Shown here: piece by piece, positions 1 through 64,000 of the stretch
Layout: each line of letters opens with the position of its first letter
Position numbering within the stretch: position 1 is the first letter of the stretch
Source of the DNA: Marinobacter nauticus
GTDB lineage: Bacteria; Pseudomonadota; Gammaproteobacteria; Pseudomonadales; Oleiphilaceae
DNA: 64,000 bases
Reading direction: 5' to 3'
Assembly (NCBI RefSeq): GCF_003634635.1
Contig: NZ_RBJB01000003.1
Location: 1 to 64,000 of the forward strand
Notes under the pieces: model-generated
Seen by the model: only the letters and a program-made list of their open reading frames with translations
What the model was told of the DNA's origin: nothing
Database searches by the model: none
Made by a program: the position numbers and the translations under genes

Positions 1-90
1 GCGGTGAACTGCAATCCGCTTGCCTGGGGCATGACTTCGATCCCTGAAGATTATGTTGAACTGACTCATCCTGAGCAGTCCCGATTATAA
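1..90 (+). CDS. C-terminal end of an unidentified protein (partial)
   Basis: One plus-strand frame is open from the window edge to a TAA stop and gives 29 residues ending in HPEQSRL. The other two plus frames reach stops quickly, and the next gene converges from the opposite strand. I do not recognise the fragment. It could also be non-coding. Confidence 0.35.
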   Translation, partial: AVNCNPLAWGMTSIPEDYVELTHPEQSRL

Positions 91-118
91 CCACCGACTT
101 GCAGAATACAAACCAACC

Positions 119-138
119 ATGCCTCATTCCTGAGGCAT
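119..138. terminator. Possible bidirectional hairpin between convergent genes
   Basis: An 8-bp perfect inverted repeat (ATGCCTCA/TGAGGCAT) with a TTCC loop lies between the stop codons of two convergent reading frames. Neither side has a clear T-run, so intrinsic termination is only a possibility. Confidence 0.3.
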
Positions 139-150
139 TGGCCTTAACGC

Positions 151-1887
151 TCAGCGTCTCTGCTGGTTGGACAACCACACACTCTGATACGGCTTCAGGG
201 TGATTGACCCAGCCAGATCATCCACCTCCATTCCGGAGATCAAGTCTACCCAACGATCCGTTCCAATCAGATTAATATCACTGAGCGCCACCTGCTGCAC
301 CTCGGGACTGATGTTATGGATACAGAACACCGACTGCTCCCGGCGCATGCTCTGGCGCCAGAACCCGAACAACTGCAACCCCAGGTGTAAGGTGAACTGC
401 GTGGCGTTCGGATGGAAAGCAGGTTGAGCACGGCGTATGGCAATCAAGCGCTTCAGCTCCCGGAATGCCTTGCTGTGGTGGGTCAGTGGATCTGCGAGGG
501 TTTCCTCCAGTTGCGACAACTGCCATTGACTGCGGTTAATGGAGCGCAGGCGCCCGGTATGCTCCACCCGCGCCTGATCGTTCTCCGTGGCCAGCAAGCT
601 GTGAATATAAAAGGCGGGAATGCCCTCGAGGGCCAGCATAATGGTATGCGCACACAGGAATCGCGCGAGCTGCCAGTGGTCAGCACCGCCTTCTGCGGTT
701 CCTTTGAGGGCATCCCAGAGCGCAATGTTCATCTCATAGGGCTGATCCCGCCCGTCGGCCGTCCGGCGGTAGGACACCTTACCCCCAAACGACTCCATGG
801 TGTTGATCAGGCGTTGCTTTTCATCTTCGGTCAGCAGGCCATCTGTGGGCCGCAGACCAACGCCGTCGTGGGAAGCGATAAAGTTCAGATAGGTGGTGCC
901 CAGCTGCGCCGGGGGCATACTCATCAGCCAGGTTTTCAGATGTCGGCAATTGCCGGTCACCAGCGTGTTGATCAGCAGAGGCGGCAACGAAAAGTTATAG
1001 ATGGCATGGGCTTCGTTGGCATTGCCAAAATAAGTCAGGTTCTCTCGATTGGGTACATTGGTTTCGGTGATCACTACCGCGTCCGGCGTGTGATGTTCAA
1101 TCAGCAAGCGCAGGATCTTGATCAGCTCGTGGGTTTGCTGCAGATGAATACACGGCGTGCCCGGCTCTTTCCAGAGAAAGGCCACGGCATCCATACGGAA
1201 AATCATCACACCTCGTTCCAGGTATTGGCGGATGATACCCGCAAACTCCAACAGTACCTGCGGGTTGGCAAAGTTCAGGTCTACCTGATCTTCACTGAAG
1301 GTGCACCACACATAGCGCTCGCCGTCGTCGGTCTGCACCGGATTGAGCAGGGGCGACGTACGTGGCCTCACTACCTGGCTGAGGTCGTCTTTCGGGTTGC
1401 CTTCAAAGAAATAGTCCTTACCCGGGTCGATGCGCTTCTTATAGTTTTCGAACCACCGGCTGCGGGCCGACATGTGGTTGATCACAAGATCGGACATCAA
1501 CTTGTAGTCCCGGGCAATGGCCTCAATCTCCGGCCAGCCACCGTGACTCTCATTCACCGCCAGGTAATCCATCACCGAAAAGCCATCATCAGAGCTGAAG
1601 GGAAAAAACGGCAGTATGTGCACCGCGGAAATGGAGTCCTTAAGGCTGTCATCCAGGAAGCGCTTGAGCGTCACCAGCGGCTTCTCGTCCGGTTGCTGAA
1701 GCGTGTCCGCGTAGGTAATCAGCAACACATCGGTTTCGTCCCAATGGTTCTGGTGGGCCGGTGGGGCGTCGGCATTGGGCGCCAGCCCCATGGTGGCCAG
1801 TAACTGCTCCGCCAGAAAGTCGCAATCTACCGAGGGATAGACGACCTCGAGCATACCTTGCAGCTTGCTCTTCAGTGGCTGAGTCAT
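151..1887 (-). CDS. GH13 sugar phosphorylase, probably glucosylglycerate phosphorylase
   Basis: This 578-residue protein is a GH13 (sucrose phosphorylase-like, subfamily 18 type) enzyme. The four alpha-amylase signatures are visible: DLVINH (133-138), FRMDAV with the nucleophile Asp233, ITETN with acid/base Glu275, and SHD (339-341). Members cleave a glucoside with phosphate to give glucose-1-phosphate. It is the last gene of a minus-strand operon and overlaps the glucosyl-3-phosphoglycerate synthase stop by ATGA. That context points to glucosylglycerate rather than sucrose as substrate: glucosylglycerate + Pi to Glc-1-P + glycerate. Substrate choice is inferred from context; sucrose phosphorylase remains the alternative. 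Cytosolic, no signal peptide. Confidence 0.85.
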   Translation of the reverse strand: MTQPLKSKLQGMLEVVYPSVDCDFLAEQLLATMGLAPNADAPPAHQNHWDETDVLLITYADTLQQPDEKPLVTLKRFLDDSLKDSISAVHILPFFPFSSDDGFSVMDYLAVNESHGGWPEIEAIARDYKLMSDLVINHMSARSRWFENYKKRIDPGKDYFFEGNPKDDLSQVVRPRTSPLLNPVQTDDGERYVWCTFSEDQVDLNFANPQVLLEFAGIIRQYLERGVMIFRMDAVAFLWKEPGTPCIHLQQTHELIKILRLLIEHHTPDAVVITETNVPNRENLTYFGNANEAHAIYNFSLPPLLINTLVTGNCRHLKTWLMSMPPAQLGTTYLNFIASHDGVGLRPTDGLLTEDEKQRLINTMESFGGKVSYRRTADGRDQPYEMNIALWDALKGTAEGGADHWQLARFLCAHTIMLALEGIPAFYIHSLLATENDQARVEHTGRLRSINRSQWQLSQLEETLADPLTHHSKAFRELKRLIAIRRAQPAFHPNATQFTLHLGLQLFGFWRQSMRREQSVFCIHNISPEVQQVALSDINLIGTDRWVDLISGMEVDDLAGSITLKPYQSVWLSNQQRR

Positions 1888-3107
1888 GGCCGATATTCCT
1901 GATTGTCCAGCTCAACAGCCTCCAGCAGTTGCTCACGAATGTCCGGAATGGCGCTGGTCACCCGGTTCCAGCTGGGGATAAAGGGGGTGTCCATGGGGTT
2001 GTCCAGGAAGTAGGCGCCGGCGCGCATCACATTCTGGGCAAACAATTCCACCGCCTTTTCTTCCTTGTGCCGATCAAAGCCGAGCCCGTTGATCACGGCG
2101 TCGTTCTGATAGGTTTCCACAAAATCCAGAGCAATACGGAAATAGGTCGCCTTGATGGTGCGGAACTTCTCATTGGAGAACACCTCGCCATTGGTGGCCA
2201 GCTTTCGGAACAGGGCCTTGGCGATGTCTACACTCATTTTGGACAGCCCTCGGCTGGCGTCCTCCGGCGAGAGATCCTGATGCTTGTGATCGTAGACATC
2301 AGCAATATCCACCTGGCACAGGCGATTAGTGGCGTAGTTTCGTTTCATCTCCGAGAGCACACCAATCTCCAGCCCCCAGTCACTGGGAATGCGCAGGTCA
2401 TTGATGACATCCGTGCGGAACGAGAATTCTCCGGCCAGGGGATAACGGTAGCTGTCGAGGTAGTCGAGAAAATCGTTCGGGCCGCAGACTTTTTTCAGGG
2501 CACGGATCAGCGGGGTGACCAGCAGACGACTGACCCGGCCATTCATCTTGCTGTCGGCAACACGGGCGTAATAGCCCTTACAGAACATGTAGTTGAATCC
2601 AGGGTTGGCCACCGGGTAAATCAACCGTGCCAACAGGTCCCGCGAGTAGGTCAGGATATCGCAATCATGCAACGCCACCGATTTGCTCACCCCGGAGGCC
2701 AGCACATAACCGAAGCAATACCAGACATTCCGCCCCTTACCCATTTCAGTTGGGGCGAGGCCCTGCTCGCGAAGTTTGAGGTCGATGGCCCGCAAACGCG
2801 GCCCATCGTTCCACAGTACCTTGAACGGCTGAGGCAGCTCGGAGAAGTACTCCAATGCGTGCCGGTATTGTGCTTCATCGGCACGATCGAGCCCGATCAC
2901 GATTTCTTCCAGGTAAGGCACCTTTGCCAGCTCCTGGACAATGTGTTTCAGGGCGGGGCCTTCCAGCTCTGAATACAGCGACGGCAACACCAGTGACATG
3001 GGCCGCGCTTTACGGAACTGAAGCAGATCGGCCTCGATGTCTTCTACCGGTCGTCGCACAAGATTGTGCAGGGTCGTTACTATGCCATTCTGGTAAAAGT
3101 CGCCCAT
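1884..3107 (-). CDS. gpgS: Glucosyl-3-phosphoglycerate synthase
   Basis: A 407-residue GT81-type glycosyltransferase that makes glucosyl-3-phosphoglycerate from an NDP-glucose and 3-phosphoglycerate, the first step to the compatible solute glucosylglycerate. Visible features are the nucleotide-sugar fold start (MSLVLPSLYSE, from residue 37), the metal-binding DCD triad in ALHDCDI (148-150) and the family segment GKGRNVWYCFGY (124-135). The ATG is preceded by GGAGAGG at 5-nt spacing. It lies 36 bp downstream of the matching phosphatase and is translationally coupled (ATGA) to the phosphorylase. Mannosyl-3-phosphoglycerate synthase belongs to the separate GT55 family, so the glucosyl assignment is favoured. 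Confidence 0.88.
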   Translation of the reverse strand: MGDFYQNGIVTTLHNLVRRPVEDIEADLLQFRKARPMSLVLPSLYSELEGPALKHIVQELAKVPYLEEIVIGLDRADEAQYRHALEYFSELPQPFKVLWNDGPRLRAIDLKLREQGLAPTEMGKGRNVWYCFGYVLASGVSKSVALHDCDILTYSRDLLARLIYPVANPGFNYMFCKGYYARVADSKMNGRVSRLLVTPLIRALKKVCGPNDFLDYLDSYRYPLAGEFSFRTDVINDLRIPSDWGLEIGVLSEMKRNYATNRLCQVDIADVYDHKHQDLSPEDASRGLSKMSVDIAKALFRKLATNGEVFSNEKFRTIKATYFRIALDFVETYQNDAVINGLGFDRHKEEKAVELFAQNVMRAGAYFLDNPMDTPFIPSWNRVTSAIPDIREQLLEAVELDNQEYRP

Positions 3108-3143
3108 GGCGCCTCTCCTATGCTTTTGGCCACGCCTGGCGGC

Positions 3144-3944
3144 CTAGTAGCCGTACTCGAAAAGAAGATTGAGTACGCATTCGTTCCAACCCTCCGGGCC
3201 GGGCTTCAGGGAGCGCATGGGGTGCTTCTGCGATGGCAACTGGACCTGATCGCTGTTTACCCCGCGAATCACCACCGGGATATCCGCAGCCTCCAGCATG
3301 CGCTGGTCGTTCGGGCTGTCGCCCAATGCGATGGTGACTATCGGCTCGCCCTGATAGTGCTCCCGGTATTGCTCCAGCAAAAAGCGGGCCCCCTCGGCTT
3401 TGTCGAACCGCCCCATGGCGTGCCAGAAGCGCCCACCCTGCACCAGACGGAGCCCCTCACGCTCCAGCGCCGCACTGAATTGGTCCAGCTCCGGGTCACT
3501 GCCTTGCCAGATCAGCGGCTCCGTACCCAGGCGCTGCCGGGCCCGAGAGGCCTCCACCTCATCCAGGCCCGCAACCTCCGCCAGTTCCGCATCCGCCATA
3601 TCCGAAAAGCCCCGAAACTGTGCACCCGCCCTCCTCTGCACCATAAGCGTGCGAAGGACCTGCTGATGATCTGCTCCAAAATTCATCACCTGTTCTTCGG
3701 TGCGGTCCAGACAGCCCGCCGGGATAACCGCCGCCGCGCCGTTCTCGACGATAAAGGGGGCCCGTATGCCCATCGCGTTTTGCAGATGGCGCATCTCGGC
3801 GGCGGTTTTACTGGAGTTAAAAATCAAGGGGATACCGTTAGTGGCCAACTTTGCCATGGCCGGCGATGCGGCCCGCCAGCTGTAGCTGTGATGGTCCAGC
3901 AAGGTGCCGTCCAGGTCGGTGAAAACTATCAGGTGTGGTTGCAT
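3144..3944 (-). CDS. Glucosyl/mannosyl-3-phosphoglycerate phosphatase (HAD family)
   Basis: A HAD-superfamily hydrolase of about 266 residues of the MPGP/GPGP branch that removes phosphate from glucosyl-3-phosphoglycerate to give glucosylglycerate. HAD motif I is TDLDGTLLDH near the N-terminus, the Ser/Thr region is FNSSKT, and motif IV is ALGDSPNDQRM. A GTG nine bases upstream could start translation, but AGGTG sits 6 nt before the ATG chosen here and overlaps the GTG, so the ATG is preferred. First gene of the solute operon, followed 36 bp later by gpgS. Divergent from selO. Confidence 0.85.
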   Translation of the reverse strand: MQPHLIVFTDLDGTLLDHHSYSWRAASPAMAKLATNGIPLIFNSSKTAAEMRHLQNAMGIRAPFIVENGAAAVIPAGCLDRTEEQVMNFGADHQQVLRTLMVQRRAGAQFRGFSDMADAELAEVAGLDEVEASRARQRLGTEPLIWQGSDPELDQFSAALEREGLRLVQGGRFWHAMGRFDKAEGARFLLEQYREHYQGEPIVTIALGDSPNDQRMLEAADIPVVIRGVNSDQVQLPSQKHPMRSLKPGPEGWNECVLNLLFEYGY

Positions 3945-4024
3945 TTGGTTCACCTGCTCTGCAATCTGTTGTTAGGCTTCAACCCTATACATACGCAGTA
4001 TTCATACCAAAGCCAGGTCGTTTT

Positions 4025-5479
4025 ATGAGCAACAACAGCTTTCAGGTGGAACATCGCTACCTGGAATTACCGGACAGCTTCTACAGCCGGGTACAGCCAT
4101 CCCCCCTTTCTGAACCGCGCATGGTTTGCTTTAACCAGGCCCTGGCCAGCGATATGGGATTTCTGGTGCGGGATGAAAATGACTGGGCGGCCATTGGTGC
4201 CGGCGCCGAACTCCTGGAGGGGATGGACCCGGTCGCCATGAAGTACACCGGGCATCAGTTCGGCATGTACAACCCGGAACTGGGCGATGGCCGCGGCCTC
4301 TTACTTTGGGAAACCGTGGGACCGGACGGTACACGTTGGGACTGGCACCTGAAAGGGGCAGGCACCACGCCCTACTCCCGCTTCGGCGATGGCCGGGCAG
4401 TACTCCGGTCAACCATTCGTGAGTATCTGTGCAGTGAGGCCATGCATGGCCTGCGAATTCCCACCACCCGGGCGTTGTTCATGATCAGCGCCAAAAACCC
4501 GGTGCGCCGGGAGTCCATCGAAACCGCCGCCGCTTTGATGCGGGCAGCGAAAAGCCACATCCGGTTTGGCCACTTCGAGTTTGCAGCCCACCATGAAGGG
4601 CCGGACGCCCTGAAAACCTTGCTAGAGCATGTAATTGCCCTGCACTTCCCTCACCTGATCAGCTTGCCGGAGGACCAACGCTACGCCCGCTGGTTTGAGG
4701 AAGTGGTGGAACGCACCGCCAGGCTAATCGCGAAATGGCAGGCCGTTGGTTTCTGCCATGGGGTGATGAACAGCGACAATATGTCGATTATCGGTGACAC
4801 TTTTGACTATGGCCCCTTCGCGTTCCTGGACGATTTCGACGCCGGCTTCGTTTGCAATCACTCCGATCACGAAGGCCGCTATGCCTACAACCGCCAGCCC
4901 CAGGTAGGCTTTATCAACTGTCAGTACCTGGCCAATGCGTTGTTGCCGATCATGGAAGAGGATACCGTTCGCCGGGGACTTCGACGCTATGAAACCGCCT
5001 ACAACGAGCATTTCAAACACCAGATGCTCGCCAAACTGGGGCTGGAGGAAGCGGATGGGGCAGATATGGGCCTGATCATGGACACCTTCAGCATGCTCCA
5101 CGAACACCGCGTGGACTACACCCGGTTTTTCCGCGGCCTGTCCAACCTGCACGACCATGGTACCGCGCCGGTTCGTGATCTGTTCGCAGACCGCAGCGTG
5201 GCTGACGAATGGCTGGAACGTTACGAAGCCAGACTACAGAAGGAAACCCGTGGCCACGATGAACGGGAATACGCCATGCGCCGGGTAAACCCGAAGTACA
5301 TTCTGCGCAACTACCTGGCCCAGCAAGTCATCCTGGAGGCGCAGAACGGCGACTATGAGCCAATGAAGGAACTGCTCAAGGTGTTGGAAAAGCCCTTTGA
5401 TGAGCAACCCGAGTATGAGAAATACGCTGCCCTGCCGCCGGATTGGGGGAAACATCTGAACATCAGCTGCTCTTCCTGA
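4025..5479 (+). CDS. selO: Protein adenylyltransferase SelO (YdiU/UPF0061)
   Basis: The 484-residue product is a SelO pseudokinase, a family that transfers AMP from ATP to hydroxyl side chains of proteins in an inverted kinase fold. Family blocks visible are KGAGTTPYSRFGDGRAVLRS near residues 107-126, HGVMNSDNMSI with the catalytic Asn/Asp pair, and FLDDFD. It ends in CSS, the position where eukaryotic homologues carry selenocysteine and bacterial ones cysteine. Start chosen at MSNNSF because an upstream in-frame start would run through the divergent promoter region; length then matches bacterial SelO (about 480). Converges with the AmpG-like gene with only 7 bp between stops. Confidence 0.93.
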   Translation: MSNNSFQVEHRYLELPDSFYSRVQPSPLSEPRMVCFNQALASDMGFLVRDENDWAAIGAGAELLEGMDPVAMKYTGHQFGMYNPELGDGRGLLLWETVGPDGTRWDWHLKGAGTTPYSRFGDGRAVLRSTIREYLCSEAMHGLRIPTTRALFMISAKNPVRRESIETAAALMRAAKSHIRFGHFEFAAHHEGPDALKTLLEHVIALHFPHLISLPEDQRYARWFEEVVERTARLIAKWQAVGFCHGVMNSDNMSIIGDTFDYGPFAFLDDFDAGFVCNHSDHEGRYAYNRQPQVGFINCQYLANALLPIMEEDTVRRGLRRYETAYNEHFKHQMLAKLGLEEADGADMGLIMDTFSMLHEHRVDYTRFFRGLSNLHDHGTAPVRDLFADRSVADEWLERYEARLQKETRGHDEREYAMRRVNPKYILRNYLAQQVILEAQNGDYEPMKELLKVLEKPFDEQPEYEKYAALPPDWGKHLNISCSS

Positions 5480-5486
5480 ACGGCCG

Positions 5487-6881
5487 CTATTTCACCAGGG
5501 CATCTTCCTCATGTTTGACTGGCGCCAGCGCATCCAGCCTGGCGCCGTGTCGCATCATAAACAGCACCAGAAGAATCGCAGGCACGCCCATCAACCCCGC
5601 AATCAGGAAGAACTCGGCGTAGCCAAAGTTCGCCACCACAATCCCGGAAAAGCCCCCCAGGAACTTGCCCGGCAGCGTCATCAGCGAGCTGAACAAGGCA
5701 TACTGGGTGGCGGTGAACGAGGCACTGGTCATGCTGGACAGCCAGGCAATCAGCGCCACGTTGGCAATACCGCCACTGAGGTTATCGGCACTCACCACCA
5801 AGGCCAGCGCCGCGATATCCGGTGGTTGCTGGGCTAGCAGCACGAATAGAAGATTGGTTGCCGCCGTCATGACGGCACCTGCCAGCAGTATCCGGCGCAC
5901 GCCATAGCGCACCACCAGCACCCCACCGACCATGGAGCCAACAATGGTCATGAAAAACCCGAACACCTTGGTGACATCGGCCACCTGGGTTTTACTGAAA
6001 CCCATAAAATCCAGATAGAACGGATTGGCCATCACCCCCATGGCAATATCCGAAATGCGATACACCGCCACCAGCACCAGAATGGCCACCGCCAGCTCCC
6101 GATACCGACGGAAGAAGTCCAGAAACGGACCAGCCACGGCGGCATAGAACCAGCCAGTTAACCTGGCCAGGCGTTCCGGCAGGTGGCTTCGTTTCTCCAC
6201 CTCTTCCTCAATTCGATGGGCAATGTCCTGCGCAGCCGCAAAATGATTTACTTCCGGCTCTTTCACAATCAGCACCGTCAGCGCACCCACACCCACCAGC
6301 GCTGCCATCACCTGGTACGACACTTCCCAGGACCAGAACTCCGCCACATACAGTGCACCGGCGCCAGCCACCAGCAACGCCAGCCGATAACCAAAGATGT
6401 ATGTGGCCGCTAACGCCGCCTGCAGACGCTCCTGAGCAATCTCAATGCGATAGGCATCAATGGCGACATCCTGCGTGGCGGAGGAAAAAGCCACCAACAA
6501 TCCGAACAGCGCCAGTGTCTCCGGAGCCGCCAGGGCGTCCGTCTGGGACATCAGGTACAACCCGGTGGCAATGCCCGCCTGAGCCAGCAGAATCCAGCTG
6601 CGGCGCTTGCCAAACAAGCGATCCAGCACCGGCAGTTTCAGCCGATCCACCACCGGTGCCCAGAACACCTTGATGGAATAGGTAATGCCAAGCCAGCTGA
6701 AAAAACCGATGGTGGCGGTCTCCACCCCAACGTCTGCCAGGCGGGCATTAAGGGTGGAAAACACCAGCAGAAAGGGCAGCCCCGCCGAGAACCCGAGAAA
6801 CAACATGGCAATCACTTGCCAGCGGGTGTAGGTGTAGGCGGTATCCCGAATCAGGGCTGCAACGTTGGGAGGAAGATAAAT
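5487..6881 (-). CDS. ampG: AmpG-like MFS permease
   Basis: A major facilitator of the AmpG type (muropeptide/anhydro-sugar import across the inner membrane), with about 12 hydrophobic segments and the family block GFFSWLGITYSIKVFWAP followed by a loop with KRRSW. The first usable standard start, GTG at 6815, has no ribosome binding site and cuts into the conserved MLFLGFSAGLPFLLVFS helix. The frame stays open upstream to the yajQ stop and contains no ATG/GTG/TTG there, but an ATT at 6881 has GGAGAGG exactly 5 nt before it and would begin MYLPPNVAALIRDTAYTYTR (464 aa). I therefore place the start at this ATT. It follows yajQ by 15 bp. Muropeptide specificity is inferred from family resemblance. 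Confidence 0.8.
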   Translation of the reverse strand: MYLPPNVAALIRDTAYTYTRWQVIAMLFLGFSAGLPFLLVFSTLNARLADVGVETATIGFFSWLGITYSIKVFWAPVVDRLKLPVLDRLFGKRRSWILLAQAGIATGLYLMSQTDALAAPETLALFGLLVAFSSATQDVAIDAYRIEIAQERLQAALAATYIFGYRLALLVAGAGALYVAEFWSWEVSYQVMAALVGVGALTVLIVKEPEVNHFAAAQDIAHRIEEEVEKRSHLPERLARLTGWFYAAVAGPFLDFFRRYRELAVAILVLVAVYRISDIAMGVMANPFYLDFMGFSKTQVADVTKVFGFFMTIVGSMVGGVLVVRYGVRRILLAGAVMTAATNLLFVLLAQQPPDIAALALVVSADNLSGGIANVALIAWLSSMTSASFTATQYALFSSLMTLPGKFLGGFSGIVVANFGYAEFFLIAGLMGVPAILLVLFMMRHGARLDALAPVKHEEDALVK

Positions 6882-6896
6882 AGGAGCCTCTCCGAA

Positions 6897-7379
6897 TCAG
6901 TCGCGAAAGTTGTTGAACTGCAGCGGGATGTCCAGTTCTGCCTCACGCAACATGGCAATGGCTTCCTGCAGGTCGTCCCGTTTCTTGCCGGTAACCCGTA
7001 CCTTGTCGCCCTGAATGCTGGCCTGCACTTTCATCTTCTGCTCTTTGATCAACTTCACGATCTTCTTGGCCATGTCCGTTTCAATACCCTGCTTCAGGGT
7101 GAAATGCTGCTTCACCAGCTTGCCCGCTTTGCTTTCACCATCTTCGGACAGGGCGCGGGTGTCGATGTTGCGCTTGGCAAAGGCCATTCGCATCATGTCC
7201 ACCAACTGCTCCAGCTGGAACTCCTGCTCGGCGCTCAGCGTCAGGCGCTTGTCTTCCAGTTCGATGTCCGCCTCAACATTCTTGAAATCCCAGCGGTTAC
7301 CCAGTTCACGCTTGGCCTGATCCACCGCGTTGGTGACTTCGTGCATCTCGATTTCTGAAACAATGTCAAAAGAAGGCAT
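6897..7379 (-). CDS. yajQ: YajQ-family nucleotide-binding protein
   Basis: A 160-residue UPF0234/YajQ protein, the usual family length. It has the N-terminal [15 protein letters not shown] strand, the central [16 protein letters not shown] block and the [15 protein letters not shown] segment typical of the double-domain fold. Family members bind nucleotides, and a Xanthomonas homologue binds cyclic di-GMP. The ATG has GGAG about 10 nt upstream. It is the leader gene of a two-gene unit with the AmpG-like permease, and is divergent from a response-regulator gene. Confidence 0.93.
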
Positions 7380-7513
7380 AGTCGTTATTCTCCAAAGGCC
7401 ACGGAGGGGTATACTGTGGCGACAATTTGATTACGGATGTTCGAAACCGCCAAGAATACCAAGAGCTGTGGCGAACCGCATCTGACAATGGACTGGTAAG
7501 AAGTAGATAAATA

Positions 7514-8485
7514 ATGCCAAACCTCGATCTTCCCATTCTCGTAGTAGACGACGCCAAATTCAGCAGTATGGTGGTGGGCCGTACGCTGCGAAATGCCGGA
7601 TACCGCGACATACGCATCGCCAACAACGCACCGGCTGCCCTGAAACTCATGGAACAACGCCCGGTCAGCGTACTGATTGCAGACTGGCTGATGCCGGAAA
7701 TGGACGGCCTGCAGCTGACCGACCAGGTTCGCCAGCAAGACGAGCAGAACAACCACTACACCTATGTGATTCTGCTCACCGCCCGCGAGAGCGTGGAAGC
7801 CTTGTCGGAAGCATTCGACCGGGGTGTGGATGACTTCATCTACAAATCAGACATGACCAAACAGCTCATCCCTCGCATCTTTGCGGCGGACCGCATGGCA
7901 GACCGGCAGAACACCCTGCTGCGCGCCAACGCGCTGCTGGTGGAGAACAACCGGGAACTGGAATCCAGCAACATCATTGATCTGGAAACCGGCCTGACCA
8001 ACAATAAATACGCGCGCCAGCGCTTGCAGAAAACCCTGCGCCACGCCGAATCCCGGGGCGGGTCAACCGCCTACGTCATGTGCGGCATCCGTAACTGGCA
8101 AGAGCTGAAGCGCAAACATCCGCCCAGCGTGATGAGCGAACTGTCGATCGGCATCGCCCGGCGCCTGAGCACATTGATTCGCCCGATTGATGCCCTGTGT
8201 CGGGTGGGTGATAACCAGTTTGCGATTGTCTCCTACTTTCCCAACAGTGATCACTGCACCACCACCGCGTTCCGGCGCATTTTTGACGGCATCAACCACA
8301 AAGCCCTGAAAACCACCGCCGGCTTCATCTCTGTGGAGGCCGGTATGGCCCTGTGCAAAGCCGATGCCCAGGACGGCACGCCAACAGTGCAGGATTTGGA
8401 GCGCGCAGCCGTGCAAGGATTGGTAGATGCCTATGAAACCCGTCGTTTCACCGAAACCACCCCGGAGATACGGGAAGGTGTGTAG
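7514..8485 (+). CDS. Response regulator with degenerate GGDEF output domain
   Basis: A 323-residue two-domain protein. Residues 5-128 form a receiver domain with the acidic pair D12/D13, phospho-acceptor D57 in LIADWLMPEMDG and the conserved Lys in IYKSD (111). A helical linker (about 130-155) leads to a GGDEF-like domain recognisable from DLETGLTNN (usual D-LTGL-NR) and a final strand. The signature itself is RVGDNQF (230-236) rather than RYGGDEF, so cyclase activity is not expected; it may bind c-di-GMP or act by protein contact. No histidine kinase is adjacent. An unusually long leader (over 90 nt from a TATACT at 7410) precedes it. Confidence 0.85.
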   Translation: MPNLDLPILVVDDAKFSSMVVGRTLRNAGYRDIRIANNAPAALKLMEQRPVSVLIADWLMPEMDGLQLTDQVRQQDEQNNHYTYVILLTARESVEALSEAFDRGVDDFIYKSDMTKQLIPRIFAADRMADRQNTLLRANALLVENNRELESSNIIDLETGLTNNKYARQRLQKTLRHAESRGGSTAYVMCGIRNWQELKRKHPPSVMSELSIGIARRLSTLIRPIDALCRVGDNQFAIVSYFPNSDHCTTTAFRRIFDGINHKALKTTAGFISVEAGMALCKADAQDGTPTVQDLERAAVQGLVDAYETRRFTETTPEIREGV

Positions 8486-8559
8486 CGATCACAAACAGTA
8501 ACACTGGGACACACTTCACAAACAGACAGGAAAGGCGATCAGGCTTATTCTGACATTGT

Positions 8560-8713
8560 GGAATCAAGCAGTATCCACCCATGGCGGAGGAGCCGAGTAG
8601 TACCTCCGCCGCCATATGGGTACCGCAGGTGGATTCCTCAGGATCAACGAATTTTTCAGGCACTTTCGTTCTTTCCGAATTTCTTAAGCCAGCTTTTATA
8701 AGCTGGCTTTTTT
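8560..8713 (+). ncRNA. Candidate structured RNA with intrinsic terminator
   Basis: The stretch after the response-regulator stop has no convincing gene but strong fold potential. ATCCACC (8573-8579) pairs with GGTGGAT (8628-8634), enclosing GGCGGAGG (8583-8590) paired with CCTCCGCC (8603-8610), and the segment ends in a perfect terminator hairpin. It could be an independent small RNA or a structured 3' UTR of the upstream gene. No known RNA family was recognised. Confidence 0.35.
8686..8713 (+). terminator. Rho-independent terminator
   Basis: AAGCCAGCTT (8686-8695) and AAGCTGGCTT (8700-8709) form a perfect 10-bp stem with a 4-nt loop followed by T residues. The T-run overlaps the stop codon of the convergent AraC-type gene, so the hairpin separates the two transcription units. 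Confidence 0.8.
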
Positions 8714-9725
8714 ATTGCCTGCGAAAATCCCCCGGCGTCTTACCCGTCGCTGCCTTGAACTTTCGATGAAACGACGTGGTTTCGCTGTAGCCCAGGCGCA
8801 AGGCAATATCCGGAATACTCATGTCGGTATTCTGCAAATAGTCCTCCGCCATCTGCTGGCGCACCTCATCCAGCAACTTCTGATACGACACCCCTTCCTG
8901 GCTCAGCTTTCGCTGTAAGGTACGGCTGGTCATCCCCAGATCCTCGGCGACCATATCCTGACGGGTAATGCCCTCGGCGAGCTGTTTCTGGATGCTTTGC
9001 TTTACCTTGCTGGTCAGATCCGTGTCGGTGTCGAGCAACGCCAACTGAGACAATGCATGGGCTTCCAGGGTTTTTCGCAATAGCGGGTCTGGCTGACGCA
9101 GGCGGGTTGCGAGCAGTGCCTGAGCAAAGGTGACACTGTCCTCCTCTGCATCAAACTGTACAGGGCATTGCCAGCGCAAAGCATAGGCCTTCTCATGCTC
9201 CGGGCCGGGAGAAGGCCGCCTCAGGCGAACTTCCAGCGGCGTGGCGTCCGTGCTGTCTGCCAGCCATCGCGCATAGTTGATCCAGGAGGCAAAGACATTG
9301 TCCACCACCTGGGGCCACACCACAGAATCGGTAAAATTGCAGGTCCAGATCAGTGTCGCGCAATCGCCCTTCATCTTGAGGCGGGTGGTACCCATATCCC
9401 CCACCAGCTTCTCATAGGGCGCAATACGTGTAACCGCTTCCCCCAACGTGGCGCAGCTCATGGTGATGTAACCCAGTACACTGTAGGAACCGGGTTGCAC
9501 ATAGTCGCCGGTCTCCAATCCCAATACCGGGTTACCGGTATGTTCGGCCAGCAAGTGAATAAATGCCTGGAGCTGTTCGCCGTCGATTCGGCCCTCATCG
9601 GAATCCAGGATCTCGGGCTTCAAACCCGCCTTTTCAAACAGCGGATCAACCGCGATACCTTTGGCATCGGCGTAGCGAACATACTGCCGCAAAGCGGCGA
9701 CGGAAGCTGTGCCCAACGCATTCAT
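8712..9725 (-). CDS. AraC-family transcriptional regulator
   Basis: This 337-residue regulator has an N-terminal ligand-sensing domain of the type found in OruR-like AraC regulators (about 20-200) and a C-terminal double helix-turn-helix (about 240-337). The two recognition units are visible as MVAEDLGMTSRTLQRKL and IPDIALRLGYSETTSFHR, ending in the typical FKAATGKTPGDFR. The inducer and targets cannot be told from sequence, and no metabolic genes are adjacent on its strand. It probably has its own promoter, since the argG terminator lies immediately upstream. Confidence 0.88.
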   Translation of the reverse strand: MNALGTASVAALRQYVRYADAKGIAVDPLFEKAGLKPEILDSDEGRIDGEQLQAFIHLLAEHTGNPVLGLETGDYVQPGSYSVLGYITMSCATLGEAVTRIAPYEKLVGDMGTTRLKMKGDCATLIWTCNFTDSVVWPQVVDNVFASWINYARWLADSTDATPLEVRLRRPSPGPEHEKAYALRWQCPVQFDAEEDSVTFAQALLATRLRQPDPLLRKTLEAHALSQLALLDTDTDLTSKVKQSIQKQLAEGITRQDMVAEDLGMTSRTLQRKLSQEGVSYQKLLDEVRQQMAEDYLQNTDMSIPDIALRLGYSETTSFHRKFKAATGKTPGDFRRQ

Positions 9726-9763
9726 GGTGATGACTTTCGTTGTTGGAATTGTTTGAAAAGTAT

Positions 9764-9795
9764 AAACAAAAACGCCCGGTTATGAACCGGGCGTT
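9764..9795 (-). terminator. Rho-independent terminator of argG
   Basis: AACGCCCGGTT (9771-9781) and AACCGGGCGTT (9785-9795) form an 11-bp perfect stem with a 3-nt loop. Read on the minus strand the hairpin is followed by TTTGTTTA. It lies about 20 nt past the argG stop. Confidence 0.87.
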
Positions 9796-9815
9796 TTCAG
9801 GGCATCAACAAACCA

Positions 9816-11027
9816 TCAAAGCTTGCGGCCTTTGCCAGCGGCAATCCGCAGGCGCAGCGCGTTCAGCTTGATAAAGCCTTCCGCATCTTTCTGATCGTAA
9901 GCACCCTGGTCTTCTTCAAAGGTGGCGATCTTCTCATCGAACAGAGAATCGTCAGACTTGCGGCCGACCACGTCTACATTGCCCTTGTACAGCTTCAGGC
10001 GAACGGTGCCGTTCACGTAATTCTGGGTCTGGTCGATCAGCGCCTGAAGAGCCTCACGCTCCGGAGACCACCAGTAACCGTTGTAGATCACCTCGGCATA
10101 GCGCGGCATCAGGCTGTCCTTCAGGTGTGCCACTTCACGGTCCAGAGTAATGGACTCGATGGCGCGGTGGGCGCGCAGCATGATGGTACCACCCGGAGTT
10201 TCGTAACAGCCGCGGGACTTCATGCCCACGTAGCGGTTCTCGACGATGTCCAGGCGGCCAATACCATTTTCACCGGCCAGCTTGTTCAGGGTTTCCAGCA
10301 CCACGTGGGGCTTCATTTCCTGACCATCAACGGCAACGATGTCGCCTTTCCTGTAGGTGAGCTCCACGTAAGTGGGCTTGTCCGGCGCGGCTTCCGGAGA
10401 TACGCTCCAACGCCACATGTCTTCCTCGGCTTCCGCCCAGGGGTCTTCCAGGTTGATGCCTTCGTAGGAGATGTGCAGCAGGTTGGCGTCCATGGAATAC
10501 GGGCTCTTGCCCTTCTTCATTTCCACGGGGATGTTGCGCTCTTCACAATACTTGAGCAGCTTTTCGCGGGAGTTCAGATCCCACTCACGCCAGGGAGCGA
10601 TCACCTTCACGCCCGGCTTCAGGGCATAGGCGCCAAGCTCAAAACGAACCTGGTCGTTACCTTTACCGGTAGCACCGTGAGAGATGGCGTCTGCACCCGT
10701 CTCGTTGGCAATGTCGATCAGGCGCTTGGCAATCAGCGGGCGGGCGATAGAGGTACCCAGCAGGTACTCGCCTTCGTAGATGGTATTGGCGCGGAACATC
10801 GGGAACACGTAATCGCGCACAAACTCCTCGCGCAGGTCCTCGATGTAGATTTCCTTAACGCCCAGCGCTTCGGCTTTCGCACGCGCCGGCTCCACTTCCT
10901 CGCCCTGGCCAATGTCGGCGGTAAAGGTTACCACCTCACAGTTATAGGTATCCTGCAACCACCGAACGATGACGGAAGTATCCAGGCCACCGGAATAGGC
11001 CAGCACCACCTTTTTAATATCAGACAT
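9816..11027 (-). CDS. argG: Argininosuccinate synthase
   Basis: A 403-residue argininosuccinate synthase (citrulline + aspartate + ATP to argininosuccinate), the penultimate arginine step. The ATP-binding P-loop AYSGGLDTS is at residues 9-17 and the family block [15 protein letters not shown] follows in the first third. Start set at MSDIKKVV because GGAGCAAGG lies just before it and the length fits the family; a longer frame upstream has no support. Monocistronic, with its own promoter and a strong terminator. Confidence 0.96.
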
Positions 11028-11076
11028 GCCCTTGCTCCAGACTGAACAGAATGGATGTGTTGAAAAGAAGGGCAAC

Positions 11077-11105
11077 ATTGTACGGGATGGCGGGGGGAAT
11101 GGCTA
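11077..11105 (-). promoter_or_regulatory. Candidate sigma-70 promoter of argG
   Basis: On the minus strand TAGCCA and TACAAT are separated by 17 bp, with the -10 about 50 nt before the argG ATG. The -35 matches consensus in four of six bases. Confidence 0.45.
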
Positions 11106-11109
11106 TAAA

Positions 11110-11136
11110 GCCCCTACCCTGCCAAAGGATAGGGGC
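11110..11136 (-). terminator. Terminator-like hairpin after fliS
   Basis: Minus-strand GCCCCTATCC and GG-TAGGGGC can pair, with a short TTTATA tail, about 25 nt after the fliS stop. One bulged base and a weak T-run make it a moderate call. Confidence 0.5.
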
Positions 11137-11160
11137 GCCATGGACGACAAAAGTACTGGT

Positions 11161-11565
11161 TTAGCCAGCGGCCTGGGAGTGCTGGGTTACCACTTCTTCG
11201 CGAATGCCATCCCAACCTTCTTTGATTGAACGCAAGAGCTCAGCGACCTCATCCAGTTTGGCGGGATCGTTTTTCACATTCGCCTCGAATAGAGTCCGCT
11301 CCATATAGTCGTATAGACCTTCCAGACGCTCTGCAAGATCGCCACCCTTCTCGAAATCAAGGAAGCTGCGCAAGCCGCCGATGATTTCAATGGCTTTGCT
11401 GATGAGCCGGCCTTTACCCTCAATGTCATTGGCCTGCATCCGGGCCTTGGCCATATTGATCCTTTCCAGGGCACCGCTGTATAGCAGTTGGATCAGCTTG
11501 TGAGGGTCAGCGTCAGTGATGCTGGTTTGAGCGTTTACCCGCTGATATGCCTGTAAACCGTTCAT
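11161..11565 (-). CDS. fliS: Flagellin export chaperone FliS
   Basis: A 134-residue all-helical FliS, which binds the C-terminal helices of newly made flagellin in the cytosol and prevents premature polymerisation. The N-terminal block YQRVNAQTSITDADPHKLIQ (7-26) is characteristic, as is SFLDFEKGGDLAERL in the middle. It lies 33 bp behind fliD and is last in that unit, with a hairpin downstream. Confidence 0.94.
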   Translation of the reverse strand: MNGLQAYQRVNAQTSITDADPHKLIQLLYSGALERINMAKARMQANDIEGKGRLISKAIEIIGGLRSFLDFEKGGDLAERLEGLYDYMERTLFEANVKNDPAKLDEVAELLRSIKEGWDGIREEVVTQHSQAAG

Positions 11566-11598
11566 AATAAACCTCTTCGTTACCGGGACTTGCCCCGC

Positions 11599-13572
11599 TT
11601 ATCGATTACTGTTGTTCTGCGGAGCCAGTGCCGCAAGCTGCTGTGTCAGGTAATCGCCTGTACTGTTGAGCTGGGAAATCAGGGAATCCGCCGCCGTGAA
11701 CTGGCTGACCAGCCGCTCACGGTAGGAGGCAATCCTGTCTTCCAGCCGGATCCGTTCCTCCTGAATCCGCTCAAGATCACGGCTCAGGCTATCCGTTTTT
11801 GCGTCGAGAATGCCGTCGGCACCCACAATGTCGGTGACAAGATTAACGGCCTGTTCACCAATACCTTCGATGAAATTTACCCGCCCGAGATCGCCGTCCT
11901 TATAGCCGGCAACCTGAAGCTGCATGCCTTTGGCACCGCCCGCGCCAGTGACGGTCAGTACCCGGCCATCACCGGTCGCCTCCTGGCCATTGACCGTACC
12001 GGCAACGTCTTTGCCTAAGGTTCCGGTTTTGGCGGAAAGCCCGAGCGCCGCACCATTTTCCACGGACAGGATGCTGACATTTGAACTACTGCCGAATGCT
12101 CCAGAGGTAAACTGGAGTACGCCATTGCTGTCGAGCCCGACCCGCACAGACTGGCCGGCTGCATTCAAGGCCGAGTTGCTGTCGATCTGGCTCTGGATTT
12201 CGGCCACCAGGTCGGCCGCACTTGCGTAGGTTTGCTGGCTGAGCTGAATAGTAAAGTTGGTGGAACCGTCAACGGTGAACTCGATCTCGTCATTGGTACC
12301 ATCAATCACCACGCCGTCGGCCAATGCCGAATCACCCAGCACGCCACCCTGAGTGGCAGCCTGGGTGATATTGATGGCGTAGTTTCCACGGGTTGTCCCG
12401 CTGCCAGAGCCAAGGAACTCAACGTCTGCGCTCGAGGTACGGCCCTGCTCGGCGAACAGCGCAGTCACGTCGTCCGGGTTCTTTTTCAGCTGCTCTTCAA
12501 ACTTGGCACGATCAAAGCTCAAACCGCCGGTTTCATAGTCTGTGGTAATGCCGACATCAGCCAGGGTCCGAATACTGGCATTCTCAAGCCCTGGCACCAC
12601 GCGGCCCAGAACATTGCGCAACTGCGCCTGGATTGAGCGGATGGTGGTATCACCCGAAAGAATACCGCCTTGCCCCGTCTCGGCATTAAAGCCGGACAAC
12701 CCTTTGATGGTTGTCTGGAGGGCATTGAACTTTTCAACAAACGCTCCGACACGATCTGCTACCGCACCGAAATCCTGCTCGACTTTGATGGTGGAGGTCA
12801 CACCTTCTGCTTTTGCCTCAAAACTCAGGCCATCAATAACATCCGTGAAGGAGTTGGTCGAACGGGTAATCTCAATACCGTTGATCTCGACCCTCGCGTC
12901 TTTGGCAGCGATGGTCTCCTGCATGTTCTGGGTGGTGTCGTTAAACACAAACTGGGACAGACCGGCAGCGTCGTCATTGTTACCATCATCATCGGTAACC
13001 GAAACGGAAATGGCATTTGCCTCGCCGGTTTCTTCGGACGACAGCACCAGCCGGAAGCCGCTACCCGTGTCGATAACGCCAGCCGATACGCCAATGCCCG
13101 CTTCGTTGATTTCGTCCGCCAGCCCCTGCAAGGTGTTGTTAGAACCATCGATGGTGAGCGTCGCCGATTTATCACCGGAAGAAATGGTGAACGATCCGGT
13201 ACCGACCGACGTAGAGTCACGATCAGCAAACGTGGAAGACGCCAGGGACTGCGACTGCGCAAGGCTCAACACATTGACGTTGTAGGTGCCACGGCTGGCC
13301 TTGGTGCTGTCTACCGTAACCGATACATCCTCATTTGAAGACGTTGCCGAAAAGGCTTTCAGATTGTCGGGCGCGCTCAGCTGACGCATCGGCAGCCGAA
13401 GCTCCGTGATAGCGCTCTTCAAGGTGCCATAGGCAGAAATGAGCAACTCTGCCTTCTGGGTTCGGGTGTCGAGCCGATTCTCTTTAGGCGCACGCTCAGC
13501 TTCAACGAGCTGATCAACCAGATCAGAGTTCAGAACTCCCGAGCCGATACCTAATGCTGAAATATTTGCCAT
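11599..13572 (-). CDS. fliD: Flagellar hook-associated protein 2, filament cap
   Basis: A 657-residue FliD cap protein that sits at the filament tip and guides flagellin assembly. FliD_N is visible near the start (GIGSGVLNSDLVDQLVEAE), flagellin-hook IN motifs lie in the variable middle (GTYNVNVLSLAQSQSL and GNYAINITQAATQGG), and the C-terminal helical domain ends with DYLTQQLAAL. Two ATGs lie 6 bp apart; GAGGAGG is 1 nt from the first and 7 nt from the second, so the second is chosen (MANISALGIGSG). A near-perfect sigma-28 promoter precedes it. Confidence 0.94.
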   Translation of the reverse strand: MANISALGIGSGVLNSDLVDQLVEAERAPKENRLDTRTQKAELLISAYGTLKSAITELRLPMRQLSAPDNLKAFSATSSNEDVSVTVDSTKASRGTYNVNVLSLAQSQSLASSTFADRDSTSVGTGSFTISSGDKSATLTIDGSNNTLQGLADEINEAGIGVSAGVIDTGSGFRLVLSSEETGEANAISVSVTDDDGNNDDAAGLSQFVFNDTTQNMQETIAAKDARVEINGIEITRSTNSFTDVIDGLSFEAKAEGVTSTIKVEQDFGAVADRVGAFVEKFNALQTTIKGLSGFNAETGQGGILSGDTTIRSIQAQLRNVLGRVVPGLENASIRTLADVGITTDYETGGLSFDRAKFEEQLKKNPDDVTALFAEQGRTSSADVEFLGSGSGTTRGNYAINITQAATQGGVLGDSALADGVVIDGTNDEIEFTVDGSTNFTIQLSQQTYASAADLVAEIQSQIDSNSALNAAGQSVRVGLDSNGVLQFTSGAFGSSSNVSILSVENGAALGLSAKTGTLGKDVAGTVNGQEATGDGRVLTVTGAGGAKGMQLQVAGYKDGDLGRVNFIEGIGEQAVNLVTDIVGADGILDAKTDSLSRDLERIQEERIRLEDRIASYRERLVSQFTAADSLISQLNSTGDYLTQQLAALAPQNNSNR

Positions 13573-13613
13573 AACCATGCCTCCTCAAGGGGGCGCTTCG
13601 CTTACTTAGTCCT

Positions 13614-13640
13614 TTATCGGCTGCCAGCGGCAAAACTTTG
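13614..13640 (-). promoter_or_regulatory. Sigma-28 (FliA) promoter of fliDS
   Basis: Minus-strand CAAAGTTT-N11-GCCGATAA differs from the FliA consensus TAAAGTTT-N11-GCCGATAA by a single base with exact spacing. It lies about 40 nt before the fliD start. Confidence 0.88.
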
Positions 13641-13714
13641 CCTATATTTCGGCTAACCACTACACCAATTTGTAACACCCTGTAACGGACAGTCTAGCAC
13701 CGTATAAAGCAGAA

Positions 13715-13745
13715 CACCGCCGGACCCTGTCAGGGTGCGGCGGTG
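13715..13745 (-). terminator. Terminator-like hairpin between flaG and fliD
   Basis: CACCGCC/GGCGGTG with an inner ACCCT/AGGGT stem and GTC loop forms a stable hairpin about 45 nt after the flaG stop. On the minus strand it is followed by TTCTGCTTTAT. Together with the sigma-28 promoter downstream it separates flaG from fliDS. Confidence 0.5.
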
Positions 13746-13788
13746 CTGAAATACCGTTGTCTGCCATCCGCGTAAAAGCGGCAAGCTT

Positions 13789-14223
13789 TCACACTTTGAT
13801 GTTAAACAACGTCAGCGGTTCATCCTGCTGCAATTTTTCTGCCAACCTCATTGCCACTTCGTCCGGGATCTGACGGATGACTTCCTGGGTGCTCTGATCA
13901 ACCACTTTAACAATGGTCTGCCCCATCTCGTTATCCACCTCAAACTGAAGATCCCGCTGCACATTCTGCACGAAATCATTCAATTGGCTCACCGCATCAT
14001 TCAATTCATCCCGCTGCGCTTCCGAACGAGCCTGAAGCTTCTCGGCTCTGGATGTCTCAGTCGCGGCCTGCGGGCTCTGAATGGCTGAGCCACTCGAACC
14101 TGAAGCAGCAAGGTCAGGGGCTTTTCCGCCCTCGGCCTGAGATGACGACAGTGCCTTCCCCGGAGCCTGGGCGTTGGAACGCACCAGCTTGAGATCCGGG
14201 TTATTCAGGTTAACGTCATTCAT
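13789..14223 (-). CDS. flaG: Flagellar protein FlaG
   Basis: A 144-residue FlaG, found next to flagellin genes in polar flagellates and linked to filament length. The first 60 residues are low-complexity (Ser/Ala/Gln-rich). The conserved half carries LQFEVDNEMGQTIVKVVDQ followed by EVIRQIPDEVAMRLAEKL. GAGGTAA precedes the ATG. Lies between fliC and fliD on the same strand, about 70 bp after fliC. Confidence 0.92.
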   Translation of the reverse strand: MNDVNLNNPDLKLVRSNAQAPGKALSSSQAEGGKAPDLAASGSSGSAIQSPQAATETSRAEKLQARSEAQRDELNDAVSQLNDFVQNVQRDLQFEVDNEMGQTIVKVVDQSTQEVIRQIPDEVAMRLAEKLQQDEPLTLFNIKV

Positions 14224-14257
14224 AGCTTTACCTCGCTATTCCTCTAACGGCGTAAAG

Positions 14258-14277
14258 CCGGAACCCGAAGGTTCCGG
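14258..14277 (-). terminator. Hairpin after fliC
   Basis: Minus-strand CCGGAACC-TTCG-GGTTCCGG is an 8-bp stem capped by a UUCG tetraloop, 17 nt past the fliC stop. The following CTTTACG is a weak U-tract, so it may act as a partial terminator or 3' stabiliser that lets some transcription reach flaG. Confidence 0.5.
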
Positions 14278-14294
14278 CCGTTACCGCCAAGCCC

Positions 14295-15782
14295 TTACTG
14301 CAGCAGAGACAGAACCTGCTGAGGACGGGCGTTCGCCTGAGCCAGGACGGAGATACCGGCCTGCTGCAGCACCTGGGCCTTGGACAGCTTGGCTGTCTCA
14401 GCCGCGAAGTCCGCGTCCAGAATCCGGCTCTGAGCGGCGCTCAGGTTGGTGCTGGTGGACTCCAGGTTGGAGATGGTGCTTTCGAAGCGGCTCTGGATCG
14501 CACCAAACTTCGCACGCTGGGAGTTAATGGTGTTCAGCGCCGCGTCTACGGTCTTCAGGGCCTGGGTCGCGCTCTCGAAAGAGGAGATGTCCAGATCAGA
14601 CACCTTGCGCAACTCAGAACCAGTGTCCGCGAAGGCATTAGAGCTTGTGACATCAACCGCGAAGGAGCGATCAGAATCCAGCTGCAGATAGCCACTGGTT
14701 GCCACATCTTCAGCGGTGGTGTCCGCAGTCAGGGTTGCCGCACCACCTGCATCCTGGAGCGCACCCTCGTCATCGCGGAACTGCTTGGTAATAGTCACGT
14801 TACCGGCGTTCTGTACCCCAGTGTCGCCAACCACGATATCCGCACCCGTTTCGTTGGTCAGGACGATGGAGGCACCATCCTCGGCAACTTCTGCGGTGAT
14901 ACCGGTCTTGGAAGACTGGTCATTGATCGCCGCTACCGCAGCAGACAGTGAATCCTGGCCACTGGTTGCGTCAATGGTGAAGGACACAGACTGAGCTTCG
15001 CTGTTGTCCGCAGTCAGATTCAGGGTATAGCTACCAGAAGCTGCAAAGGCCAGATCCACTTCGGTACGGGCCGTGGCGGTTACGCCAGTGTCTGCAGTCT
15101 TGGAGTTAATATCGGCCGCGATATCCTTGGATGTCGCGTTGGCCGCAACGCTGATGGTTTCTGAACCCAGGTAGCCGTTGATGGCCACAGAGCCGGAAGA
15201 CACACCATTCACCGCGCCACCACCAGAAGCGGCTGTGCCAGCTGCTGCACCGCTCGCGATCACCTGGTTGTTACCGTACTTGTCGGTACGCAGGTTGGAG
15301 GTAGAGGCAGAAATAGTTTCGTTGGCGTTGGCACCAACCTGGAACTGGGCGGAGCCGAAAGTACCGTCGAAGAGCTTCTGGCCGTTGAAGTTGGTAGTTG
15401 TTGCAATACGATCCAACTCAGAAACCAACTGGTTTACTTCGTCCTGCAGAGCCTGACGATCAGAGGAAGAGTTGGAAGCGTTAGCAGACTGAACCGCCAG
15501 CTCACGAACACGCTGCAGGATGTTACCTGCCTCGCCCAAGGCACCTTCTGCGGTCTGCGCCAGAGAGATACCGTCGTTGGCGTTACGGGTTGCCTGGTTC
15601 AGACCACGGATCTGAGCTTCGAAGCGGTTGGAAATCGCCAGACCGGCCGCGTCGTCTTTGGCAGAGTTAATGCGCAGACCTGAGGACAAACGCTCCAGAG
15701 CCTGATTGGACTGGTTCTGGGATTTGTTCAGCTGGTTCTGAGCGGACAATGAAGCAACGTTAGTGTTAATACCGAGAGCCAT
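14295..15782 (-). CDS. fliC: Flagellin FliC (sigma-28 type)
   Basis: A 495-residue flagellin. The D0/D1 termini are conserved: [18 protein letters not shown] at the N-terminus, [20 protein letters not shown] in D1, and [20 protein letters not shown] at the C-terminus. The central D2/D3 part contains flagellin-IN type repeats rich in Ser, Thr and Ala, which offer many O-glycosylation sites. It is surface-exposed after type III export and needs FliS. A sigma-28 promoter lies upstream, and a glycosylation operon follows on the same strand further upstream. It is clearly distinct from the second flagellin at 25.3 kb, with divergent centres and a different N-terminal start (MALGI versus MPQII). 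Confidence 0.96.
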
Positions 15783-15867
15783 AATGCTTCTCCTTCGACT
15801 GATGTCGTTTTCTCTTGAAACGGTCTGGCGCCCGATTCAAGTTTGGAGCGCCGCCCTGTTATTCCAC

Positions 15868-15894
15868 TTAACGGCACGCTCAGACTCTCCTTTA
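15868..15894 (-). promoter_or_regulatory. Sigma-28 (FliA) promoter of fliC
   Basis: Minus-strand TAAAGGAG-N11-GCCGTTAA keeps the TAAAG and GCCG-TAA cores of the FliA consensus with the exact 11-bp spacer. It would give a leader of about 75 nt. The element overlaps the space between fliC and the glycosyltransferase stop. Confidence 0.8.
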
Positions 15895-15932
15895 GAAAAA
15901 ATTTCGCTTCTTTTGTAAAAAAATGTAAGACA

Positions 15933-18900
15933 TCAGAATTTAGTCCAGGCATTCAGCCAGAGCGTCAGATTGTCGCCTGACAGCATCCACTTTTCACGCA
16001 CACTCTGCTTGAGCTTGTCACCCGCCCGGGCGGTCGCTTTCATATCCGAAAGATGCATTCGAATAGCATCGACCCAATCCTTGAAGCGGTTCTTTACGAG
16101 CGTGACCGGCAATCCGTGTGCCCGATACGGTTCGACATCGCTGCACACCACAGGATAACCACAGGCCCCGTACTCCAGCAGTCTCAGGTTACTCTTGCAA
16201 CGATTGAACAGGTTGTCTTCCAGCGGCGCTATAGCCAGGTCCAGATTCAAACTGGCCAGCTTTCGCGGATACCGCGAAATCTCGATCCCCTCATGAACCT
16301 CTGCGACAAATGGACGAAGCTTGTCCGGGCACATGCCAAAGAACACCCACTCGACCTCATCAGCCAGTTCCTGCACAACCGCTTCAACCAGTTCGAGGTC
16401 ACCGGTATGCCCCATACCGCCTGCCCAGCCCACCCTGGGCTTTTCGGACTGGCGCCTCAGGCTTTCCAGGTCTCCCCACCACGCCACTGGCAAACGGTTT
16501 TCAACCACCTGGATATCCGGGTGCAATCCGGAAAATGCCTCTGCCAGCGGGTAAGTTGAAACAACAAACCGATCCACATGCTTCAAGGAACGACGCAAGG
16601 ACTTCAATATATCCTTTGGCATGTTTTCCCGGTACGCACTTTTGATCGGCAAATTCGGTAAATAGTCGTCGAGTTCGAAGACTGTCGGCTTCTTCAGTAT
16701 CCGACGGGCTGATTGCATGTGCTCCACAGCCTGATCGGTGATCTGTCGCTGATACACCAGGACATCGGGATCCAACCGGGCCATTTCAGCAATGTTAAGC
16801 CAGTCAAAGTCCGCCATGCCGCCCGCGACGGCTTCTTCTTTCATGGCCCGTAACGGCTGCATGATCCGGTAGTGACCACAGCCCCAGGGATCCGCAGGGT
16901 GAGCAAGAATGGTGGAGAGTCCAAGGGCCTTCTGGGGCTGCCAGTTCAGCTCCACACGATGATCCACCTCAAATCCATTCGCTCTCAACGACAGGTTTCT
17001 GTTGAAAGCAGGGTCGTTGCCCATGTAGGGCAACCAGCGTTGAAACATCGCTTCCTGCTCTTTCTGGAAGCGACGAACCTTGTTCTCGTCGGCTGTTTTA
17101 TCGACCGAGGTCTGACTGGCATTGGCAACATGCATCACCAGCGCATGGGGGGTCCAAACGCTCAGATAACCCGCCTGAGCCACCTTCAGACAGAAATCGA
17201 TATCGTTGTAGGAGACGGCAAAGGCCTCCTCGTCCAATCCACCGACCTGCTCGTAAACTGATTTTCTGACCAGCATGCAGGCGCCAGTCACAGCCGAGTA
17301 ATTCTGGTCGACCATGAGTCGGTTCATATAACCGGGGTCATTGGCCTCTGCATCAATACAAATGTGCTCAGCCGGCCCCCGCATGCCCACGACAACGCCA
17401 GCGTGTTGAACCTTGCCGTTGGGGAACAACAACTTGGCGCCAACAATGCCCACTTCCGGTCTTTGAGCATGGTTCATCAAGGCGTCGAGCCAGTCCTCTT
17501 TTATGATTCCTGTGTCGTTATTGAGCAGCAGAACGTAGTCTCCCTGGCTTTGCGTTACCGCAAAATTGTTGATTGCCGAGAAATTAAAGGGCTTCGGGTA
17601 ACGAAGCACGCGAAGGTTGGGCAGTCCCATACTGTTGAGGCCATCAAGCCATGTGCGCGCTTCAGGCGTTTCGCTGTTGTTGTCCACCACCAGAATTTCG
17701 TAATTCGGGTAGGCGGTCTTTTCGAGAATAGATTCCACACAGGTTTGCAGCAGATGTAGCTGGTCCTTGGTAGGAATAATAATCGAGACAGGGGGCGCGC
17801 CGGCATGGGGATAGCGAACCCGCAGACTGCTTGAGGTCAAGCCCGGCTCAATTCCGGCACCAGCATACCCTCGGCGTTCCAGATGACTTCGGATCACTGG
17901 TACGTATGCAGCCAGGTCGAACGTCTGCGTACCCGCGTGCAGCAGAAACAGGGGCTCGTCGGTACGACCGATACAACCGAATCCCCGCTCTTCTATAAGG
18001 CGCAGGATGTAACCCAGCTCAAAAGCACTGTCATCGTTTTTGCTGAACCCACCAAGCTCGACCAGCGTTTCCCGGCGAAACAGCCAATGCCTGGACATAT
18101 CGGCCGGTGAACTGAGCAACATATCGAGGTTCAGGCCTGGTCGGAAATAGCCGCTTTCGGTCTTGCCATTGTTTTCGACCAGTTCGTCACCATAAGCGGC
18201 ATCCAGCGCTGCACCAGAAGACTCAAGCTCAGCCAACAACAACACCAGGCCCGCCGGGGTCAACTCGGAAGGCGTTCTGGCCACCACCAACCAGTCACTC
18301 TTGAGATCAGAGGCAGCCGCTCCGTTAAGCACCGAGATCAGGTCTGAACGGTCGTATTCGGCAAAGGAAACGTCCTGAAACAGCTCCTTCCGGTAGAACG
18401 ACTCATCCGGGGTGAGCACCAGACACGACAGTGAGGGGCAGTAGTAGCGTGCGATCCTGAATGCCAGTACAGAAATATTAAGGTTGTAATTCTCCGGCTT
18501 TTCATCGATCAGAACCAGGCACAGGGATTGTCGTGCCGCGGTTGTCTCCAGACGTTTGGCCAGAGGAATGGACAACTCACGCTGCCCGTACCAGTTATCG
18601 AGACTTATCACGCCGCCTGGGCGACCACACTCTTCGGTACGTCGCTCGAGGTCGGAAAAGGACATCAAACCAGCGTCATCAATACCTCCGGCTTTTTGGT
18701 AAAAGCCCTTGAAATCGACTTTCTGGAAGTTGCTGTTTTGATCCCAAAGAGGTTTGGCCTGAACCTGCCCTTCCGGTTTGATCTCCCCGCCCAGCATTGC
18801 GTCCAACTGGGCCAGGAAGGCTTTGCGGCCATTTTCACCGAGTGTCTGAGCGCTTGCGTGGCGTTGATTCTGACCAGCGTGAATACGGAAACAGGATAAA

Positions 18901-19556
18901 TGCTCCTGCACGTACCCAAGATCACCCACCATCAACAACCGGGCATAAACAGCCAGGTCGTTGACCGATGTGATCAGGCGATTGTTCAGGGCGCTCAAAT
19001 GGGGATACGCGCCCAGCAGGTCTCTTCGGCGAACCATGATAGTGCTGGGCTCACCAATGAAATTGATTGGAAACACCCGGAAAAACTCGAGCACGTCTTT
19101 GCCAAGTAACCGTGCGTCTTCGCGGACCGGCATAAGGTTAAAGAGCCGATCCTGAAGCGCATTGCCGGAGTCATCAATCAGCTTCCGCCGTGAGGTGGCC
19201 AGAATAACGCCCGGCTGCTCCAGCGCCGACCTGAGTCTGACCACGCAGTTTTCCGCCAGCACGTCATCGTCGTTGAGGAACTTGATGTAGTGCCCACGGC
19301 TGAGGCGAACGCCGTAATCCATTCCGACAAGGCCACCCAACTGTGTTGCGGACTTGATGTAGCGGATGCGAGCGTCATCATAACCAGTGACGACATCAGC
19401 CACCGAGTTATCAGCACAGTCATCCATCACCAGGATTTCGAAGTCCTCAACGTCTTTCTGAGCGTAGATGGAATCAATGGCCTCTCGCAGAAACCTGGCC
19501 TTGAAAGCCGTGATGATAAAACTTACGGCCAGGGTTTCGTTTTGCTGATCTGTCAT
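15933..19556 (-). CDS. Multidomain glycosyltransferase, probable flagellin glycosyltransferase
   Basis: A 1207-residue cytosolic protein with several glycosyltransferase modules. A GT2 GT-A domain occupies about 10-230 (VSFIITAFKARFLREAIDSI, metal site NDDD at 95-98). A weaker GT-A-like region is at about 345-545. A second clear GT2 domain is at about 588-810 (PPVSIIIPTKDQL, NND at 679-681). A GT-B-like domain follows at 880-1207 (STILAHPADPWGCGHYRIMQP). Very large multidomain transferases next to fliC include Pseudomonas FgtA, which glycosylates flagellin; by position and build this is the likely functional counterpart. It is last in the operon and overlaps the upstream methyltransferase stop by ATGA. 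Acceptor and sugar order are inferences. Confidence 0.85.
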   Translation of the reverse strand: MTDQQNETLAVSFIITAFKARFLREAIDSIYAQKDVEDFEILVMDDCADNSVADVVTGYDDARIRYIKSATQLGGLVGMDYGVRLSRGHYIKFLNDDDVLAENCVVRLRSALEQPGVILATSRRKLIDDSGNALQDRLFNLMPVREDARLLGKDVLEFFRVFPINFIGEPSTIMVRRRDLLGAYPHLSALNNRLITSVNDLAVYARLLMVGDLGYVQEHLSCFRIHAGQNQRHASAQTLGENGRKAFLAQLDAMLGGEIKPEGQVQAKPLWDQNSNFQKVDFKGFYQKAGGIDDAGLMSFSDLERRTEECGRPGGVISLDNWYGQRELSIPLAKRLETTAARQSLCLVLIDEKPENYNLNISVLAFRIARYYCPSLSCLVLTPDESFYRKELFQDVSFAEYDRSDLISVLNGAAASDLKSDWLVVARTPSELTPAGLVLLLAELESSGAALDAAYGDELVENNGKTESGYFRPGLNLDMLLSSPADMSRHWLFRRETLVELGGFSKNDDSAFELGYILRLIEERGFGCIGRTDEPLFLLHAGTQTFDLAAYVPVIRSHLERRGYAGAGIEPGLTSSSLRVRYPHAGAPPVSIIIPTKDQLHLLQTCVESILEKTAYPNYEILVVDNNSETPEARTWLDGLNSMGLPNLRVLRYPKPFNFSAINNFAVTQSQGDYVLLLNNDTGIIKEDWLDALMNHAQRPEVGIVGAKLLFPNGKVQHAGVVVGMRGPAEHICIDAEANDPGYMNRLMVDQNYSAVTGACMLVRKSVYEQVGGLDEEAFAVSYNDIDFCLKVAQAGYLSVWTPHALVMHVANASQTSVDKTADENKVRRFQKEQEAMFQRWLPYMGNDPAFNRNLSLRANGFEVDHRVELNWQPQKALGLSTILAHPADPWGCGHYRIMQPLRAMKEEAVAGGMADFDWLNIAEMARLDPDVLVYQRQITDQAVEHMQSARRILKKPTVFELDDYLPNLPIKSAYRENMPKDILKSLRRSLKHVDRFVVSTYPLAEAFSGLHPDIQVVENRLPVAWWGDLESLRRQSEKPRVGWAGGMGHTGDLELVEAVVQELADEVEWVFFGMCPDKLRPFVAEVHEGIEISRYPRKLASLNLDLAIAPLEDNLFNRCKSNLRLLEYGACGYPVVCSDVEPYRAHGLPVTLVKNRFKDWVDAIRMHLSDMKATARAGDKLKQSVREKWMLSGDNLTLWLNAWTKF

Positions 19557-20608
19557 TGGTCACTCTTTTCGGGTTTGGTTACAACGTAAAGAACGCTTTC
19601 TTTTTTCAGGCCAAGCGACTGGTAAACGGCAGCACCAAAATACCCGACATCCAGCAGTTGCAACCTGAACCCCGCGTTCTGTACCCGGGAGACATAGCCC
19701 GCCCGGTTATACAGACGAACATGATCGCCCTGACCAAAGCGCCGCCACCTCTCGGCTTCCCGCTCCTCAGCCGGGTCCTCATCAATCTCGTCAAGGTCAC
19801 AGATAATCGGCACCATCAACAGCGCACTGCAACCCGGCCTCAGAACGCGAAACAACTCTGACAATGCTTTGGCATCGTCCTGAACATGCTCCAGAACATG
19901 ACTGCACACGAAAAAGTCCAGGCTGTTCGCATCAAAAGGCAGGTCCATCAGATCCACCCTGTGATCCACTCCCTGCATGGCGAAATCGGCCGTCTGGTAA
20001 TCGGCGAAGCCAATCTGTTTTAACCAGCGAGAGAAACCCGGTTCCGGCGCGAAATGCATGACACTGGCATCACGGGACAATTCGCCTCGACATAAAAGGG
20101 CAGACAGCCAGTACGCATAAAGACGCTCCCGGTCCGACGCACCGCAAGACGCACAGGTATAGGAATCGTGGGCTGTCATTTCGCCCTGACCAAAATATTT
20201 GAAGCCATTGTCCTCGGCATGCTTCCGGTAGAACTCCGGAAGCGCACGGAAACCCTGGTTAACGGCATTACACAGGGGGCAATAGGTTTGAGATAGGTGA
20301 CGCGCAATCACCTGCTCCGGCGGAATCACCGGTGCTTTAGCTCCGCCACGCTCCTTCATGACTTCAACCAGGTTGTCGAGGATCAGGCGAGACGTGTTTG
20401 CCTGCAACTCTGACGCTTCTCGGAACCTATTGATGGCTGATTCGAAGTCACCATGTTTGAACTGCGCCACCGCGATGTCATTTGACAACGCATCGTAGCT
20501 TCCGATGACCGACTCAACCTGCAAAAGAAGTTCTGCAGCGCGCTTATAGTTGCCAGCTCCGAACTCGCTGTAGGCGCTGGCCTTCAATTGTTCTATTTCA
20601 GCGCTCAT
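19553..20608 (-). CDS. TPR and zinc-ribbon SAM-dependent methyltransferase
   Basis: A 351-residue protein with about 80 N-terminal residues of TPR-like helices (EFGAGNYKRAAELLLQVESV), a zinc-ribbon-like pair CPLC/CASC (about 116-163), and a class I methyltransferase domain. The methyltransferase part shows DLMDLPFDANSLDFFVCSHV and EHVQDDAKALSELFRVLRPG. Its place between sugar-modifying enzymes and the large glycosyltransferase suggests methylation of a glycan or of the growing saccharide; the substrate is unknown. Linked to the glycosyltransferase by a 4-bp overlap. Confidence 0.8.
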   Translation of the reverse strand: MSAEIEQLKASAYSEFGAGNYKRAAELLLQVESVIGSYDALSNDIAVAQFKHGDFESAINRFREASELQANTSRLILDNLVEVMKERGGAKAPVIPPEQVIARHLSQTYCPLCNAVNQGFRALPEFYRKHAEDNGFKYFGQGEMTAHDSYTCASCGASDRERLYAYWLSALLCRGELSRDASVMHFAPEPGFSRWLKQIGFADYQTADFAMQGVDHRVDLMDLPFDANSLDFFVCSHVLEHVQDDAKALSELFRVLRPGCSALLMVPIICDLDEIDEDPAEEREAERWRRFGQGDHVRLYNRAGYVSRVQNAGFRLQLLDVGYFGAAVYQSLGLKKESVLYVVTKPEKSDQ

Positions 20609-20636
20609 GTCTTACCTCTAGTAATCTTTGGGGCGG

Positions 20637-21290
20637 CTATGACCAGCCAAGGGAATTTGCCAGATAATCCAGAACCGTTCCGGCCTGTGCTTCCGAATAC
20701 CGACCGTTGCAAGTGACAAACACCGGTACCTGTTTGCGAACACCGTAACTGCTACGAACGTTGCGGGCTCTCTCCGCGAGCTCGTCAGAGTTAAACAGTA
20801 ACACCGCGCCACCGTGCCTTGTTGGTAACTCCAGCAGGACTGGCTCAGGAAAGCCATCGGAAATCCCCTGTTCCGGGCGGGCGCTCGACCAGTCCGGATA
20901 ATGGACGACAAGCTGTTGCTGGCCCTGACCAACCGATGCACAGTTCAAGCCGCGTTCCTCCCTGAGTGTCCGATACAGGACATCGGTGTCCTGAACAACA
21001 CTGTCGGTAGTATCCAGAGCATGAACCGAAAGACCACTGAACGCCCCTACGTGTACCAGGCACGGATCTTCATCCCCGGGGTAATAGACCAGGCGTGAAT
21101 GCTGCCTTGTTCGCAACGCAATCAGGGCCACCAGAAGTCCCAGCTCCAGGCTTCCGACCAACACCGCGTGTCGGGCTCCCATGTGTTCTTCCAGTGTCTG
21201 CTCCAGTGCACGGGCAAGAGGCCCATGGTTCGTAAAATAGCGGTTGGCCAGAATATCGGAAACCACTTTACGGGCATTGTATTCAGCCAT
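20637..21290 (-). CDS. Degenerate half-length DegT-like aminotransferase homologue
   Basis: A 217-residue protein that resembles only the large domain of DegT/DnrJ/EryC1/StrS aminotransferases. The start (NRYFTNHGPLARALEQTLEE, HAVLVGSLELGLLVALI) and the part after the catalytic lysine (GGAVLLFNSDELAERARNVR) align by eye with neighbouring full-length members. The SxHA(S/T)K segment is replaced by LELPTRHGG, so the PLP-binding lysine is absent, and the C-terminal small domain is missing. Start chosen at MAEYNARK, which has GGGAG 5 nt upstream and overlaps the preceding aminotransferase stop by 8 bp. It may be a non-catalytic partner of that enzyme, or a decaying gene with an intact frame. Confidence 0.65.
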   Translation of the reverse strand: MAEYNARKVVSDILANRYFTNHGPLARALEQTLEEHMGARHAVLVGSLELGLLVALIALRTRQHSRLVYYPGDEDPCLVHVGAFSGLSVHALDTTDSVVQDTDVLYRTLREERGLNCASVGQGQQQLVVHYPDWSSARPEQGISDGFPEPVLLELPTRHGGAVLLFNSDELAERARNVRSSYGVRKQVPVFVTCNGRYSEAQAGTVLDYLANSLGWS

Positions 21291-22425
21291 CACAACTCCC
21301 GGGGACATCCGATAGTAGAGACTTGATCATGGCGACGACATGCGTCACATCCGCTTCAGAGACTCTGAAGCCACAGGGTAGATTGAGCAATGCCCGGGCA
21401 GCACGTTCGGTTGCGGGAAGGGGCTCCGGGCACAAAACCGGGTACTCATGGCTTTTGATATGGAGCGGCGGTGAATAGTGGGCCCGGGCCAGAACGCCAG
21501 CCTGATTCAGATTCCGCACAATGCGGTCTCTCTCTTCCCCGCTCACGCCTGGAACCTCAACAACAATATTTTTGAATGACGTTTGCTGAGCCTCATCAAA
21601 CGCGACAAGCCGAATACCGCCAACCCCTTTGAGCTCTCTTTGATACGCCCGGTAAATCTTGCGGTTGTGGCGGACGTTTTCTTCTATTTCGTCCAGTCCG
21701 GCAAGGGCAAAAGCAGCATGGATATCGGGCATGTCCGAAGCGAGCCAGTGCCCGGGTTTCAGACGTCGGGCGTTACTGCTGTCGCGGGATCTGAAATCAC
21801 GAAGCCTGCCTGCATAGGCGCTGTCGTTCACACACACGTAGCCCCCCTCCAGTCCATTGATCAGCTTGCTCGCGTGCAACGAGAACACCTCGGGCACATC
21901 AAAAGACCCTACGCGTTTTCCCTGCCAGGTTTCGTGAACGGACTCCACGGCATCGATGACCATTGGCACGGCATATTTCGCTGCAATCTCTGTCAGTCGC
22001 GAAACATCGCAACAATTCACGATGGGATGAACCGCAAGGATGGCTGCGGTGTTTGACCCAATAGCCCGCTCAACTGACTCGGGAGAGATAGCCAGCGTGG
22101 ACTCATCAATGTCCACGAAACGGGGAACCTTACCGGCCCAGAACACAACATCGGCCAGCCGGCGGTAGGTAAACGACGGGATAATGACCTCTGGAGCATC
22201 AAGGGCACTTAACCGCAAGCTCGCCACCAATGACCAGAAACCCGTGGACATGGCCACGCAGTGTTCAGCCTGATGGTACTCACAGAGACGTTTCTCAAGT
22301 AACGACACTAACCAACCCGGACGACTCTCCCCACCGTTTTCAAGCCACTGATCTATATACCTTAGAATGCGCTCTTTCTCAGGCTCGTAAAGGTTGGATG
22401 TTGAGAGAAAGCCTGTCGAAGACAT
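21283..22425 (-). CDS. DegT/DnrJ/EryC1/StrS aminotransferase
   Basis: A 380-residue PLP-dependent sugar aminotransferase. The lysine that forms the Schiff base lies in SLHASKLINGLEGGYV and the aspartate contacting PLP in MVIDAVESVHE. The usual GNPCD-type segment reads HPIVNCCDVSR, which may reflect an unusual sugar substrate. Translation is coupled to the methyltransferase gene upstream (TGATG) and to the degenerate homologue downstream. It belongs to the flagellin sugar operon; the keto-sugar it acts on cannot be named from sequence. Confidence 0.85.
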   Translation of the reverse strand: MSSTGFLSTSNLYEPEKERILRYIDQWLENGGESRPGWLVSLLEKRLCEYHQAEHCVAMSTGFWSLVASLRLSALDAPEVIIPSFTYRRLADVVFWAGKVPRFVDIDESTLAISPESVERAIGSNTAAILAVHPIVNCCDVSRLTEIAAKYAVPMVIDAVESVHETWQGKRVGSFDVPEVFSLHASKLINGLEGGYVCVNDSAYAGRLRDFRSRDSSNARRLKPGHWLASDMPDIHAAFALAGLDEIEENVRHNRKIYRAYQRELKGVGGIRLVAFDEAQQTSFKNIVVEVPGVSGEERDRIVRNLNQAGVLARAHYSPPLHIKSHEYPVLCPEPLPATERAARALLNLPCGFRVSEADVTHVVAMIKSLLSDVPGSCDG

Positions 22426-23126
22426 CAGACTGGCCTCGTCATAAGCACATCAAATCGGTAGCCGGCGCCGTAGAAATCATTCGGCATCGTCATGATGTCT
22501 ACGTTAAAACCGCATGCTTCGCCCAGGGCAACGAACTCGTCCGCGCTCCACCAGACCCCAATCGGCGACTTCGGGTCGTCCAACCGGTAATCCGCGACAT
22601 TGCGCCGCTGGAAGAAATCGGCCGCCTTCGTTTTATCCGGTACATTGCCGATAAAGATTCGCTCACAGGCGCTGTACTGACTCCAGATGGTCTTCAACAG
22701 CGTGCTCACTGAGTCAGCGGAAAGATAAGAGATCACGCCGTAGACGAGCACCCGCGTAATTCGGGAAGCCTCAGTAAACTCAAGGGTCGCCTCTACCGCA
22801 TCCCCACAATAGAAATGCGTTTTGCCCGGTATCGAAAAAAACTCCCGGGCCACACCAACCAGGTACTCCGAAAAATCTACGCCATGGTATTCTGATATCG
22901 AATCAAACAGATAGCTGGCCAGCGCGGCGTTTCCACATCCCAGGTCCAGGAGAACCTCGCCTGGCCGAAACTGTAGTGCCCCCGATATCTGATCCACGAT
23001 CATCCGAATATCCTGCTCACTGACAGGCTTGCCATTCACCGTCCGCTTGATCTGTTGCCAGAACGCGTCGCGATCAAACTGTTTCGGGTATTCCTTGTGC
23101 AGATAATCGTCACTCATCACTGACAC
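22425..23126 (-). CDS. Class I SAM-dependent methyltransferase
   Basis: A 233-residue methyltransferase with motif I VLLDLGCGNAALASYLFD and the acidic strand end GVDFSEYLV. It directly abuts the WbqC-like gene upstream and shares TGATG with the aminotransferase gene downstream, so it is part of one tightly packed operon. Context suggests N- or O-methylation of a flagellin sugar or of an amino-sugar substituent. The substrate is unknown. Confidence 0.8.
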   Translation of the reverse strand: MSVMSDDYLHKEYPKQFDRDAFWQQIKRTVNGKPVSEQDIRMIVDQISGALQFRPGEVLLDLGCGNAALASYLFDSISEYHGVDFSEYLVGVAREFFSIPGKTHFYCGDAVEATLEFTEASRITRVLVYGVISYLSADSVSTLLKTIWSQYSACERIFIGNVPDKTKAADFFQRRNVADYRLDDPKSPIGVWWSADEFVALGEACGFNVDIMTMPNDFYGAGYRFDVLMTRPV

Positions 23127-23846
23127 TCAGGCTGGGTGGAGGGTGAAGTCGTTCAGCAATATGTCTTGCAGCGTCCCCTCATCACACCACATCAAGGCGT
23201 CGAGGATGGACAGGTTCGGAACGTAATCGTAGCCATTCTGAACGTACGGGCGAATAGTCGATTCCATAAAGGAGAGACCAATGCCCGCCTCACGGAACTG
23301 TGCAGGGTCAAACAGAGCCTGCCCCCCCATTGGGTTAATGTAGTGCTCCGCCCCCATGGCCTTGGCGATCTTGAGCGCCCACTCCCCGGAATGGGCGACC
23401 TGATCGATCCCCAGGTCCAGCTCAGAATACACCAGGATCTTTGTATTGATGCCAAGATGATCAGCCAGTACCCGGAGACTGTGGGTCAGAAATCTGGACA
23501 GGACAGCGTTGGGCGCCCCGATGGCTGATTCAAAAACCGACATGGTTTTCCGATAGTTCGGCGCGCGACGATAATGAACCAGCTTACCTGTGAGGCTTTT
23601 ACGCCAGTCACTGCTGTCGTCAATCTCAATGTCATCAATGAAATCGAAACGCCCCCTTTTGCTCAGGGGTACGGTGATGTACTGCCACCCTTTCTCCGGA
23701 TTGGGGTGCAAAACACGATTGCGATTGACCCACCCCTTGTTCACAAACTGGCAATGATCAAACACAACCCAGGTGTCCGCGTGCGCCATCAACTGAAAAT
23801 AGCCCGGATACGGAAAGAAATAGGGTTGCATAACCGCCAGTTTCAT
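23127..23846 (-). CDS. WbqC-like family protein
   Basis: A 239-residue member of the WbqC family, recognisable from MKLAVMQPYFFPYPGYFQL at the start and HCQFVNKGWVNRNRV (about 31-45). The family occurs in O-antigen and flagellar glycan clusters next to amino-sugar aminotransferases. It is thought to help add acyl groups to amino sugars, but its biochemistry is poorly defined. It overlaps the VioA-like gene by 4 bp and abuts the methyltransferase gene. Confidence 0.85.
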   Translation of the reverse strand: MKLAVMQPYFFPYPGYFQLMAHADTWVVFDHCQFVNKGWVNRNRVLHPNPEKGWQYITVPLSKRGRFDFIDDIEIDDSSDWRKSLTGKLVHYRRAPNYRKTMSVFESAIGAPNAVLSRFLTHSLRVLADHLGINTKILVYSELDLGIDQVAHSGEWALKIAKAMGAEHYINPMGGQALFDPAQFREAGIGLSFMESTIRPYVQNGYDYVPNLSILDALMWCDEGTLQDILLNDFTLHPA

Positions 23847-24976
23847 TGCCCGCGTCCTGAAGCCCCATGATGGCCATTGGCGGCTTCACGGAGACAGCTT
23901 ATGATTCGGCCAAAATCCTCATCATTGAGGTCGCTATAGATTGGCAGACAAAGAATTCGCTGGGCGGTATCTGCGGCATTTTCGAACACCGCCGAAGGGT
24001 CAAAGTACATTGGAAAATCGGAGACCAGCGGATAGAAATAGCGGCGTACCAGAATCCCCTGCTTTCGGAATTCAGAATAAAGGTCATCCCTGGACAGTGG
24101 GAAGCTCTCATTTACCAGAACCGGACAGTAGGAGTAATTCCACTCAGTGTCGACCGGCTCTTCCATCAGTTGCAGGCCTTCAATACCCATGAGTTCCTCA
24201 CGATATTTCCGGTACACACTCTGCCGGGCCCGAATGTCGGAATCAATTTTCTCAAGCTGTAACAAGCCCAACGCTGCCTGGAACTCGTTCATCTTGCCGT
24301 TAATACCCGGGGCGACCACCGTGGTCTCGTTGGCAAAACCGAAGTTCTTCAGGTAATCGACCCGCTGCTTCGTTTTCTTGTCCTTGAGTATCAGCGCCCC
24401 ACCCTCGAAGGTGTTGAACACCTTGGTGGCGTGAAAGCTGAGCACGGAAATATCACCAGCCTCCAGTAGGCTCCGGCCCCTGTATCTGACTGCAAACGCA
24501 TGGGCCGCATCATAGATAACGTGCAACCCGTAGAGATCGGCGATTCGCTGGATTTCATCAATATTTGCAGGAGTCCCATAGCAGTGTACGGGGAGTATGG
24601 CTGTGGTCTCCGGGGTTATCGCGGCTTCAATTTTTGAGGCGTCGAGGTTAAAGCTATCCGGCTCGATATCCACGAAAACAGGCTTGAGCTTGTTCCATAA
24701 CAAAGCATGGGGCGTCGCCGCGAAGGTATAGGGCGTGGTAATCACCTCCCCGGTAACGCGCATCGCCTGCAAAGCAGTAACCAGAGCAATCGTGCCGTTA
24801 GTGAACAGGGACAGATGTTCGACCCCCAGATACTCGCAAAGGCGGGCTTCCAGTTCCTCATGAAAGCGCCCACCGTTGGTTAACCGCCCGCTTTTCCAGA
24901 TTTCCTCCAAAAGAGGCTGCAGCTTTTCAAGATCAGGAAGGCTGGGCCGGGTAACGGTAATCAGGTCATCAGCCAC
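23843..24976 (-). CDS. VioA-like dTDP-4-keto-6-deoxyglucose aminotransferase
   Basis: A 377-residue DegT-family aminotransferase with the PLP lysine in SFHATKVFNTFEGGAL, the PLP aspartate in VIYDAAHAFAV, and the block LSLFTNGTIALVTALQA. It resembles the VioA/FdtB/QdtB group, which converts dTDP-4-keto-6-deoxy sugars to amino sugars such as viosamine. The nearby rfbA and rfbB supply dTDP-4-keto-6-deoxyglucose. It starts with GTG, preceded by GAGGA. First gene of the six-gene minus-strand operon that ends with the large glycosyltransferase, and divergent from the second flagellin. Exact product not provable here. Confidence 0.82.
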   Translation of the reverse strand: MADDLITVTRPSLPDLEKLQPLLEEIWKSGRLTNGGRFHEELEARLCEYLGVEHLSLFTNGTIALVTALQAMRVTGEVITTPYTFAATPHALLWNKLKPVFVDIEPDSFNLDASKIEAAITPETTAILPVHCYGTPANIDEIQRIADLYGLHVIYDAAHAFAVRYRGRSLLEAGDISVLSFHATKVFNTFEGGALILKDKKTKQRVDYLKNFGFANETTVVAPGINGKMNEFQAALGLLQLEKIDSDIRARQSVYRKYREELMGIEGLQLMEEPVDTEWNYSYCPVLVNESFPLSRDDLYSEFRKQGILVRRYFYPLVSDFPMYFDPSAVFENAADTAQRILCLPIYSDLNDEDFGRIISCLREAANGHHGASGRGQ

Positions 24977-25182
24977 GTAGGCGTCCTCAAAAAGTCGTTA
25001 TTGTTCATCTACTTCAATCCTAGCAGTAAACAGAACCCGGGCTCCAATGAGTTTCTTGTTCACCCATACCGGCAAATCCTTACCTCTCGGCCGGTCATTT
25101 TATTGACAACGCGGCAAGAAAACGAAACCGGGTCAGCACCATCCTTCCTTAAAATTATGTTATTAAAGTATTTTTTTAAACA

Positions 25183-25198
25183 TGGCACGCGCCTGGCT
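25183..25198 (+). promoter_or_regulatory. Candidate sigma-54 (-24/-12) promoter of the second flagellin
   Basis: TGGCACGCGCCTGGCT contains the invariant GG-N10-GC arrangement and the complete TGGCACG upstream half of the RpoN consensus; the downstream half is TGGCT rather than TTGCA. It would give a leader of about 95 nt. An AT-rich tract (25150-25180) directly upstream could bend DNA or bind IHF or FleQ. The rest of the 327-bp divergent region holds no gene I can support. Confidence 0.6.
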
Positions 25199-25303
25199 TT
25201 GATCCCTGCAAACGGCAAATTAACGAATTCCAGCCGGCAAAGGTTCACCTTCTCGTTTTTCGACGAACCAGCCCCCGGCAAAAGCTGAGCAGGGAGAACA
25301 GAC

Positions 25304-26797
25304 ATGCCTCAGATCATCAACACCAACATCGCGTCGCTGAACGCTCAACGCAACCTGAACGCCTCTCAGCAGGACGCAAACACAACACTTCAGCGCTTGT
25401 CCTCAGGTTTGCGAATTAATTCAGCAAAAGACGATGCGGCCGGGCTGGCAATTGCGGAACGCTTTACCTCGCAAGTAAAAGGCCTGAACCAGGCGGTACG
25501 AAACTCCAATGACGGTGTCTCGCTCGCTCAAGTAGCTGAGGGCGCGCTGGGGGAATCTGGCAACATCCTTCAACGGATGAGAGAACTGGCCGTGCAGGCT
25601 GCGAACGCCACCAACTCTGCGTCAGACAGAAAAGCTCTGCAGGCCGAGGTGAATCAGCTCAAACAGGAGCTTGAGCGGATTGCAACCACCACAGAGTTCA
25701 ACGGCCTTAAACTTCTCGACGGAACGTTCCAGGCTCAGAAATTCCAGGCCGGTGCCAACGAAAACCAGACCATTTCTGTGTCGATCACCGGTACCAGAAT
25801 CGACACTTTGGCAAACAACACGGTCGAGACCATCGCCAGCGGTAGCTCCACGGGCTCTATCACCGTAGCCTCAGGTGGCACGGCACCCGCACTGAATGCG
25901 ATACAGCCTCAGGATATTACGATTTCCAGTTCGCTTGATGAGCAGACGGTAAACATCACAGCGTCTGGTGCGACAGCAGAATCTATTGCAGCGGAAATCA
26001 ACAAAGCCGCCGAAACAACCGGTGTCTCCGCGAGCGCCCGCACCAGCGTTGAGCTATCCAACCTGAGCGCAAGCGGCACCGTGACAATGAGCCTGTCGAC
26101 TGGCGACGGCAACGATGCAACTATCTCCGCCCAGATATCCGACGTCAACGACCTTGAGCCATTAGCCCGCGAGATCAACGCCAGCAGTGGCAAAACCGGC
26201 ATTACGGCCGAAGTGGATGGCGGAACCATCAAGCTCATCCAGGAAAGCGGTAAAGACGTTGTCATTGAAGGCTTTACCAGCAATGGAGCTGGCTCGCCGA
26301 CCATGGATCTGACCGGCTCCTCCCAGGCGACAGCCCAGTTGGCCACAGGCGGTAACGACAGCGCCCGGATAGCTGGTGAGATAAACTTTGACTCCGCTTC
26401 CAGCTTTGCCGTTTCCTCTACGGTGGCCGGTGGTGCAGGCGGCATTTTCGCAACCACAGACACCTTTGGCTCCGACCCGGAAAAAGTAGCCGACATCGAC
26501 ATCAGTACTTTCGAGGGCGCCAGCAGTGCGATGAGAGTGCTCGACTCTGCATTGGAAACCATTAACGGAATCCGCGCAGACCTGGGTGCAGTGCAGAACC
26601 GGCTGGAATCGACCATCGCCAACCTGAGCACCACGTCAGAGAATCTCTCTGCAGCTCGCTCCCGGATCCAGGATGCCGACTTCGCGGCGGAGTCTGCGAA
26701 CCTTGCCAGAACCCAGGTTCTCCAGCAGGCCGGCCTCTCAGTTCTGGCTCAGGCCAACGCCCGCCCCCAGCAGGTACTTCAGCTGCTGCAGGGCTAA
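25304..26797 (+). CDS. Second flagellin (sigma-54 type)
   Basis: A 497-residue flagellin on the opposite strand from fliC. Terminal D0/D1 regions are intact: MPQIINTNIASLNAQRNL, LQRMRELAVQAANATNSASD, and [20 protein letters not shown] near the end. The centre carries flagellin-IN type segments (QDITISSSLDEQTVNI) and is rich in Ser/Thr. AGGGAGA precedes the ATG. Apart from the terminal segments it differs strongly from FliC, so it is a paralogue rather than a recent duplicate. With its sigma-54 type promoter it may be made earlier, and form a different part of the filament, than FliC. A strong terminator follows. Confidence 0.95.
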   Translation: MPQIINTNIASLNAQRNLNASQQDANTTLQRLSSGLRINSAKDDAAGLAIAERFTSQVKGLNQAVRNSNDGVSLAQVAEGALGESGNILQRMRELAVQAANATNSASDRKALQAEVNQLKQELERIATTTEFNGLKLLDGTFQAQKFQAGANENQTISVSITGTRIDTLANNTVETIASGSSTGSITVASGGTAPALNAIQPQDITISSSLDEQTVNITASGATAESIAAEINKAAETTGVSASARTSVELSNLSASGTVTMSLSTGDGNDATISAQISDVNDLEPLAREINASSGKTGITAEVDGGTIKLIQESGKDVVIEGFTSNGAGSPTMDLTGSSQATAQLATGGNDSARIAGEINFDSASSFAVSSTVAGGAGGIFATTDTFGSDPEKVADIDISTFEGASSAMRVLDSALETINGIRADLGAVQNRLESTIANLSTTSENLSAARSRIQDADFAAESANLARTQVLQQAGLSVLAQANARPQQVLQLLQG

Positions 26798-26820
26798 CAC
26801 ACCAAAACAAATGTCCCAAC

Positions 26821-26848
26821 AAAAAAGCCAGGGCAACCTGGCTTTTTT
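26821..26848. terminator. Bidirectional rho-independent terminator
   Basis: AAAAAAGCCAGG and CCTGGCTTTTTT form a perfect 12-bp stem with a GCAA loop, giving T-runs on both strands. It lies between the convergent second flagellin and rfbC genes and can serve both. Confidence 0.9.
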
Positions 26849-26863
26849 GTTTCTGCTACAACA

Positions 26864-27406
26864 CTAGGGAAATAATTCCCGGAAAGGCCGGCCCGCAGCG
26901 TCTTTCTCAGAAATGATCAACCGACTGGTTTCGACACTCCCCCAGTCGATACCCAGGTTTTCATCATCCCACCGAATACAGCGCTCATACTCCGGGGCGT
27001 AGAAGTCCGTGCACTTGTACTGGAAGTCCGCCTGCTCGCTCCTGACCAGAAAACCATGCGCAAACCCAGGAGGGATCCACATCATCCGATGATTGGTATC
27101 GGACAGCACTTCGGATACCCATTGCCCGAACGTCGTGGAATCCGGGCGAATATCCACGGCCACATCCAGCACCTCTCCCTGGCTCACCCAGACAAGCTTG
27201 CCTTGTGGTCGTTCGCACTGATAGTGCAGGCCCCGCAACGTGTTCCGGCAGGAGCGGCTGAAATTGTCCTGTACGAAGGACAGGTTCAGTCCCAGCTTTT
27301 CCAGCTGTCGCTGATTCCAGGTTTCCTTGAAGAACCCCCTGCTGTCCCCGAACACCCGGGGTACCAGCACTTTTACATCGGGTATCTTGGTTTCAATGAT
27401 ATCCAT
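26864..27406 (-). CDS. rfbC: dTDP-4-dehydrorhamnose 3,5-epimerase
   Basis: A 180-residue cupin epimerase of the usual RfbC length. Conserved blocks are SRGFFKETWNQ, FVQDNFSRSCRNTLRGLHYQ with the catalytic His, and IPPGFAHGFLV. It converts dTDP-4-keto-6-deoxyglucose to dTDP-4-keto-rhamnose. Last gene of the rfbBDAC operon, 17 bp after rfbA. Confidence 0.95.
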   Translation of the reverse strand: MDIIETKIPDVKVLVPRVFGDSRGFFKETWNQRQLEKLGLNLSFVQDNFSRSCRNTLRGLHYQCERPQGKLVWVSQGEVLDVAVDIRPDSTTFGQWVSEVLSDTNHRMMWIPPGFAHGFLVRSEQADFQYKCTDFYAPEYERCIRWDDENLGIDWGSVETSRLIISEKDAAGRPFRELFP

Positions 27407-27423
27407 GGTCGCCTTGTTGTCTT

Positions 27424-28287
27424 CTATTGCGCGAGTCGTCTGAGGTAGTGGCCATAACTGTTTTTATCAAGCTTATCCGCCTGAGCCAGCAACTGATCAC
27501 GGTCTATGTAACCCATTCGAAAAGCAACCTCCTCAAGACAGGCAATCTTCAGTCCCTGCCGCTTCTCAAGCGTTTCAATAAAACCGGACGCTTCATAAAG
27601 AGAGTCAAACGTTCCCGTATCTAACCAGGCAAAACCACGACCAAGGAGCTCCACGTTCAATTTCCCGGAAGCCAGATACGCCTGGTTTACCGCAGTGATC
27701 TCAAGCTCTCCACGCGCCGAAGGCGAAATGCTCCTGGCAATCGAAACCACATCGTTATCGTAAAAATACAGACCCGTGACCGCATAGTCGGACTTTGGCA
27801 CCGCGGGCTTTTCCTCAATGGAAACCGCTCGCCCCTCCTCGTCGAATTCAACAACTCCAAACCGCTCGGGATCCTTCACCTGATAGCCGAAAATCGTAGC
27901 ACCGGAGTCAAGCGAGGCCGCCCGCTGAAGTTTCTGGCTCAAGCCCTGGCCGTAATAGATGTTGTCCCCTAACACCAGGCACACGCTCTCCGCACCAATA
28001 AACGACGCACCAATAAGAAATGCCTGGGCGATACCCTCTGGCCTGGGTTGAACCGCGTACTCGATCTCGATGCCAAACTGGCTGCCATCGCCCAGCAGCC
28101 TTCGGAATGTGGAACTATCTTCAGGTGTGGTGATAATCAGGATTTCCCGAATACCCGCCAGCATCAGTATCGACAGCGGGTAATAGACCATGGGTTTGTC
28201 GTAAACCGGCAACAGTTGTTTAGACACGCCCTGAGTAATGGGGTACAGCCGGGTTCCGGATCCACCAGCCAACACGATACCTTTCAC
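27424..28287 (-). CDS. rfbA: Glucose-1-phosphate thymidylyltransferase
   Basis: A 287-residue RfbA, which makes dTDP-glucose from glucose-1-phosphate and dTTP. The nucleotide-binding signature [16 protein letters not shown] starts at residue 3, and [18 protein letters not shown] follows. Start set at a GTG with GGAGG 5 nt upstream; it overlaps the rfbD stop as GTGA. A longer frame upstream runs into rfbD and lacks family similarity. Note a possible link to the phosphorylase at the left end, which would release glucose-1-phosphate. Confidence 0.95.
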
Positions 28288-29195
28288 AGCTGCCTCCGTT
28301 TCTCGAAATAAAGCCCTTCGTCGACAACCCGAATCACGCCCGTGGTCCAATCCGGAAGCTCCAGATCAAAAGCCTTTTCAAGCCGGGATGTATTCAGGCA
28401 GGAATTCTTCGGTCGCAAAACCTCTGAGCCATAGACCGCAGCCGTTACCGGGACAATGGCCGCATCGTCAATCACCTGCCCGGCCGATCGCTCCCTTAAC
28501 AGTTCTGCAATCAGACAGCTATAGCCGTACCAAGACGTTGCCCCACTCGCAGTCAAGTGATAAAGCCCACATAACGCACGATCTGGGTAGGTGCGGGCAA
28601 CAGCATGAGCAGTCACGTCCGCCAGCAGCTCTGCCGAGGTCGGCGCACCCCGCTGATCATCAACCACCGTTAGCCGATCTCTCTCACGCAAGAGCTTCAG
28701 CATCGTTGTCAGGAAATTCTTGCCACGGACGGAGTAGACCCAACTGGTCCGGAAAATAAGGTAGTCGCAACCTGACGCCATAACTCGACGGTCACCGTCG
28801 AACTTGCTCTCACCATAGACATTCAAGGGCTGTGCAACGTCCGTCTCGGAATAGGCGTCATCAGACTGGCCGTCGTAAACGTAATCGGTTGAATAGTGAA
28901 CCATCAAGGCACCACAGCGCGCCGCCTCCTGCGCCATGGCTTCAGGCGCCAGAGCATTGATGGCAAAAGCCCGCGCCCGTTCGTGCTCCGCTGCCGGCAC
29001 ATCGGTGTAAGCGGCGGCATTCACCACCACATCCGGACAATGGCGCCGAATGGTTTGCCTCAGGCCCTCCAGGTCACCTAAATCACCACCCTCTCCCGGC
29101 TTTCTGGCAGGTACCACTAGCTGCCCGAGAACCGACAACGCACGCCTCAACTCCCAGCCAACCTGGCCCTCACCACCAAACAGAAGAATGCGCAT
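28284..29195 (-). CDS. rfbD: dTDP-4-dehydrorhamnose reductase
   Basis: A 303-residue short-chain reductase that completes dTDP-L-rhamnose. It shows the dinucleotide motif [13 protein letters not shown] at the N-terminus, [18 protein letters not shown], and the catalytic YGESK. Start at MRILLFGG with GGGAG upstream and a TGATG junction with rfbB. A longer in-frame extension lies inside rfbB. Confidence 0.95.
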
Positions 29196-30262
29196 CAAAC
29201 GCTCCCCGACCGATAACTGCCGTCGGCAATTCGCTCGCACCAGTTCTGGTTATCCAGATACCAATACACTGTTTTCCGAAGCCCGGATGTGAGGGTTTGT
29301 TTTGGTTCCCACTCCAGGTCACGGCGGATCCTGGAAGCATCGATAGCATAGTGCAAGTCGTGCCCGGGCCTGTCCTCAACGAAGGCGATCAGGTCTTCAA
29401 AACGCTGAACTCCTTGCGGTTTCTCGGGAACAACTTCCTCCAGTACATCACACAAAGCACGAACCAGATCAATATTCCTCATCTCGGCATTACCGCCAAT
29501 GTTGTAGGCCTCGTTCGCACTGGCTTTCGTGAGCACTCGATAGAGAGCCTCAGCATGATCCTCAACGTAGAGCCAGTCCCGGATCTGACGCCCGTCACCG
29601 TATACCGGCAAAGGTTTACCTGCCAGCGCGTTGGTAATCATCAGCGGTATGATTTTTTCTGGAAACTGAAACGGCCCGTAATTGTTGGAGCAATTGGTAA
29701 TAAGAATCGGCAAACCATAGGTTCGACTCCAGGCCCGGACCAGGTGATCCGAACTGGCCTTGCTTGCACTGTAGGGGCTGCTCGGGGAGTAAGGCGTTTG
29801 CTCGGTGAAGGCGGTTTGTCCTGTCCGTGAATCCGCCAGATCACCAAACACCTCATCGGTGCTGACATGATGGAACCGAAACATCTGGCGCTCACCTTCC
29901 TCGAGCCGGCCCCAGTATGCGCGGGCAGCCTCGAGCAGGGTATAGGTTCCAATGATGTTGGTCTCAATGAAAACCGCAGGCCCCTCAATAGATCTGTCTA
30001 CATGGCTCTCGGCAGCCAGGTGCAGCACAGCAGAAGGCCGGTACCGTTCCAACAGACGATCCACCAGCTCACGGTCACAGATATCGCCCTTTTCAAACAC
30101 AAAACGAGGATGGCCCTGGAGCCCGGCCAGATTGTCCAGATTGCCGCAATAGGTGAGCTTGTCCAGCACCACAACGCTATCGTCAGTACGCTCAATAATG
30201 AACCGTGCAACGGCTGAGCCAATAAACCCTGCCCCACCTGTTACGAGAATTGTTCTCGTCAT
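29195..30262 (-). CDS. rfbB: dTDP-glucose 4,6-dehydratase
   Basis: A 355-residue extended SDR. The NAD motif [12 protein letters not shown] is at the start, followed by [36 protein letters not shown] and the catalytic YSASK. It makes dTDP-4-keto-6-deoxyglucose, the branch point for rhamnose and for the VioA-like aminotransferase. The ATG at 30262 gives [10 protein letters not shown]; an in-frame ATG 18 bp upstream is equally possible. First gene of rfbBDAC, with a TATACT -10-like element on the minus strand about 55 nt upstream. Confidence 0.95.
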
Positions 30263-30477
30263 GCTATTGCTTCCCGTCATAAGTTCCCGGCGTCTCTTTT
30301 CCTGGCATCGAGGCCCGAGTATAACCAAAACCTTCAACTCGTCGCTGTAAACAGACACGACTATGGACAAAACTGAAACTGGCACACCTTTCGCTACACC
30401 TCCCCCAGACCCCGGCAAACCGTCAAAAAACTGCAGACCTTTGCCGCATCGGATATTGGCTGGTAACGAGGTGTTCC

Positions 30478-32481
30478 ATGCAAGTACAACATCATAACGC
30501 GCATCTTTCCCGCTCCGTTCAGGCTCAGGTCGCGCGCCTGGTGCTCCAGGCAAACCTGGCGTACGGCGAGTCCAACAGCAACGGGCTCTCCTACATTCAG
30601 CGGCTGAAAGCGCGCAATGAATGCCGGGAATACCTGAATCAGGCGCTGGCGCTGGAGGCCGATCACGCAGCGGCCCTTGGTCTGCTCGGGCGAGTGGAGA
30701 TGGACGACGGCCAGCTTGAAAAGGCCCATGCCCTGTTCAATGCCAGTCTCAATCGGCAACCGGCGCAGGCCCAGCAATACTGCAACCTGGGCTATTGGGC
30801 ACTGAAGAGCGAGCGCCCCGCCCTGGCGGAGGAGTATTTCCTGCAGGCACTGGAATGCGACCGGCAATCTGCCGCCGCTTTCTGCGGCGTTGCTCATGCC
30901 AAACGGCTGCAAGGCCAGTTTGATGTTGCCTATCTGCACTATCGCAAGCTACTCCAAAGCGGATCGGAATGGGATTCTGTCTATTCCGGCATGCTCTCCT
31001 GCGCGCAGCACCTTCAGGTTCACAAAGCCGACAGCGATCTGGCGCTGGACGCCATTGCCCTGCTTCGGCAAGAAGGTCTGCCACACCAGGAAATCGGCCA
31101 CTTTGTCGGCGCAATCATCCAGCAGCAATACGACCTGGATAACCCTAACGCCGAAATCTTCCTGGATGCCGCGGCAGAAGATGAATTGCTGATCCTGGCG
31201 CTCCAGAAAACTCTGATGCCCAATGCCGCTGTGGAAGAACTGGTGGTGCTACTGCGCCGCGCCATCATGTCGGAGGTCGCTCAAACGGCCAGCCTGAGGG
31301 ACGAACTGCAGCCCCTCTGCCTGGCCATCGCCGAATACGCCGACCGCACCGGCTTCGCGCTGGCCGCGGAAGACGATGAGGAACGCCTGGCGGCCACCAT
31401 CAATGAAAGCATCATGGCGCAATTTGCCGTGGGCGAACCTCAAGAGGCCCTGATTGGCTCGCTGATGATCAGTGCAATGTATGGTGCGCTTTTCCACCAG
31501 AACTTTGCAGTTCAACTCGGCCAATGGAATCTGGTGGACTGGCCACTGGCCATGCAACCCATTATGGCAGCCAGCTACTACAACCGGGCAGAAGAAGAGG
31601 CCATCAAGCAGAATTTTGACGAAAAAGCCGAGGAACTCTGCCTGGAGAAAACCGATGTGCCCCAGGCATGGCCGGCCTGGAGCCAGTTGGCCTATCGGAC
31701 GGAGACCAGCCTGAAAGCCGTGATGGCGCAGGAACTTGGCCTGAACACCGACAACCTCCCCGCCGCGTTGAGGATTATGGTGTGCGGCGCTCAGTCTGGC
31801 CAGCGAGCCATGGAGCTGGCGCAATACCTGAACGATGTCGAAGTGATTGCAGTTGATGAATCCCTGGCCAATATCGCCAAAGGCACCCGCATGGCCCAGA
31901 GCCTGAACATGGACAACATCGTGTTCTGGCCCTGGTCCATCGCACAGCGTTTTGTGGCCGATGGTCACAAGGTCCATTGGGTGGAAGTGGGCCGTGTGCC
32001 CTCACCGGCCATGACCGAGCTTTCTCTGGCCGCACTCATCAATACTGCCTCCAACACCGGTGCCATTGTGCACATGCACACGGCGCTGGCCGAGCAAACC
32101 CAGGGCGACAAACAGATTCGCCGCTTGGTCGCGGAGCACAATCTGCAGCCCACTCGTACCGCCTTGCGTCAACTTCGCAGGATGGTATTGGCCAACCGGC
32201 AAGATACCCTCTGGACAGAGCTGCTGAAGGACGAGGACTTCTACAGCCTGGGCGGCTGCCGCGATCGATGGTTCCGGCCGCAGGACGCCAACCAGCTCAA
32301 AGAGCTGCTGGCCCTGGTGAGCAATGAAGTAGAGTGGAAGCTGATTAAAGCCCGGGATGAAGATGGCCACAGCCTGGCCACCGGCCCGGTACAGCGCCAG
32401 ATCCAGGCGGAAGCCCTGGGTAGTGAAGTTCAAAGCCTGATGGGGCAGAACCTGAGCGTGTATTTCCAGCGTCGGCGCTAA
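30478..32481 (+). CDS. TPR protein with a C-terminal Rossmann/methyltransferase-like domain
   Basis: A 667-residue cytosolic protein I cannot name. Residues about 40-165 contain tetratricopeptide repeats ([38 protein letters not shown]). A long helical middle follows. From about 430 a nucleotide/SAM-fold pattern appears: [20 protein letters not shown], then [18 protein letters not shown], as in class I methyltransferases, but the catalytic part is not clear. GAGGTG lies 5 nt before the ATG. It is divergent from rfbBDAC and followed by a hairpin. Proximity to the glycosylation island suggests protein or glycan modification; this is a guess. Confidence 0.7.
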
Positions 32482-32498
32482 TCGGCGCCACCCAGATA

Positions 32499-32530
32499 CC
32501 GGGACAATCCTCACGCGAGGATGCCCGGGG
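32499..32530. terminator. Hairpin between convergent genes
   Basis: CCGGG with inner ATCCTC/GAGGAT around an ACGC loop and CCCGG forms a stable hairpin between the TPR gene stop and the sbcB stop. There is no clear T-run. Confidence 0.45.
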
Positions 32531-32541
32531 TCTGCAATTCG

Positions 32542-33990
32542 CTACAGGTAGGGAATCAAAGATTCACCGTAAAGATGTAGATCTTCCAGAACCTGTTGCT
32601 TTTTGGGCGTCAGTTCAGGATCAGAGGCCAATCGCTGAAGTTCCCGACCGTAAGCCTCCAATGAACGCCACCCCTTTTTCGGCTGCATCAACCGTTCGGT
32701 ACGAAACTGCTCCCAGCGCTCCATTTCCTCGCCAATCAGGGTATCCGGATAGTTGCGGGCACGGTAACGGAACAGCATCTCCGGCAGGCGCGCGTCTTCA
32801 AACCTCACTTCCTGCTCGGCCAGGGTATCCACGGGTTGGGTCAGCAACCAGTTGAGTTTCTCCCGGTCGGTTTTGCTGATAAATCTGCCCGCGTACAGTT
32901 GCTCGTCGGGATCGGTCAGGTCGCTGCCCTGAAAATCCTGTTCGAATGCCTGGGCAATACGAGCAGGAAGATCCGGAGCTTTGCGCAACTTGGCCAGATT
33001 TGCCCGAAGCACATCACCATCTAACTCCAGCTCGGCCAACCGCTCCTGTGACAGCGTGGAGAGCATGGTCGCTGGCGCCAGCACAGGGCACTTGTTCAAT
33101 TGCACGCCTTTCAGTGGAAAGCGGCTAACACCCTCCCCCAGTTCCGCCTGAGACGTAAATACCCGCTCACGTATCTCCTCGACCGAGGCATTGATCAGCG
33201 CCTCCGGGTCTTCCCGAAGATCGTAAACGATCACCTGGTTTTTGTTGCTCAGGCTCTCTGCCAACGGTGCCACCAACGCACAACAACCTCTTGTAGCCGG
33301 ATATTTGGCGGAAATATGAAACACCGGCTTCATGCTCGCCGTGTCCAGCATTTGCCGTGCAGAGTGTTTGTCTTTGTTGTTCAGAACGAAATCAAACAGT
33401 TTGGGCTGCTTTTCCTTGATCAGCTTTGCCACGGCAATGGTGGCCAGCACATCCGACATGGCATCGTGGGCAGCCTCATGAGCAATGCCATTGGCCACCG
33501 TCAGCTCTTCCAGCCTGAAACTCGGGCTGCCATCCTCTTTGCGGGGCCAATGGATACCCTCCGGCCGCAAAGCGTAGGTCAGCCGCACCATATCAATGAT
33601 GTCCCAGCGAGAGTTCCCGTTCTGCCATTCCCTGGCGTAGGGATCCCGGAGATTGCGGTACAACGTGTGCCGGGTCACTTCATCATCAAACCGCAGGCTG
33701 TTGTAGCCCACGGCACAGGTACCGGGCTGGCTGAAAGCCTCATTAATCCGGGCGATAAACTCGGCTTCCGGAAATCCGTCCTCCAGCGCTTTCTGGGGAG
33801 TAATACCAGTAATCAGGCAGGCTTCGGGGGATGGCAGGTAATCGTCGGCTGGCTTGCAATAGATCACCAGCGGGTCTTCGATGATATTCAGATCCGCATC
33901 GGTGCGCACACCCGCAAACTGGGAGGGCCGGTCATGAACCGGGTCTACGCCAAAGGTTTCGTAATCGTGCCAGTAGAAAGAGCGGATCAA
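32542..33990 (-). CDS. sbcB: Exodeoxyribonuclease I
   Basis: A 482-residue 3'-5' single-strand DNA exonuclease that acts in recombination and mismatch repair. DEDDh motifs are visible: HDYETFG with Asp9/Glu11, GYNSLRFDDEV in the middle, and HEAAHDAMSDV. The C-terminal half matches the SH3-like and helical ExoI extension, and the length fits the family (about 475). Stand-alone gene facing the TPR gene. Confidence 0.94.
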   Translation of the reverse strand: MIRSFYWHDYETFGVDPVHDRPSQFAGVRTDADLNIIEDPLVIYCKPADDYLPSPEACLITGITPQKALEDGFPEAEFIARINEAFSQPGTCAVGYNSLRFDDEVTRHTLYRNLRDPYAREWQNGNSRWDIIDMVRLTYALRPEGIHWPRKEDGSPSFRLEELTVANGIAHEAAHDAMSDVLATIAVAKLIKEKQPKLFDFVLNNKDKHSARQMLDTASMKPVFHISAKYPATRGCCALVAPLAESLSNKNQVIVYDLREDPEALINASVEEIRERVFTSQAELGEGVSRFPLKGVQLNKCPVLAPATMLSTLSQERLAELELDGDVLRANLAKLRKAPDLPARIAQAFEQDFQGSDLTDPDEQLYAGRFISKTDREKLNWLLTQPVDTLAEQEVRFEDARLPEMLFRYRARNYPDTLIGEEMERWEQFRTERLMQPKKGWRSLEAYGRELQRLASDPELTPKKQQVLEDLHLYGESLIPYL

Positions 33991-34035
33991 AGGAAGACTC
34001 CTGCGTGTTGGTTCAGAGGCAGGAGTCTAGCAAAA

Positions 34036-34914
34036 TCAAAACAGCTTGGTACCCATATCCGTCTGATGGGTGCGCAGGCGGTCAATGCCATCCGGGCCAA
34101 CAAGTTGGCTCAGATCCACGGTCATGTTGGTAGGCAGGTTAATAAATACCCCTTTCCCAACGCTGATGGTGTTGGCACCGTCCAGCGTTTGCCAGGCTAC
34201 GCCATCATCGCGCTGAAAACCGACGAAAAACGCATCTGTAAACCCGATGGTGCCATCGGCACTGCCGTTATCCTCACCTACGGTCAGTGATTGCAGGTGG
34301 GTAAGTGGCGTGCAGTTAGCTCCGGAAACACAGGAGTTGGGATCAATACCAATGTGAGAGGCACGGTAGTTGGTGGCCGCGCCACCATCGCCATCAAACA
34401 GATAGGTATCGTAAACGGCACCGGTTGAATCCTGTACTTTCAGGCCGATGTCGCCGCTGAAGCTGGTGGTATGGGACGACACCGAGCCCCTTGCCTGCCC
34501 GAAACCCATGCGGAATCCGGCAAGGCCCGCGGCATCTTCCGCCAGTTCGATATAGGGCATGCGCGCTTCGAAAGGAATTTCATCCCCGGCATTGTAGGTC
34601 TTACCATTGAAGACCTCGCCGTCGTTACGGGCGATATGACCAAGGGCCAGGTGGGTGGCAGAGAAGTCCGTGCCGCCATTGATCTGACCGGCCTGAATAT
34701 CGTCAATATTCACACGGGTCTCTACATCCATGGTCAGCGTCATGCGCGTGAACTCATGGTTCTGGCCGGGGATGTTTTCAATCTGCATAAAGGCCTGCCC
34801 GGTTACCTTGCCCATCGCATTATCTGAAATGGGCTCCAGTTCTGCCTGGGAAACGGGCGAAATACCCAGGCAGAGCATGGCAAGGGCAGCGCATCCGTAC
34901 GCTTGCGTTGTCAT
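34036..34914 (-). CDS. Secreted DUF6160-like surface/periplasmic protein
   Basis: A 292-residue protein with a signal peptide (about 1-24, cleavage near SQAELEP). The mature N-terminus has the pattern LEPISDNAMGKVTGQAFM, typical of a group of exported gammaproteobacterial proteins (DUF6160-like) of unknown function. The rest is rich in Gly, Asp and Thr and looks beta-structured, as in outer-membrane-associated or pilus-related proteins. Start at MTTQAYG, which places the signal peptide correctly. No operon partners. Confidence 0.65.
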   Translation of the reverse strand: MTTQAYGCAALAMLCLGISPVSQAELEPISDNAMGKVTGQAFMQIENIPGQNHEFTRMTLTMDVETRVNIDDIQAGQINGGTDFSATHLALGHIARNDGEVFNGKTYNAGDEIPFEARMPYIELAEDAAGLAGFRMGFGQARGSVSSHTTSFSGDIGLKVQDSTGAVYDTYLFDGDGGAATNYRASHIGIDPNSCVSGANCTPLTHLQSLTVGEDNGSADGTIGFTDAFFVGFQRDDGVAWQTLDGANTISVGKGVFINLPTNMTVDLSQLVGPDGIDRLRTHQTDMGTKLF

Positions 34915-35266
34915 AGATTGTGTCTCTGATTGTTTTAGTGAGTCAGTTTCGACACCCGACTCCATGCCTGCCCGCTGGTTTTATTATTTCGGTGCTGGCA
35001 TGCGGCCCGTTATTCTTTGTAACAAACTGTTTCTTTTTGACCGCAACACGACTATATCCGACCGAGCCTCGTACATTGAGTGAGGTACATCACATTCATT
35101 CATTACCTGGCCGTCATTTGTTGTTCAAGCTTGATGTTCGTCACAGGACTAAACTAACTTAGGAACGAATATGTAGCTTAGCGAACTTGTAATGTAGCCC
35201 GCATATACACAACGCCTGAGATTGGTATACTTACGCCCTTTCGTTAAAGGCCCCAAACGGCACTCC
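34915..35266. other. Divergent intergenic region
   Basis: A 352-bp AT-richer region between two divergent genes. It holds a CRP/Vfr-like palindrome and a TATACT at 35226-35231 on the plus strand about 35 nt before the response-regulator ATG. No gene or terminator is supported here. Confidence 0.6.
35079..35094. promoter_or_regulatory. CRP/Vfr-like binding site
   Basis: AGTGA-N6-TCACA matches the CRP consensus TGTGA-N6-TCACA at nine of ten defined bases. It lies between the divergent exported-protein gene and the REC-CheC gene and could regulate either. Confidence 0.45.
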
Positions 35267-36295
35267 ATGACCACCAGAATATTGATCTGCGACGACTCTG
35301 CTCTGGCGCGCAAACAAATGGCCAAAGCTCTGCCACCCGGCCTGGCAGACGACATCCTCTTCGCCGGAGATGGCAAGGAGGCGCTAACCATACTGCGCGA
35401 TCAGAAAGCCGAGCTGTTATTTCTGGACCTGAACATGCCGGAACTCGACGGCTACCAGGTGCTGGAACACATCCGCTCAGAGGATCTTCCGGTTCTGACC
35501 ATCGTGGTCTCGGGCGACATTCAGCCGGAAGCCCGGGAACGTGTGCGCAAACTGGGTGCCATCGACTTCATCAAAAAGCCAACCGACACCGGCGTTGTTT
35601 CCCGACTGCTCGAAGAGTACGGTTTCTATCGCCCTTCCGAACTCGAAGACACTGCCCTTAACGACGCCAGCCTTCATACCCGGGAGGCAGCCAGTCCGGA
35701 AATATCGGTAAGCCTGAGTGATTACCTGCAGGAGATATCCAACGTCGCCATGGGGCGCTCCTCCGACTTGCTGGCCCGGCTGCTGAAGGTATTTGTCAAA
35801 CAACCTATCCCCAAAGTTGCGTTTATCGCCAACTCCGAGCTGCACATGGCAATATCGGCTGCGCAGCGAGCAGAAGACTACTCAGCCGTTTGCCAGGGCT
35901 TTACCGGCGCCGGTATCGCAGGCGAGGCCCTCCTGCTGTTTGAAGACGCCAGTTTCCGGGAAATGGCCGAACTGCTTCACTATGACGTGCTGGAAGGCGA
36001 GTCCGTGAACGTGGAAGTGCTCATGGATATGTCGAGTATCTTGTTTGGCGCGTTTATCAACGGTATTGGCGATCAACTCGACCTGAAGCTGGGCCTGGGC
36101 CATCCGACCGTTCTCGGCCAGCACCGCCCGGTTAACGAACTGTTGGATCATCACAGCAAGCGGGAAGAACAGCTGCTGTGTATTGAGATCAGCTATGCTC
36201 TGGAAAACCGGGATATCCGCTGCAACATGCTGATCTTGCTAACCGAGGACTCCATCCCATTCCTTGAAAAACGCCTCGCGTATCTGGTGGATTGA
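35267..36295 (+). CDS. Response regulator with CheC/CheX-like phosphatase domain
   Basis: A 342-residue protein. Residues 1-120 are a receiver domain (acid pair D9/D10, phospho-acceptor D54 in LFLDLNMPELDG, Lys in FIKKPTD). Residues about 145-340 resemble CheC/CheX phosphatases: DYLQEISN fits the D-x3-E-x2-N active-site motif, while the second copy (DMSSILFG) has lost the glutamate. CheC-type domains remove phosphate from CheY-like proteins, so it may dephosphorylate its own or another receiver. Start at MTTRILICDD; an upstream in-frame start lies in the promoter region. Followed at once by a diguanylate cyclase gene. Confidence 0.82.
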   Translation: MTTRILICDDSALARKQMAKALPPGLADDILFAGDGKEALTILRDQKAELLFLDLNMPELDGYQVLEHIRSEDLPVLTIVVSGDIQPEARERVRKLGAIDFIKKPTDTGVVSRLLEEYGFYRPSELEDTALNDASLHTREAASPEISVSLSDYLQEISNVAMGRSSDLLARLLKVFVKQPIPKVAFIANSELHMAISAAQRAEDYSAVCQGFTGAGIAGEALLLFEDASFREMAELLHYDVLEGESVNVEVLMDMSSILFGAFINGIGDQLDLKLGLGHPTVLGQHRPVNELLDHHSKREEQLLCIEISYALENRDIRCNMLILLTEDSIPFLEKRLAYLVD

Positions 36296-36297
36296 CT

Positions 36298-37248
36298 ATG
36301 GCCTTTAATCAGGGCGCCAACGAATTCCATTGGCTGATGGACATGCTCGAATCCGTCGAGGTGGGGCTGGTCGTGCTGGACCTGGATTTCCACGTCCAGG
36401 CATGGAACGGCTTCATGGAACACCACAGTGGCATTACCGCCAGCCAGATTCAGGACAAGGTTTTGTTCGAAACCTTTCCGGACATCCCGGAAGCCTGGCT
36501 TACCCGAAAGGTAGACGCCGTCGCCATGCTGAACACCCGGGCTTTTACTTCCTGGGAACAGCGCCCTTACCTGTTCAAGTTCCGGAATACACGCCCGATC
36601 ACAGGCACTGAAGAATACATGTTCCAGAACCTGACCATCAGCCCGATCACCGCTCCGAACGGTGAGGTGGAGAAGGTGTGCCTGCTGATCTACGACGTAA
36701 CCGAATTCGCCAGCAGCAAACGGGCCCTGGAACGTGCAAACGAACAGCTGGCGAAACTCAGCATGACAGATCGGCTAACGGGGCTGCTGAACCGGGGCAC
36801 CTGGGAAAACCTGGTGGATGCCGAATATGAACGTTTCCGGCGCTATGGCCAGGCCACAAGCCTGGTGATGTTCGATATCGACCACTTCAAACCGGTGAAT
36901 GACACATACGGCCACCTGGCCGGAGACGAGGTGATTCGCCATACCGCCGAAGTCACTCGCAATAACATCCGGCAATCGGACAGCGCCGGCCGTTATGGCG
37001 GTGAAGAATTCGGCATTATTTTGCCAGAAACCGATGCCGAGAATGCCCGGGTCATTTGCGAGCGCATTCGTGAGGCGATTGAGAACAGCACGGTTAGCAC
37101 AACCGCAGGCGATATTCGCTACACAGTGAGCATGGGCATCGCGCAATTAACTGAAACGCCAGAGAACTATATGCAGTGGATGCAAAAGGCAGATGAGGCT
37201 TTGTATAAAGCCAAGGAAAGCGGGCGGAACAAAGTCGTAGTCAGTTAA
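36298..37248 (+). CDS. PAS-GGDEF diguanylate cyclase
   Basis: A 316-residue cytosolic diguanylate cyclase. A PAS domain occupies about 8-135 (ESVEVGLVVLDLDFHVQAWN) and a GGDEF domain about 155-316. The active site is RYGGEEF, preceded by DRLTGLLNR and FDIDHFK, so 2 GTP to c-di-GMP is expected. The product-inhibition I-site RQSD lies five residues before GGEEF. The ATG is two bases past the REC-CheC stop; a TTG six bases earlier overlaps that stop but is too close to GGTGG. The pair forms one operon. Confidence 0.9.
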   Translation: MAFNQGANEFHWLMDMLESVEVGLVVLDLDFHVQAWNGFMEHHSGITASQIQDKVLFETFPDIPEAWLTRKVDAVAMLNTRAFTSWEQRPYLFKFRNTRPITGTEEYMFQNLTISPITAPNGEVEKVCLLIYDVTEFASSKRALERANEQLAKLSMTDRLTGLLNRGTWENLVDAEYERFRRYGQATSLVMFDIDHFKPVNDTYGHLAGDEVIRHTAEVTRNNIRQSDSAGRYGGEEFGIILPETDAENARVICERIREAIENSTVSTTAGDIRYTVSMGIAQLTETPENYMQWMQKADEALYKAKESGRNKVVVS

Positions 37249-37252
37249 TATC

Positions 37253-37278
37253 CCCCTCCCTCTATTGAGAGAGAGGGG
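37253..37278. terminator. Hairpin between convergent genes
   Basis: CCCCTCCCTCT and AGAGAGAGGGG can pair with one mismatch around an ATTG loop, just after the cyclase stop and before the mvaT stop on the other strand. No T-run follows. Confidence 0.35.
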
Positions 37279-37287
37279 AATGGGCAG

Positions 37288-37656
37288 TTAATCCTGCTGC
37301 CAGCTCTGTACCGCTTCCTTACCGTGCTTTTCACGCCACTCATTCAGAGTCTTGTGATTACCACCGCGGGTTTTTACCACTTCACCGGTGTGCGGGTTTT
37401 TATAGGTTTTCAGCGGACGCTTGGCACGGGTACCGGTTGAAGTCTCGGCCTTGGCGCCAGCGATAGAAGGATCAATAGCAGACAGAATCTGCAGAACGTC
37501 CTTCGGTGATTTGTCATACTCTTTCATCAAATCACGAACTTTGTTTTCGAATTCCAGTTCGCTTTTCAGTGCCTGGTCCTTTTCGAGCTTCTCCAGCTCG
37601 GCGGCCAGCTTTTCCATCAGCTGCTTCTTCTGGTAATAATCATTAATCTTTGCCAT
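37288..37656 (-). CDS. mvaT: MvaT/MvaU-family H-NS-like silencer
   Basis: A 122-residue nucleoid protein. Residues about 1-60 form the coiled-coil oligomerisation region (MEKLAAELEKLEKDQALKSE). The C-terminal DNA-binding domain has the MvaT signature YKNPHTGEVVKTRGGNHKTL and then EWREKHGKEAVQSW. Such proteins silence AT-rich, horizontally acquired DNA. It is monocistronic and sits at the edge of the surface-polysaccharide locus. Confidence 0.88.
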   Translation of the reverse strand: MAKINDYYQKKQLMEKLAAELEKLEKDQALKSELEFENKVRDLMKEYDKSPKDVLQILSAIDPSIAGAKAETSTGTRAKRPLKTYKNPHTGEVVKTRGGNHKTLNEWREKHGKEAVQSWQQD

Positions 37657-37773
37657 GGAAATAAAACCTTTTATCGTGGGGTTTTAAATACTGATTGAAT
37701 ATGACCGAAAGTCGAAACAAATAATAATAGAGAAACCGAAATGAGGCAAAATAAATTACTTAAATCCACTTAA

Positions 37774-37801
37774 CAAAAAAGCCGGCACAATGGCCGGCTT
37801 T
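37774..37801 (-). terminator. Rho-independent terminator of the polysaccharide locus
   Basis: AAAGCCGGC (37778-37786) and GCCGGCTTT (37793-37801) form a 9-bp stem. On the minus strand it is followed by TTTTTTGTT. It lies just past the UDP-sugar dehydrogenase stop. Confidence 0.82.
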
Positions 37802-37817
37802 GTATTTCACCTAAAGA

Positions 37818-39080
37818 TCAAAGGCGTAAATCCGCCTGCCCTAACGGCAACACACCCTTCAAATCAAATAAAACGCCGTTGCTATTGGTATAAGCACGCA
37901 ATTGCTCCGCTGAAAGACCGGCATATTCGCGGTGCGGTACCGCAAGAAATACCGCATCATATTCACCGGCTTTCGGTTCGGGGACCAGAGAAATACCATA
38001 CTCATGTTCGGCTTCTTCATTATTGGCCCAGCAATCGGTGACATCCACCTGACAACCAAAATCCTTTAACTCATTAACCACATCAATAACGCGGGTATTA
38101 CGCAAATCCGGGCAGTTCTCCTTGAACGTTAGCCCCATGACCAATACACGCGAATTGGCAATGGTATGCCCCCTCTTGATCATCGCTTTGACCAGTTCAG
38201 CGGCTGCGTATGGCCCCATATTGTCGTTCACACGGCGGCCAGCAAGAATAATCTCAGGATGATAACCAATGGCCTGGGCCTTATGGGTGAGGTAATACGG
38301 ATCAACACCAATACAATGCCCGCCAACCAATCCGGGTTTGAACGGCAGGAAATTCCATTTAGTACCAGCAGCGGCCAACACTTCATGGGTATCGATCCCA
38401 ATGCGGGCAAAAATCATCGACAGCTCATTCATCAGCGCAATATTCAAATCCCGCTGAGTGTTTTCAATAACCTTTGCCGCTTCCGCTACCTTGATGGAAC
38501 TGGCCTTATGGGTTCCCGCAGTAATGATGCCGGCGTAAAGATCATTTACCTCATCGGCAATCTCGGGCGTTGAGCCGGAGGTCACCTTCATAATGGTGGT
38601 AACGCGGTGTTCCTTATCGCCCGGGTTGATACGCTCCGGACTGTAACCGGCAAAGAAATCCTGATTGAACTTGAGGCCGGACATCTTTTCCAGAACCGGC
38701 ACACAGACCTCTTCAGTCGCACCGGGGAACACCGTCGATTCATAAACAACGATATCACCCTTCTTGAGGACTTTACCCACACTCTCACTGGCCTTTACCA
38801 ACGGGGTAAGGTCTGGCGATTTGTATTCGTCAATCGGGGTTGGCACGGTCACGATGTAGACCTGGCAATCGGCAATGCCATCCAGAGAATCCGTAAACGA
38901 CAGTTTCGACGACGCCACCAGTTCATCCCGGCTCACCTCGCGCGTGAAATCAATGCCATCCTTCAGCTCGGCAATCCGTTTGGGGTTGATATCAAAGCCA
39001 ACCACCTCGCGCTTTTCGCCGAATGCAGCCGCCAATGGTAAGCCCACGTAACCAAGGCCGATTACCGCAATCCTTTTCAT
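37818..39080 (-). CDS. UDP-N-acetyl-hexosamine 6-dehydrogenase (TviB/WbpA type)
   Basis: A 420-residue UDP-sugar 6-dehydrogenase. The NAD motif GLGYVGLP is at 8-15, the UDP-binding middle includes [13 protein letters not shown] (146-158), and the catalytic Cys256 lies in [15 protein letters not shown]. Overall pattern fits TviB/WbpA, which oxidise UDP-GlcNAc or UDP-GalNAc to the uronate, rather than UDP-glucose dehydrogenase, but UDP-glucose cannot be excluded. Last gene on the strand before the terminator. Confidence 0.85.
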
Positions 39081-39151
39081 ATATTCTCCTGCCTTAAATA
39101 AGGTCTAAGCGCTTGGGCGAACGGTCGCACGATCAGCGCATGCTCACCCCG

Positions 39152-40573
39152 TTATCCTACTGGAATCAGAATATCAGAATCCGGCGCCATTGCCTCCAAC
39201 GCCAGCTTAAAAGCGCGCTTGGCACCCGAATCGCCATGGACAACGCGAATCTCGGCGGGCGTCTCAGGAATACCTGCAATGAACCGAAGCAAATCATCCT
39301 GCCCGGCGTGAGCAGAATAACCACCGACTGAGTGAACACGAGCCGAAATGCCATATCGTTCTCCGTCCAGCTCCACCCATCCACCACGCGGCCCGTAAGT
39401 CAGAATATCCCGCCCTGGCGTTCCAGCCGCCTGATACCCCACAAAAACCACATCATTTCGGGCATCGCCCAGCATCGCCTTGAGGTAATTCACCACCCTT
39501 CCACCAGCGCACATACCAGACCCCGCAATAACCACGCAGGGACGATGAGTACGAGCCAAATACTCAACCGCATTCAAATGGTCCTCGTGGGAATTGATTA
39601 CCGTGAGCTGCTCAAACGACAGAGGATGCCGGCCGGCACTGACAAGTTCCCGGGCCTCGTCATCCCAAAATGGCTTGAGATCCCGATAGATTCGGGTGAA
39701 TTCAGCGGCCAGCGGCGAATCCACAACAATTTCCAGGTTCTGCCATCGGAGTGGTCCAGAGGAGCCTTCTGCACTCGACTGCGAAATCTCAGTCTCCCCA
39801 AACTCGGCAATCAGTGCTTCGATCTCATAAAGCAGATCCTGAGTGCGCCCGATACTGAATGCCGGAATCAGCACCGTACCGCCGTCTTCCAGGGCATGCT
39901 CAAGAACCGATTTCAATCGATAGCGGCGGCTCTCCCGGTCTTCGTGGTTCTTATCGCCGTATGTGCTTTCGATGATCAGGCGATCAGCCTTCTCAGGTGA
40001 TAACGGCTCGGGCAGGAGTGGCGCGTGACTCGCGCCAAGATCCCCGCTGAAAACGATACGTTCGTTGCGATGGCCATCGTGGAGCTCGCATTCCACATAG
40101 GCAGAACCGAGAATATGCCCGGCCCTCTGCAACCTGATTCTCAGCGCAGCATCGCCCTCAGAGACCAGCTCATGCCACTGGCCATAGGGCAGCGGCACCA
40201 GTTGGCTGCGTATACGGTCCAAAACCCGGGTAATCAAAGCCCGATCCCGCGTAAAGCCGATCTTCAGCGCGTCTTCGAGGATTTCCGGCAGCATAATGGC
40301 TGAGGGTTCAGAGCAGACAATGGGCCCCTCAAATCCGGCTGCCAGAAGATAGGGAATCCGCCCGACATGATCAATATGGACGTGAGTGACCACAAGGGCG
40401 CGGATATGATCAATGGGGAAGTCTATCGCCAGCTCCGTGGCGGAAGAGGCCGCACCTTTCTCCTGCCCCTGGAAAAGACCGCAATCAATCAGAATACCAA
40501 AGTCCGAGACCTGGAGCTCATGGCAGGAGCCAGTGACGCCATTCACAGCACCGTGGTGCTTTATCTCAATCAT
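39152..40573 (-). CDS. MBL-fold beta-CASP hydrolase (predicted RNase)
   Basis: A 473-residue metallo-beta-lactamase fold protein with the zinc motif HVHIDH (64-69), the later SGDLGASHAPLL metal aspartate, and the beta-CASP region with GSGMCAGGRVVNYL and HSVGGYSAHAGQDDLL. This is the CPSF/Ysh1-like group of RNA-processing hydrolases. No obvious role in sugar chemistry; it sits between two sugar-nucleotide enzymes on the same strand with gaps of 71 and 44 bp. Likely cytosolic. RNase activity is inferred from the family. Confidence 0.82.
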   Translation of the reverse strand: MIEIKHHGAVNGVTGSCHELQVSDFGILIDCGLFQGQEKGAASSATELAIDFPIDHIRALVVTHVHIDHVGRIPYLLAAGFEGPIVCSEPSAIMLPEILEDALKIGFTRDRALITRVLDRIRSQLVPLPYGQWHELVSEGDAALRIRLQRAGHILGSAYVECELHDGHRNERIVFSGDLGASHAPLLPEPLSPEKADRLIIESTYGDKNHEDRESRRYRLKSVLEHALEDGGTVLIPAFSIGRTQDLLYEIEALIAEFGETEISQSSAEGSSGPLRWQNLEIVVDSPLAAEFTRIYRDLKPFWDDEARELVSAGRHPLSFEQLTVINSHEDHLNAVEYLARTHRPCVVIAGSGMCAGGRVVNYLKAMLGDARNDVVFVGYQAAGTPGRDILTYGPRGGWVELDGERYGISARVHSVGGYSAHAGQDDLLRFIAGIPETPAEIRVVHGDSGAKRAFKLALEAMAPDSDILIPVG

Positions 40574-40617
40574 TCAACATTCCTTGTTGATGTCCCTGGC
40601 GGAACGCTTCCAGGCAG

Positions 40618-42567
40618 TCAGCTCAAGCGAAGGACTTTGCCATCTCTATCGTGATGTTCAGGACTTGCCGCCCCGGTTTTACACCAAACCAGATCAGCCA
40701 CATCACCGTTAGGCGCATAGGCCGTTCGGGCCTCTATCAAAATATTCAATGCGGCTTTACAGTCAAAGCTCTGGCTCGCTCTTGTGAGTCGCCCCAGATA
40801 CTCCTCAACTTCATCCCATGTCAATGACACTTCGCGCGCCATCAATATTCTTGGGTGAGCCGTACCCTGGGGGTTATCGCCTATCAGCAATTCCTCGAAA
40901 AGCTTTTCCCCCGGCCGTAACCCGGTATAGACAATTTCGATATCGCCGCCCGGGGATTCTGAAGTTTTCTCTTCAAGCCCCATCAAGTGGATCATCTTAC
41001 GGGCAAGGTCGGCTATTCTTACGGGCTCTCCCATATCCAACACGTAAACCTCTCCCCCCTGTCCCATGCTGCCGGCCTGCAGCACCAACTGGCTGGCTTC
41101 CGGAATCGTCATGAAGTAGCGGATGATATCCGGATGCGTAACGGTGACAGGCCCACCATCACGAATCTGGTCTCGAAAAAGAGGTACCACAGACCCAGAA
41201 GACCCCAGCACGTTCCCGAAACGAACCATAGAAAAAACAGTCTGGCTCTGGCGTTGCGACAAGCCCTGCAGCACAAGCTCTGCCATACGCTTGGTCGCAC
41301 CCATCACATTGGTTGGGCGAACGGCCTTATCTGTTGAGATCAACACAAATCGCTCGACACCTGCTGCTATGGCCGCTTCGGCCGTATGCCAGGTACCAAA
41401 CACATTATTCTGTATGCCTTCGATGACGTTATGCTCTACCAAAGGCACGTGCTTGTATGCAGCCGCATGATAGACCGCTTGCACACCAAACGCCTTCAAA
41501 ACGGCCTCACACCGCCTTCTATGGGTCACACTACCGAGAACTGCATGTACAGTGACATCCAGGCTTTCAACCTGGCTAATGGAGCGAAGTTCTCGTTCGA
41601 TCGAGTACAGGGAAAATTCGGACTGCTCAAACAACACCAACACCTTGGGCTTGTGTCGAATGATCTGCCGGCATAGTTCAGAGCCGATGGACCCGCCAGC
41701 TCCGGTAACCATGACGGACTTTCCATAGAGACTTTCAGAGACAGTCGCGGCATCGGGCCGAACGGGATCACGCCCCAACAAATCCTCAATCTCCAGATCC
41801 CGGATATCATTAATGCGAGCCTGGCCCGCCACAAGCTCAGACATCGACGGCACAGTCTGGACCGGAATGGAGAGCTTCTCCAGGGACGAGAGCAGCTGCT
41901 TTCTGTTCACCGGTACCGCATCTTCCAACGCCAGCAACGCCCGGGAAGCATCCAGCTCTCTCACCGCTTTTTCCAGATGCTCAACCGAGTAGACCGGCAA
42001 GCCACCAATAACCGAACGATGATTGCTGCTTAACAGCGAGACAAAACCTACCGGGCGATACTCAACGCCTTGTGACAGGGCCGATGCCAATTGCAGACCT
42101 TTGGGGCCAGCCCCAACAATAAGCACGCTATTTTTGGCCTTCTCCCTGGGCCGTTGGACAATAGCGCGAACCGTAAAGCGTGTTCCGGCAACGAGAAGAA
42201 ACGCAAAGGCGCCGTAAATGACTGGCACGGAACGCGGTACCAGGGCCTGAAACAGAAAACCGAAAACGATAAGAGCAACGCTCGAAAACGCCACCCCCAC
42301 AATAATGGCCAGAAACGCATGCTCACTGAGATAGCGTATAACAGCTCGATACAGACCTAGCTTGATGAATGCGCCAATCGTCACTAGAACCGCCGCCAAA
42401 CAAACAATCAATTGCTTGCTGTCCGGCATCCAGCTGACGGTTTCGAACCTTAACGCAAACGCCCCCCAAACCGCGACGGAAAGCAGCAGAAAGTCTGCAA
42501 GTACCGAGATGAATCGTTTTAGAGGCCTGGACCATCCCAGAATAGAATTGATAACGCTGGCTACCAT
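40618..42567 (-). CDS. WbpM/CapD-like UDP-GlcNAc 4,6-dehydratase, membrane-bound
   Basis: A 649-residue inner-membrane protein: four hydrophobic segments in residues about 20-130, a CoA-binding-like Rossmann region (VLIVGAGPKGLQLAS, 148-162), and an SDR dehydratase domain with VTGAGGSIGSEL (287-298). The usual catalytic tyrosine is methionine (VMGATKRMAE), as in WbpM-type enzymes. These make UDP-4-keto-6-deoxy-GlcNAc, precursor of QuiNAc and FucNAc. It lies next to an initiating transferase and a WbpV-like reductase, the trio used for the first sugar of many O-antigens. Confidence 0.92.
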   Translation of the reverse strand: MVASVINSILGWSRPLKRFISVLADFLLLSVAVWGAFALRFETVSWMPDSKQLIVCLAAVLVTIGAFIKLGLYRAVIRYLSEHAFLAIIVGVAFSSVALIVFGFLFQALVPRSVPVIYGAFAFLLVAGTRFTVRAIVQRPREKAKNSVLIVGAGPKGLQLASALSQGVEYRPVGFVSLLSSNHRSVIGGLPVYSVEHLEKAVRELDASRALLALEDAVPVNRKQLLSSLEKLSIPVQTVPSMSELVAGQARINDIRDLEIEDLLGRDPVRPDAATVSESLYGKSVMVTGAGGSIGSELCRQIIRHKPKVLVLFEQSEFSLYSIERELRSISQVESLDVTVHAVLGSVTHRRRCEAVLKAFGVQAVYHAAAYKHVPLVEHNVIEGIQNNVFGTWHTAEAAIAAGVERFVLISTDKAVRPTNVMGATKRMAELVLQGLSQRQSQTVFSMVRFGNVLGSSGSVVPLFRDQIRDGGPVTVTHPDIIRYFMTIPEASQLVLQAGSMGQGGEVYVLDMGEPVRIADLARKMIHLMGLEEKTSESPGGDIEIVYTGLRPGEKLFEELLIGDNPQGTAHPRILMAREVSLTWDEVEEYLGRLTRASQSFDCKAALNILIEARTAYAPNGDVADLVWCKTGAASPEHHDRDGKVLRLS

Positions 42568-42570
42568 CGT

Positions 42571-43128
42571 CTACTCCCGCGATTTAACGCGATCCCCCGC
42601 CCCTTTGCCTGTCACCGTCTGCAGGATATATCGGAAATAATGCTTCAAATCCAAGGAACTAAGCATCACCGCATCGGTTTCTGCAAGCAGTTGAGGGGTG
42701 GACATATCAATATCATTCACTTGCGCCAGCCCGGTAATACCTGGCCGGGCATCGAGTACTCCGCGACTCTCCCGTTCCTGAATGAGCTCGACCTGGTTAA
42801 ACAAACACGGCCGGGGGCCCACCAGGCTCATATCGCCCTTGAGCACATTCCAGAGTTGCGGCAGTTCATCCAGCTTGGTTCGCCGGAGAAATCGGCCAAA
42901 ACGAGTTATGTCATCAACATTAGCCAAATGCGTAGCAACAGAAGTGGCCGTCTTTCTCATAGTCCGAAACTTAACGAGCCTAAAGGGCTTTCCGTGCCGT
43001 CCGACCCGCTCCTGAACAAAAATTGGGGACCCGGTATCAAACAAGCTTACCAAATACAAAAGCACCATGACTGGAAAGCCAACAATTAGCCCGACGAAAG
43101 CGATCCAAATATCCAAAAGCCTTATCAC
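42571..43128 (-). CDS. Undecaprenyl-phosphate phosphosugar transferase
   Basis: A 185-residue small initiating sugar-phosphate transferase (PglC/WcaJ C-terminal type). One N-terminal membrane helix (about 8-30) is followed by PIFVQERVGRHGKPF, FRTMRK, and the catalytic segment DELPQLWNVLKGDMS ending VGPRP. It loads the first sugar-1-phosphate on undecaprenyl phosphate at the inner membrane. Translationally coupled (4-bp overlap) to the WbpV-like gene and 3 bp from the dehydratase gene. Confidence 0.9.
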   Translation of the reverse strand: MIRLLDIWIAFVGLIVGFPVMVLLYLVSLFDTGSPIFVQERVGRHGKPFRLVKFRTMRKTATSVATHLANVDDITRFGRFLRRTKLDELPQLWNVLKGDMSLVGPRPCLFNQVELIQERESRGVLDARPGITGLAQVNDIDMSTPQLLAETDAVMLSSLDLKHYFRYILQTVTGKGAGDRVKSRE

Positions 43129-44081
43129 AAGAACCCCTCCTCACGCCCAAGCTTTTTTACCTCGTCAAGTGTATTTGACACATTTCGCCACCCTAATTCT
43201 CGAACGGCTTTACCAGCGTCTACAACAAGATCGCCAAAAAGTTGTTGATATAATGAGCGCTTTCCTAATAAAAAAAACGTTGATCGTGCTAGAGTCCTTG
43301 GAAAAGGGAAAACCCCCGGCCTTTTATTCATCCCCGATCTGATGGATACAATCAGATCCTTTGTAGAAACAGGGTATTTATCGGCCGCAACATATACTTG
43401 GTTCTTGGCCGCCTTTTGTTCCATACAAAGAACAATAAGATCAATGAGGCTGTTAACGGAGACAAAACTTCTACGATTAGTTGCCATTCCCAACGGCAAC
43501 ATAACTGGACTGCGACATGCCTTGATCAATCGCGCAAAGTTACCTGGAGCATTCACTCCATATACCAAGGTCGGCCTAATGATTGCGTAGCTCGTTTCCT
43601 GGTCCGCCAAAGCATCTTGAAGTACCTGCTCGGCCAATACCTTAGACTCAGCGTAATTGGCGTGTGGCTTCAGCTCTCTGTCCTCTCTAAGAGGCTGTCC
43701 TTCGCTTTTGTCTCCATGCACCCCGATAGAACTCAACAGCACAAACCGACAAGCTTTTGCCGTCGCCGCAGCCTCAGCCAAAGCGCGTGTCGGATCAACA
43801 TTACTTTTCACAAATGACTGAAGGGTCTGCTCAGCTTTGCCACCTTTGCCATGAGCTCGACCAGCAAGATGAACCACGTAGCAAACATCCCGAACCAAGT
43901 CTTGTACATCTGTCCGTCTTTCCAGATCTAGTGCCACATAGGACACGCCTTGCACTGGCTCATCGCCACCTGGACGAATGACAGCACGAACTGAAAACCC
44001 TTGATCCACTAGTCGCTTACACAACGCTCGACCAATAAACCCTGATGCACCAGTGACCAAGACTCTTTTTGGCGCCCCCAT
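43125..44081 (-). CDS. WbpV-like UDP-4-keto-6-deoxy-hexosamine reductase
   Basis: A 318-residue extended SDR with VTGASGFIGRALCKRL near the N-terminus and catalytic YAESK. It resembles the WbpV/WbpK group that reduces the WbpM product to UDP-QuiNAc or UDP-FucNAc. Position directly before the initiating transferase and dehydratase supports this. Other NAD-dependent epimerase roles are possible. Confidence 0.8.
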   Translation of the reverse strand: MGAPKRVLVTGASGFIGRALCKRLVDQGFSVRAVIRPGGDEPVQGVSYVALDLERRTDVQDLVRDVCYVVHLAGRAHGKGGKAEQTLQSFVKSNVDPTRALAEAAATAKACRFVLLSSIGVHGDKSEGQPLREDRELKPHANYAESKVLAEQVLQDALADQETSYAIIRPTLVYGVNAPGNFARLIKACRSPVMLPLGMATNRRSFVSVNSLIDLIVLCMEQKAAKNQVYVAADKYPVSTKDLIVSIRSGMNKRPGVFPFPRTLARSTFFLLGKRSLYQQLFGDLVVDAGKAVRELGWRNVSNTLDEVKKLGREEGFL

Positions 44082-44084
44082 ATA

Positions 44085-45032
44085 TCAGTCAAGGTCCGCT
44101 ATTTTTAAAAGCTCATCAAAATAAGATATGGTTTTGGTAAGTCCTTCGTCCAACTCAATAGTCGGGGACCACTTGAGCCGATCTTTTGCCAAGGAAATAT
44201 CAGGTTGCCTCTGCTTGGGGTCGTCCTCTGGCAGGGGCTTAAAAATGAGCGTCGAGGAAGACCCTGTTAACTCTATGACTCGCTCTGCAAGTTCCCGTAT
44301 CGTAAACTCATTCGGATTTCCAAGATTAACCGGCCCAGTCAAATCTTCCGGCGCATTCATGAGCCTGACAAATCCCTCAATCAAGTCGTCAACATAGCAG
44401 AAACTACGGGTTTGCTGACCTTCACCATAGATCGTTATGTTTTCTCCACGCAATGCTTGAACAACAAAGTTGCTGACAACCCGGCCATCGTTCGGATGCA
44501 TTCGCGGACCATACGTATTAAATATGCGAGCAACTTTGATTGAGAGGTTGTGCTGACGGTAGTAGTCGAAGAACAACGTTTCAGCACAGCGCTTCCCCTC
44601 GTCATAACAAGAACGGATTCCTATCGGGTTTACCTTACCCCAGTACCCTTCCGATTGCGGATGTACCTCAGGATCCCCGTAAACTTCGCTTGTAGAGGCC
44701 TGAAAAATTCTCGCACCCAACCGCTTGGCAAGACCAAGCATGTTGATGGCCCCATGGACGCTCGTTTTCGTGGTCTGAACCGGATCATGCTGGTAGTGAA
44801 CGGGAGAAGCTGGGCACGCAAGGTTGTAGATCTGATCAACCTCAACGTACAACGGAAAGGTGACGTCGTGGCGCATCACCTCAAAATACGGATTGCTCAT
44901 CAAATGAGCGATATTGCGTTTTCGTCCTGTGAAAAAATTGTCAACACACAAGACATCATGCCCTTCGGAGAGCAGCCGCTCGCAAAGGTGGGAGCCGAGG
45001 AAACCCGCACCACCAGTTACCAGAATCCGCAT
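44085..45032 (-). CDS. UDP-glucuronate decarboxylase (UDP-xylose synthase)
   Basis: A 315-residue UXS-type SDR that converts UDP-glucuronate to UDP-xylose. Diagnostic segments are [55 protein letters not shown] and [11 protein letters not shown] with the catalytic Tyr-Lys. Only 3 bp separate it from the WbpV-like gene. No clear UDP-glucose dehydrogenase is seen in the window, so UDP-glucuronate must come from elsewhere or from the dehydrogenase at 37.8 kb. Confidence 0.92.
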
Positions 45033-45033
45033 A

Positions 45034-45825
45034 TTACATACCCTTCTTTAAAAAACGGAAGTAAAGACCACCCAGAACGTGCGTAAAAGTGAAGACCAAC
45101 GCAGCAATGTGAGAGCGCCCAGGGTACTCTCGATGAACCATCAAAACCTTTTTCATCATCATCAGCTTGGAGCCAGAAATCTGACCCTCGCTCCTTCGGT
45201 AATAGAGCAATGGAGCCTGAAGTTTTACGCAGGAACCTACCATTTGCAGCAGCTGTAACCAACAATGATAGTCCTCAACCGCTTTGTAATCCGGGTCTTC
45301 CCTGAACGGAGCTCGCATCAACAACGCTTTAGACGCAATTACACTCGAAGTGGGAATCTGAGCTCTGACAGTCTGTCTCCAATAGGTCACCTTGGTCTGC
45401 TCAACATTATCGATGGAGGCAAATGAAAGACGACCCTCATCAACAAAATCTGTCATTGCCGTGCAGACAAATGCGGCCTCAGTATTATTGATCACCTCAA
45501 GCTGAAGCCTTAGTTTTTCTGGATGCCAAATATCATCTGAGTCCAGAAATGCGACTAGCTCAGCACGAGCCGCCTTGACCCCGACATTCCGTGGTCCTGC
45601 CGGGCCACCGAAGTTCTTATCCAGAGCAATCAGTCGAATACGAGAGTCTTCGTTAGATAGGGCCGTCACAACCTCTCGGGTGCTATCTGTTGAGCAATCA
45701 TCAACAACAATCAACTCCCAATCTTCAACGGATTGTCCCAACACTGATTGAATCGTCTCGGCAATGAAAGCACTGGCGTTATAGGCCGGCATCACGACAG
45801 ACACTCGTGGTTGAATACTAATCAT
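45034..45825 (-). CDS. Family 2 glycosyltransferase
   Basis: A 263-residue GT-A transferase: [20 protein letters not shown] at the start, [10 protein letters not shown], and the metal site [10 protein letters not shown] (about 94-103). It adds one sugar to the lipid-linked repeat on the cytosolic face. Overlaps the upstream gene by 4 bp. Donor and acceptor unknown. Confidence 0.88.
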
Positions 45826-47378
45826 TGCGCTCGGTCTCCTCTGGCGAACTTTGCCCTCAAGCTGTCAATCCAGCGAAAACCCGGGCGTCTTTTAATAGAT
45901 AGCGGTTCCCCCGGCTCAACTGGAACCGGGTAATCAGCCAGCTTTCCCCAATCTGCCTGTTCCATTGCCTGAACTACCTCATTCTCACCAACATCCGATT
46001 CGGCAAACTGCGGATCGTCTGGTTCGATTCTTCCCCGCTTGAACATTTCGATGATCACAGACGCATCCGCACCCTTGAAATATCGGTATTTAGTGGTTTC
46101 AATGGCCTTAACAAATGGCACGAACTGCGGAAACCTATGAGATCGAACATATAAAAATCTCAATGTCTTACGACGAATCAACTCGGGATCCAGATCAAGC
46201 TGGGAGTTGCCGTTGAACAGCTCGTTTCTCGAGCGAAAAACGTGAACGAAACCGGCATCCTGATATGTTGATGGCCCGAGACAAACCACCTGTTTGCCAC
46301 AAGCACCGGCCTCGACAGAAGAGCTTCCACCATTTAGAACAACGATGTCTGCCTGTTGAATCAAGTCGTAGGTATTTGCCTTCTCCTCACTTCGAATACA
46401 ATAGATCCCTCTTTTTTTGGCCCATCGGGTATAAAGACTGAGAGATCGATCACCATCCACATTGCCGATCTTTTCTCCCCAGTTGGGATGGCAACGGAGA
46501 ACAACTTGACCAGCCCGTATCCCGAAAGCATCAAAGAAATCGTCCAGTGCCTCGGTATTATCTTTCCACTCGGTAAGCCACTCATCATGACCAGCAAACT
46601 CATTCTTGCTACTTGGGAGCACCAACACCCTTTTGCCGTCAGACCTCAATGGCCAAGGGGCCGGCTCAGGGTTCTTATTGTAAAGTCTCCACTCAAGCGA
46701 GTTTCTCTGTAAGAATCTGGAACCGATGAGTTTTCCGGCGTAAGCCGCCTGAGAAGCAGTCAGCGGCTTATCGTCAAATTCCCTTACCAATTCTCCGAGT
46801 GCTCTTAACGACAAGCAGTTCCCATTGGGAATCAACTGAATCCCATCCCCAAACCAGGTCCTTTCATGCGTAATAAAAGGCACGCCCATACTTTCGCAGG
46901 CATAGGTCACCGCGCGGGGCAGGTCCATTCTGCCGTTAAAACAAATAACCCCTTCGATCTGTTCGTCCTTGATCCATTTTCTCGCGCTCTGGTAGACCTG
47001 CTTGATGGGGCCTGCCAGCCTCGCCCGAATTTCGCGAACCTCCGGCTCGCCCCATTCCAGCTCGGACTCTGTTCTCGTCAGAGTTGCCGAACTGGACAAG
47101 GCCAGGCGGTCAACTTCAGAATCCGTCAATACACCCTGACCTTTGCCCACCGAAGTCACACCTGCTGCACGGTAACTGCGGACACCACCGGCAATACACT
47201 GCGCGCATTCCCGGAGGCGGGATCGATTGCGGAGCTCTCGGATATAACAGGTTTCAACCGCAGAGTCGCAAGTAAAGAAGACGACCTCATGACCAGCCTC
47301 CTCCAGCAATTGGGCCAAGAACTCCAAATGCTCAACATGCGGCCTGAACGAGAAAAGATTGGTAAGACCTATTTTCAT
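45822..47378 (-). CDS. Predicted GT-B-like surface polysaccharide glycosyltransferase
   Basis: A 518-residue soluble protein with a two-Rossmann-domain look. The N-terminus (GLTNLFSFRPHVEHLEFLAQ) and the C-terminal-domain donor-site-like segment QQADIVVLNGGSSSVEAGAC resemble capsule/surface carbohydrate transferases. Linked by 4-bp overlaps to both the polymerase gene and the GT2 gene, so it is part of the repeat-unit assembly operon. It is one of only two transferases in this part of the locus, and is therefore a candidate for pseudaminate or xylose transfer. Specific activity unknown. Confidence 0.7.
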   Translation of the reverse strand: MKIGLTNLFSFRPHVEHLEFLAQLLEEAGHEVVFFTCDSAVETCYIRELRNRSRLRECAQCIAGGVRSYRAAGVTSVGKGQGVLTDSEVDRLALSSSATLTRTESELEWGEPEVREIRARLAGPIKQVYQSARKWIKDEQIEGVICFNGRMDLPRAVTYACESMGVPFITHERTWFGDGIQLIPNGNCLSLRALGELVREFDDKPLTASQAAYAGKLIGSRFLQRNSLEWRLYNKNPEPAPWPLRSDGKRVLVLPSSKNEFAGHDEWLTEWKDNTEALDDFFDAFGIRAGQVVLRCHPNWGEKIGNVDGDRSLSLYTRWAKKRGIYCIRSEEKANTYDLIQQADIVVLNGGSSSVEAGACGKQVVCLGPSTYQDAGFVHVFRSRNELFNGNSQLDLDPELIRRKTLRFLYVRSHRFPQFVPFVKAIETTKYRYFKGADASVIIEMFKRGRIEPDDPQFAESDVGENEVVQAMEQADWGKLADYPVPVEPGEPLSIKRRPGFRWIDSLRAKFARGDRAQ

Positions 47379-48637
47379 GAAAACCTTGTAGTAACCAATT
47401 GTTTCAGCGTACCTGCCACCAGAAAGACTCCGCCTAAAAACAAGCCAAGTAAGACCGCCAGAAGAAGGCCCGGCAAGTTTAGCGGGAGAATCAAGAATGA
47501 TAACAGCCAGAGTGCAATCAGGAACACGGTAGAATACACCGCGAATCCCATACTCCCCACCCTTAAATGCTGGACACTACCCGCAGACAGCGCTCCCAAA
47601 GCAGCAGAAACGCTCAACATGCCGAGAATGCCAAAATCACTCGTCAGAGTTCCTGCTGCAGGAATCCAGTATCCCTCAAAGGCAGACTGCGGGGCATCGA
47701 ATCCAAGGCGTGAGAAAAAGACAGCAAAAAGCCCTTGCGGTGTGACCACGCTTTCAGGGTAGTATGACGAGATAACCGATTCACTGAACCATACACCATG
47801 CGTTCCGTATAGCATGATGAGATGGAAATAATTTGAGATTTCTTTCCAGGGCCCAGAAGCAACACCAAAATCACAGACAAGCTCCGTACCCTTCGTAAGA
47901 TGCCCACATATATTCAGATAATATGAATAGGAGTCTCCACTCCCAAATGCGACACTTCGGAACCAAAAAAACACCCCGAACGTCAATAGCGCTACGCCGC
48001 CAACAACAAGTAGCCTCAGAGGAGTGAAGAAGGAAGGTCGATAACTCTTACCCAGGAAATGCCGTGTAACGAAGCTCGCCAAACCCACCATGAGGGTTAA
48101 CAGGATTGCGGTTCGCCCGCCCATTAAATAAGAAACCGCCGCTAATTCAAAAAACACCAATAAAAAAATGAAAAACAGGGTTTTAGGCTGTCGTTCTTCC
48201 CATTGAATAATTGAGCGGATTAAGGGGAAAAGATAGGAATAAAGAAAGAAGTTGCCAAACACACTATAAACTGTGCTGGCGTGATTTCCTTCGTTCAGCA
48301 AAGACCGACTTTTCGCAATACCAACCGAAAAGTAATCAATTCCTCTTAAATAGTAGCGATCGTAAAACAAAGCGGCAATTGCAAGGACCCCCAACAAGAG
48401 GGTGAACAAGTCCCACCTGATACTTACAGGCGTTGGCCAACGAGTCTCGCGATGCGGATAATGTGGCAAGACCTGCACGGTAAAGCCGAAACCCACAATA
48501 AAGGCCATCCCCCAGGCCAACATGAGACCGAGATAGCCCCAATGATAATCTTCAAACACCCAACCCGTGTATCCGAAAGCGCCCCAAACGGCAACCATCG
48601 GGAACACTAGCCAAGCCAGCCCGTACCGGAACGTCAT
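47375..48637 (-). CDS. wzy: O-antigen polymerase Wzy-like membrane protein
   Basis: About 420 residues with roughly ten hydrophobic segments and a large periplasmic-like loop in the second half (about 230-310, includes SVISSYYPESVVTPQG). This layout, the weak sequence conservation and the position between Wzz and glycosyltransferase genes fit a Wzy polymerase, which joins lipid-linked repeats in the periplasm. The ATG giving MTFRYGLAW is used; a GTG three codons upstream is an alternative. Confidence 0.75.
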   Translation of the reverse strand: MTFRYGLAWLVFPMVAVWGAFGYTGWVFEDYHWGYLGLMLAWGMAFIVGFGFTVQVLPHYPHRETRWPTPVSIRWDLFTLLLGVLAIAALFYDRYYLRGIDYFSVGIAKSRSLLNEGNHASTVYSVFGNFFLYSYLFPLIRSIIQWEERQPKTLFFIFLLVFFELAAVSYLMGGRTAILLTLMVGLASFVTRHFLGKSYRPSFFTPLRLLVVGGVALLTFGVFFWFRSVAFGSGDSYSYYLNICGHLTKGTELVCDFGVASGPWKEISNYFHLIMLYGTHGVWFSESVISSYYPESVVTPQGLFAVFFSRLGFDAPQSAFEGYWIPAAGTLTSDFGILGMLSVSAALGALSAGSVQHLRVGSMGFAVYSTVFLIALWLLSFLILPLNLPGLLLAVLLGLFLGGVFLVAGTLKQLVTTRFS

Positions 48638-48661
48638 GCCACACACCCAACGGACTGGAGG

Positions 48662-49399
48662 TTAAGGATTATTCTCATCCTTAACTAACTCAGCAACTTG
48701 GCGCACGAAATAGTACGCAAGCACAACCATCACGGATGCGACCAGTGAGAAAAACACCACCAGTCCTAATCTAACCCGCAACCCGAGTCCCAGCGGCTCA
48801 TCTTTCCGCTGCGCTATCACCCTGACGTCTGCAGCGCGCAAGCCAGCGAGTTTCCCCTCAAGTGAGATCAGAGTCTCAATAAGATCAGTACCGGGCGACG
48901 ATGCGGACTCCGGTGCCTCTGGCGCCTCGAGCGCCCTTTTTGCAAGGGTAATCTGCGATTCGAGTTTTGTTCGGGCTCTTAGCTCCAGCTCAGCCTGACG
49001 TTCAGTTAACTTGCTTGTAACATTTGAGTGGAACCACTTTACCTCTTCTTCGGTGCGCTCTTTACCATACGAAGAGAGCAACACGTACCCCCCATCAATA
49101 ACATCCACACTTAAACCAAAGCCCGGAGGGTGGCCCCATTCATTCCGAAATTCTCTACGGATTTCGGGGAGCCACTCATTGTCCATGAAAGATACAATTG
49201 CCGGACCGGGCTGAAGCAAAGTACCCTCGCCGTCTTGCGCTACCTCCACAAGGGTGACGAATTTATATGTCGGCGCAGAAAAGAGTTGATACCCGCCTCC
49301 CAAGCCAAGCAGCGCTAACAGGCTAATGCAGAATATTCTTCTTTTCCTGACTAAAGCCGCAGTCAGCTCTACGAGGAAAAATCGCTCAGAAGTTGACAT
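48662..49399 (-). CDS. wzz: Wzz-like chain-length regulator
   Basis: A 245-residue inner-membrane protein with a helix at about 20-38, a periplasmic coiled region (about 110-180, TEEEVKWFHSNVTSKLTERQ), and a second helix near 205-230, the topology of Wzz/PCP co-polymerases. It would set polysaccharide chain length together with the Wzy-like protein encoded next. Shorter than most Wzz proteins (about 320). ATG with AGGGA upstream; a TTG one codon earlier is possible. It has its own transcription start region because a strong terminator separates it from the pse operon. Confidence 0.75.
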   Translation of the reverse strand: MSTSERFFLVELTAALVRKRRIFCISLLALLGLGGGYQLFSAPTYKFVTLVEVAQDGEGTLLQPGPAIVSFMDNEWLPEIRREFRNEWGHPPGFGLSVDVIDGGYVLLSSYGKERTEEEVKWFHSNVTSKLTERQAELELRARTKLESQITLAKRALEAPEAPESASSPGTDLIETLISLEGKLAGLRAADVRVIAQRKDEPLGLGLRVRLGLVVFFSLVASVMVVLAYYFVRQVAELVKDENNP

Positions 49400-49518
49400 C
49401 AAAATCCCTAGTTAGGATGTAATTACCGCCGAGATTGCAAAAACACGCTAACTTCGGCAGAGATCGATCGACGGGAGATCATTTTACGGCAAGATGTCGT
49501 GGTTTTCAGTAACGAAAA

Positions 49519-49554
49519 TGTAAGAACCCCCGAAGGAGCTCGGGGGTTCTTACA
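49519..49554 (-). terminator. Strong rho-independent terminator of the pse operon
   Basis: A perfect 15-bp stem (TGTAAGAACCCCCGA and its complement) with a 6-nt loop, followed on the minus strand by TTTTCGTT. It lies about 30 nt past the pseI stop and ends the pse transcript before wzz. Confidence 0.88.
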
Positions 49555-49581
49555 CGACAACCGCACATCCCTACCAGTGCG

Positions 49582-50640
49582 TCAGGTATCCGAAAGCAGC
49601 TCAAACGAAACTGGCGAATTACAGGTCACATCCACCTTCAAGCGCTTTCCAATAACCTCATCCATATACTTCGGCGCAACGCCGTAGCCAGGTCTTACGC
49701 TTCTGATTGCGGCAACGTCGACAACATCTCCTGCCTTCAGATCTTTTACAAAATACAGTGAACGTCGAAACTGCGCATTACCCTGCTCACTGGATTTCCG
49801 GCCATAATCTACCTCACCAAGAGCTTTCCAGGCAGTTTTGCTATCTCGACATAATGCAGTCAAATCCTCAGGTTCGAGGGAGAAGCTATCATCCGGCCCT
49901 CCGCCATTCCGATCGAGTGTGAAGTGCTTTTCAATAATCGAGGCACCCAAAACGACACTTGCAATCGCAGTAGTATTGTCCAGCGTATGATCCGATAACC
50001 CTGTTACCAACCCGAAGCGCTCGATCATGTCTGGAATCGTACGCAGATTATAGTCCTCGGCTGGCGCAGGATAGCCGCTCACGCAGTGGAGAATCGCTAA
50101 TTCCTTGCACCCACCCTCTCGAGCCGCTTCGATAGCCTCCTGAATTTCCTCTGCATCGGCCATGCCGGTCGAGATGATCATGGGTTTACCGGTACTGGCG
50201 ACATACCGAATGAGCGGAAGATCTACAGCCTCAAACGATGCAATCTTGTAGGCCGGCGCATTGAGATTTTCCAGCAAATCCACCGCTGAAGTATCAAAAG
50301 GGGAACTGAAAATAGGGATACCGAGTTCTCTGGCGCGCTTGAACAGAGGTTCATGCCACTCCCAGGGCATGTGGGCTTCCTCATATAACTCATAAAGAGT
50401 GCGGCCATCCCACAATCCACCCTTAATTCGAAAATCTTCAGCAGTGGAATCCAGAGTAATAGTGTCTGGACGGTATGTTTGCAGCTTCACCGCATCAGCT
50501 CCGGCTCGAGCCGCTTCCTCAATAATCTGCAAAGCCGTTTCGAGCCGTCCGTTATGGTTCGCCGAGAGTTCCGCAATGATATAGGGCGAATGATTACGTG
50601 AAATCTGTCGACCTGCGATCGAGATTACCGGATTACTCAT
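49582..50640 (-). CDS. pseI: Pseudaminic acid synthase
   Basis: A 352-residue NeuB-family synthase that condenses 2,4-diacetamido-trideoxy-altrose with phosphoenolpyruvate to give pseudaminic acid. The TIM-barrel part has YIIAELSANHNG and GADAVKLQTYRPDTITL; the C-terminal antifreeze-like SAF domain (about 285-350) contains IRSVRPGYGVAPKYMDEVIG, the PseI rather than NeuB pattern. Start at MSNPVIS with AAGGA upstream. Last of pseBCFGHI. Confidence 0.94.
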   Translation of the reverse strand: MSNPVISIAGRQISRNHSPYIIAELSANHNGRLETALQIIEEAARAGADAVKLQTYRPDTITLDSTAEDFRIKGGLWDGRTLYELYEEAHMPWEWHEPLFKRARELGIPIFSSPFDTSAVDLLENLNAPAYKIASFEAVDLPLIRYVASTGKPMIISTGMADAEEIQEAIEAAREGGCKELAILHCVSGYPAPAEDYNLRTIPDMIERFGLVTGLSDHTLDNTTAIASVVLGASIIEKHFTLDRNGGGPDDSFSLEPEDLTALCRDSKTAWKALGEVDYGRKSSEQGNAQFRRSLYFVKDLKAGDVVDVAAIRSVRPGYGVAPKYMDEVIGKRLKVDVTCNSPVSFELLSDT

Positions 50641-50651
50641 CTTTGAATTCC

Positions 50652-51158
50652 TTAAATGTTTGCCTGCCACTCGTGCTCCAGCAACCCGAAGCACACGACA
50701 TCATGATAAACGGCACCGTCATAATGCTGCTCTCTCAGCACACCTTCCTGCCTGAAGCCCAGCCGACGGTGGAAGGCAATCGATTTTTCGTTAAACGAAA
50801 GCGCCTGACCGCAGAGCTTATGCAGACGCAAATCACCAAACGCAAACGATAATGCTGCGCTCCCCAGCAATTTCCCCATACCTTTGGGAGCGTCCGGAGA
50901 CATATAAAATCCCCAATCGGCTACTGAATCACACCGACCTTGAGTGATGTTTACGAACCCAAGATCTCGCCCATCATGCTCATAGATCATCAGGTGCACG
51001 GCCGGGTTTTCTCTCGCTTTGGCATACCATGCAGAATGCTCCTTGAGCTCAATCTCATGAGTCGTATACATGTAGCGGCGGACGCTGGGGTGATTTCTCC
51101 ATGCAAGCACCAACTCGAGATCTGAGGCCTGCATTTTTCTGAGCCTATCGCTCTCCAC
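50652..51158 (-). CDS. pseH: UDP-4-amino-sugar N-acetyltransferase
   Basis: A 168-residue GNAT acetyltransferase (RMQ-type N-terminus KMQASDLELVLAWRNHPSVR, acetyl-CoA region GMGKLLGSAALSFAF). It adds the 4-N-acetyl group in the pseudaminate pathway. Starts with GTG at a TAGTG overlap with pseG, and is 11 bp from pseI. Confidence 0.9.
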   Translation of the reverse strand: MESDRLRKMQASDLELVLAWRNHPSVRRYMYTTHEIELKEHSAWYAKARENPAVHLMIYEHDGRDLGFVNITQGRCDSVADWGFYMSPDAPKGMGKLLGSAALSFAFGDLRLHKLCGQALSFNEKSIAFHRRLGFRQEGVLREQHYDGAVYHDVVCFGLLEHEWQANI

Positions 51159-52264
51159 TAGTGTTCCTCCGAGCAGAGCATCATTTTTTCAAGCACCGAT
51201 TCAACGCCGTTGCCTTCTGTGACTGACGAGGCCATTTGCCCAATCTCAGAAAGCTCATGAGAACCCAAAAGCCGGTCAACGACGCTCCCCAACGCGTCAA
51301 GGCTTTCACCTTCGCGCCGGACCACAATTGCCGCACCCACATCGCCGAGAGCCTTGGCTCCCCCCTCCTGATTCTCTGCCAAAACCAGCAGGACTGTCGG
51401 TAAACCAAGACAACAGCGCTCCCAAGACGTGCCTCCAGCAGCTCCTATACAAAGGTCCGCCAGACACATACGTTCGGCCATGTCGCTCACGTTCACGCTC
51501 ACCGTCGCCCTGAACGGGAGTTTGCTTGCCTGAACTCGAACAGAGTCCAGACCGGGAGCAGATGCGCCCATCACAATGTCCAACTCGGTTTCCGGAGGCA
51601 AACGGCTGCGAGACAGTACTCTCAGTACTTCACCAGTAACGTTCTCCCGATCTACCCCCCCAAGAGTAATCAGGATTCGCCTTACTTCTGGCGATCTCCT
51701 TCTCTCAAGACTGAGCTTCCGCATAGCCGCGAACTCGGGCCGCAGAAGCGCATAGCGTGGGCCACAGAGCCGGATACAGTCAGGCTTGGTCAGACCATCA
51801 TAATCTTCTGGTTGCCGACCAAGATTCTGATCCAGCAATAAACGGCAGTGGTGGTTTCTGTCGGCCAGATCATCAATAACCATAACCTTCGGTCCCACCC
51901 GGGATACTTCCTGTTCCCAGCGAGCATCGAGAGCATAGTGATCTACAACGACCCAATCAACCTGCCTTCCGCCCACAATATTCCGGGTTTGGTCTGCATC
52001 AAAATGCCAGGGAACGCCCAGCCAATCCGAATGAGCCGGCACGCTTTCCTGCTCGGGGATTAGCGCATCGGAGCGTCCTGGCGCCAACAAGTGAACTTCA
52101 AATCCCTTCTGCCGAATCAATGCTTCAAGGTTACCGGGGTGATCGCGACCGATGAACAGACACTCATGCCCCCTGGTGCGCAGAGCTTCCGCCAGCGTCA
52201 GACAACGCATAACGTGACCGGTACCAATATCAATTGAAGCATCCGCACGAAACGCAATACGCAT
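51158..52264 (-). CDS. pseG: UDP-2,4-diacetamido-trideoxy-altropyranose hydrolase
   Basis: A 368-residue GT-B fold hydrolase that releases UDP in the fourth pseudaminate step. The conserved N-terminal IGTGHVMRCLTLAEAL (with the catalytic-site His) and the C-terminal CIGAAGGTSWERCCLGLPTV are visible. Start at MRIAFRADAS, in a TGATG overlap with the pseF stop. A little longer than Campylobacter PseG but not fused to another domain. Confidence 0.92.
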   Translation of the reverse strand: MRIAFRADASIDIGTGHVMRCLTLAEALRTRGHECLFIGRDHPGNLEALIRQKGFEVHLLAPGRSDALIPEQESVPAHSDWLGVPWHFDADQTRNIVGGRQVDWVVVDHYALDARWEQEVSRVGPKVMVIDDLADRNHHCRLLLDQNLGRQPEDYDGLTKPDCIRLCGPRYALLRPEFAAMRKLSLERRRSPEVRRILITLGGVDRENVTGEVLRVLSRSRLPPETELDIVMGASAPGLDSVRVQASKLPFRATVSVNVSDMAERMCLADLCIGAAGGTSWERCCLGLPTVLLVLAENQEGGAKALGDVGAAIVVRREGESLDALGSVVDRLLGSHELSEIGQMASSVTEGNGVESVLEKMMLCSEEH

Positions 52265-52965
52265 CAACTTGCACCTTGCTCCCGCATAGCGCGGAACAAC
52301 CATTCTGCTCGATCCCAGTCTTCCGGCGTATCAATATCCTGAACCCGATGCCTGGGTAAGATGACCGGTACAGCGTCTTCTGAAAAAATCGGCCGACCAT
52401 CCCTCCATGCCTCAGCCGTACCCCAATAGAACTGGCCCGCATCATGCCAGGCCTCTTCCAAATCCTGAGATCGAGTTTGAAAGTGCTCGGGGCTGAACAT
52501 CGCTATTCGACCATCATCCTTGATTCGAATGGCCCGCTGGATAGGAAATGCGTAACTGGTTACCGAGAACGCATAGCTGCAACCCTCACCAACCAGTAAC
52601 TCCTGCCCCCGTATGAGATCATCTGAGCTCACAAATGGAGCCGTAGCGTACAGGCAGCAAACCCGAGACACCGGAACTCCAGTGGACGCCAGCCATGCGA
52701 CAGCATGCTGAATCACCGGGATCGTGCCGGTATAGTCATCGGAAAGATCTGCTGGACGCATGAAAGGCGTTTCTGCACCGTATTCCCTTGCAACCGCAGC
52801 GATTTCTTCGTCATCGGTTGAAACGATGATTCGTTCGAAACACCCGCTCTTCAGCGCAGCCTCAATCGACCAGGCAATCATTGGCTTACCGAAGAAAGCT
52901 TTGACGTTTTTCCGGGGTATACGTTTGCTGCCACCTCGGGCGGGTATGATCGCTACTGACGTCAT
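52264..52965 (-). CDS. pseF: CMP-pseudaminic acid synthetase
   Basis: A 233-residue cytidylyltransferase with the nucleotide loop IPARGGSKRIPRKNVKAF and ATAPFVSSDDL. It activates pseudaminic acid with CTP. The ATG (MTSVAIIPARGG) has GGGAGAG upstream and overlaps nothing but lies 3 bp past the pseC stop; a GTG two codons earlier is possible. Confidence 0.92.
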   Translation of the reverse strand: MTSVAIIPARGGSKRIPRKNVKAFFGKPMIAWSIEAALKSGCFERIIVSTDDEEIAAVAREYGAETPFMRPADLSDDYTGTIPVIQHAVAWLASTGVPVSRVCCLYATAPFVSSDDLIRGQELLVGEGCSYAFSVTSYAFPIQRAIRIKDDGRIAMFSPEHFQTRSQDLEEAWHDAGQFYWGTAEAWRDGRPIFSEDAVPVILPRHRVQDIDTPEDWDRAEWLFRAMREQGAS

Positions 52966-52967
52966 GA

Positions 52968-54131
52968 TCACTCTCCCGCCAGAGCCACTCGGAGTGCCTC
53001 AACTACTTCGTCTTGCTGATCATCGGTTAATCCCTGAAACATAGGGAGGCTGATCGCTTCGCGGTAGTAAGCCATTGATTGAGGAAACGCTTCAGCCTCA
53101 AAGCCCATGGACTCATAAAATGGCTGCGTATGTACCGGAATGTAGTGCAGATTGACCCCAATTCCCTGTTCCCGCAAAGACTCGAACACCTCCCGGTGAG
53201 TTCGGGAAATGACATCCAGCTTTAGGCGGACAACGTAGAGGTGAAGTCCAGAATAGCTGTCTGGATGCTGCCAGGGCAATACAACAGGCAAATCGCTCAA
53301 CAGTCTATCGTATCTTTTTGCCAACTGATGCCGGCGGGCCACAAAAGCATCAAGCCGGTCCATTTGGCTAACGCCGAGCGCCGCCTGTAGCTCGGTCATC
53401 CGGTAGTTGAAACCCAAGTCCACCTGCTGGTAGTACCAGGGGCCGTCTGGCTCACGCGTCATCAAGGCGGGGTCTCGGGTAACACCATGACTACGGAGCA
53501 GGTTCATTTTTTCCGCCAGCTCTGCGCTATTGGTTATGGCCATACCACCTTCAGCCGTAGTCACGATCTTCACCGGATGGAAACTGAAGACGGTTATATC
53601 GCTATACCGACAACTGCCAATGAATTCGCCCTGATACTTACCGCCAATTGCATGGGAGGCGTCTTCGATCAGCTTGAAACCATACTCTTTCGCCAAGCCG
53701 TCGATCGCTTGCATATCGCAAGGTTGGCCGCACAAATGAACGGCCACTACCACTTTGGGCAATCGGTTTGACTGCTTTGCCGACTCAAGCTTCGCCTTCA
53801 ACGCCTCTGGACAAAGGTTGTAGGTTTTGGGATCGATGTCGACAAAATCCACATTTGCGCCGCAATACAAACCGCAGTTAGCAGACGCCACGAAAGTCAC
53901 GGGGGTCGTCCATAGCCAGTCGCCTTTACCAAGGCCCAATGCCAGGCAGGCGATGTGCAACGCGGACGTCGCACTATTCACCGCCAGAGCGTGGCTGGCG
54001 CCGACGTGGCTTGCCACGGCCTGCTCAAACCTGGGTACCATTGGGCCCTGAGTCAGAAAGTCTGACTCCAAAACGCCCAAAACCGCATCAATATCGGCTT
54101 GGCTAATATCCTGTTTTCCGTAGGGAATCAT
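52968..54131 (-). CDS. pseC: UDP-4-keto-6-deoxy-AltNAc aminotransferase
   Basis: A 387-residue DegT-family aminotransferase using PLP and glutamate in step two of pseudaminate synthesis. IPYGKQDISQADIDAVLGVL is the PseC N-terminal signature, and the PLP lysine lies in FSFHPVKIVTTAEGG. Full length, unlike the degenerate homologue at 20.6 kb. It sits 3 bp after the pseB stop. Confidence 0.94.
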   Translation of the reverse strand: MIPYGKQDISQADIDAVLGVLESDFLTQGPMVPRFEQAVASHVGASHALAVNSATSALHIACLALGLGKGDWLWTTPVTFVASANCGLYCGANVDFVDIDPKTYNLCPEALKAKLESAKQSNRLPKVVVAVHLCGQPCDMQAIDGLAKEYGFKLIEDASHAIGGKYQGEFIGSCRYSDITVFSFHPVKIVTTAEGGMAITNSAELAEKMNLLRSHGVTRDPALMTREPDGPWYYQQVDLGFNYRMTELQAALGVSQMDRLDAFVARRHQLAKRYDRLLSDLPVVLPWQHPDSYSGLHLYVVRLKLDVISRTHREVFESLREQGIGVNLHYIPVHTQPFYESMGFEAEAFPQSMAYYREAISLPMFQGLTDDQQDEVVEALRVALAGE

Positions 54132-54133
54132 GA

Positions 54134-55132
54134 TCAAATCTTGCCAATTTCGCTGTTATGACGGTCGATCCAAGCTTGCAGCTCAGCATCACTCATCCAC
54201 TCATCATTATTGTCACTGGCGTAGACAAACCCTTCCGGAACACGCTTACCGTCTTTAATCCGGTCTTTGCAGTTTCCCCAATCATTAATGTTGGGCAGAA
54301 TTTTGAAGTGTTCGGGATACTCGTAAGTAAAATAAGAGTCTTCCGCGCCAATCATCTGCTCATGCAGTTTTTCACCCGGCCGAATACCTACCACTTCCTG
54401 CTTGGCTTCTGGTGCAACAACGCGAGCCAGGTCGGTCACCTTCATGGAAGGAATCTTCTTCACATAAATCTCGCCACCAACCATATCTTCAAAGGCATGC
54501 CAAACCAGCTCAACGCCCTGCTCCAAGCTGATCATGAAACGCGTCATACGTGGGTCTGTAATCGGCAGAACCCCTTTATCTTTGATGGACATAAAGAACG
54601 GGATAACCGATCCCCGCGAGCCCATAACATTACCGTAGCGCACGACTGAGAACTTGGTTTGATGGCCACCAGCGTATGAATTCCCCGCCACAAACAATTT
54701 GTCTGAGGCCAGCTTGGTGGCACCATACAGGTTGATCGGGCTGCTTGCCTTATCCGTCGAGAGCGCCACAACGCCTTTGATACCCTTATCAATGGCAGCA
54801 TCAATCAAATTCATGGCGCCATGGATATTGGTCTTTACACACTCGAACGGATTGTACTCTGCGGTGGGAACAATCTTCGTGGCGGCCGCATGCACTACGT
54901 AATCGACTCCATCCAAAGCCCTGTAAAGACGATCTCTGTCACGGACATCACCAATAAAGAACCGAAGACGATCGTCACCCTGGAACAGCTTGGCCATCTC
55001 CCACTGTTTCATCTCGTCTCGGGAGAAGACAATGATTTTCTTCGGGTTATACTTTTCCAGAGTCATCGGAATGAACTTGTGGCCAAATGACCCAGTGCCG
55101 CCAGTGACCAGAATAGTTTTACCTTGCAACAT
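54134..55132 (-). CDS. pseB: UDP-GlcNAc 4,6-dehydratase (inverting)
   Basis: A 332-residue soluble SDR, the C5-inverting UDP-GlcNAc dehydratase that starts the pseudaminate pathway. Signatures are VTGGTGSFGHKFIPMTL, IVFSRDEMKQWEMAK, HAAATKIVPTAEYNPFECV and the catalytic YGATK (Tyr present, unlike the WbpM-type enzyme in this window). First gene of pseBCFGHI, 23 bp after the flippase gene. Confidence 0.96.
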   Translation of the reverse strand: MLQGKTILVTGGTGSFGHKFIPMTLEKYNPKKIIVFSRDEMKQWEMAKLFQGDDRLRFFIGDVRDRDRLYRALDGVDYVVHAAATKIVPTAEYNPFECVKTNIHGAMNLIDAAIDKGIKGVVALSTDKASSPINLYGATKLASDKLFVAGNSYAGGHQTKFSVVRYGNVMGSRGSVIPFFMSIKDKGVLPITDPRMTRFMISLEQGVELVWHAFEDMVGGEIYVKKIPSMKVTDLARVVAPEAKQEVVGIRPGEKLHEQMIGAEDSYFTYEYPEHFKILPNINDWGNCKDRIKDGKRVPEGFVYASDNNDEWMSDAELQAWIDRHNSEIGKI

Positions 55133-55155
55133 AAGCTTTCAATATCCTCAATTGA

Positions 55156-56403
55156 TCAACTTAGAGTATGAGTGATTCCCATCGCTCGGAATACCCGGGC
55201 GCATGAAACCTGTTTAATTATCCCAATTGCCAGCGATGCGCCTCCGAACGCCAGGATCACAGCCCATTCCGGACTTGTCTGGCCAAGAACCAACACCAGC
55301 AAAACAAACACCAAGAGCCCAATAAGATGGGCTGCAATGATGGGTTTATCGCGGGAAACCGCGTAGAGGCCGTAATGAGGGATCATCCCCACTACAAAAA
55401 GCCCCATGGAGACCAAAACCCCGACGAACATTGGCCAATGGTCAAAATAGATTGCGTTGGGCAGAAAACTAAACAGAACGGGCCCTGCCACTGACCCGCC
55501 GAGCACCAAAACCATCGACCAGACCAACGTGTGTTTCTTCAGAGTCGCCCTCGCTGACAGAAACCCAGACCGGTCTTCGCTATTGTGAGCTGTGATCATA
55601 CGTGGATAGAGGAACGCGAATACGCCGGCATCCATAAACGCCAACACGGCCCCCGCCATGCCCATGAACAGGCTGTATACGCCAAGAAGATCCGGCCCAT
55701 TCAATGCCTCAAAGGCAAATCGATCTACCGTCATGATGCCTCGCAAGGCAAGCGTGGCAATCAGCAACGGCAACGCAACGAGCACGCCTTTTTTCAACCA
55801 CGCCCACTCAACGCCGAGATTGCGCCAGTTGATAGAACGCAACAGCAGCCCACCCATCAGCACACTCAACACCGAACCTGCAGCCCAAAAGGGCATTAAA
55901 ACAGCCAAAGATCGATAGGATTCGGAGTAAACCAGGCAGACCATAAACAGCAAAGCCCAGATACCCTGCCTGAAAAACACCATGAGTGAAGCAAATACTG
56001 GACGCCCCATGGCAATGGCCAGGCGCGATACTTCCTGAGCCAGATGCTCGGAGACAATCAGCAGCATTACCCACCCCGCCAGCCACCAGGGAAGCAAGCC
56101 AAAAACGAATAAGAGAAGAGATACCGGCAGCATCAGGGCGTACAGTCCACCAAAAAACACACCCTGTGAAAACAACAACCGCCCCCACTGATCGGCTGGT
56201 CGATTCAGCAGATCTCGCGTACTGAAGGTGTAGAAATCAAAACCAACAAAATACAGGGCATAGCTGACCGTGACCACGATCAAACCGTACAAGCCAACTT
56301 CAGACGGCGGGAGATAGATCGCGAGAATAAAGATCAAGCCAAACCGTATGGCCAGCGTGACCGCGCGGATTGCGACGTTCAATAGTTTAGGATTGGAGAA
56401 CAC
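55156..56403 (-). CDS. wzx: Polysaccharide flippase Wzx-like
   Basis: About 415 residues with roughly twelve hydrophobic segments, in the polysaccharide transporter/MATE-like fold. It would move the lipid-linked repeat across the inner membrane. A GTG preceded by GGGA is chosen as start (MFSNPKLLNVAIRA); a TTG eight codons upstream has no ribosome site. Together with Wzy, Wzz and the initiating transferase it completes a Wzy-dependent pathway. Confidence 0.8.
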   Translation of the reverse strand: MFSNPKLLNVAIRAVTLAIRFGLIFILAIYLPPSEVGLYGLIVVTVSYALYFVGFDFYTFSTRDLLNRPADQWGRLLFSQGVFFGGLYALMLPVSLLLFVFGLLPWWLAGWVMLLIVSEHLAQEVSRLAIAMGRPVFASLMVFFRQGIWALLFMVCLVYSESYRSLAVLMPFWAAGSVLSVLMGGLLLRSINWRNLGVEWAWLKKGVLVALPLLIATLALRGIMTVDRFAFEALNGPDLLGVYSLFMGMAGAVLAFMDAGVFAFLYPRMITAHNSEDRSGFLSARATLKKHTLVWSMVLVLGGSVAGPVLFSFLPNAIYFDHWPMFVGVLVSMGLFVVGMIPHYGLYAVSRDKPIIAAHLIGLLVFVLLVLVLGQTSPEWAVILAFGGASLAIGIIKQVSCARVFRAMGITHTLS

Positions 56404-56460
56404 AGAAATCCCGGTAACAAATGCCAACTAGGTTTATCTTCTGAGCTACCAAAAACAGGA

Positions 56461-58230
56461 TCAAGTAAATGGCCAAATCATTGGAATGATAGTATTCGCA
56501 ACTAGACCTACCATAAAGCTCAGTGGAACACCAACCCGGACGTAGTCGGTAAATCGATACCGACCCGGACCATAAACCATCAGGTTTGTCTGATAACCAA
56601 GTGGGGTAATAAAAGATGCAGACGCAGAAAACATAACGGCCACTATTAAGGGGAGGGGGCTAACTCCTAGTTGCTCCGATACCGCCAAGGCTATCGGAAA
56701 CATCAAGACTGCAGCGGCGTTGTTTGTAATCACCTCTGTAAACATGGCCGTCAAGACGTACACCATCACCAACGCCAACCAAGGCGTCAGAGGTGCCCAC
56801 CCCAAAAGCAACCCAGCGACCCATTGTGCAGCACCGGTATCTGTCATCGCAGCGCCCAAGGCAAACGACGCCGAAATCACCACCAATACCGGTAAATCTA
56901 CGCTGCGCCTCGCACGGCTAGCCGTAAGGCAGCCACTCACAATCATCGCGCCGGCCGCGATAAACGCCGCCTCCAGAATCGACAACAATCCAGACGCACT
57001 CAACAGCACCATCAAGGCCAGGATACCCAGTGCCCTGGGCGCCTTGCGAAAATCCGGTGGTGTCGAATCGTTCAGAGCGCTTACCAGCAGAAAGTCCCGC
57101 CGGAACCGGTACTGCTCAACAAACTGGTGGCTGGCCTCAAGTAATAGGGTGTCACCCATCCGGAAAGTAATGTCCCCAAGCTTGCCAGGCACCCGTTTGC
57201 CCTCCCGGGATACGGATAGAATCACTGCATTGAAGCGTGTCCGGAAGCGGCTATCCCGAATGGTCTTGTTCAGTGCAGGAAACTCCGGCCCCAAAACCAC
57301 TTCCACCAGACAGCGCTGATGGTTTTCCATTTCCAGTTTGTGAACGCTACCGTGTGCTGGCTTCAAGCCCTGGATTCGACGAAGCTCACTGGCACATTCC
57401 GGCGCGCCCACGAAATAGAGCTTATCGCCGGCCAGCAACGTCCGGTCCGGCTCTACTGCCGTTATCAGCCGGCCATCCCGATCAATTTCGGTGAGGTAAC
57501 CGTAGGTCAGCGCTCGTAGCCCTGCCTGAGCGATGGTTTTTCCCACCAGGGGGCCTGGGCTCTCCACCTCTACCTCTACCCCATACTCACGAACCTGATC
57601 CAGCTCTTCGCTGAGCCCGCCTCGGTCTGGCAACAAACGGTGACCAACCAACACCAGAAAAGCACCGCCCACCACCAAAAGCGGAACGCCCACCCAGGCC
57701 AACTCAAACAACCCAAGGTTAATACCCAGCCGGCTCTGGAGCATGCCGTCCACCACCAGATTGGTACTGGTGCCGATCAGCGTACAAGTGCCGCCCAGAA
57801 TGGCCGCATAACTCAATGGAAGCAGTAGCTTAGAGGCGGGAATCCCCAAGCGCTGAGCCCAGTCCTGAATGGCGGGAATAAACATGGCCACCACCGCCGT
57901 ATTGTTCATAAAACCGCTCAGCACCCCGGTTGGCGCAATCATCCGAAGTTGCGCACCACGCTGGGTTTTGGGGTGGCCCAGCAACAGGCGGGCAATCCAC
58001 TGCACCGCCCCGGTCTCTTTCAACCCGGCAGCCACAACATACAGGGTTGCGATAGTAATAACCCCCGGGTTTGCAAAACCGGCCAGCGCCTCGATGGGTG
58101 CCAAAACGCCAAACACCAGCAGCAGAGCCAGCGCAGACATCAGCACCAGGTCTGCAGAAACACGCGTGAGTGCCAGCGTGCCCAGCACCCCAGCCAGCGT
58201 CATCAGTGTAAAAACCGCCTGCCACTCCAT
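56461..58230 (-). CDS. SLC13-family permease with RCK_C domains
   Basis: A 589-residue inner-membrane transporter. Two bundles of hydrophobic helices flank a soluble middle (about 210-385) with two TrkA-C/RCK_C-like domains. The paired SLC13 substrate/sodium motifs are seen as GTSTNLVV and GYQTNLMVY. Members of this form include sulfate or sulfur-status transporters and dicarboxylate carriers. Because it lies 14 bp from cysC-cysN-cysD on the same strand, sulfate uptake is the likeliest role, by inference. Confidence 0.82.
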   Translation of the reverse strand: MEWQAVFTLMTLAGVLGTLALTRVSADLVLMSALALLLVFGVLAPIEALAGFANPGVITIATLYVVAAGLKETGAVQWIARLLLGHPKTQRGAQLRMIAPTGVLSGFMNNTAVVAMFIPAIQDWAQRLGIPASKLLLPLSYAAILGGTCTLIGTSTNLVVDGMLQSRLGINLGLFELAWVGVPLLVVGGAFLVLVGHRLLPDRGGLSEELDQVREYGVEVEVESPGPLVGKTIAQAGLRALTYGYLTEIDRDGRLITAVEPDRTLLAGDKLYFVGAPECASELRRIQGLKPAHGSVHKLEMENHQRCLVEVVLGPEFPALNKTIRDSRFRTRFNAVILSVSREGKRVPGKLGDITFRMGDTLLLEASHQFVEQYRFRRDFLLVSALNDSTPPDFRKAPRALGILALMVLLSASGLLSILEAAFIAAGAMIVSGCLTASRARRSVDLPVLVVISASFALGAAMTDTGAAQWVAGLLLGWAPLTPWLALVMVYVLTAMFTEVITNNAAAVLMFPIALAVSEQLGVSPLPLIVAVMFSASASFITPLGYQTNLMVYGPGRYRFTDYVRVGVPLSFMVGLVANTIIPMIWPFT

Positions 58231-58244
58231 GCGCCCAGTAATCC

Positions 58245-58844
58245 TCAGTTGCTTTTGATTAGCTCACGCTCTTGCAGGTAAGCAATCAAAGAATCCACAC
58301 ACTCATCCACGGTGCTTTGTGAGGTGTCCAGGCGAATCTCAGGGTGTGAGGGTACTTCGTAGGGCGAATCAATGCCGGTGAAATGCTTAATCTCGCCAGC
58401 ACGGGCTTTCTTGTAAAGGCCTTTCGGATCTCGGGATTCGCAGGTTTCCAGCGGAGCATCCATGAACACCTCAATGAATTCTCCTGCCGGAAACAGCTTA
58501 CGCACCATACGGCGATCACTGGTGAACGGAGAGATAAAGGCACTCATCACGATGAGGCCTGCATCCGCAAAGAGTTTGCACACCTCACCAACCCGGCGAA
58601 TATTCTCCACCCGGTCGTCATCGGAAAAGCCCAGATCGCTACACAAGCCATGGCGTACGTTGTCGCCGTCCAGAAGGAAGGTATGGTAACCCCGCTCGTG
58701 CAAGGCCACGTCCAACGCATTGGCAATAGTGGATTTACCGCTGCCACTCAGCCCGGTAAACCAGAGCAGGCAAGGCTTCTGGTTCTTGTTGGCGGAACGC
58801 TCGGCGCGGGTAACTTTATGATCGTGCCATACTATGTTGCTCAT
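58245..58844 (-). CDS. cysC: Adenylylsulfate kinase
   Basis: A 199-residue APS kinase that makes PAPS. The P-loop GLSGSGKST is at 31-39, followed by [20 protein letters not shown]. It is stand-alone rather than fused to CysN, unlike the CysNC form common in pseudomonads. Overlaps the cysN stop by ATGA. Confidence 0.95.
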
Positions 58845-60253
58845 ACCGCTTTACAGCCCCATTCCGGATAATTCTCGCGGATAAACCGGTTCAGGTTCCG
58901 CTCGGCTTCAGTATATTCCCGCTTAGGTGCCTCACCAGCCCCATCCAATGCCTGCGCCACCATACCTGCAGCCACCGTCACGTTCGTCAGGCGGTCAATC
59001 AGAATGAAGGCACCTGTCCCCGGATGCGCCTGGTAATCCTCAACCACCACAGGCTCAGACAGTTCTACATCGCACAGACCAATGGCGTTCAATTCCAGGC
59101 CGCTGGCTACGTTGGTATTCCGCGCCAAGGTGTTCACATCCACCTCTTCCAGCACCTTATTCACAAAGCAGCCAGTCACTTTGGTGCCGATTTTAATGCC
59201 GTATTCGCGGCCAGGTACCAACGCCTTCTCATTCATCCAAACCACATGGGCAGCAAACCGCTGGCCCATCTCCGGTTTCTGGTTGGCGTGCACCAGCAGG
59301 TCGCCCCGGGAAATATCGATTTCGTCTTCCAAGGTAAGGGTCACCGCATCACCAGGCCATGCGCGGGGAATCTCGCCCTCATAAGTGTGGATACCCTTCA
59401 CCCGAGACGTTTTGCCAGACGGCAGCACCGCCAGCTCGTCACCCTTGTGCACCACACCACTGGCGACCGTGCCACAGTACCCACGAAAATCCAGGTTCGG
59501 GCGGTTTACAAACTGCACGGGGAAACGAAAGTCTTCCACATTCTGGTCTTTGCGTAGCTCGACCTGCTCCAGAATGGTCATCAGAGTCTCGCCGTGGTAC
59601 CAGGGTGTGCGCTCACTTCGGTTCACCACGTTATCGCCATTCAGGGCGGAAATCGGCACATAGTAAACGTCTTGCAGCCCCAGCTGATCGGCCAGCTTCT
59701 GGTATTCGGCGCGGATCTCGTTAAATCGCTCTTCGCTGAATTCCACCAAATCCATCTTGTTAATCGCCACGACGACATGCTTCAGGCCCAGCAAGCTGAC
59801 AATAAAGCTGTGACGGCGGGACTGGGTGAGCACGCCTTTACGAGCGTCGATCATCACCACGGCGAGATCACAGGTAGACGCCCCGGTGGCCATGTTGCGG
59901 GTGTACTGCTCATGGCCCGGGCAATCCGCGATGATGAACTTGCGTTTGTCGGTACTGAAGTACCGGTACGCCACATCAATGGTAATGCCCTGCTCTCGCT
60001 CCGAAGCCAGGCCATCAACCAGCAGCGCCAAATCCAGAGCTTCTCCCGCATTGCCCTGACGCTCATTATCCTTATGCAACGCCGCCAGGTGGTCCTCAAA
60101 AATCAGCTTGGAATCGAACAGCAAGCGGCCAATCAGGGTGGATTTTCCGTCGTCCACACTGCCACAGGTTAAAAACCGCAAAAGGTCTTTGTTTTCGTGC
60201 TGATCCAGGTACGCGAGGATGTCTTTCTCAATCAAAACCGATGCGTGCGACAT
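58841..60253 (-). CDS. cysN: Sulfate adenylyltransferase subunit 1 (GTPase)
   Basis: A 470-residue EF-Tu-like GTPase that drives ATP sulfurylase. G1 [10 protein letters not shown] is at about 31-40, G3 [11 protein letters not shown] and G4 NKMDLV follow. The length ends without an APS kinase domain, consistent with the separate cysC. Coupled to cysD by a TAATG overlap. Confidence 0.95.
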
Positions 60254-61167
60254 TAGAAATACCCCTCCCGCTTCTTCTGCTCCATGGATGCTGCACCGTC
60301 GTGATCAATCACGCGGCCCTGGCGTTCCGAGGTAGTGGTCAACAGCATTTCCTGAATAATGTCCGGCAAGGTCGCCGCCTCAGATTCCACCGCACCGGTC
60401 AGCGGGTAGCAGCCTAGAGTACGGAAACGCACCATCTTCATCATCGGCTGCTCGCCCGGCTCCAGCGGCATGCGGTCGTCATCGACCATGATCAATGTGC
60501 CATCACGTTCCACCACCGGGCGCTCCGCCGCATAGTACAGAGGCACAATGTCAATATTTTCCAGATAGATGTACTGCCAGATATCCAGTTCCGTCCAGTT
60601 GGAGAGCGGGAACACGCGAATGCTTTCCCCCTTGTTCACCTTGCCGTTATACAAATTCCACAATTCCGGACGCTGATTCTTCGGATCCCAGCGGTGGAAC
60701 TTGTCGCGGAAGGAATACACCCGTTCCTTCGCCCTGGACTTCTCCTCATCCCGGCGGGCACCGCCAAAAGCAGCATCAAAACCGAATTTGTCTAACGCCT
60801 GCTTCAACGCTTGGGTCTTCATTACATCGGTGTGCTTGGCACTGCCATGGGTAAACGGCCCGATGCCCTGCTCCACACCTTCCTGGTTGGTATGGACAAC
60901 CAGCTTCATACCTAATCTCTCGGCCACCTTGTCCCGGAAATCGATCATCTCTTTGAACTTCCAGGTGGTATCGACATGCATTAGCGGGAACGGCGGCTTG
61001 CCAGGGGCAAAGGCCTTCATCGCTAAATGCAGCATCACCGCAGAATCTTTACCAATGGAATACAGCATAACCGGGTTATCGAATTCCGCTGCGACTTCTC
61101 GAATGATGTGAATAGATTCCTCCTCAAGCTGCTTGAGGTGGGTTTTCTTCGGAGGTGTCAGAGTCAT
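60253..61167 (-). CDS. cysD: Sulfate adenylyltransferase subunit 2
   Basis: A 304-residue PP-loop ATP pyrophosphatase ([32 protein letters not shown]) that forms APS from sulfate with CysN. First gene of cysDNC and the SLC13 permease, with a 165-bp AT-rich region upstream that presumably holds the promoter; no typical element could be fixed. Confidence 0.95.
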
Positions 61168-61332
61168 GGTCGCCTTCTGTTACGAACGCCAATGGAGAAA
61201 AATTCCAAGACAAAAATAAAAAAGCCGAGAAAAACTAACTGAAGTCACGATCAGGGCAAAATGGACTTCGATCCTGGAAATGTCGATAAAAAGTGATTAG
61301 ATTAAGAAATCCCAAAAAAGGCAGCGCTTAAA

Positions 61333-62301
61333 TCAAAATCCAATATCGCGAACATAATAACCTAAACAGCTTGAGCCGAAGCAGTCGTCATGATCCAGAT
61401 CACTTAAAATATAACGATTAAATAGAGTCACATTATCATCCCGGCAATACTTCAACATCAATCTTTTATTAAAACTATCAAAATACCGCGCGCGACCATA
61501 TTTTGAGCTAGAGAATGTTGAAAAAACAAATCGAATAAAACTTTTTTTTTCAGAAGGATCCGCAATCAGCGGCAGAGCCTTAAGCGCAATGTCTACACCT
61601 TCAGCTGAAATACTATGGTTAGAGCTCTCTTTACAGATAAAATCCGAACCCACATTTCCACCACCCAACAATAGATTCAAACATTTCTCAATAAACTTCT
61701 TCGTTCCTAACGTTTTAATAGCCTCAAATGGAATCACAGAAAAATTATCGCGACCAACGGAATTCGACAATATTTCAGCAATATAAAGCCAGGATATTTT
61801 AGAGGGCTTTATCTCATCAACAAAACTCACAAAATCTATAGACCTTTGCTCTTTGACCTGCTGAAGATAGCATGACTCTATAAAGTCGTCTTGCCTTCTA
61901 ACCACCAAAAGAATCCGAAAAAAATAATCACCAAATATATACTTGATAGACTTGGAAACCACGTCAATCTTAGTGTAAAAGCCATTGTAAAGATCTAATC
62001 CCGAATGGCCCAAAAACCCCTCCCAAGAAAATACAACGTTAGGTTCTTGGTGCTGCGAAAGCAGCTTAATCATGGATTCTCTAGCCGCCGATAGTGACCG
62101 AAGATAAGAGTCCTCCTGATCAAGCTCACCGATGGAAATCGATCTAAAGTGGCGCCCCAACGCAGACTTCGCAATTTCCGACGGAGATATATATGCCACA
62201 CCAGAGTCTTTAAGCTTATCTTTATTAAAAGCTAAATTCTGCTGGATCGTCGTCGAAGCACTTTTATGCGCCCCAATATGAACATAGATTTTTTTACTCA
62301 T
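61333..62301 (-). CDS. Sulfotransferase-like protein
   Basis: A 322-residue soluble protein. The N-terminus VHIGAHKSASTTIQQNLA resembles the PAPS 5'-phosphosulfate loop of carbohydrate sulfotransferases (KxGTTS-like), and RRQDDFIESCYLQQVK could be the 3'-phosphate site. Overall similarity is weak, so the assignment is moderate. ATG start at MSKKIYVH. Codon use is AT-rich and unlike that of cysD next door, a sign of separate origin. Position between PAPS-forming genes and kpsC supports sulfation of a surface glycan. Confidence 0.6.
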   Translation of the reverse strand: MSKKIYVHIGAHKSASTTIQQNLAFNKDKLKDSGVAYISPSEIAKSALGRHFRSISIGELDQEDSYLRSLSAARESMIKLLSQHQEPNVVFSWEGFLGHSGLDLYNGFYTKIDVVSKSIKYIFGDYFFRILLVVRRQDDFIESCYLQQVKEQRSIDFVSFVDEIKPSKISWLYIAEILSNSVGRDNFSVIPFEAIKTLGTKKFIEKCLNLLLGGGNVGSDFICKESSNHSISAEGVDIALKALPLIADPSEKKSFIRFVFSTFSSSKYGRARYFDSFNKRLMLKYCRDDNVTLFNRYILSDLDHDDCFGSSCLGYYVRDIGF

Positions 62302-62352
62302 AGATAATCCAACAAACGCAAGCAAACAATAGATTTAAAATGGTGTCGATCA

Positions 62353-64000
62353 TCAAAATTTCCAAAATCGCCTTAAATATCTAGAGACCAACTTTAATAT
62401 GGACACTTCTGCCCTTTTACTTAATCTCCGCATTTCTATTTCACGAATAACGGTCTCTACGGTTGTAAACCTTCGAGTAGCGACACTGATATACGTCGGA
62501 TAAAAGATCAGCGCCGCCGCAACTAATTCTTCCAGACTCCTACGACGAGTTCGCCTAGAGCAGGGGTGGACATCATTTGTTAACCCCCACCCACCATAAA
62601 AAGGCTGACCATAGCACGTTACTTTTACGCCTCGAAGAAGTGCCTCAAACCCGGTGAGCGAGGTAATAGTATGTACCTCATCGACTCTTTCCAAAAGATA
62701 CGACATGTCTTGATCAAAAACTAACTCATCACAAAATTTTTCTAATTCGTGATAATCGTTTCCATTTTTTCTAAGCCCTGCCACCACGTCCGGATGAGGT
62801 TTATAAAGTATATAAGCACCGGGGCAGTTTCTTCGAACCGCCTTTAACAAATCCAAATTTCTCTTAACTACGGGCGATCCATATCTAATAGAGGCGTCAC
62901 TTTCAACTTGTCCTGGAACCAACACCACATTCGAGCAGCCAAGAGGAGCCTGCCACGTCCTAAGCCCTGTGTTATATTTAGTGATTCCCTTTGACTTAAT
63001 GGTGTCTATTAATTTATCTGCGCGCTTTAAGGTTTGGGGAACAAATACTCCAAACTGCAACATCAGCTCAAGCCTAGATGGACGGGAAGAGTCATAATAC
63101 ATGCCGGAACTGTCTATAATCCAAGACTGAGGCTGAACCAGATCCGCCCCCAAGCCAACCGAACGAATGAATCCATCCTCTACACAAATCGTCCCATCAT
63201 CCGCTGCGGACCTTCCCCATACGACCCGTTTAACGCCCGATGGAGCTTCCTTCTTCCCTTTCTCAACGAGGCTGCTCCCCGCAAAAAAAGCATTGAACGA
63301 GCTCCGCTTCCATCGAGGAATATGCTCGATGTAGAGTGTGCCGGGAAAGCGTTCGATCTGCTCACGCTGAAAACCAAGCCAGGATATAGCACGCTCAGCA
63401 GTGCACCGATCCGCTGTTTCAGGGTCAACGTAGCGGGGGTAATCAACAAGTGAGCGGTACACCAAAGAAAAGAGGCTTATGGGCTTACGGAAGGAGGGAG
63501 GAGCCGTATAGTCATTCGTCAGCCCCCTACCCGCGTAAAATGGCATACCGAACACGTGGACTTCCTTTCCCCATATTAGCGCTTCAAAACCTATTTGCGA
63601 CGTTACACAAAAAACCGCATCAGCTTTCTCTATTAAAGATGGAGGATGAACAGGTTCTGAAATCAACTTGATTCTTGGAGACTCACCCAACCGCGGATTA
63701 GTCAAATAGCCGGACTTTCTACCGTGAATTACATCAGGGTGTGTCTTAATCACCACTTGATGGTCTGGAAAACGCTCCAATGCGCAATCCAACATCCGCT
63801 GGAAACTATGCGAGTTGGCGCCACCAAAAGTTACCGAGGCATCACCGTAGGTCTGATCTATCACCAGCACAAAAGGCTTAAGGTATGAAAAGTCGCTTTC
63901 CCGACCATTGTTATATTTAGAAATCCTTGCATCGCGCCATAGCTTTATAATATTAGAGGCCCGCGAAACCTCAATATCGTCAAGGTCTCTATCCAATAAC
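62353..64000 (-). CDS. kpsC: Capsule polysaccharide protein KpsC-like (5' end beyond window)
   Basis: At least 549 residues, open to the right edge; the family is about 670 long, so an N-terminal part is missing. Two tandem glycosyltransferase units are visible, each with the hallmark pair: YIKTHPDV-like (VVIKTHPDVIHG, LYKPHPDVVAG) and FEAL-x3-VxxxGxPFYxGxGLTND (FGMPFYAGRGLTNDY, YGQPFYGGWGLTND). This repeat is typical of KpsC, the dual beta-Kdo transferase that builds the poly-Kdo linker of ABC-transporter-exported (group 2/3) capsules. AT-rich like the upstream sulfotransferase-like gene. Confidence 0.87.
   Translation of the reverse strand, partial: LLDRDLDDIEVSRASNIIKLWRDARISKYNNGRESDFSYLKPFVLVIDQTYGDASVTFGGANSHSFQRMLDCALERFPDHQVVIKTHPDVIHGRKSGYLTNPRLGESPRIKLISEPVHPPSLIEKADAVFCVTSQIGFEALIWGKEVHVFGMPFYAGRGLTNDYTAPPSFRKPISLFSLVYRSLVDYPRYVDPETADRCTAERAISWLGFQREQIERFPGTLYIEHIPRWKRSSFNAFFAGSSLVEKGKKEAPSGVKRVVWGRSAADDGTICVEDGFIRSVGLGADLVQPQSWIIDSSGMYYDSSRPSRLELMLQFGVFVPQTLKRADKLIDTIKSKGITKYNTGLRTWQAPLGCSNVVLVPGQVESDASIRYGSPVVKRNLDLLKAVRRNCPGAYILYKPHPDVVAGLRKNGNDYHELEKFCDELVFDQDMSYLLERVDEVHTITSLTGFEALLRGVKVTCYGQPFYGGWGLTNDVHPCSRRTRRRSLEELVAAALIFYPTYISVATRRFTTVETVIREIEMRRLSKRAEVSILKLVSRYLRRFWKF

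Follow-up and report, generated by a model that had tools for sequence, protein, structure and literature searches.

Enzymes in which a lysine-less homologue pairs with a catalytic chain and helps form the active site are known from serine palmitoyltransferase (LCB1/LCB2) and glycine decarboxylase (GcvPA/GcvPB). Both pairs belong to fold-type-I PLP subfamilies other than DegT, and their lysine-less subunit keeps its small domain. In aspartate aminotransferase, Arg292* is a residue that acts from the other subunit.

Within the DegT family, we used the sugar aminotransferase Spr1654, for which a structure is solved, as the reference. The excerpts of its paper that we consulted place PLP at the subunit interface and describe the two subunits as indispensable to the active sites (PMC5936713). 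The same excerpts mark Gly28*, Ile30*, Gln234*, and Tyr249* as residues of the second subunit, and give no such mark to Asp170, Ser194, Lys199, Glu205, His344-Tyr345, or Lys257 (PMC5936713). They also state that Lys257 is asparagine in 3DR7, that the sequence of the flexible region is not conserved among sugar aminotransferases, and that the uracil contacts of Gly28 and Ile30 are made partly through the backbone (PMC5936713). Side chains at these two positions therefore need not be conserved. In a described flagellin island, the viosamine island of Pseudomonas syringae, which also includes the acyl genes vioS, vioR, vioB, and acp, VioA (a DegT aminotransferase), a methyltransferase, and the giant glycosyltransferase VioT (1,173 amino acids) act on flagellin, according to the portion of that account available (PMC3927599).

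We analyzed a stretch of 64,000 nucleotides from Marinobacter nauticus (the window) in which the gene for a half-size DegT homologue (the half) overlaps that for a full-length one (the full). Unlike LCB1/LCB2 and GcvPA/GcvPB, the lysine-less half is cut to the large domain, and the full lacks the matching trans motifs, those expected to act from the other subunit. Spr1654, in the excerpts cited above, forms a homodimer in which each chain carries both motif sets (PMC5936713), whereas in the Marinobacter pair the sets are split over two genes. The motif losses described below make it quite probable that the full and the half form an obligate heterodimeric DegT-type enzyme with a single composite active site, the product of a flagellin-glycosylation island. 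The features of the pair are:

20637..21290, minus strand: half-size DegT homologue, a putative pseudo-subunit of 217 amino acids counted from its ATG; trans segments kept, no counterpart of the PLP Lys, Asp, or Ser, no small domain
21283..22425, minus strand: full-length DegT protein of 380 amino acids; Lys187, Asp158, Ser182, and His316-Tyr317 kept, trans segments replaced
21283..21290, minus strand: 8-bp overlap of the two genes, ATGGCTGA, with GGGAG five bases before the ATG of the half
21213..21239, minus strand: trans segment 1 of the half, YFTNHGPLA, residues 18-26 (coordinates computed by hand from residue numbers)
20679..20723, minus strand: trans segment 3 of the half, residues 190-204, VFVTCNGRYSEAQAG, invariant in three clades (coordinates computed by hand)

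The gene for the half is intact and its product lacks the catalytic lysine. The initial annotation had described an intact frame with a ribosome site and an 8-bp overlap, and a product with neither PLP lysine nor small domain. All of this was borne out: there was no internal stop in the 217 codons, and no lysine at the PLP position in any of the five halves that we compared. A non-conserved lysine at residue 154, near that position, was present in one orthologue, from M. fuscus. An alternative in-frame ATG upstream would give a protein of 223 amino acids, but the orthologues align from the 217-residue start. The overlap and the GGGAG site suggest that translation of the full and the half is likely coupled.

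Both proteins match most closely the DesI/VioA-type dTDP-4-keto-6-deoxyhexose 4-aminotransferases (PF01041). The full scored 232.4 bits against Pfam DegT_DnrJ_EryC1 (PF01041; cut-off 19.8, E 1.2e-68, residues 17-367) and aligned to DesI over its whole length (PDB 2po3, E 3.3e-41). Its score against the DesI equivalog TIGR04427 was 219.3 bits, under the curated cut-off of 650 bits, and by these sequence matches it is DesI-like and not DesI. K187 and D158, the PLP lysine and aspartate, were present in all five fulls, and His316-Tyr317 was replaced by Tyr-Tyr in one of them. The half scored 28.4 bits against the same Pfam family (cut-off 19.8, E 1.2e-6) over residues 7-63 only, and its best match was DesI, at residues 12-55. 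When the halves were compared, profile to profile, with fulls and VioA-like proteins aligned together, the result was Prob 84.5 and E 7e-6. With no PLP lysine in any of the five, the half is best described as a derived DegT homologue that is not itself an aminotransferase. A tree with the half and the full as one clade was not rejected (p-AU 0.288, from 112 columns with long branches).

The half is predicted to have a fold-type-I large domain. AlphaFold2 with DegT rows in the alignment gave a model of medium confidence (pLDDT 64.7, pTM 0.68), for which the best Foldseek matches were DegT aminotransferases (E 2.0e-9). In VIA-align 2, the model matched DegT large domains with Z 17.0 (rmsd 4.8, 201 residues aligned), and other fold-type-I enzymes trailed by Z 1-2. 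With an alignment of halves only, the model was weaker (pLDDT 60.1, pTM 0.63); a DegT protein was still the first match (E 5.7e-6), but with TM of about 0.5 and rmsd >10. These single-chain models argue against an unrelated fold, at medium confidence. The large-domain outline noticed earlier can be recognized by sequence in the N- and C-terminal parts of the half; the catalytic middle is not recognizable. The middle is 20 residues shorter (137 residues from G23 to G160 versus 157 from G37 to G194 in the full) and diverges fast: only 15 of the 94 residues from 61 to 154 were invariant across three clades. Around CNGRYSE, in trans segment 3, all 15 of 15 residues were invariant across the three clades.

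The full and the half have lost complementary parts of the DegT active site. We aligned 45 sequences: the five fulls, the five halves, and 35 other DegT proteins from the loci, a non-random set drawn from the hits to the half and the full and from other DegT genes in the loci. The PLP lysine was present in all 35 other DegT proteins, and the PLP Lys, Asp, and Ser in 34/34 of the set reduced by one near-identical sequence and in 5/5 fulls. The fulls retain [FI]DAVESV and SLHASK...LEGG. We found no counterpart of the lysine, the PLP aspartate, or the phosphate serine in any of the five halves aligned with the 35 other DegT proteins. The trans motifs are replaced in all five fulls, save for the loop Gly: GGxxxPGxLV stands where the commonest sequence of the family is WLTNxGPxV, and [AP]S[DE]MPD where the family has N-x-[KR]-M-x-E. 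The halves retain YFTNHGPL, SYG, and CNGR[YF]SEAQAG.

Counts in single columns followed the same division. The N of N-x-K/R was N in 32/35 others (31/34 in the reduced set), P or A in all five fulls, and N in all five halves. At the K/R position, 33/35 others (32/34 in the reduced set) had K or R and two had N; the fulls had D or E (5/5) and the halves R (5/5). The Gly of the F/Y-G pair was G in 33/34 others and 5/5 halves, and D or K in 5/5 fulls. The hydrophobic residue of the N-terminal loop was L, F, I, V, or Y in 34/34 others, H or E in the fulls, and F in the halves. Two positions ran against the pattern: the Gly of the N-terminal loop was present in fulls and halves alike, and the Gly two positions ahead of the N was G in 34/34 others and in the fulls but Thr in the halves. 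The N-terminal loop varies among the other DegT proteins as well (P in 21/34, T in 22/34).

Segment scores gave a similar picture, with exceptions. We built a profile from the 34 others and set the scores of the fulls and halves against leave-one-out values for these 34. The profile matched the fulls end to end, and the halves only at columns 17-75 (14.8-36.1 bits) and, weakly and at permissive thresholds, 189-248 (4.8-10.2 bits). At the N-terminal trans segment, the fulls scored below 34/34 others and the halves were mid-range; at the F/Y-G segment, the fulls again fell below all 34 and the halves were in the lower third. At the N-x-K/R segment the fulls were below 34/34 others and the halves were also below all 34, because their flanks have changed (TC and Y/F for GI and M) while N, R, S, and E are unchanged. 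In the Asp and Lys segments, the fulls were at the low end of the range (1/34 at or below the best full), and the halves were unaligned or negative. Because the profile leaves the halves unaligned there, their per-column values in the Asp and Lys stretches are approximate, and the GG of the halves lies one column off relative to A4 in the alignment. The absence of the lysine from the halves is independent of alignment placement.

We placed the Spr1654 residues by counting rather than by residue alignment, backward from Thr59 and forward from Lys199, using the insertions given in the paper and the 3BN1 alignment. By this count, Gly28 and Ile30 correspond to the G and L/I that open the G-W-L-T-N-G-P segment, Gln234 lies on the F/Y-G pair or adjacent to it, and Lys257 falls on the N column. 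From the flanks of this column and by analogy with Arg292* of aspartate aminotransferase, we infer that the Lys257 position acts in trans. The positive charges in the flexible loop that would be expected from the available excerpts were not constant in the halves (PMC5936713).

The sites of DegT homodimers draw residues from both chains, so we read the split motif sets as a shared active site. In the proposed heterodimer, the full would hold PLP with Lys187, Asp158, Ser182, His184, Glu193, and the small-domain His316-Tyr317. The half would dock in place of the second large domain, and its YFTNHGP loop, SYG, and CNGRYSE would supply residues that reach the nucleotide sugar and the amino donor from the far side of the interface. 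The reciprocal site, with the half on the cis side and the full on the trans side, would be dead on both sides. A dimer of full and half would then have a single complete site beside this dead one, and dimers of two fulls or of two halves would have no complete site. On this reading, what is left of the pseudo-subunit, 217 residues, is what the interface and the trans residues require. As to origin, it is fairly probable that a DegT enzyme was split after duplication by complementary degeneration into a cofactor-holding subunit and a single-domain, 217-residue substrate-clasp subunit, so that a symmetric homodimer with two sites became an asymmetric heterodimer with one.

The half might instead be a regulatory or stabilizing subunit that binds the full and gives no active-site residues, with the full using its own altered residues. 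We consider this unlikely. Linkage and purifying selection (see below) fit any partner, and the small domain and PLP lysine are still in the full, but such a role does not account for the presence of substrate-facing trans motifs among the best-conserved residues of the half, or for the divergence of the full from the family at those motifs, with charge reversal. The initial annotation had suggested a regulatory or heterodimer partner; a partner role is supported, and the complementary loss of active-site segments points to completion of the site, more than to regulation alone, as what the partner does.

The phosphate loop bears on a different alternative. This loop, a cis feature, is atypical in fulls and halves alike. 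In the fulls, the NGT of the family is replaced by TGF and the segment scores below 34/34 others, and because the family loop is lost, the PLP cradle of the full is unusual. The F of TGF was shared with one of the 35 other DegT proteins (L053). A changed loop is what a new specificity might need, and parts of the replaced segments are invariant in the five fulls (G31, G32, P36, G37, S230, M232, P233, and D234). Both observations would fit a full that acts alone as a homodimeric DegT enzyme with changed chemistry or substrate, leaving the half a separate job such as binding the nucleotide sugar or an island enzyme. We regard this as improbable, given that the half keeps the interface motifs, that its gene overlaps or directly follows that of the full, and that no genome was found to carry it without the full.

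The proposed heterodimer fits the distribution of the pair. Halves were found in 5/124 genomes of the genus, and fulls (E<=1e-40) in the same five of 120. The five intact pairs, in the same order, are those of the window, M. fuscus (L010), M. salexigens (L011), M. xestospongiae (L012), and one further genome (G130), and each half overlaps or directly follows an orthologous full gene. Genomes G122, G155, and G020 seem to be of the same species as the first three of these, the window not counted (same profile scores). The adjacent methyltransferase gene was present in the same 5/124 genomes, with one distant match of 29% in another (G012). Beyond the genome of the window, no half was found in 369 sampled genomes of the class or in 369 of the phylum (both E<=1e-8). 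The nine hits in 390 genomes of the order (E<=1e-6) were seven N-terminal stretches of open frames of 377-488 amino acids and two known halves. Plasmid records gave no match to the half, viral contigs contained no relative, and a scan of genome contigs, limited to close relatives, gave three Marinobacter loci. All of these draws are samples, with overlap among them.

Both the half and the full are under purifying selection. In two close comparisons, omega was 0.32 and 0.27 for the half, above that of neighboring genes, and 0.18 and 0.17 for the full. Set against a neutral simulation, the half had 16 changed codons in the first comparison versus 26.3 expected (0/2000 as low), and 13 versus 19.0 in the second (p 0.0055). 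That the half is a decaying duplicate not yet lost is very improbable: its omega of 0.27-0.32 exceeds that of its neighbors and its middle diverges fast, but the five distinct halves, down to 48% identity, carry no stop or frameshift and keep invariant motifs, and non-synonymous changes were fewer than under neutrality in both simulations. The half had been taken for a kept pseudo-enzyme rather than debris, with random stops or relaxed selection in its homologues as the contrary sign; we found neither, although its omega is above that of the full. Because the half is intact beside an orthologous full in 5/5 genomes that hold it and is under purifying selection, we reject debris, and the predicted large domain agrees with a kept protein. 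Weighing against the heterodimer are the phosphate-loop change in the full, the loop Gly kept in the fulls and the variability of that loop in the other DegT proteins, the low segment-3 score of the halves, the poor conservation of the flexible region in the family and its inconstant positive charges in the halves, the lack of a second-subunit mark on Lys257, the medium confidence of the half model, weaker still with halves alone, the higher omega of the half, and the Tyr-Tyr in one of the five fulls.

A lysine-less PLP-fold partner that completes a site is already known; what would be new is a single-domain partner together with a mirror-image loss in the catalytic chain. Among the matches listed in searches of a limited library (titles and abstract openings), there was no report of a DegT heterodimer or a DegT pseudo-subunit. 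If the proposal is true, the pair is a clean natural case, legible from sequence alone, in which two homologues have each lost the part of a shared active site that the other retains, and single-residue changes could directly test the contribution of each subunit in sugar aminotransferases. Annotation might then take the half for a truncated gene and see an ordinary aminotransferase in the full, though neither would work alone.

The pair lies in an island bordered by two flagellin genes:

14295..15782, minus strand: flagellin at the left end of the island, identified from its translation
15933..19556, minus strand: multi-domain glycosyltransferase of 1207 amino acids, with two GT2 stretches and a C-terminal group-1-like one
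19553..20608, minus strand: TPR and methyltransferase protein, missing from this place next to the pair in M. fuscus
22425..23126, minus strand: SAM-dependent methyltransferase, adjoining the pair in all five genomes
23127..23846, minus strand: WbqC-family protein, from a family search
23843..24976, minus strand: VioA/DesI-like DegT aminotransferase, an ordinary one with both motif sets in one chain, which serves as an internal contrast
25304..26797, plus strand: second flagellin, at the right end of the island, likewise identified from its translation

Read on the minus strand from the right flagellin, the order is VioA/DesI-like DegT, WbqC, methyltransferase, full, half, TPR-methyltransferase, and 1207-residue glycosyltransferase. 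Past the right flagellin are dTDP-sugar genes for an RmlC-type epimerase, RmlA, and RmlD. From its place, the large protein is probably the flagellin glycosyltransferase. The VioA-like DegT protein was set aside as a partner of the half because it keeps both motif sets in one chain.

The island resembles the P. syringae viosamine island in its DegT aminotransferase, methyltransferase, giant glycosyltransferase, and flagellin, and in the available portion of that account we found neither a half/full DegT pair nor a WbqC protein (PMC3927599). The likeness to DesI and VioA and the island setting suggest that the likeliest use of the pair is amination of a dTDP-sugar for the flagellin glycan; the product would probably be an amino sugar, made on a dTDP-hexose, for flagellin glycosylation. 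The neighboring VioA-like enzyme may already make a 4-amino sugar.

The island seems to swap decoration modules. A two-flagellin island in another genome (L067; G012:C1:204000-218000) has no half/full pair; by eye, its genes encode a VioA-like protein, a WbqC-like protein, a TPR-methyltransferase, a second methyltransferase, a sulfotransferase-like protein, and a giant glycosyltransferase. Because this island exists without the pair, the methyltransferase-full-half unit looks like an island accessory. The M. fuscus locus (L010, 6688-10236) is near-identical around the pair, but has no TPR-methyltransferase gene there, and its 1182-residue glycosyltransferase has a different N-terminal region, as if exchanged by recombination.

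The WbqC-family protein of the window (23127-23846, minus strand) had no NCBIfam match at E<=0.01, and by eye its gene recurs in other island loci (L010, L011, L012, L015, L016, and L067). About 28 kb from the pair, the window also encodes a PseC equivalog, a pseudaminic-acid-type aminotransferase (52989-54110, minus strand; 557 bits, cut-off 423.5). Beside a flagellin-like gene in another genome (L032, G794:C1) is a DesI-like DegT protein that has both motif sets in one chain and is 33% identical to the full; it is possibly an unsplit relative.
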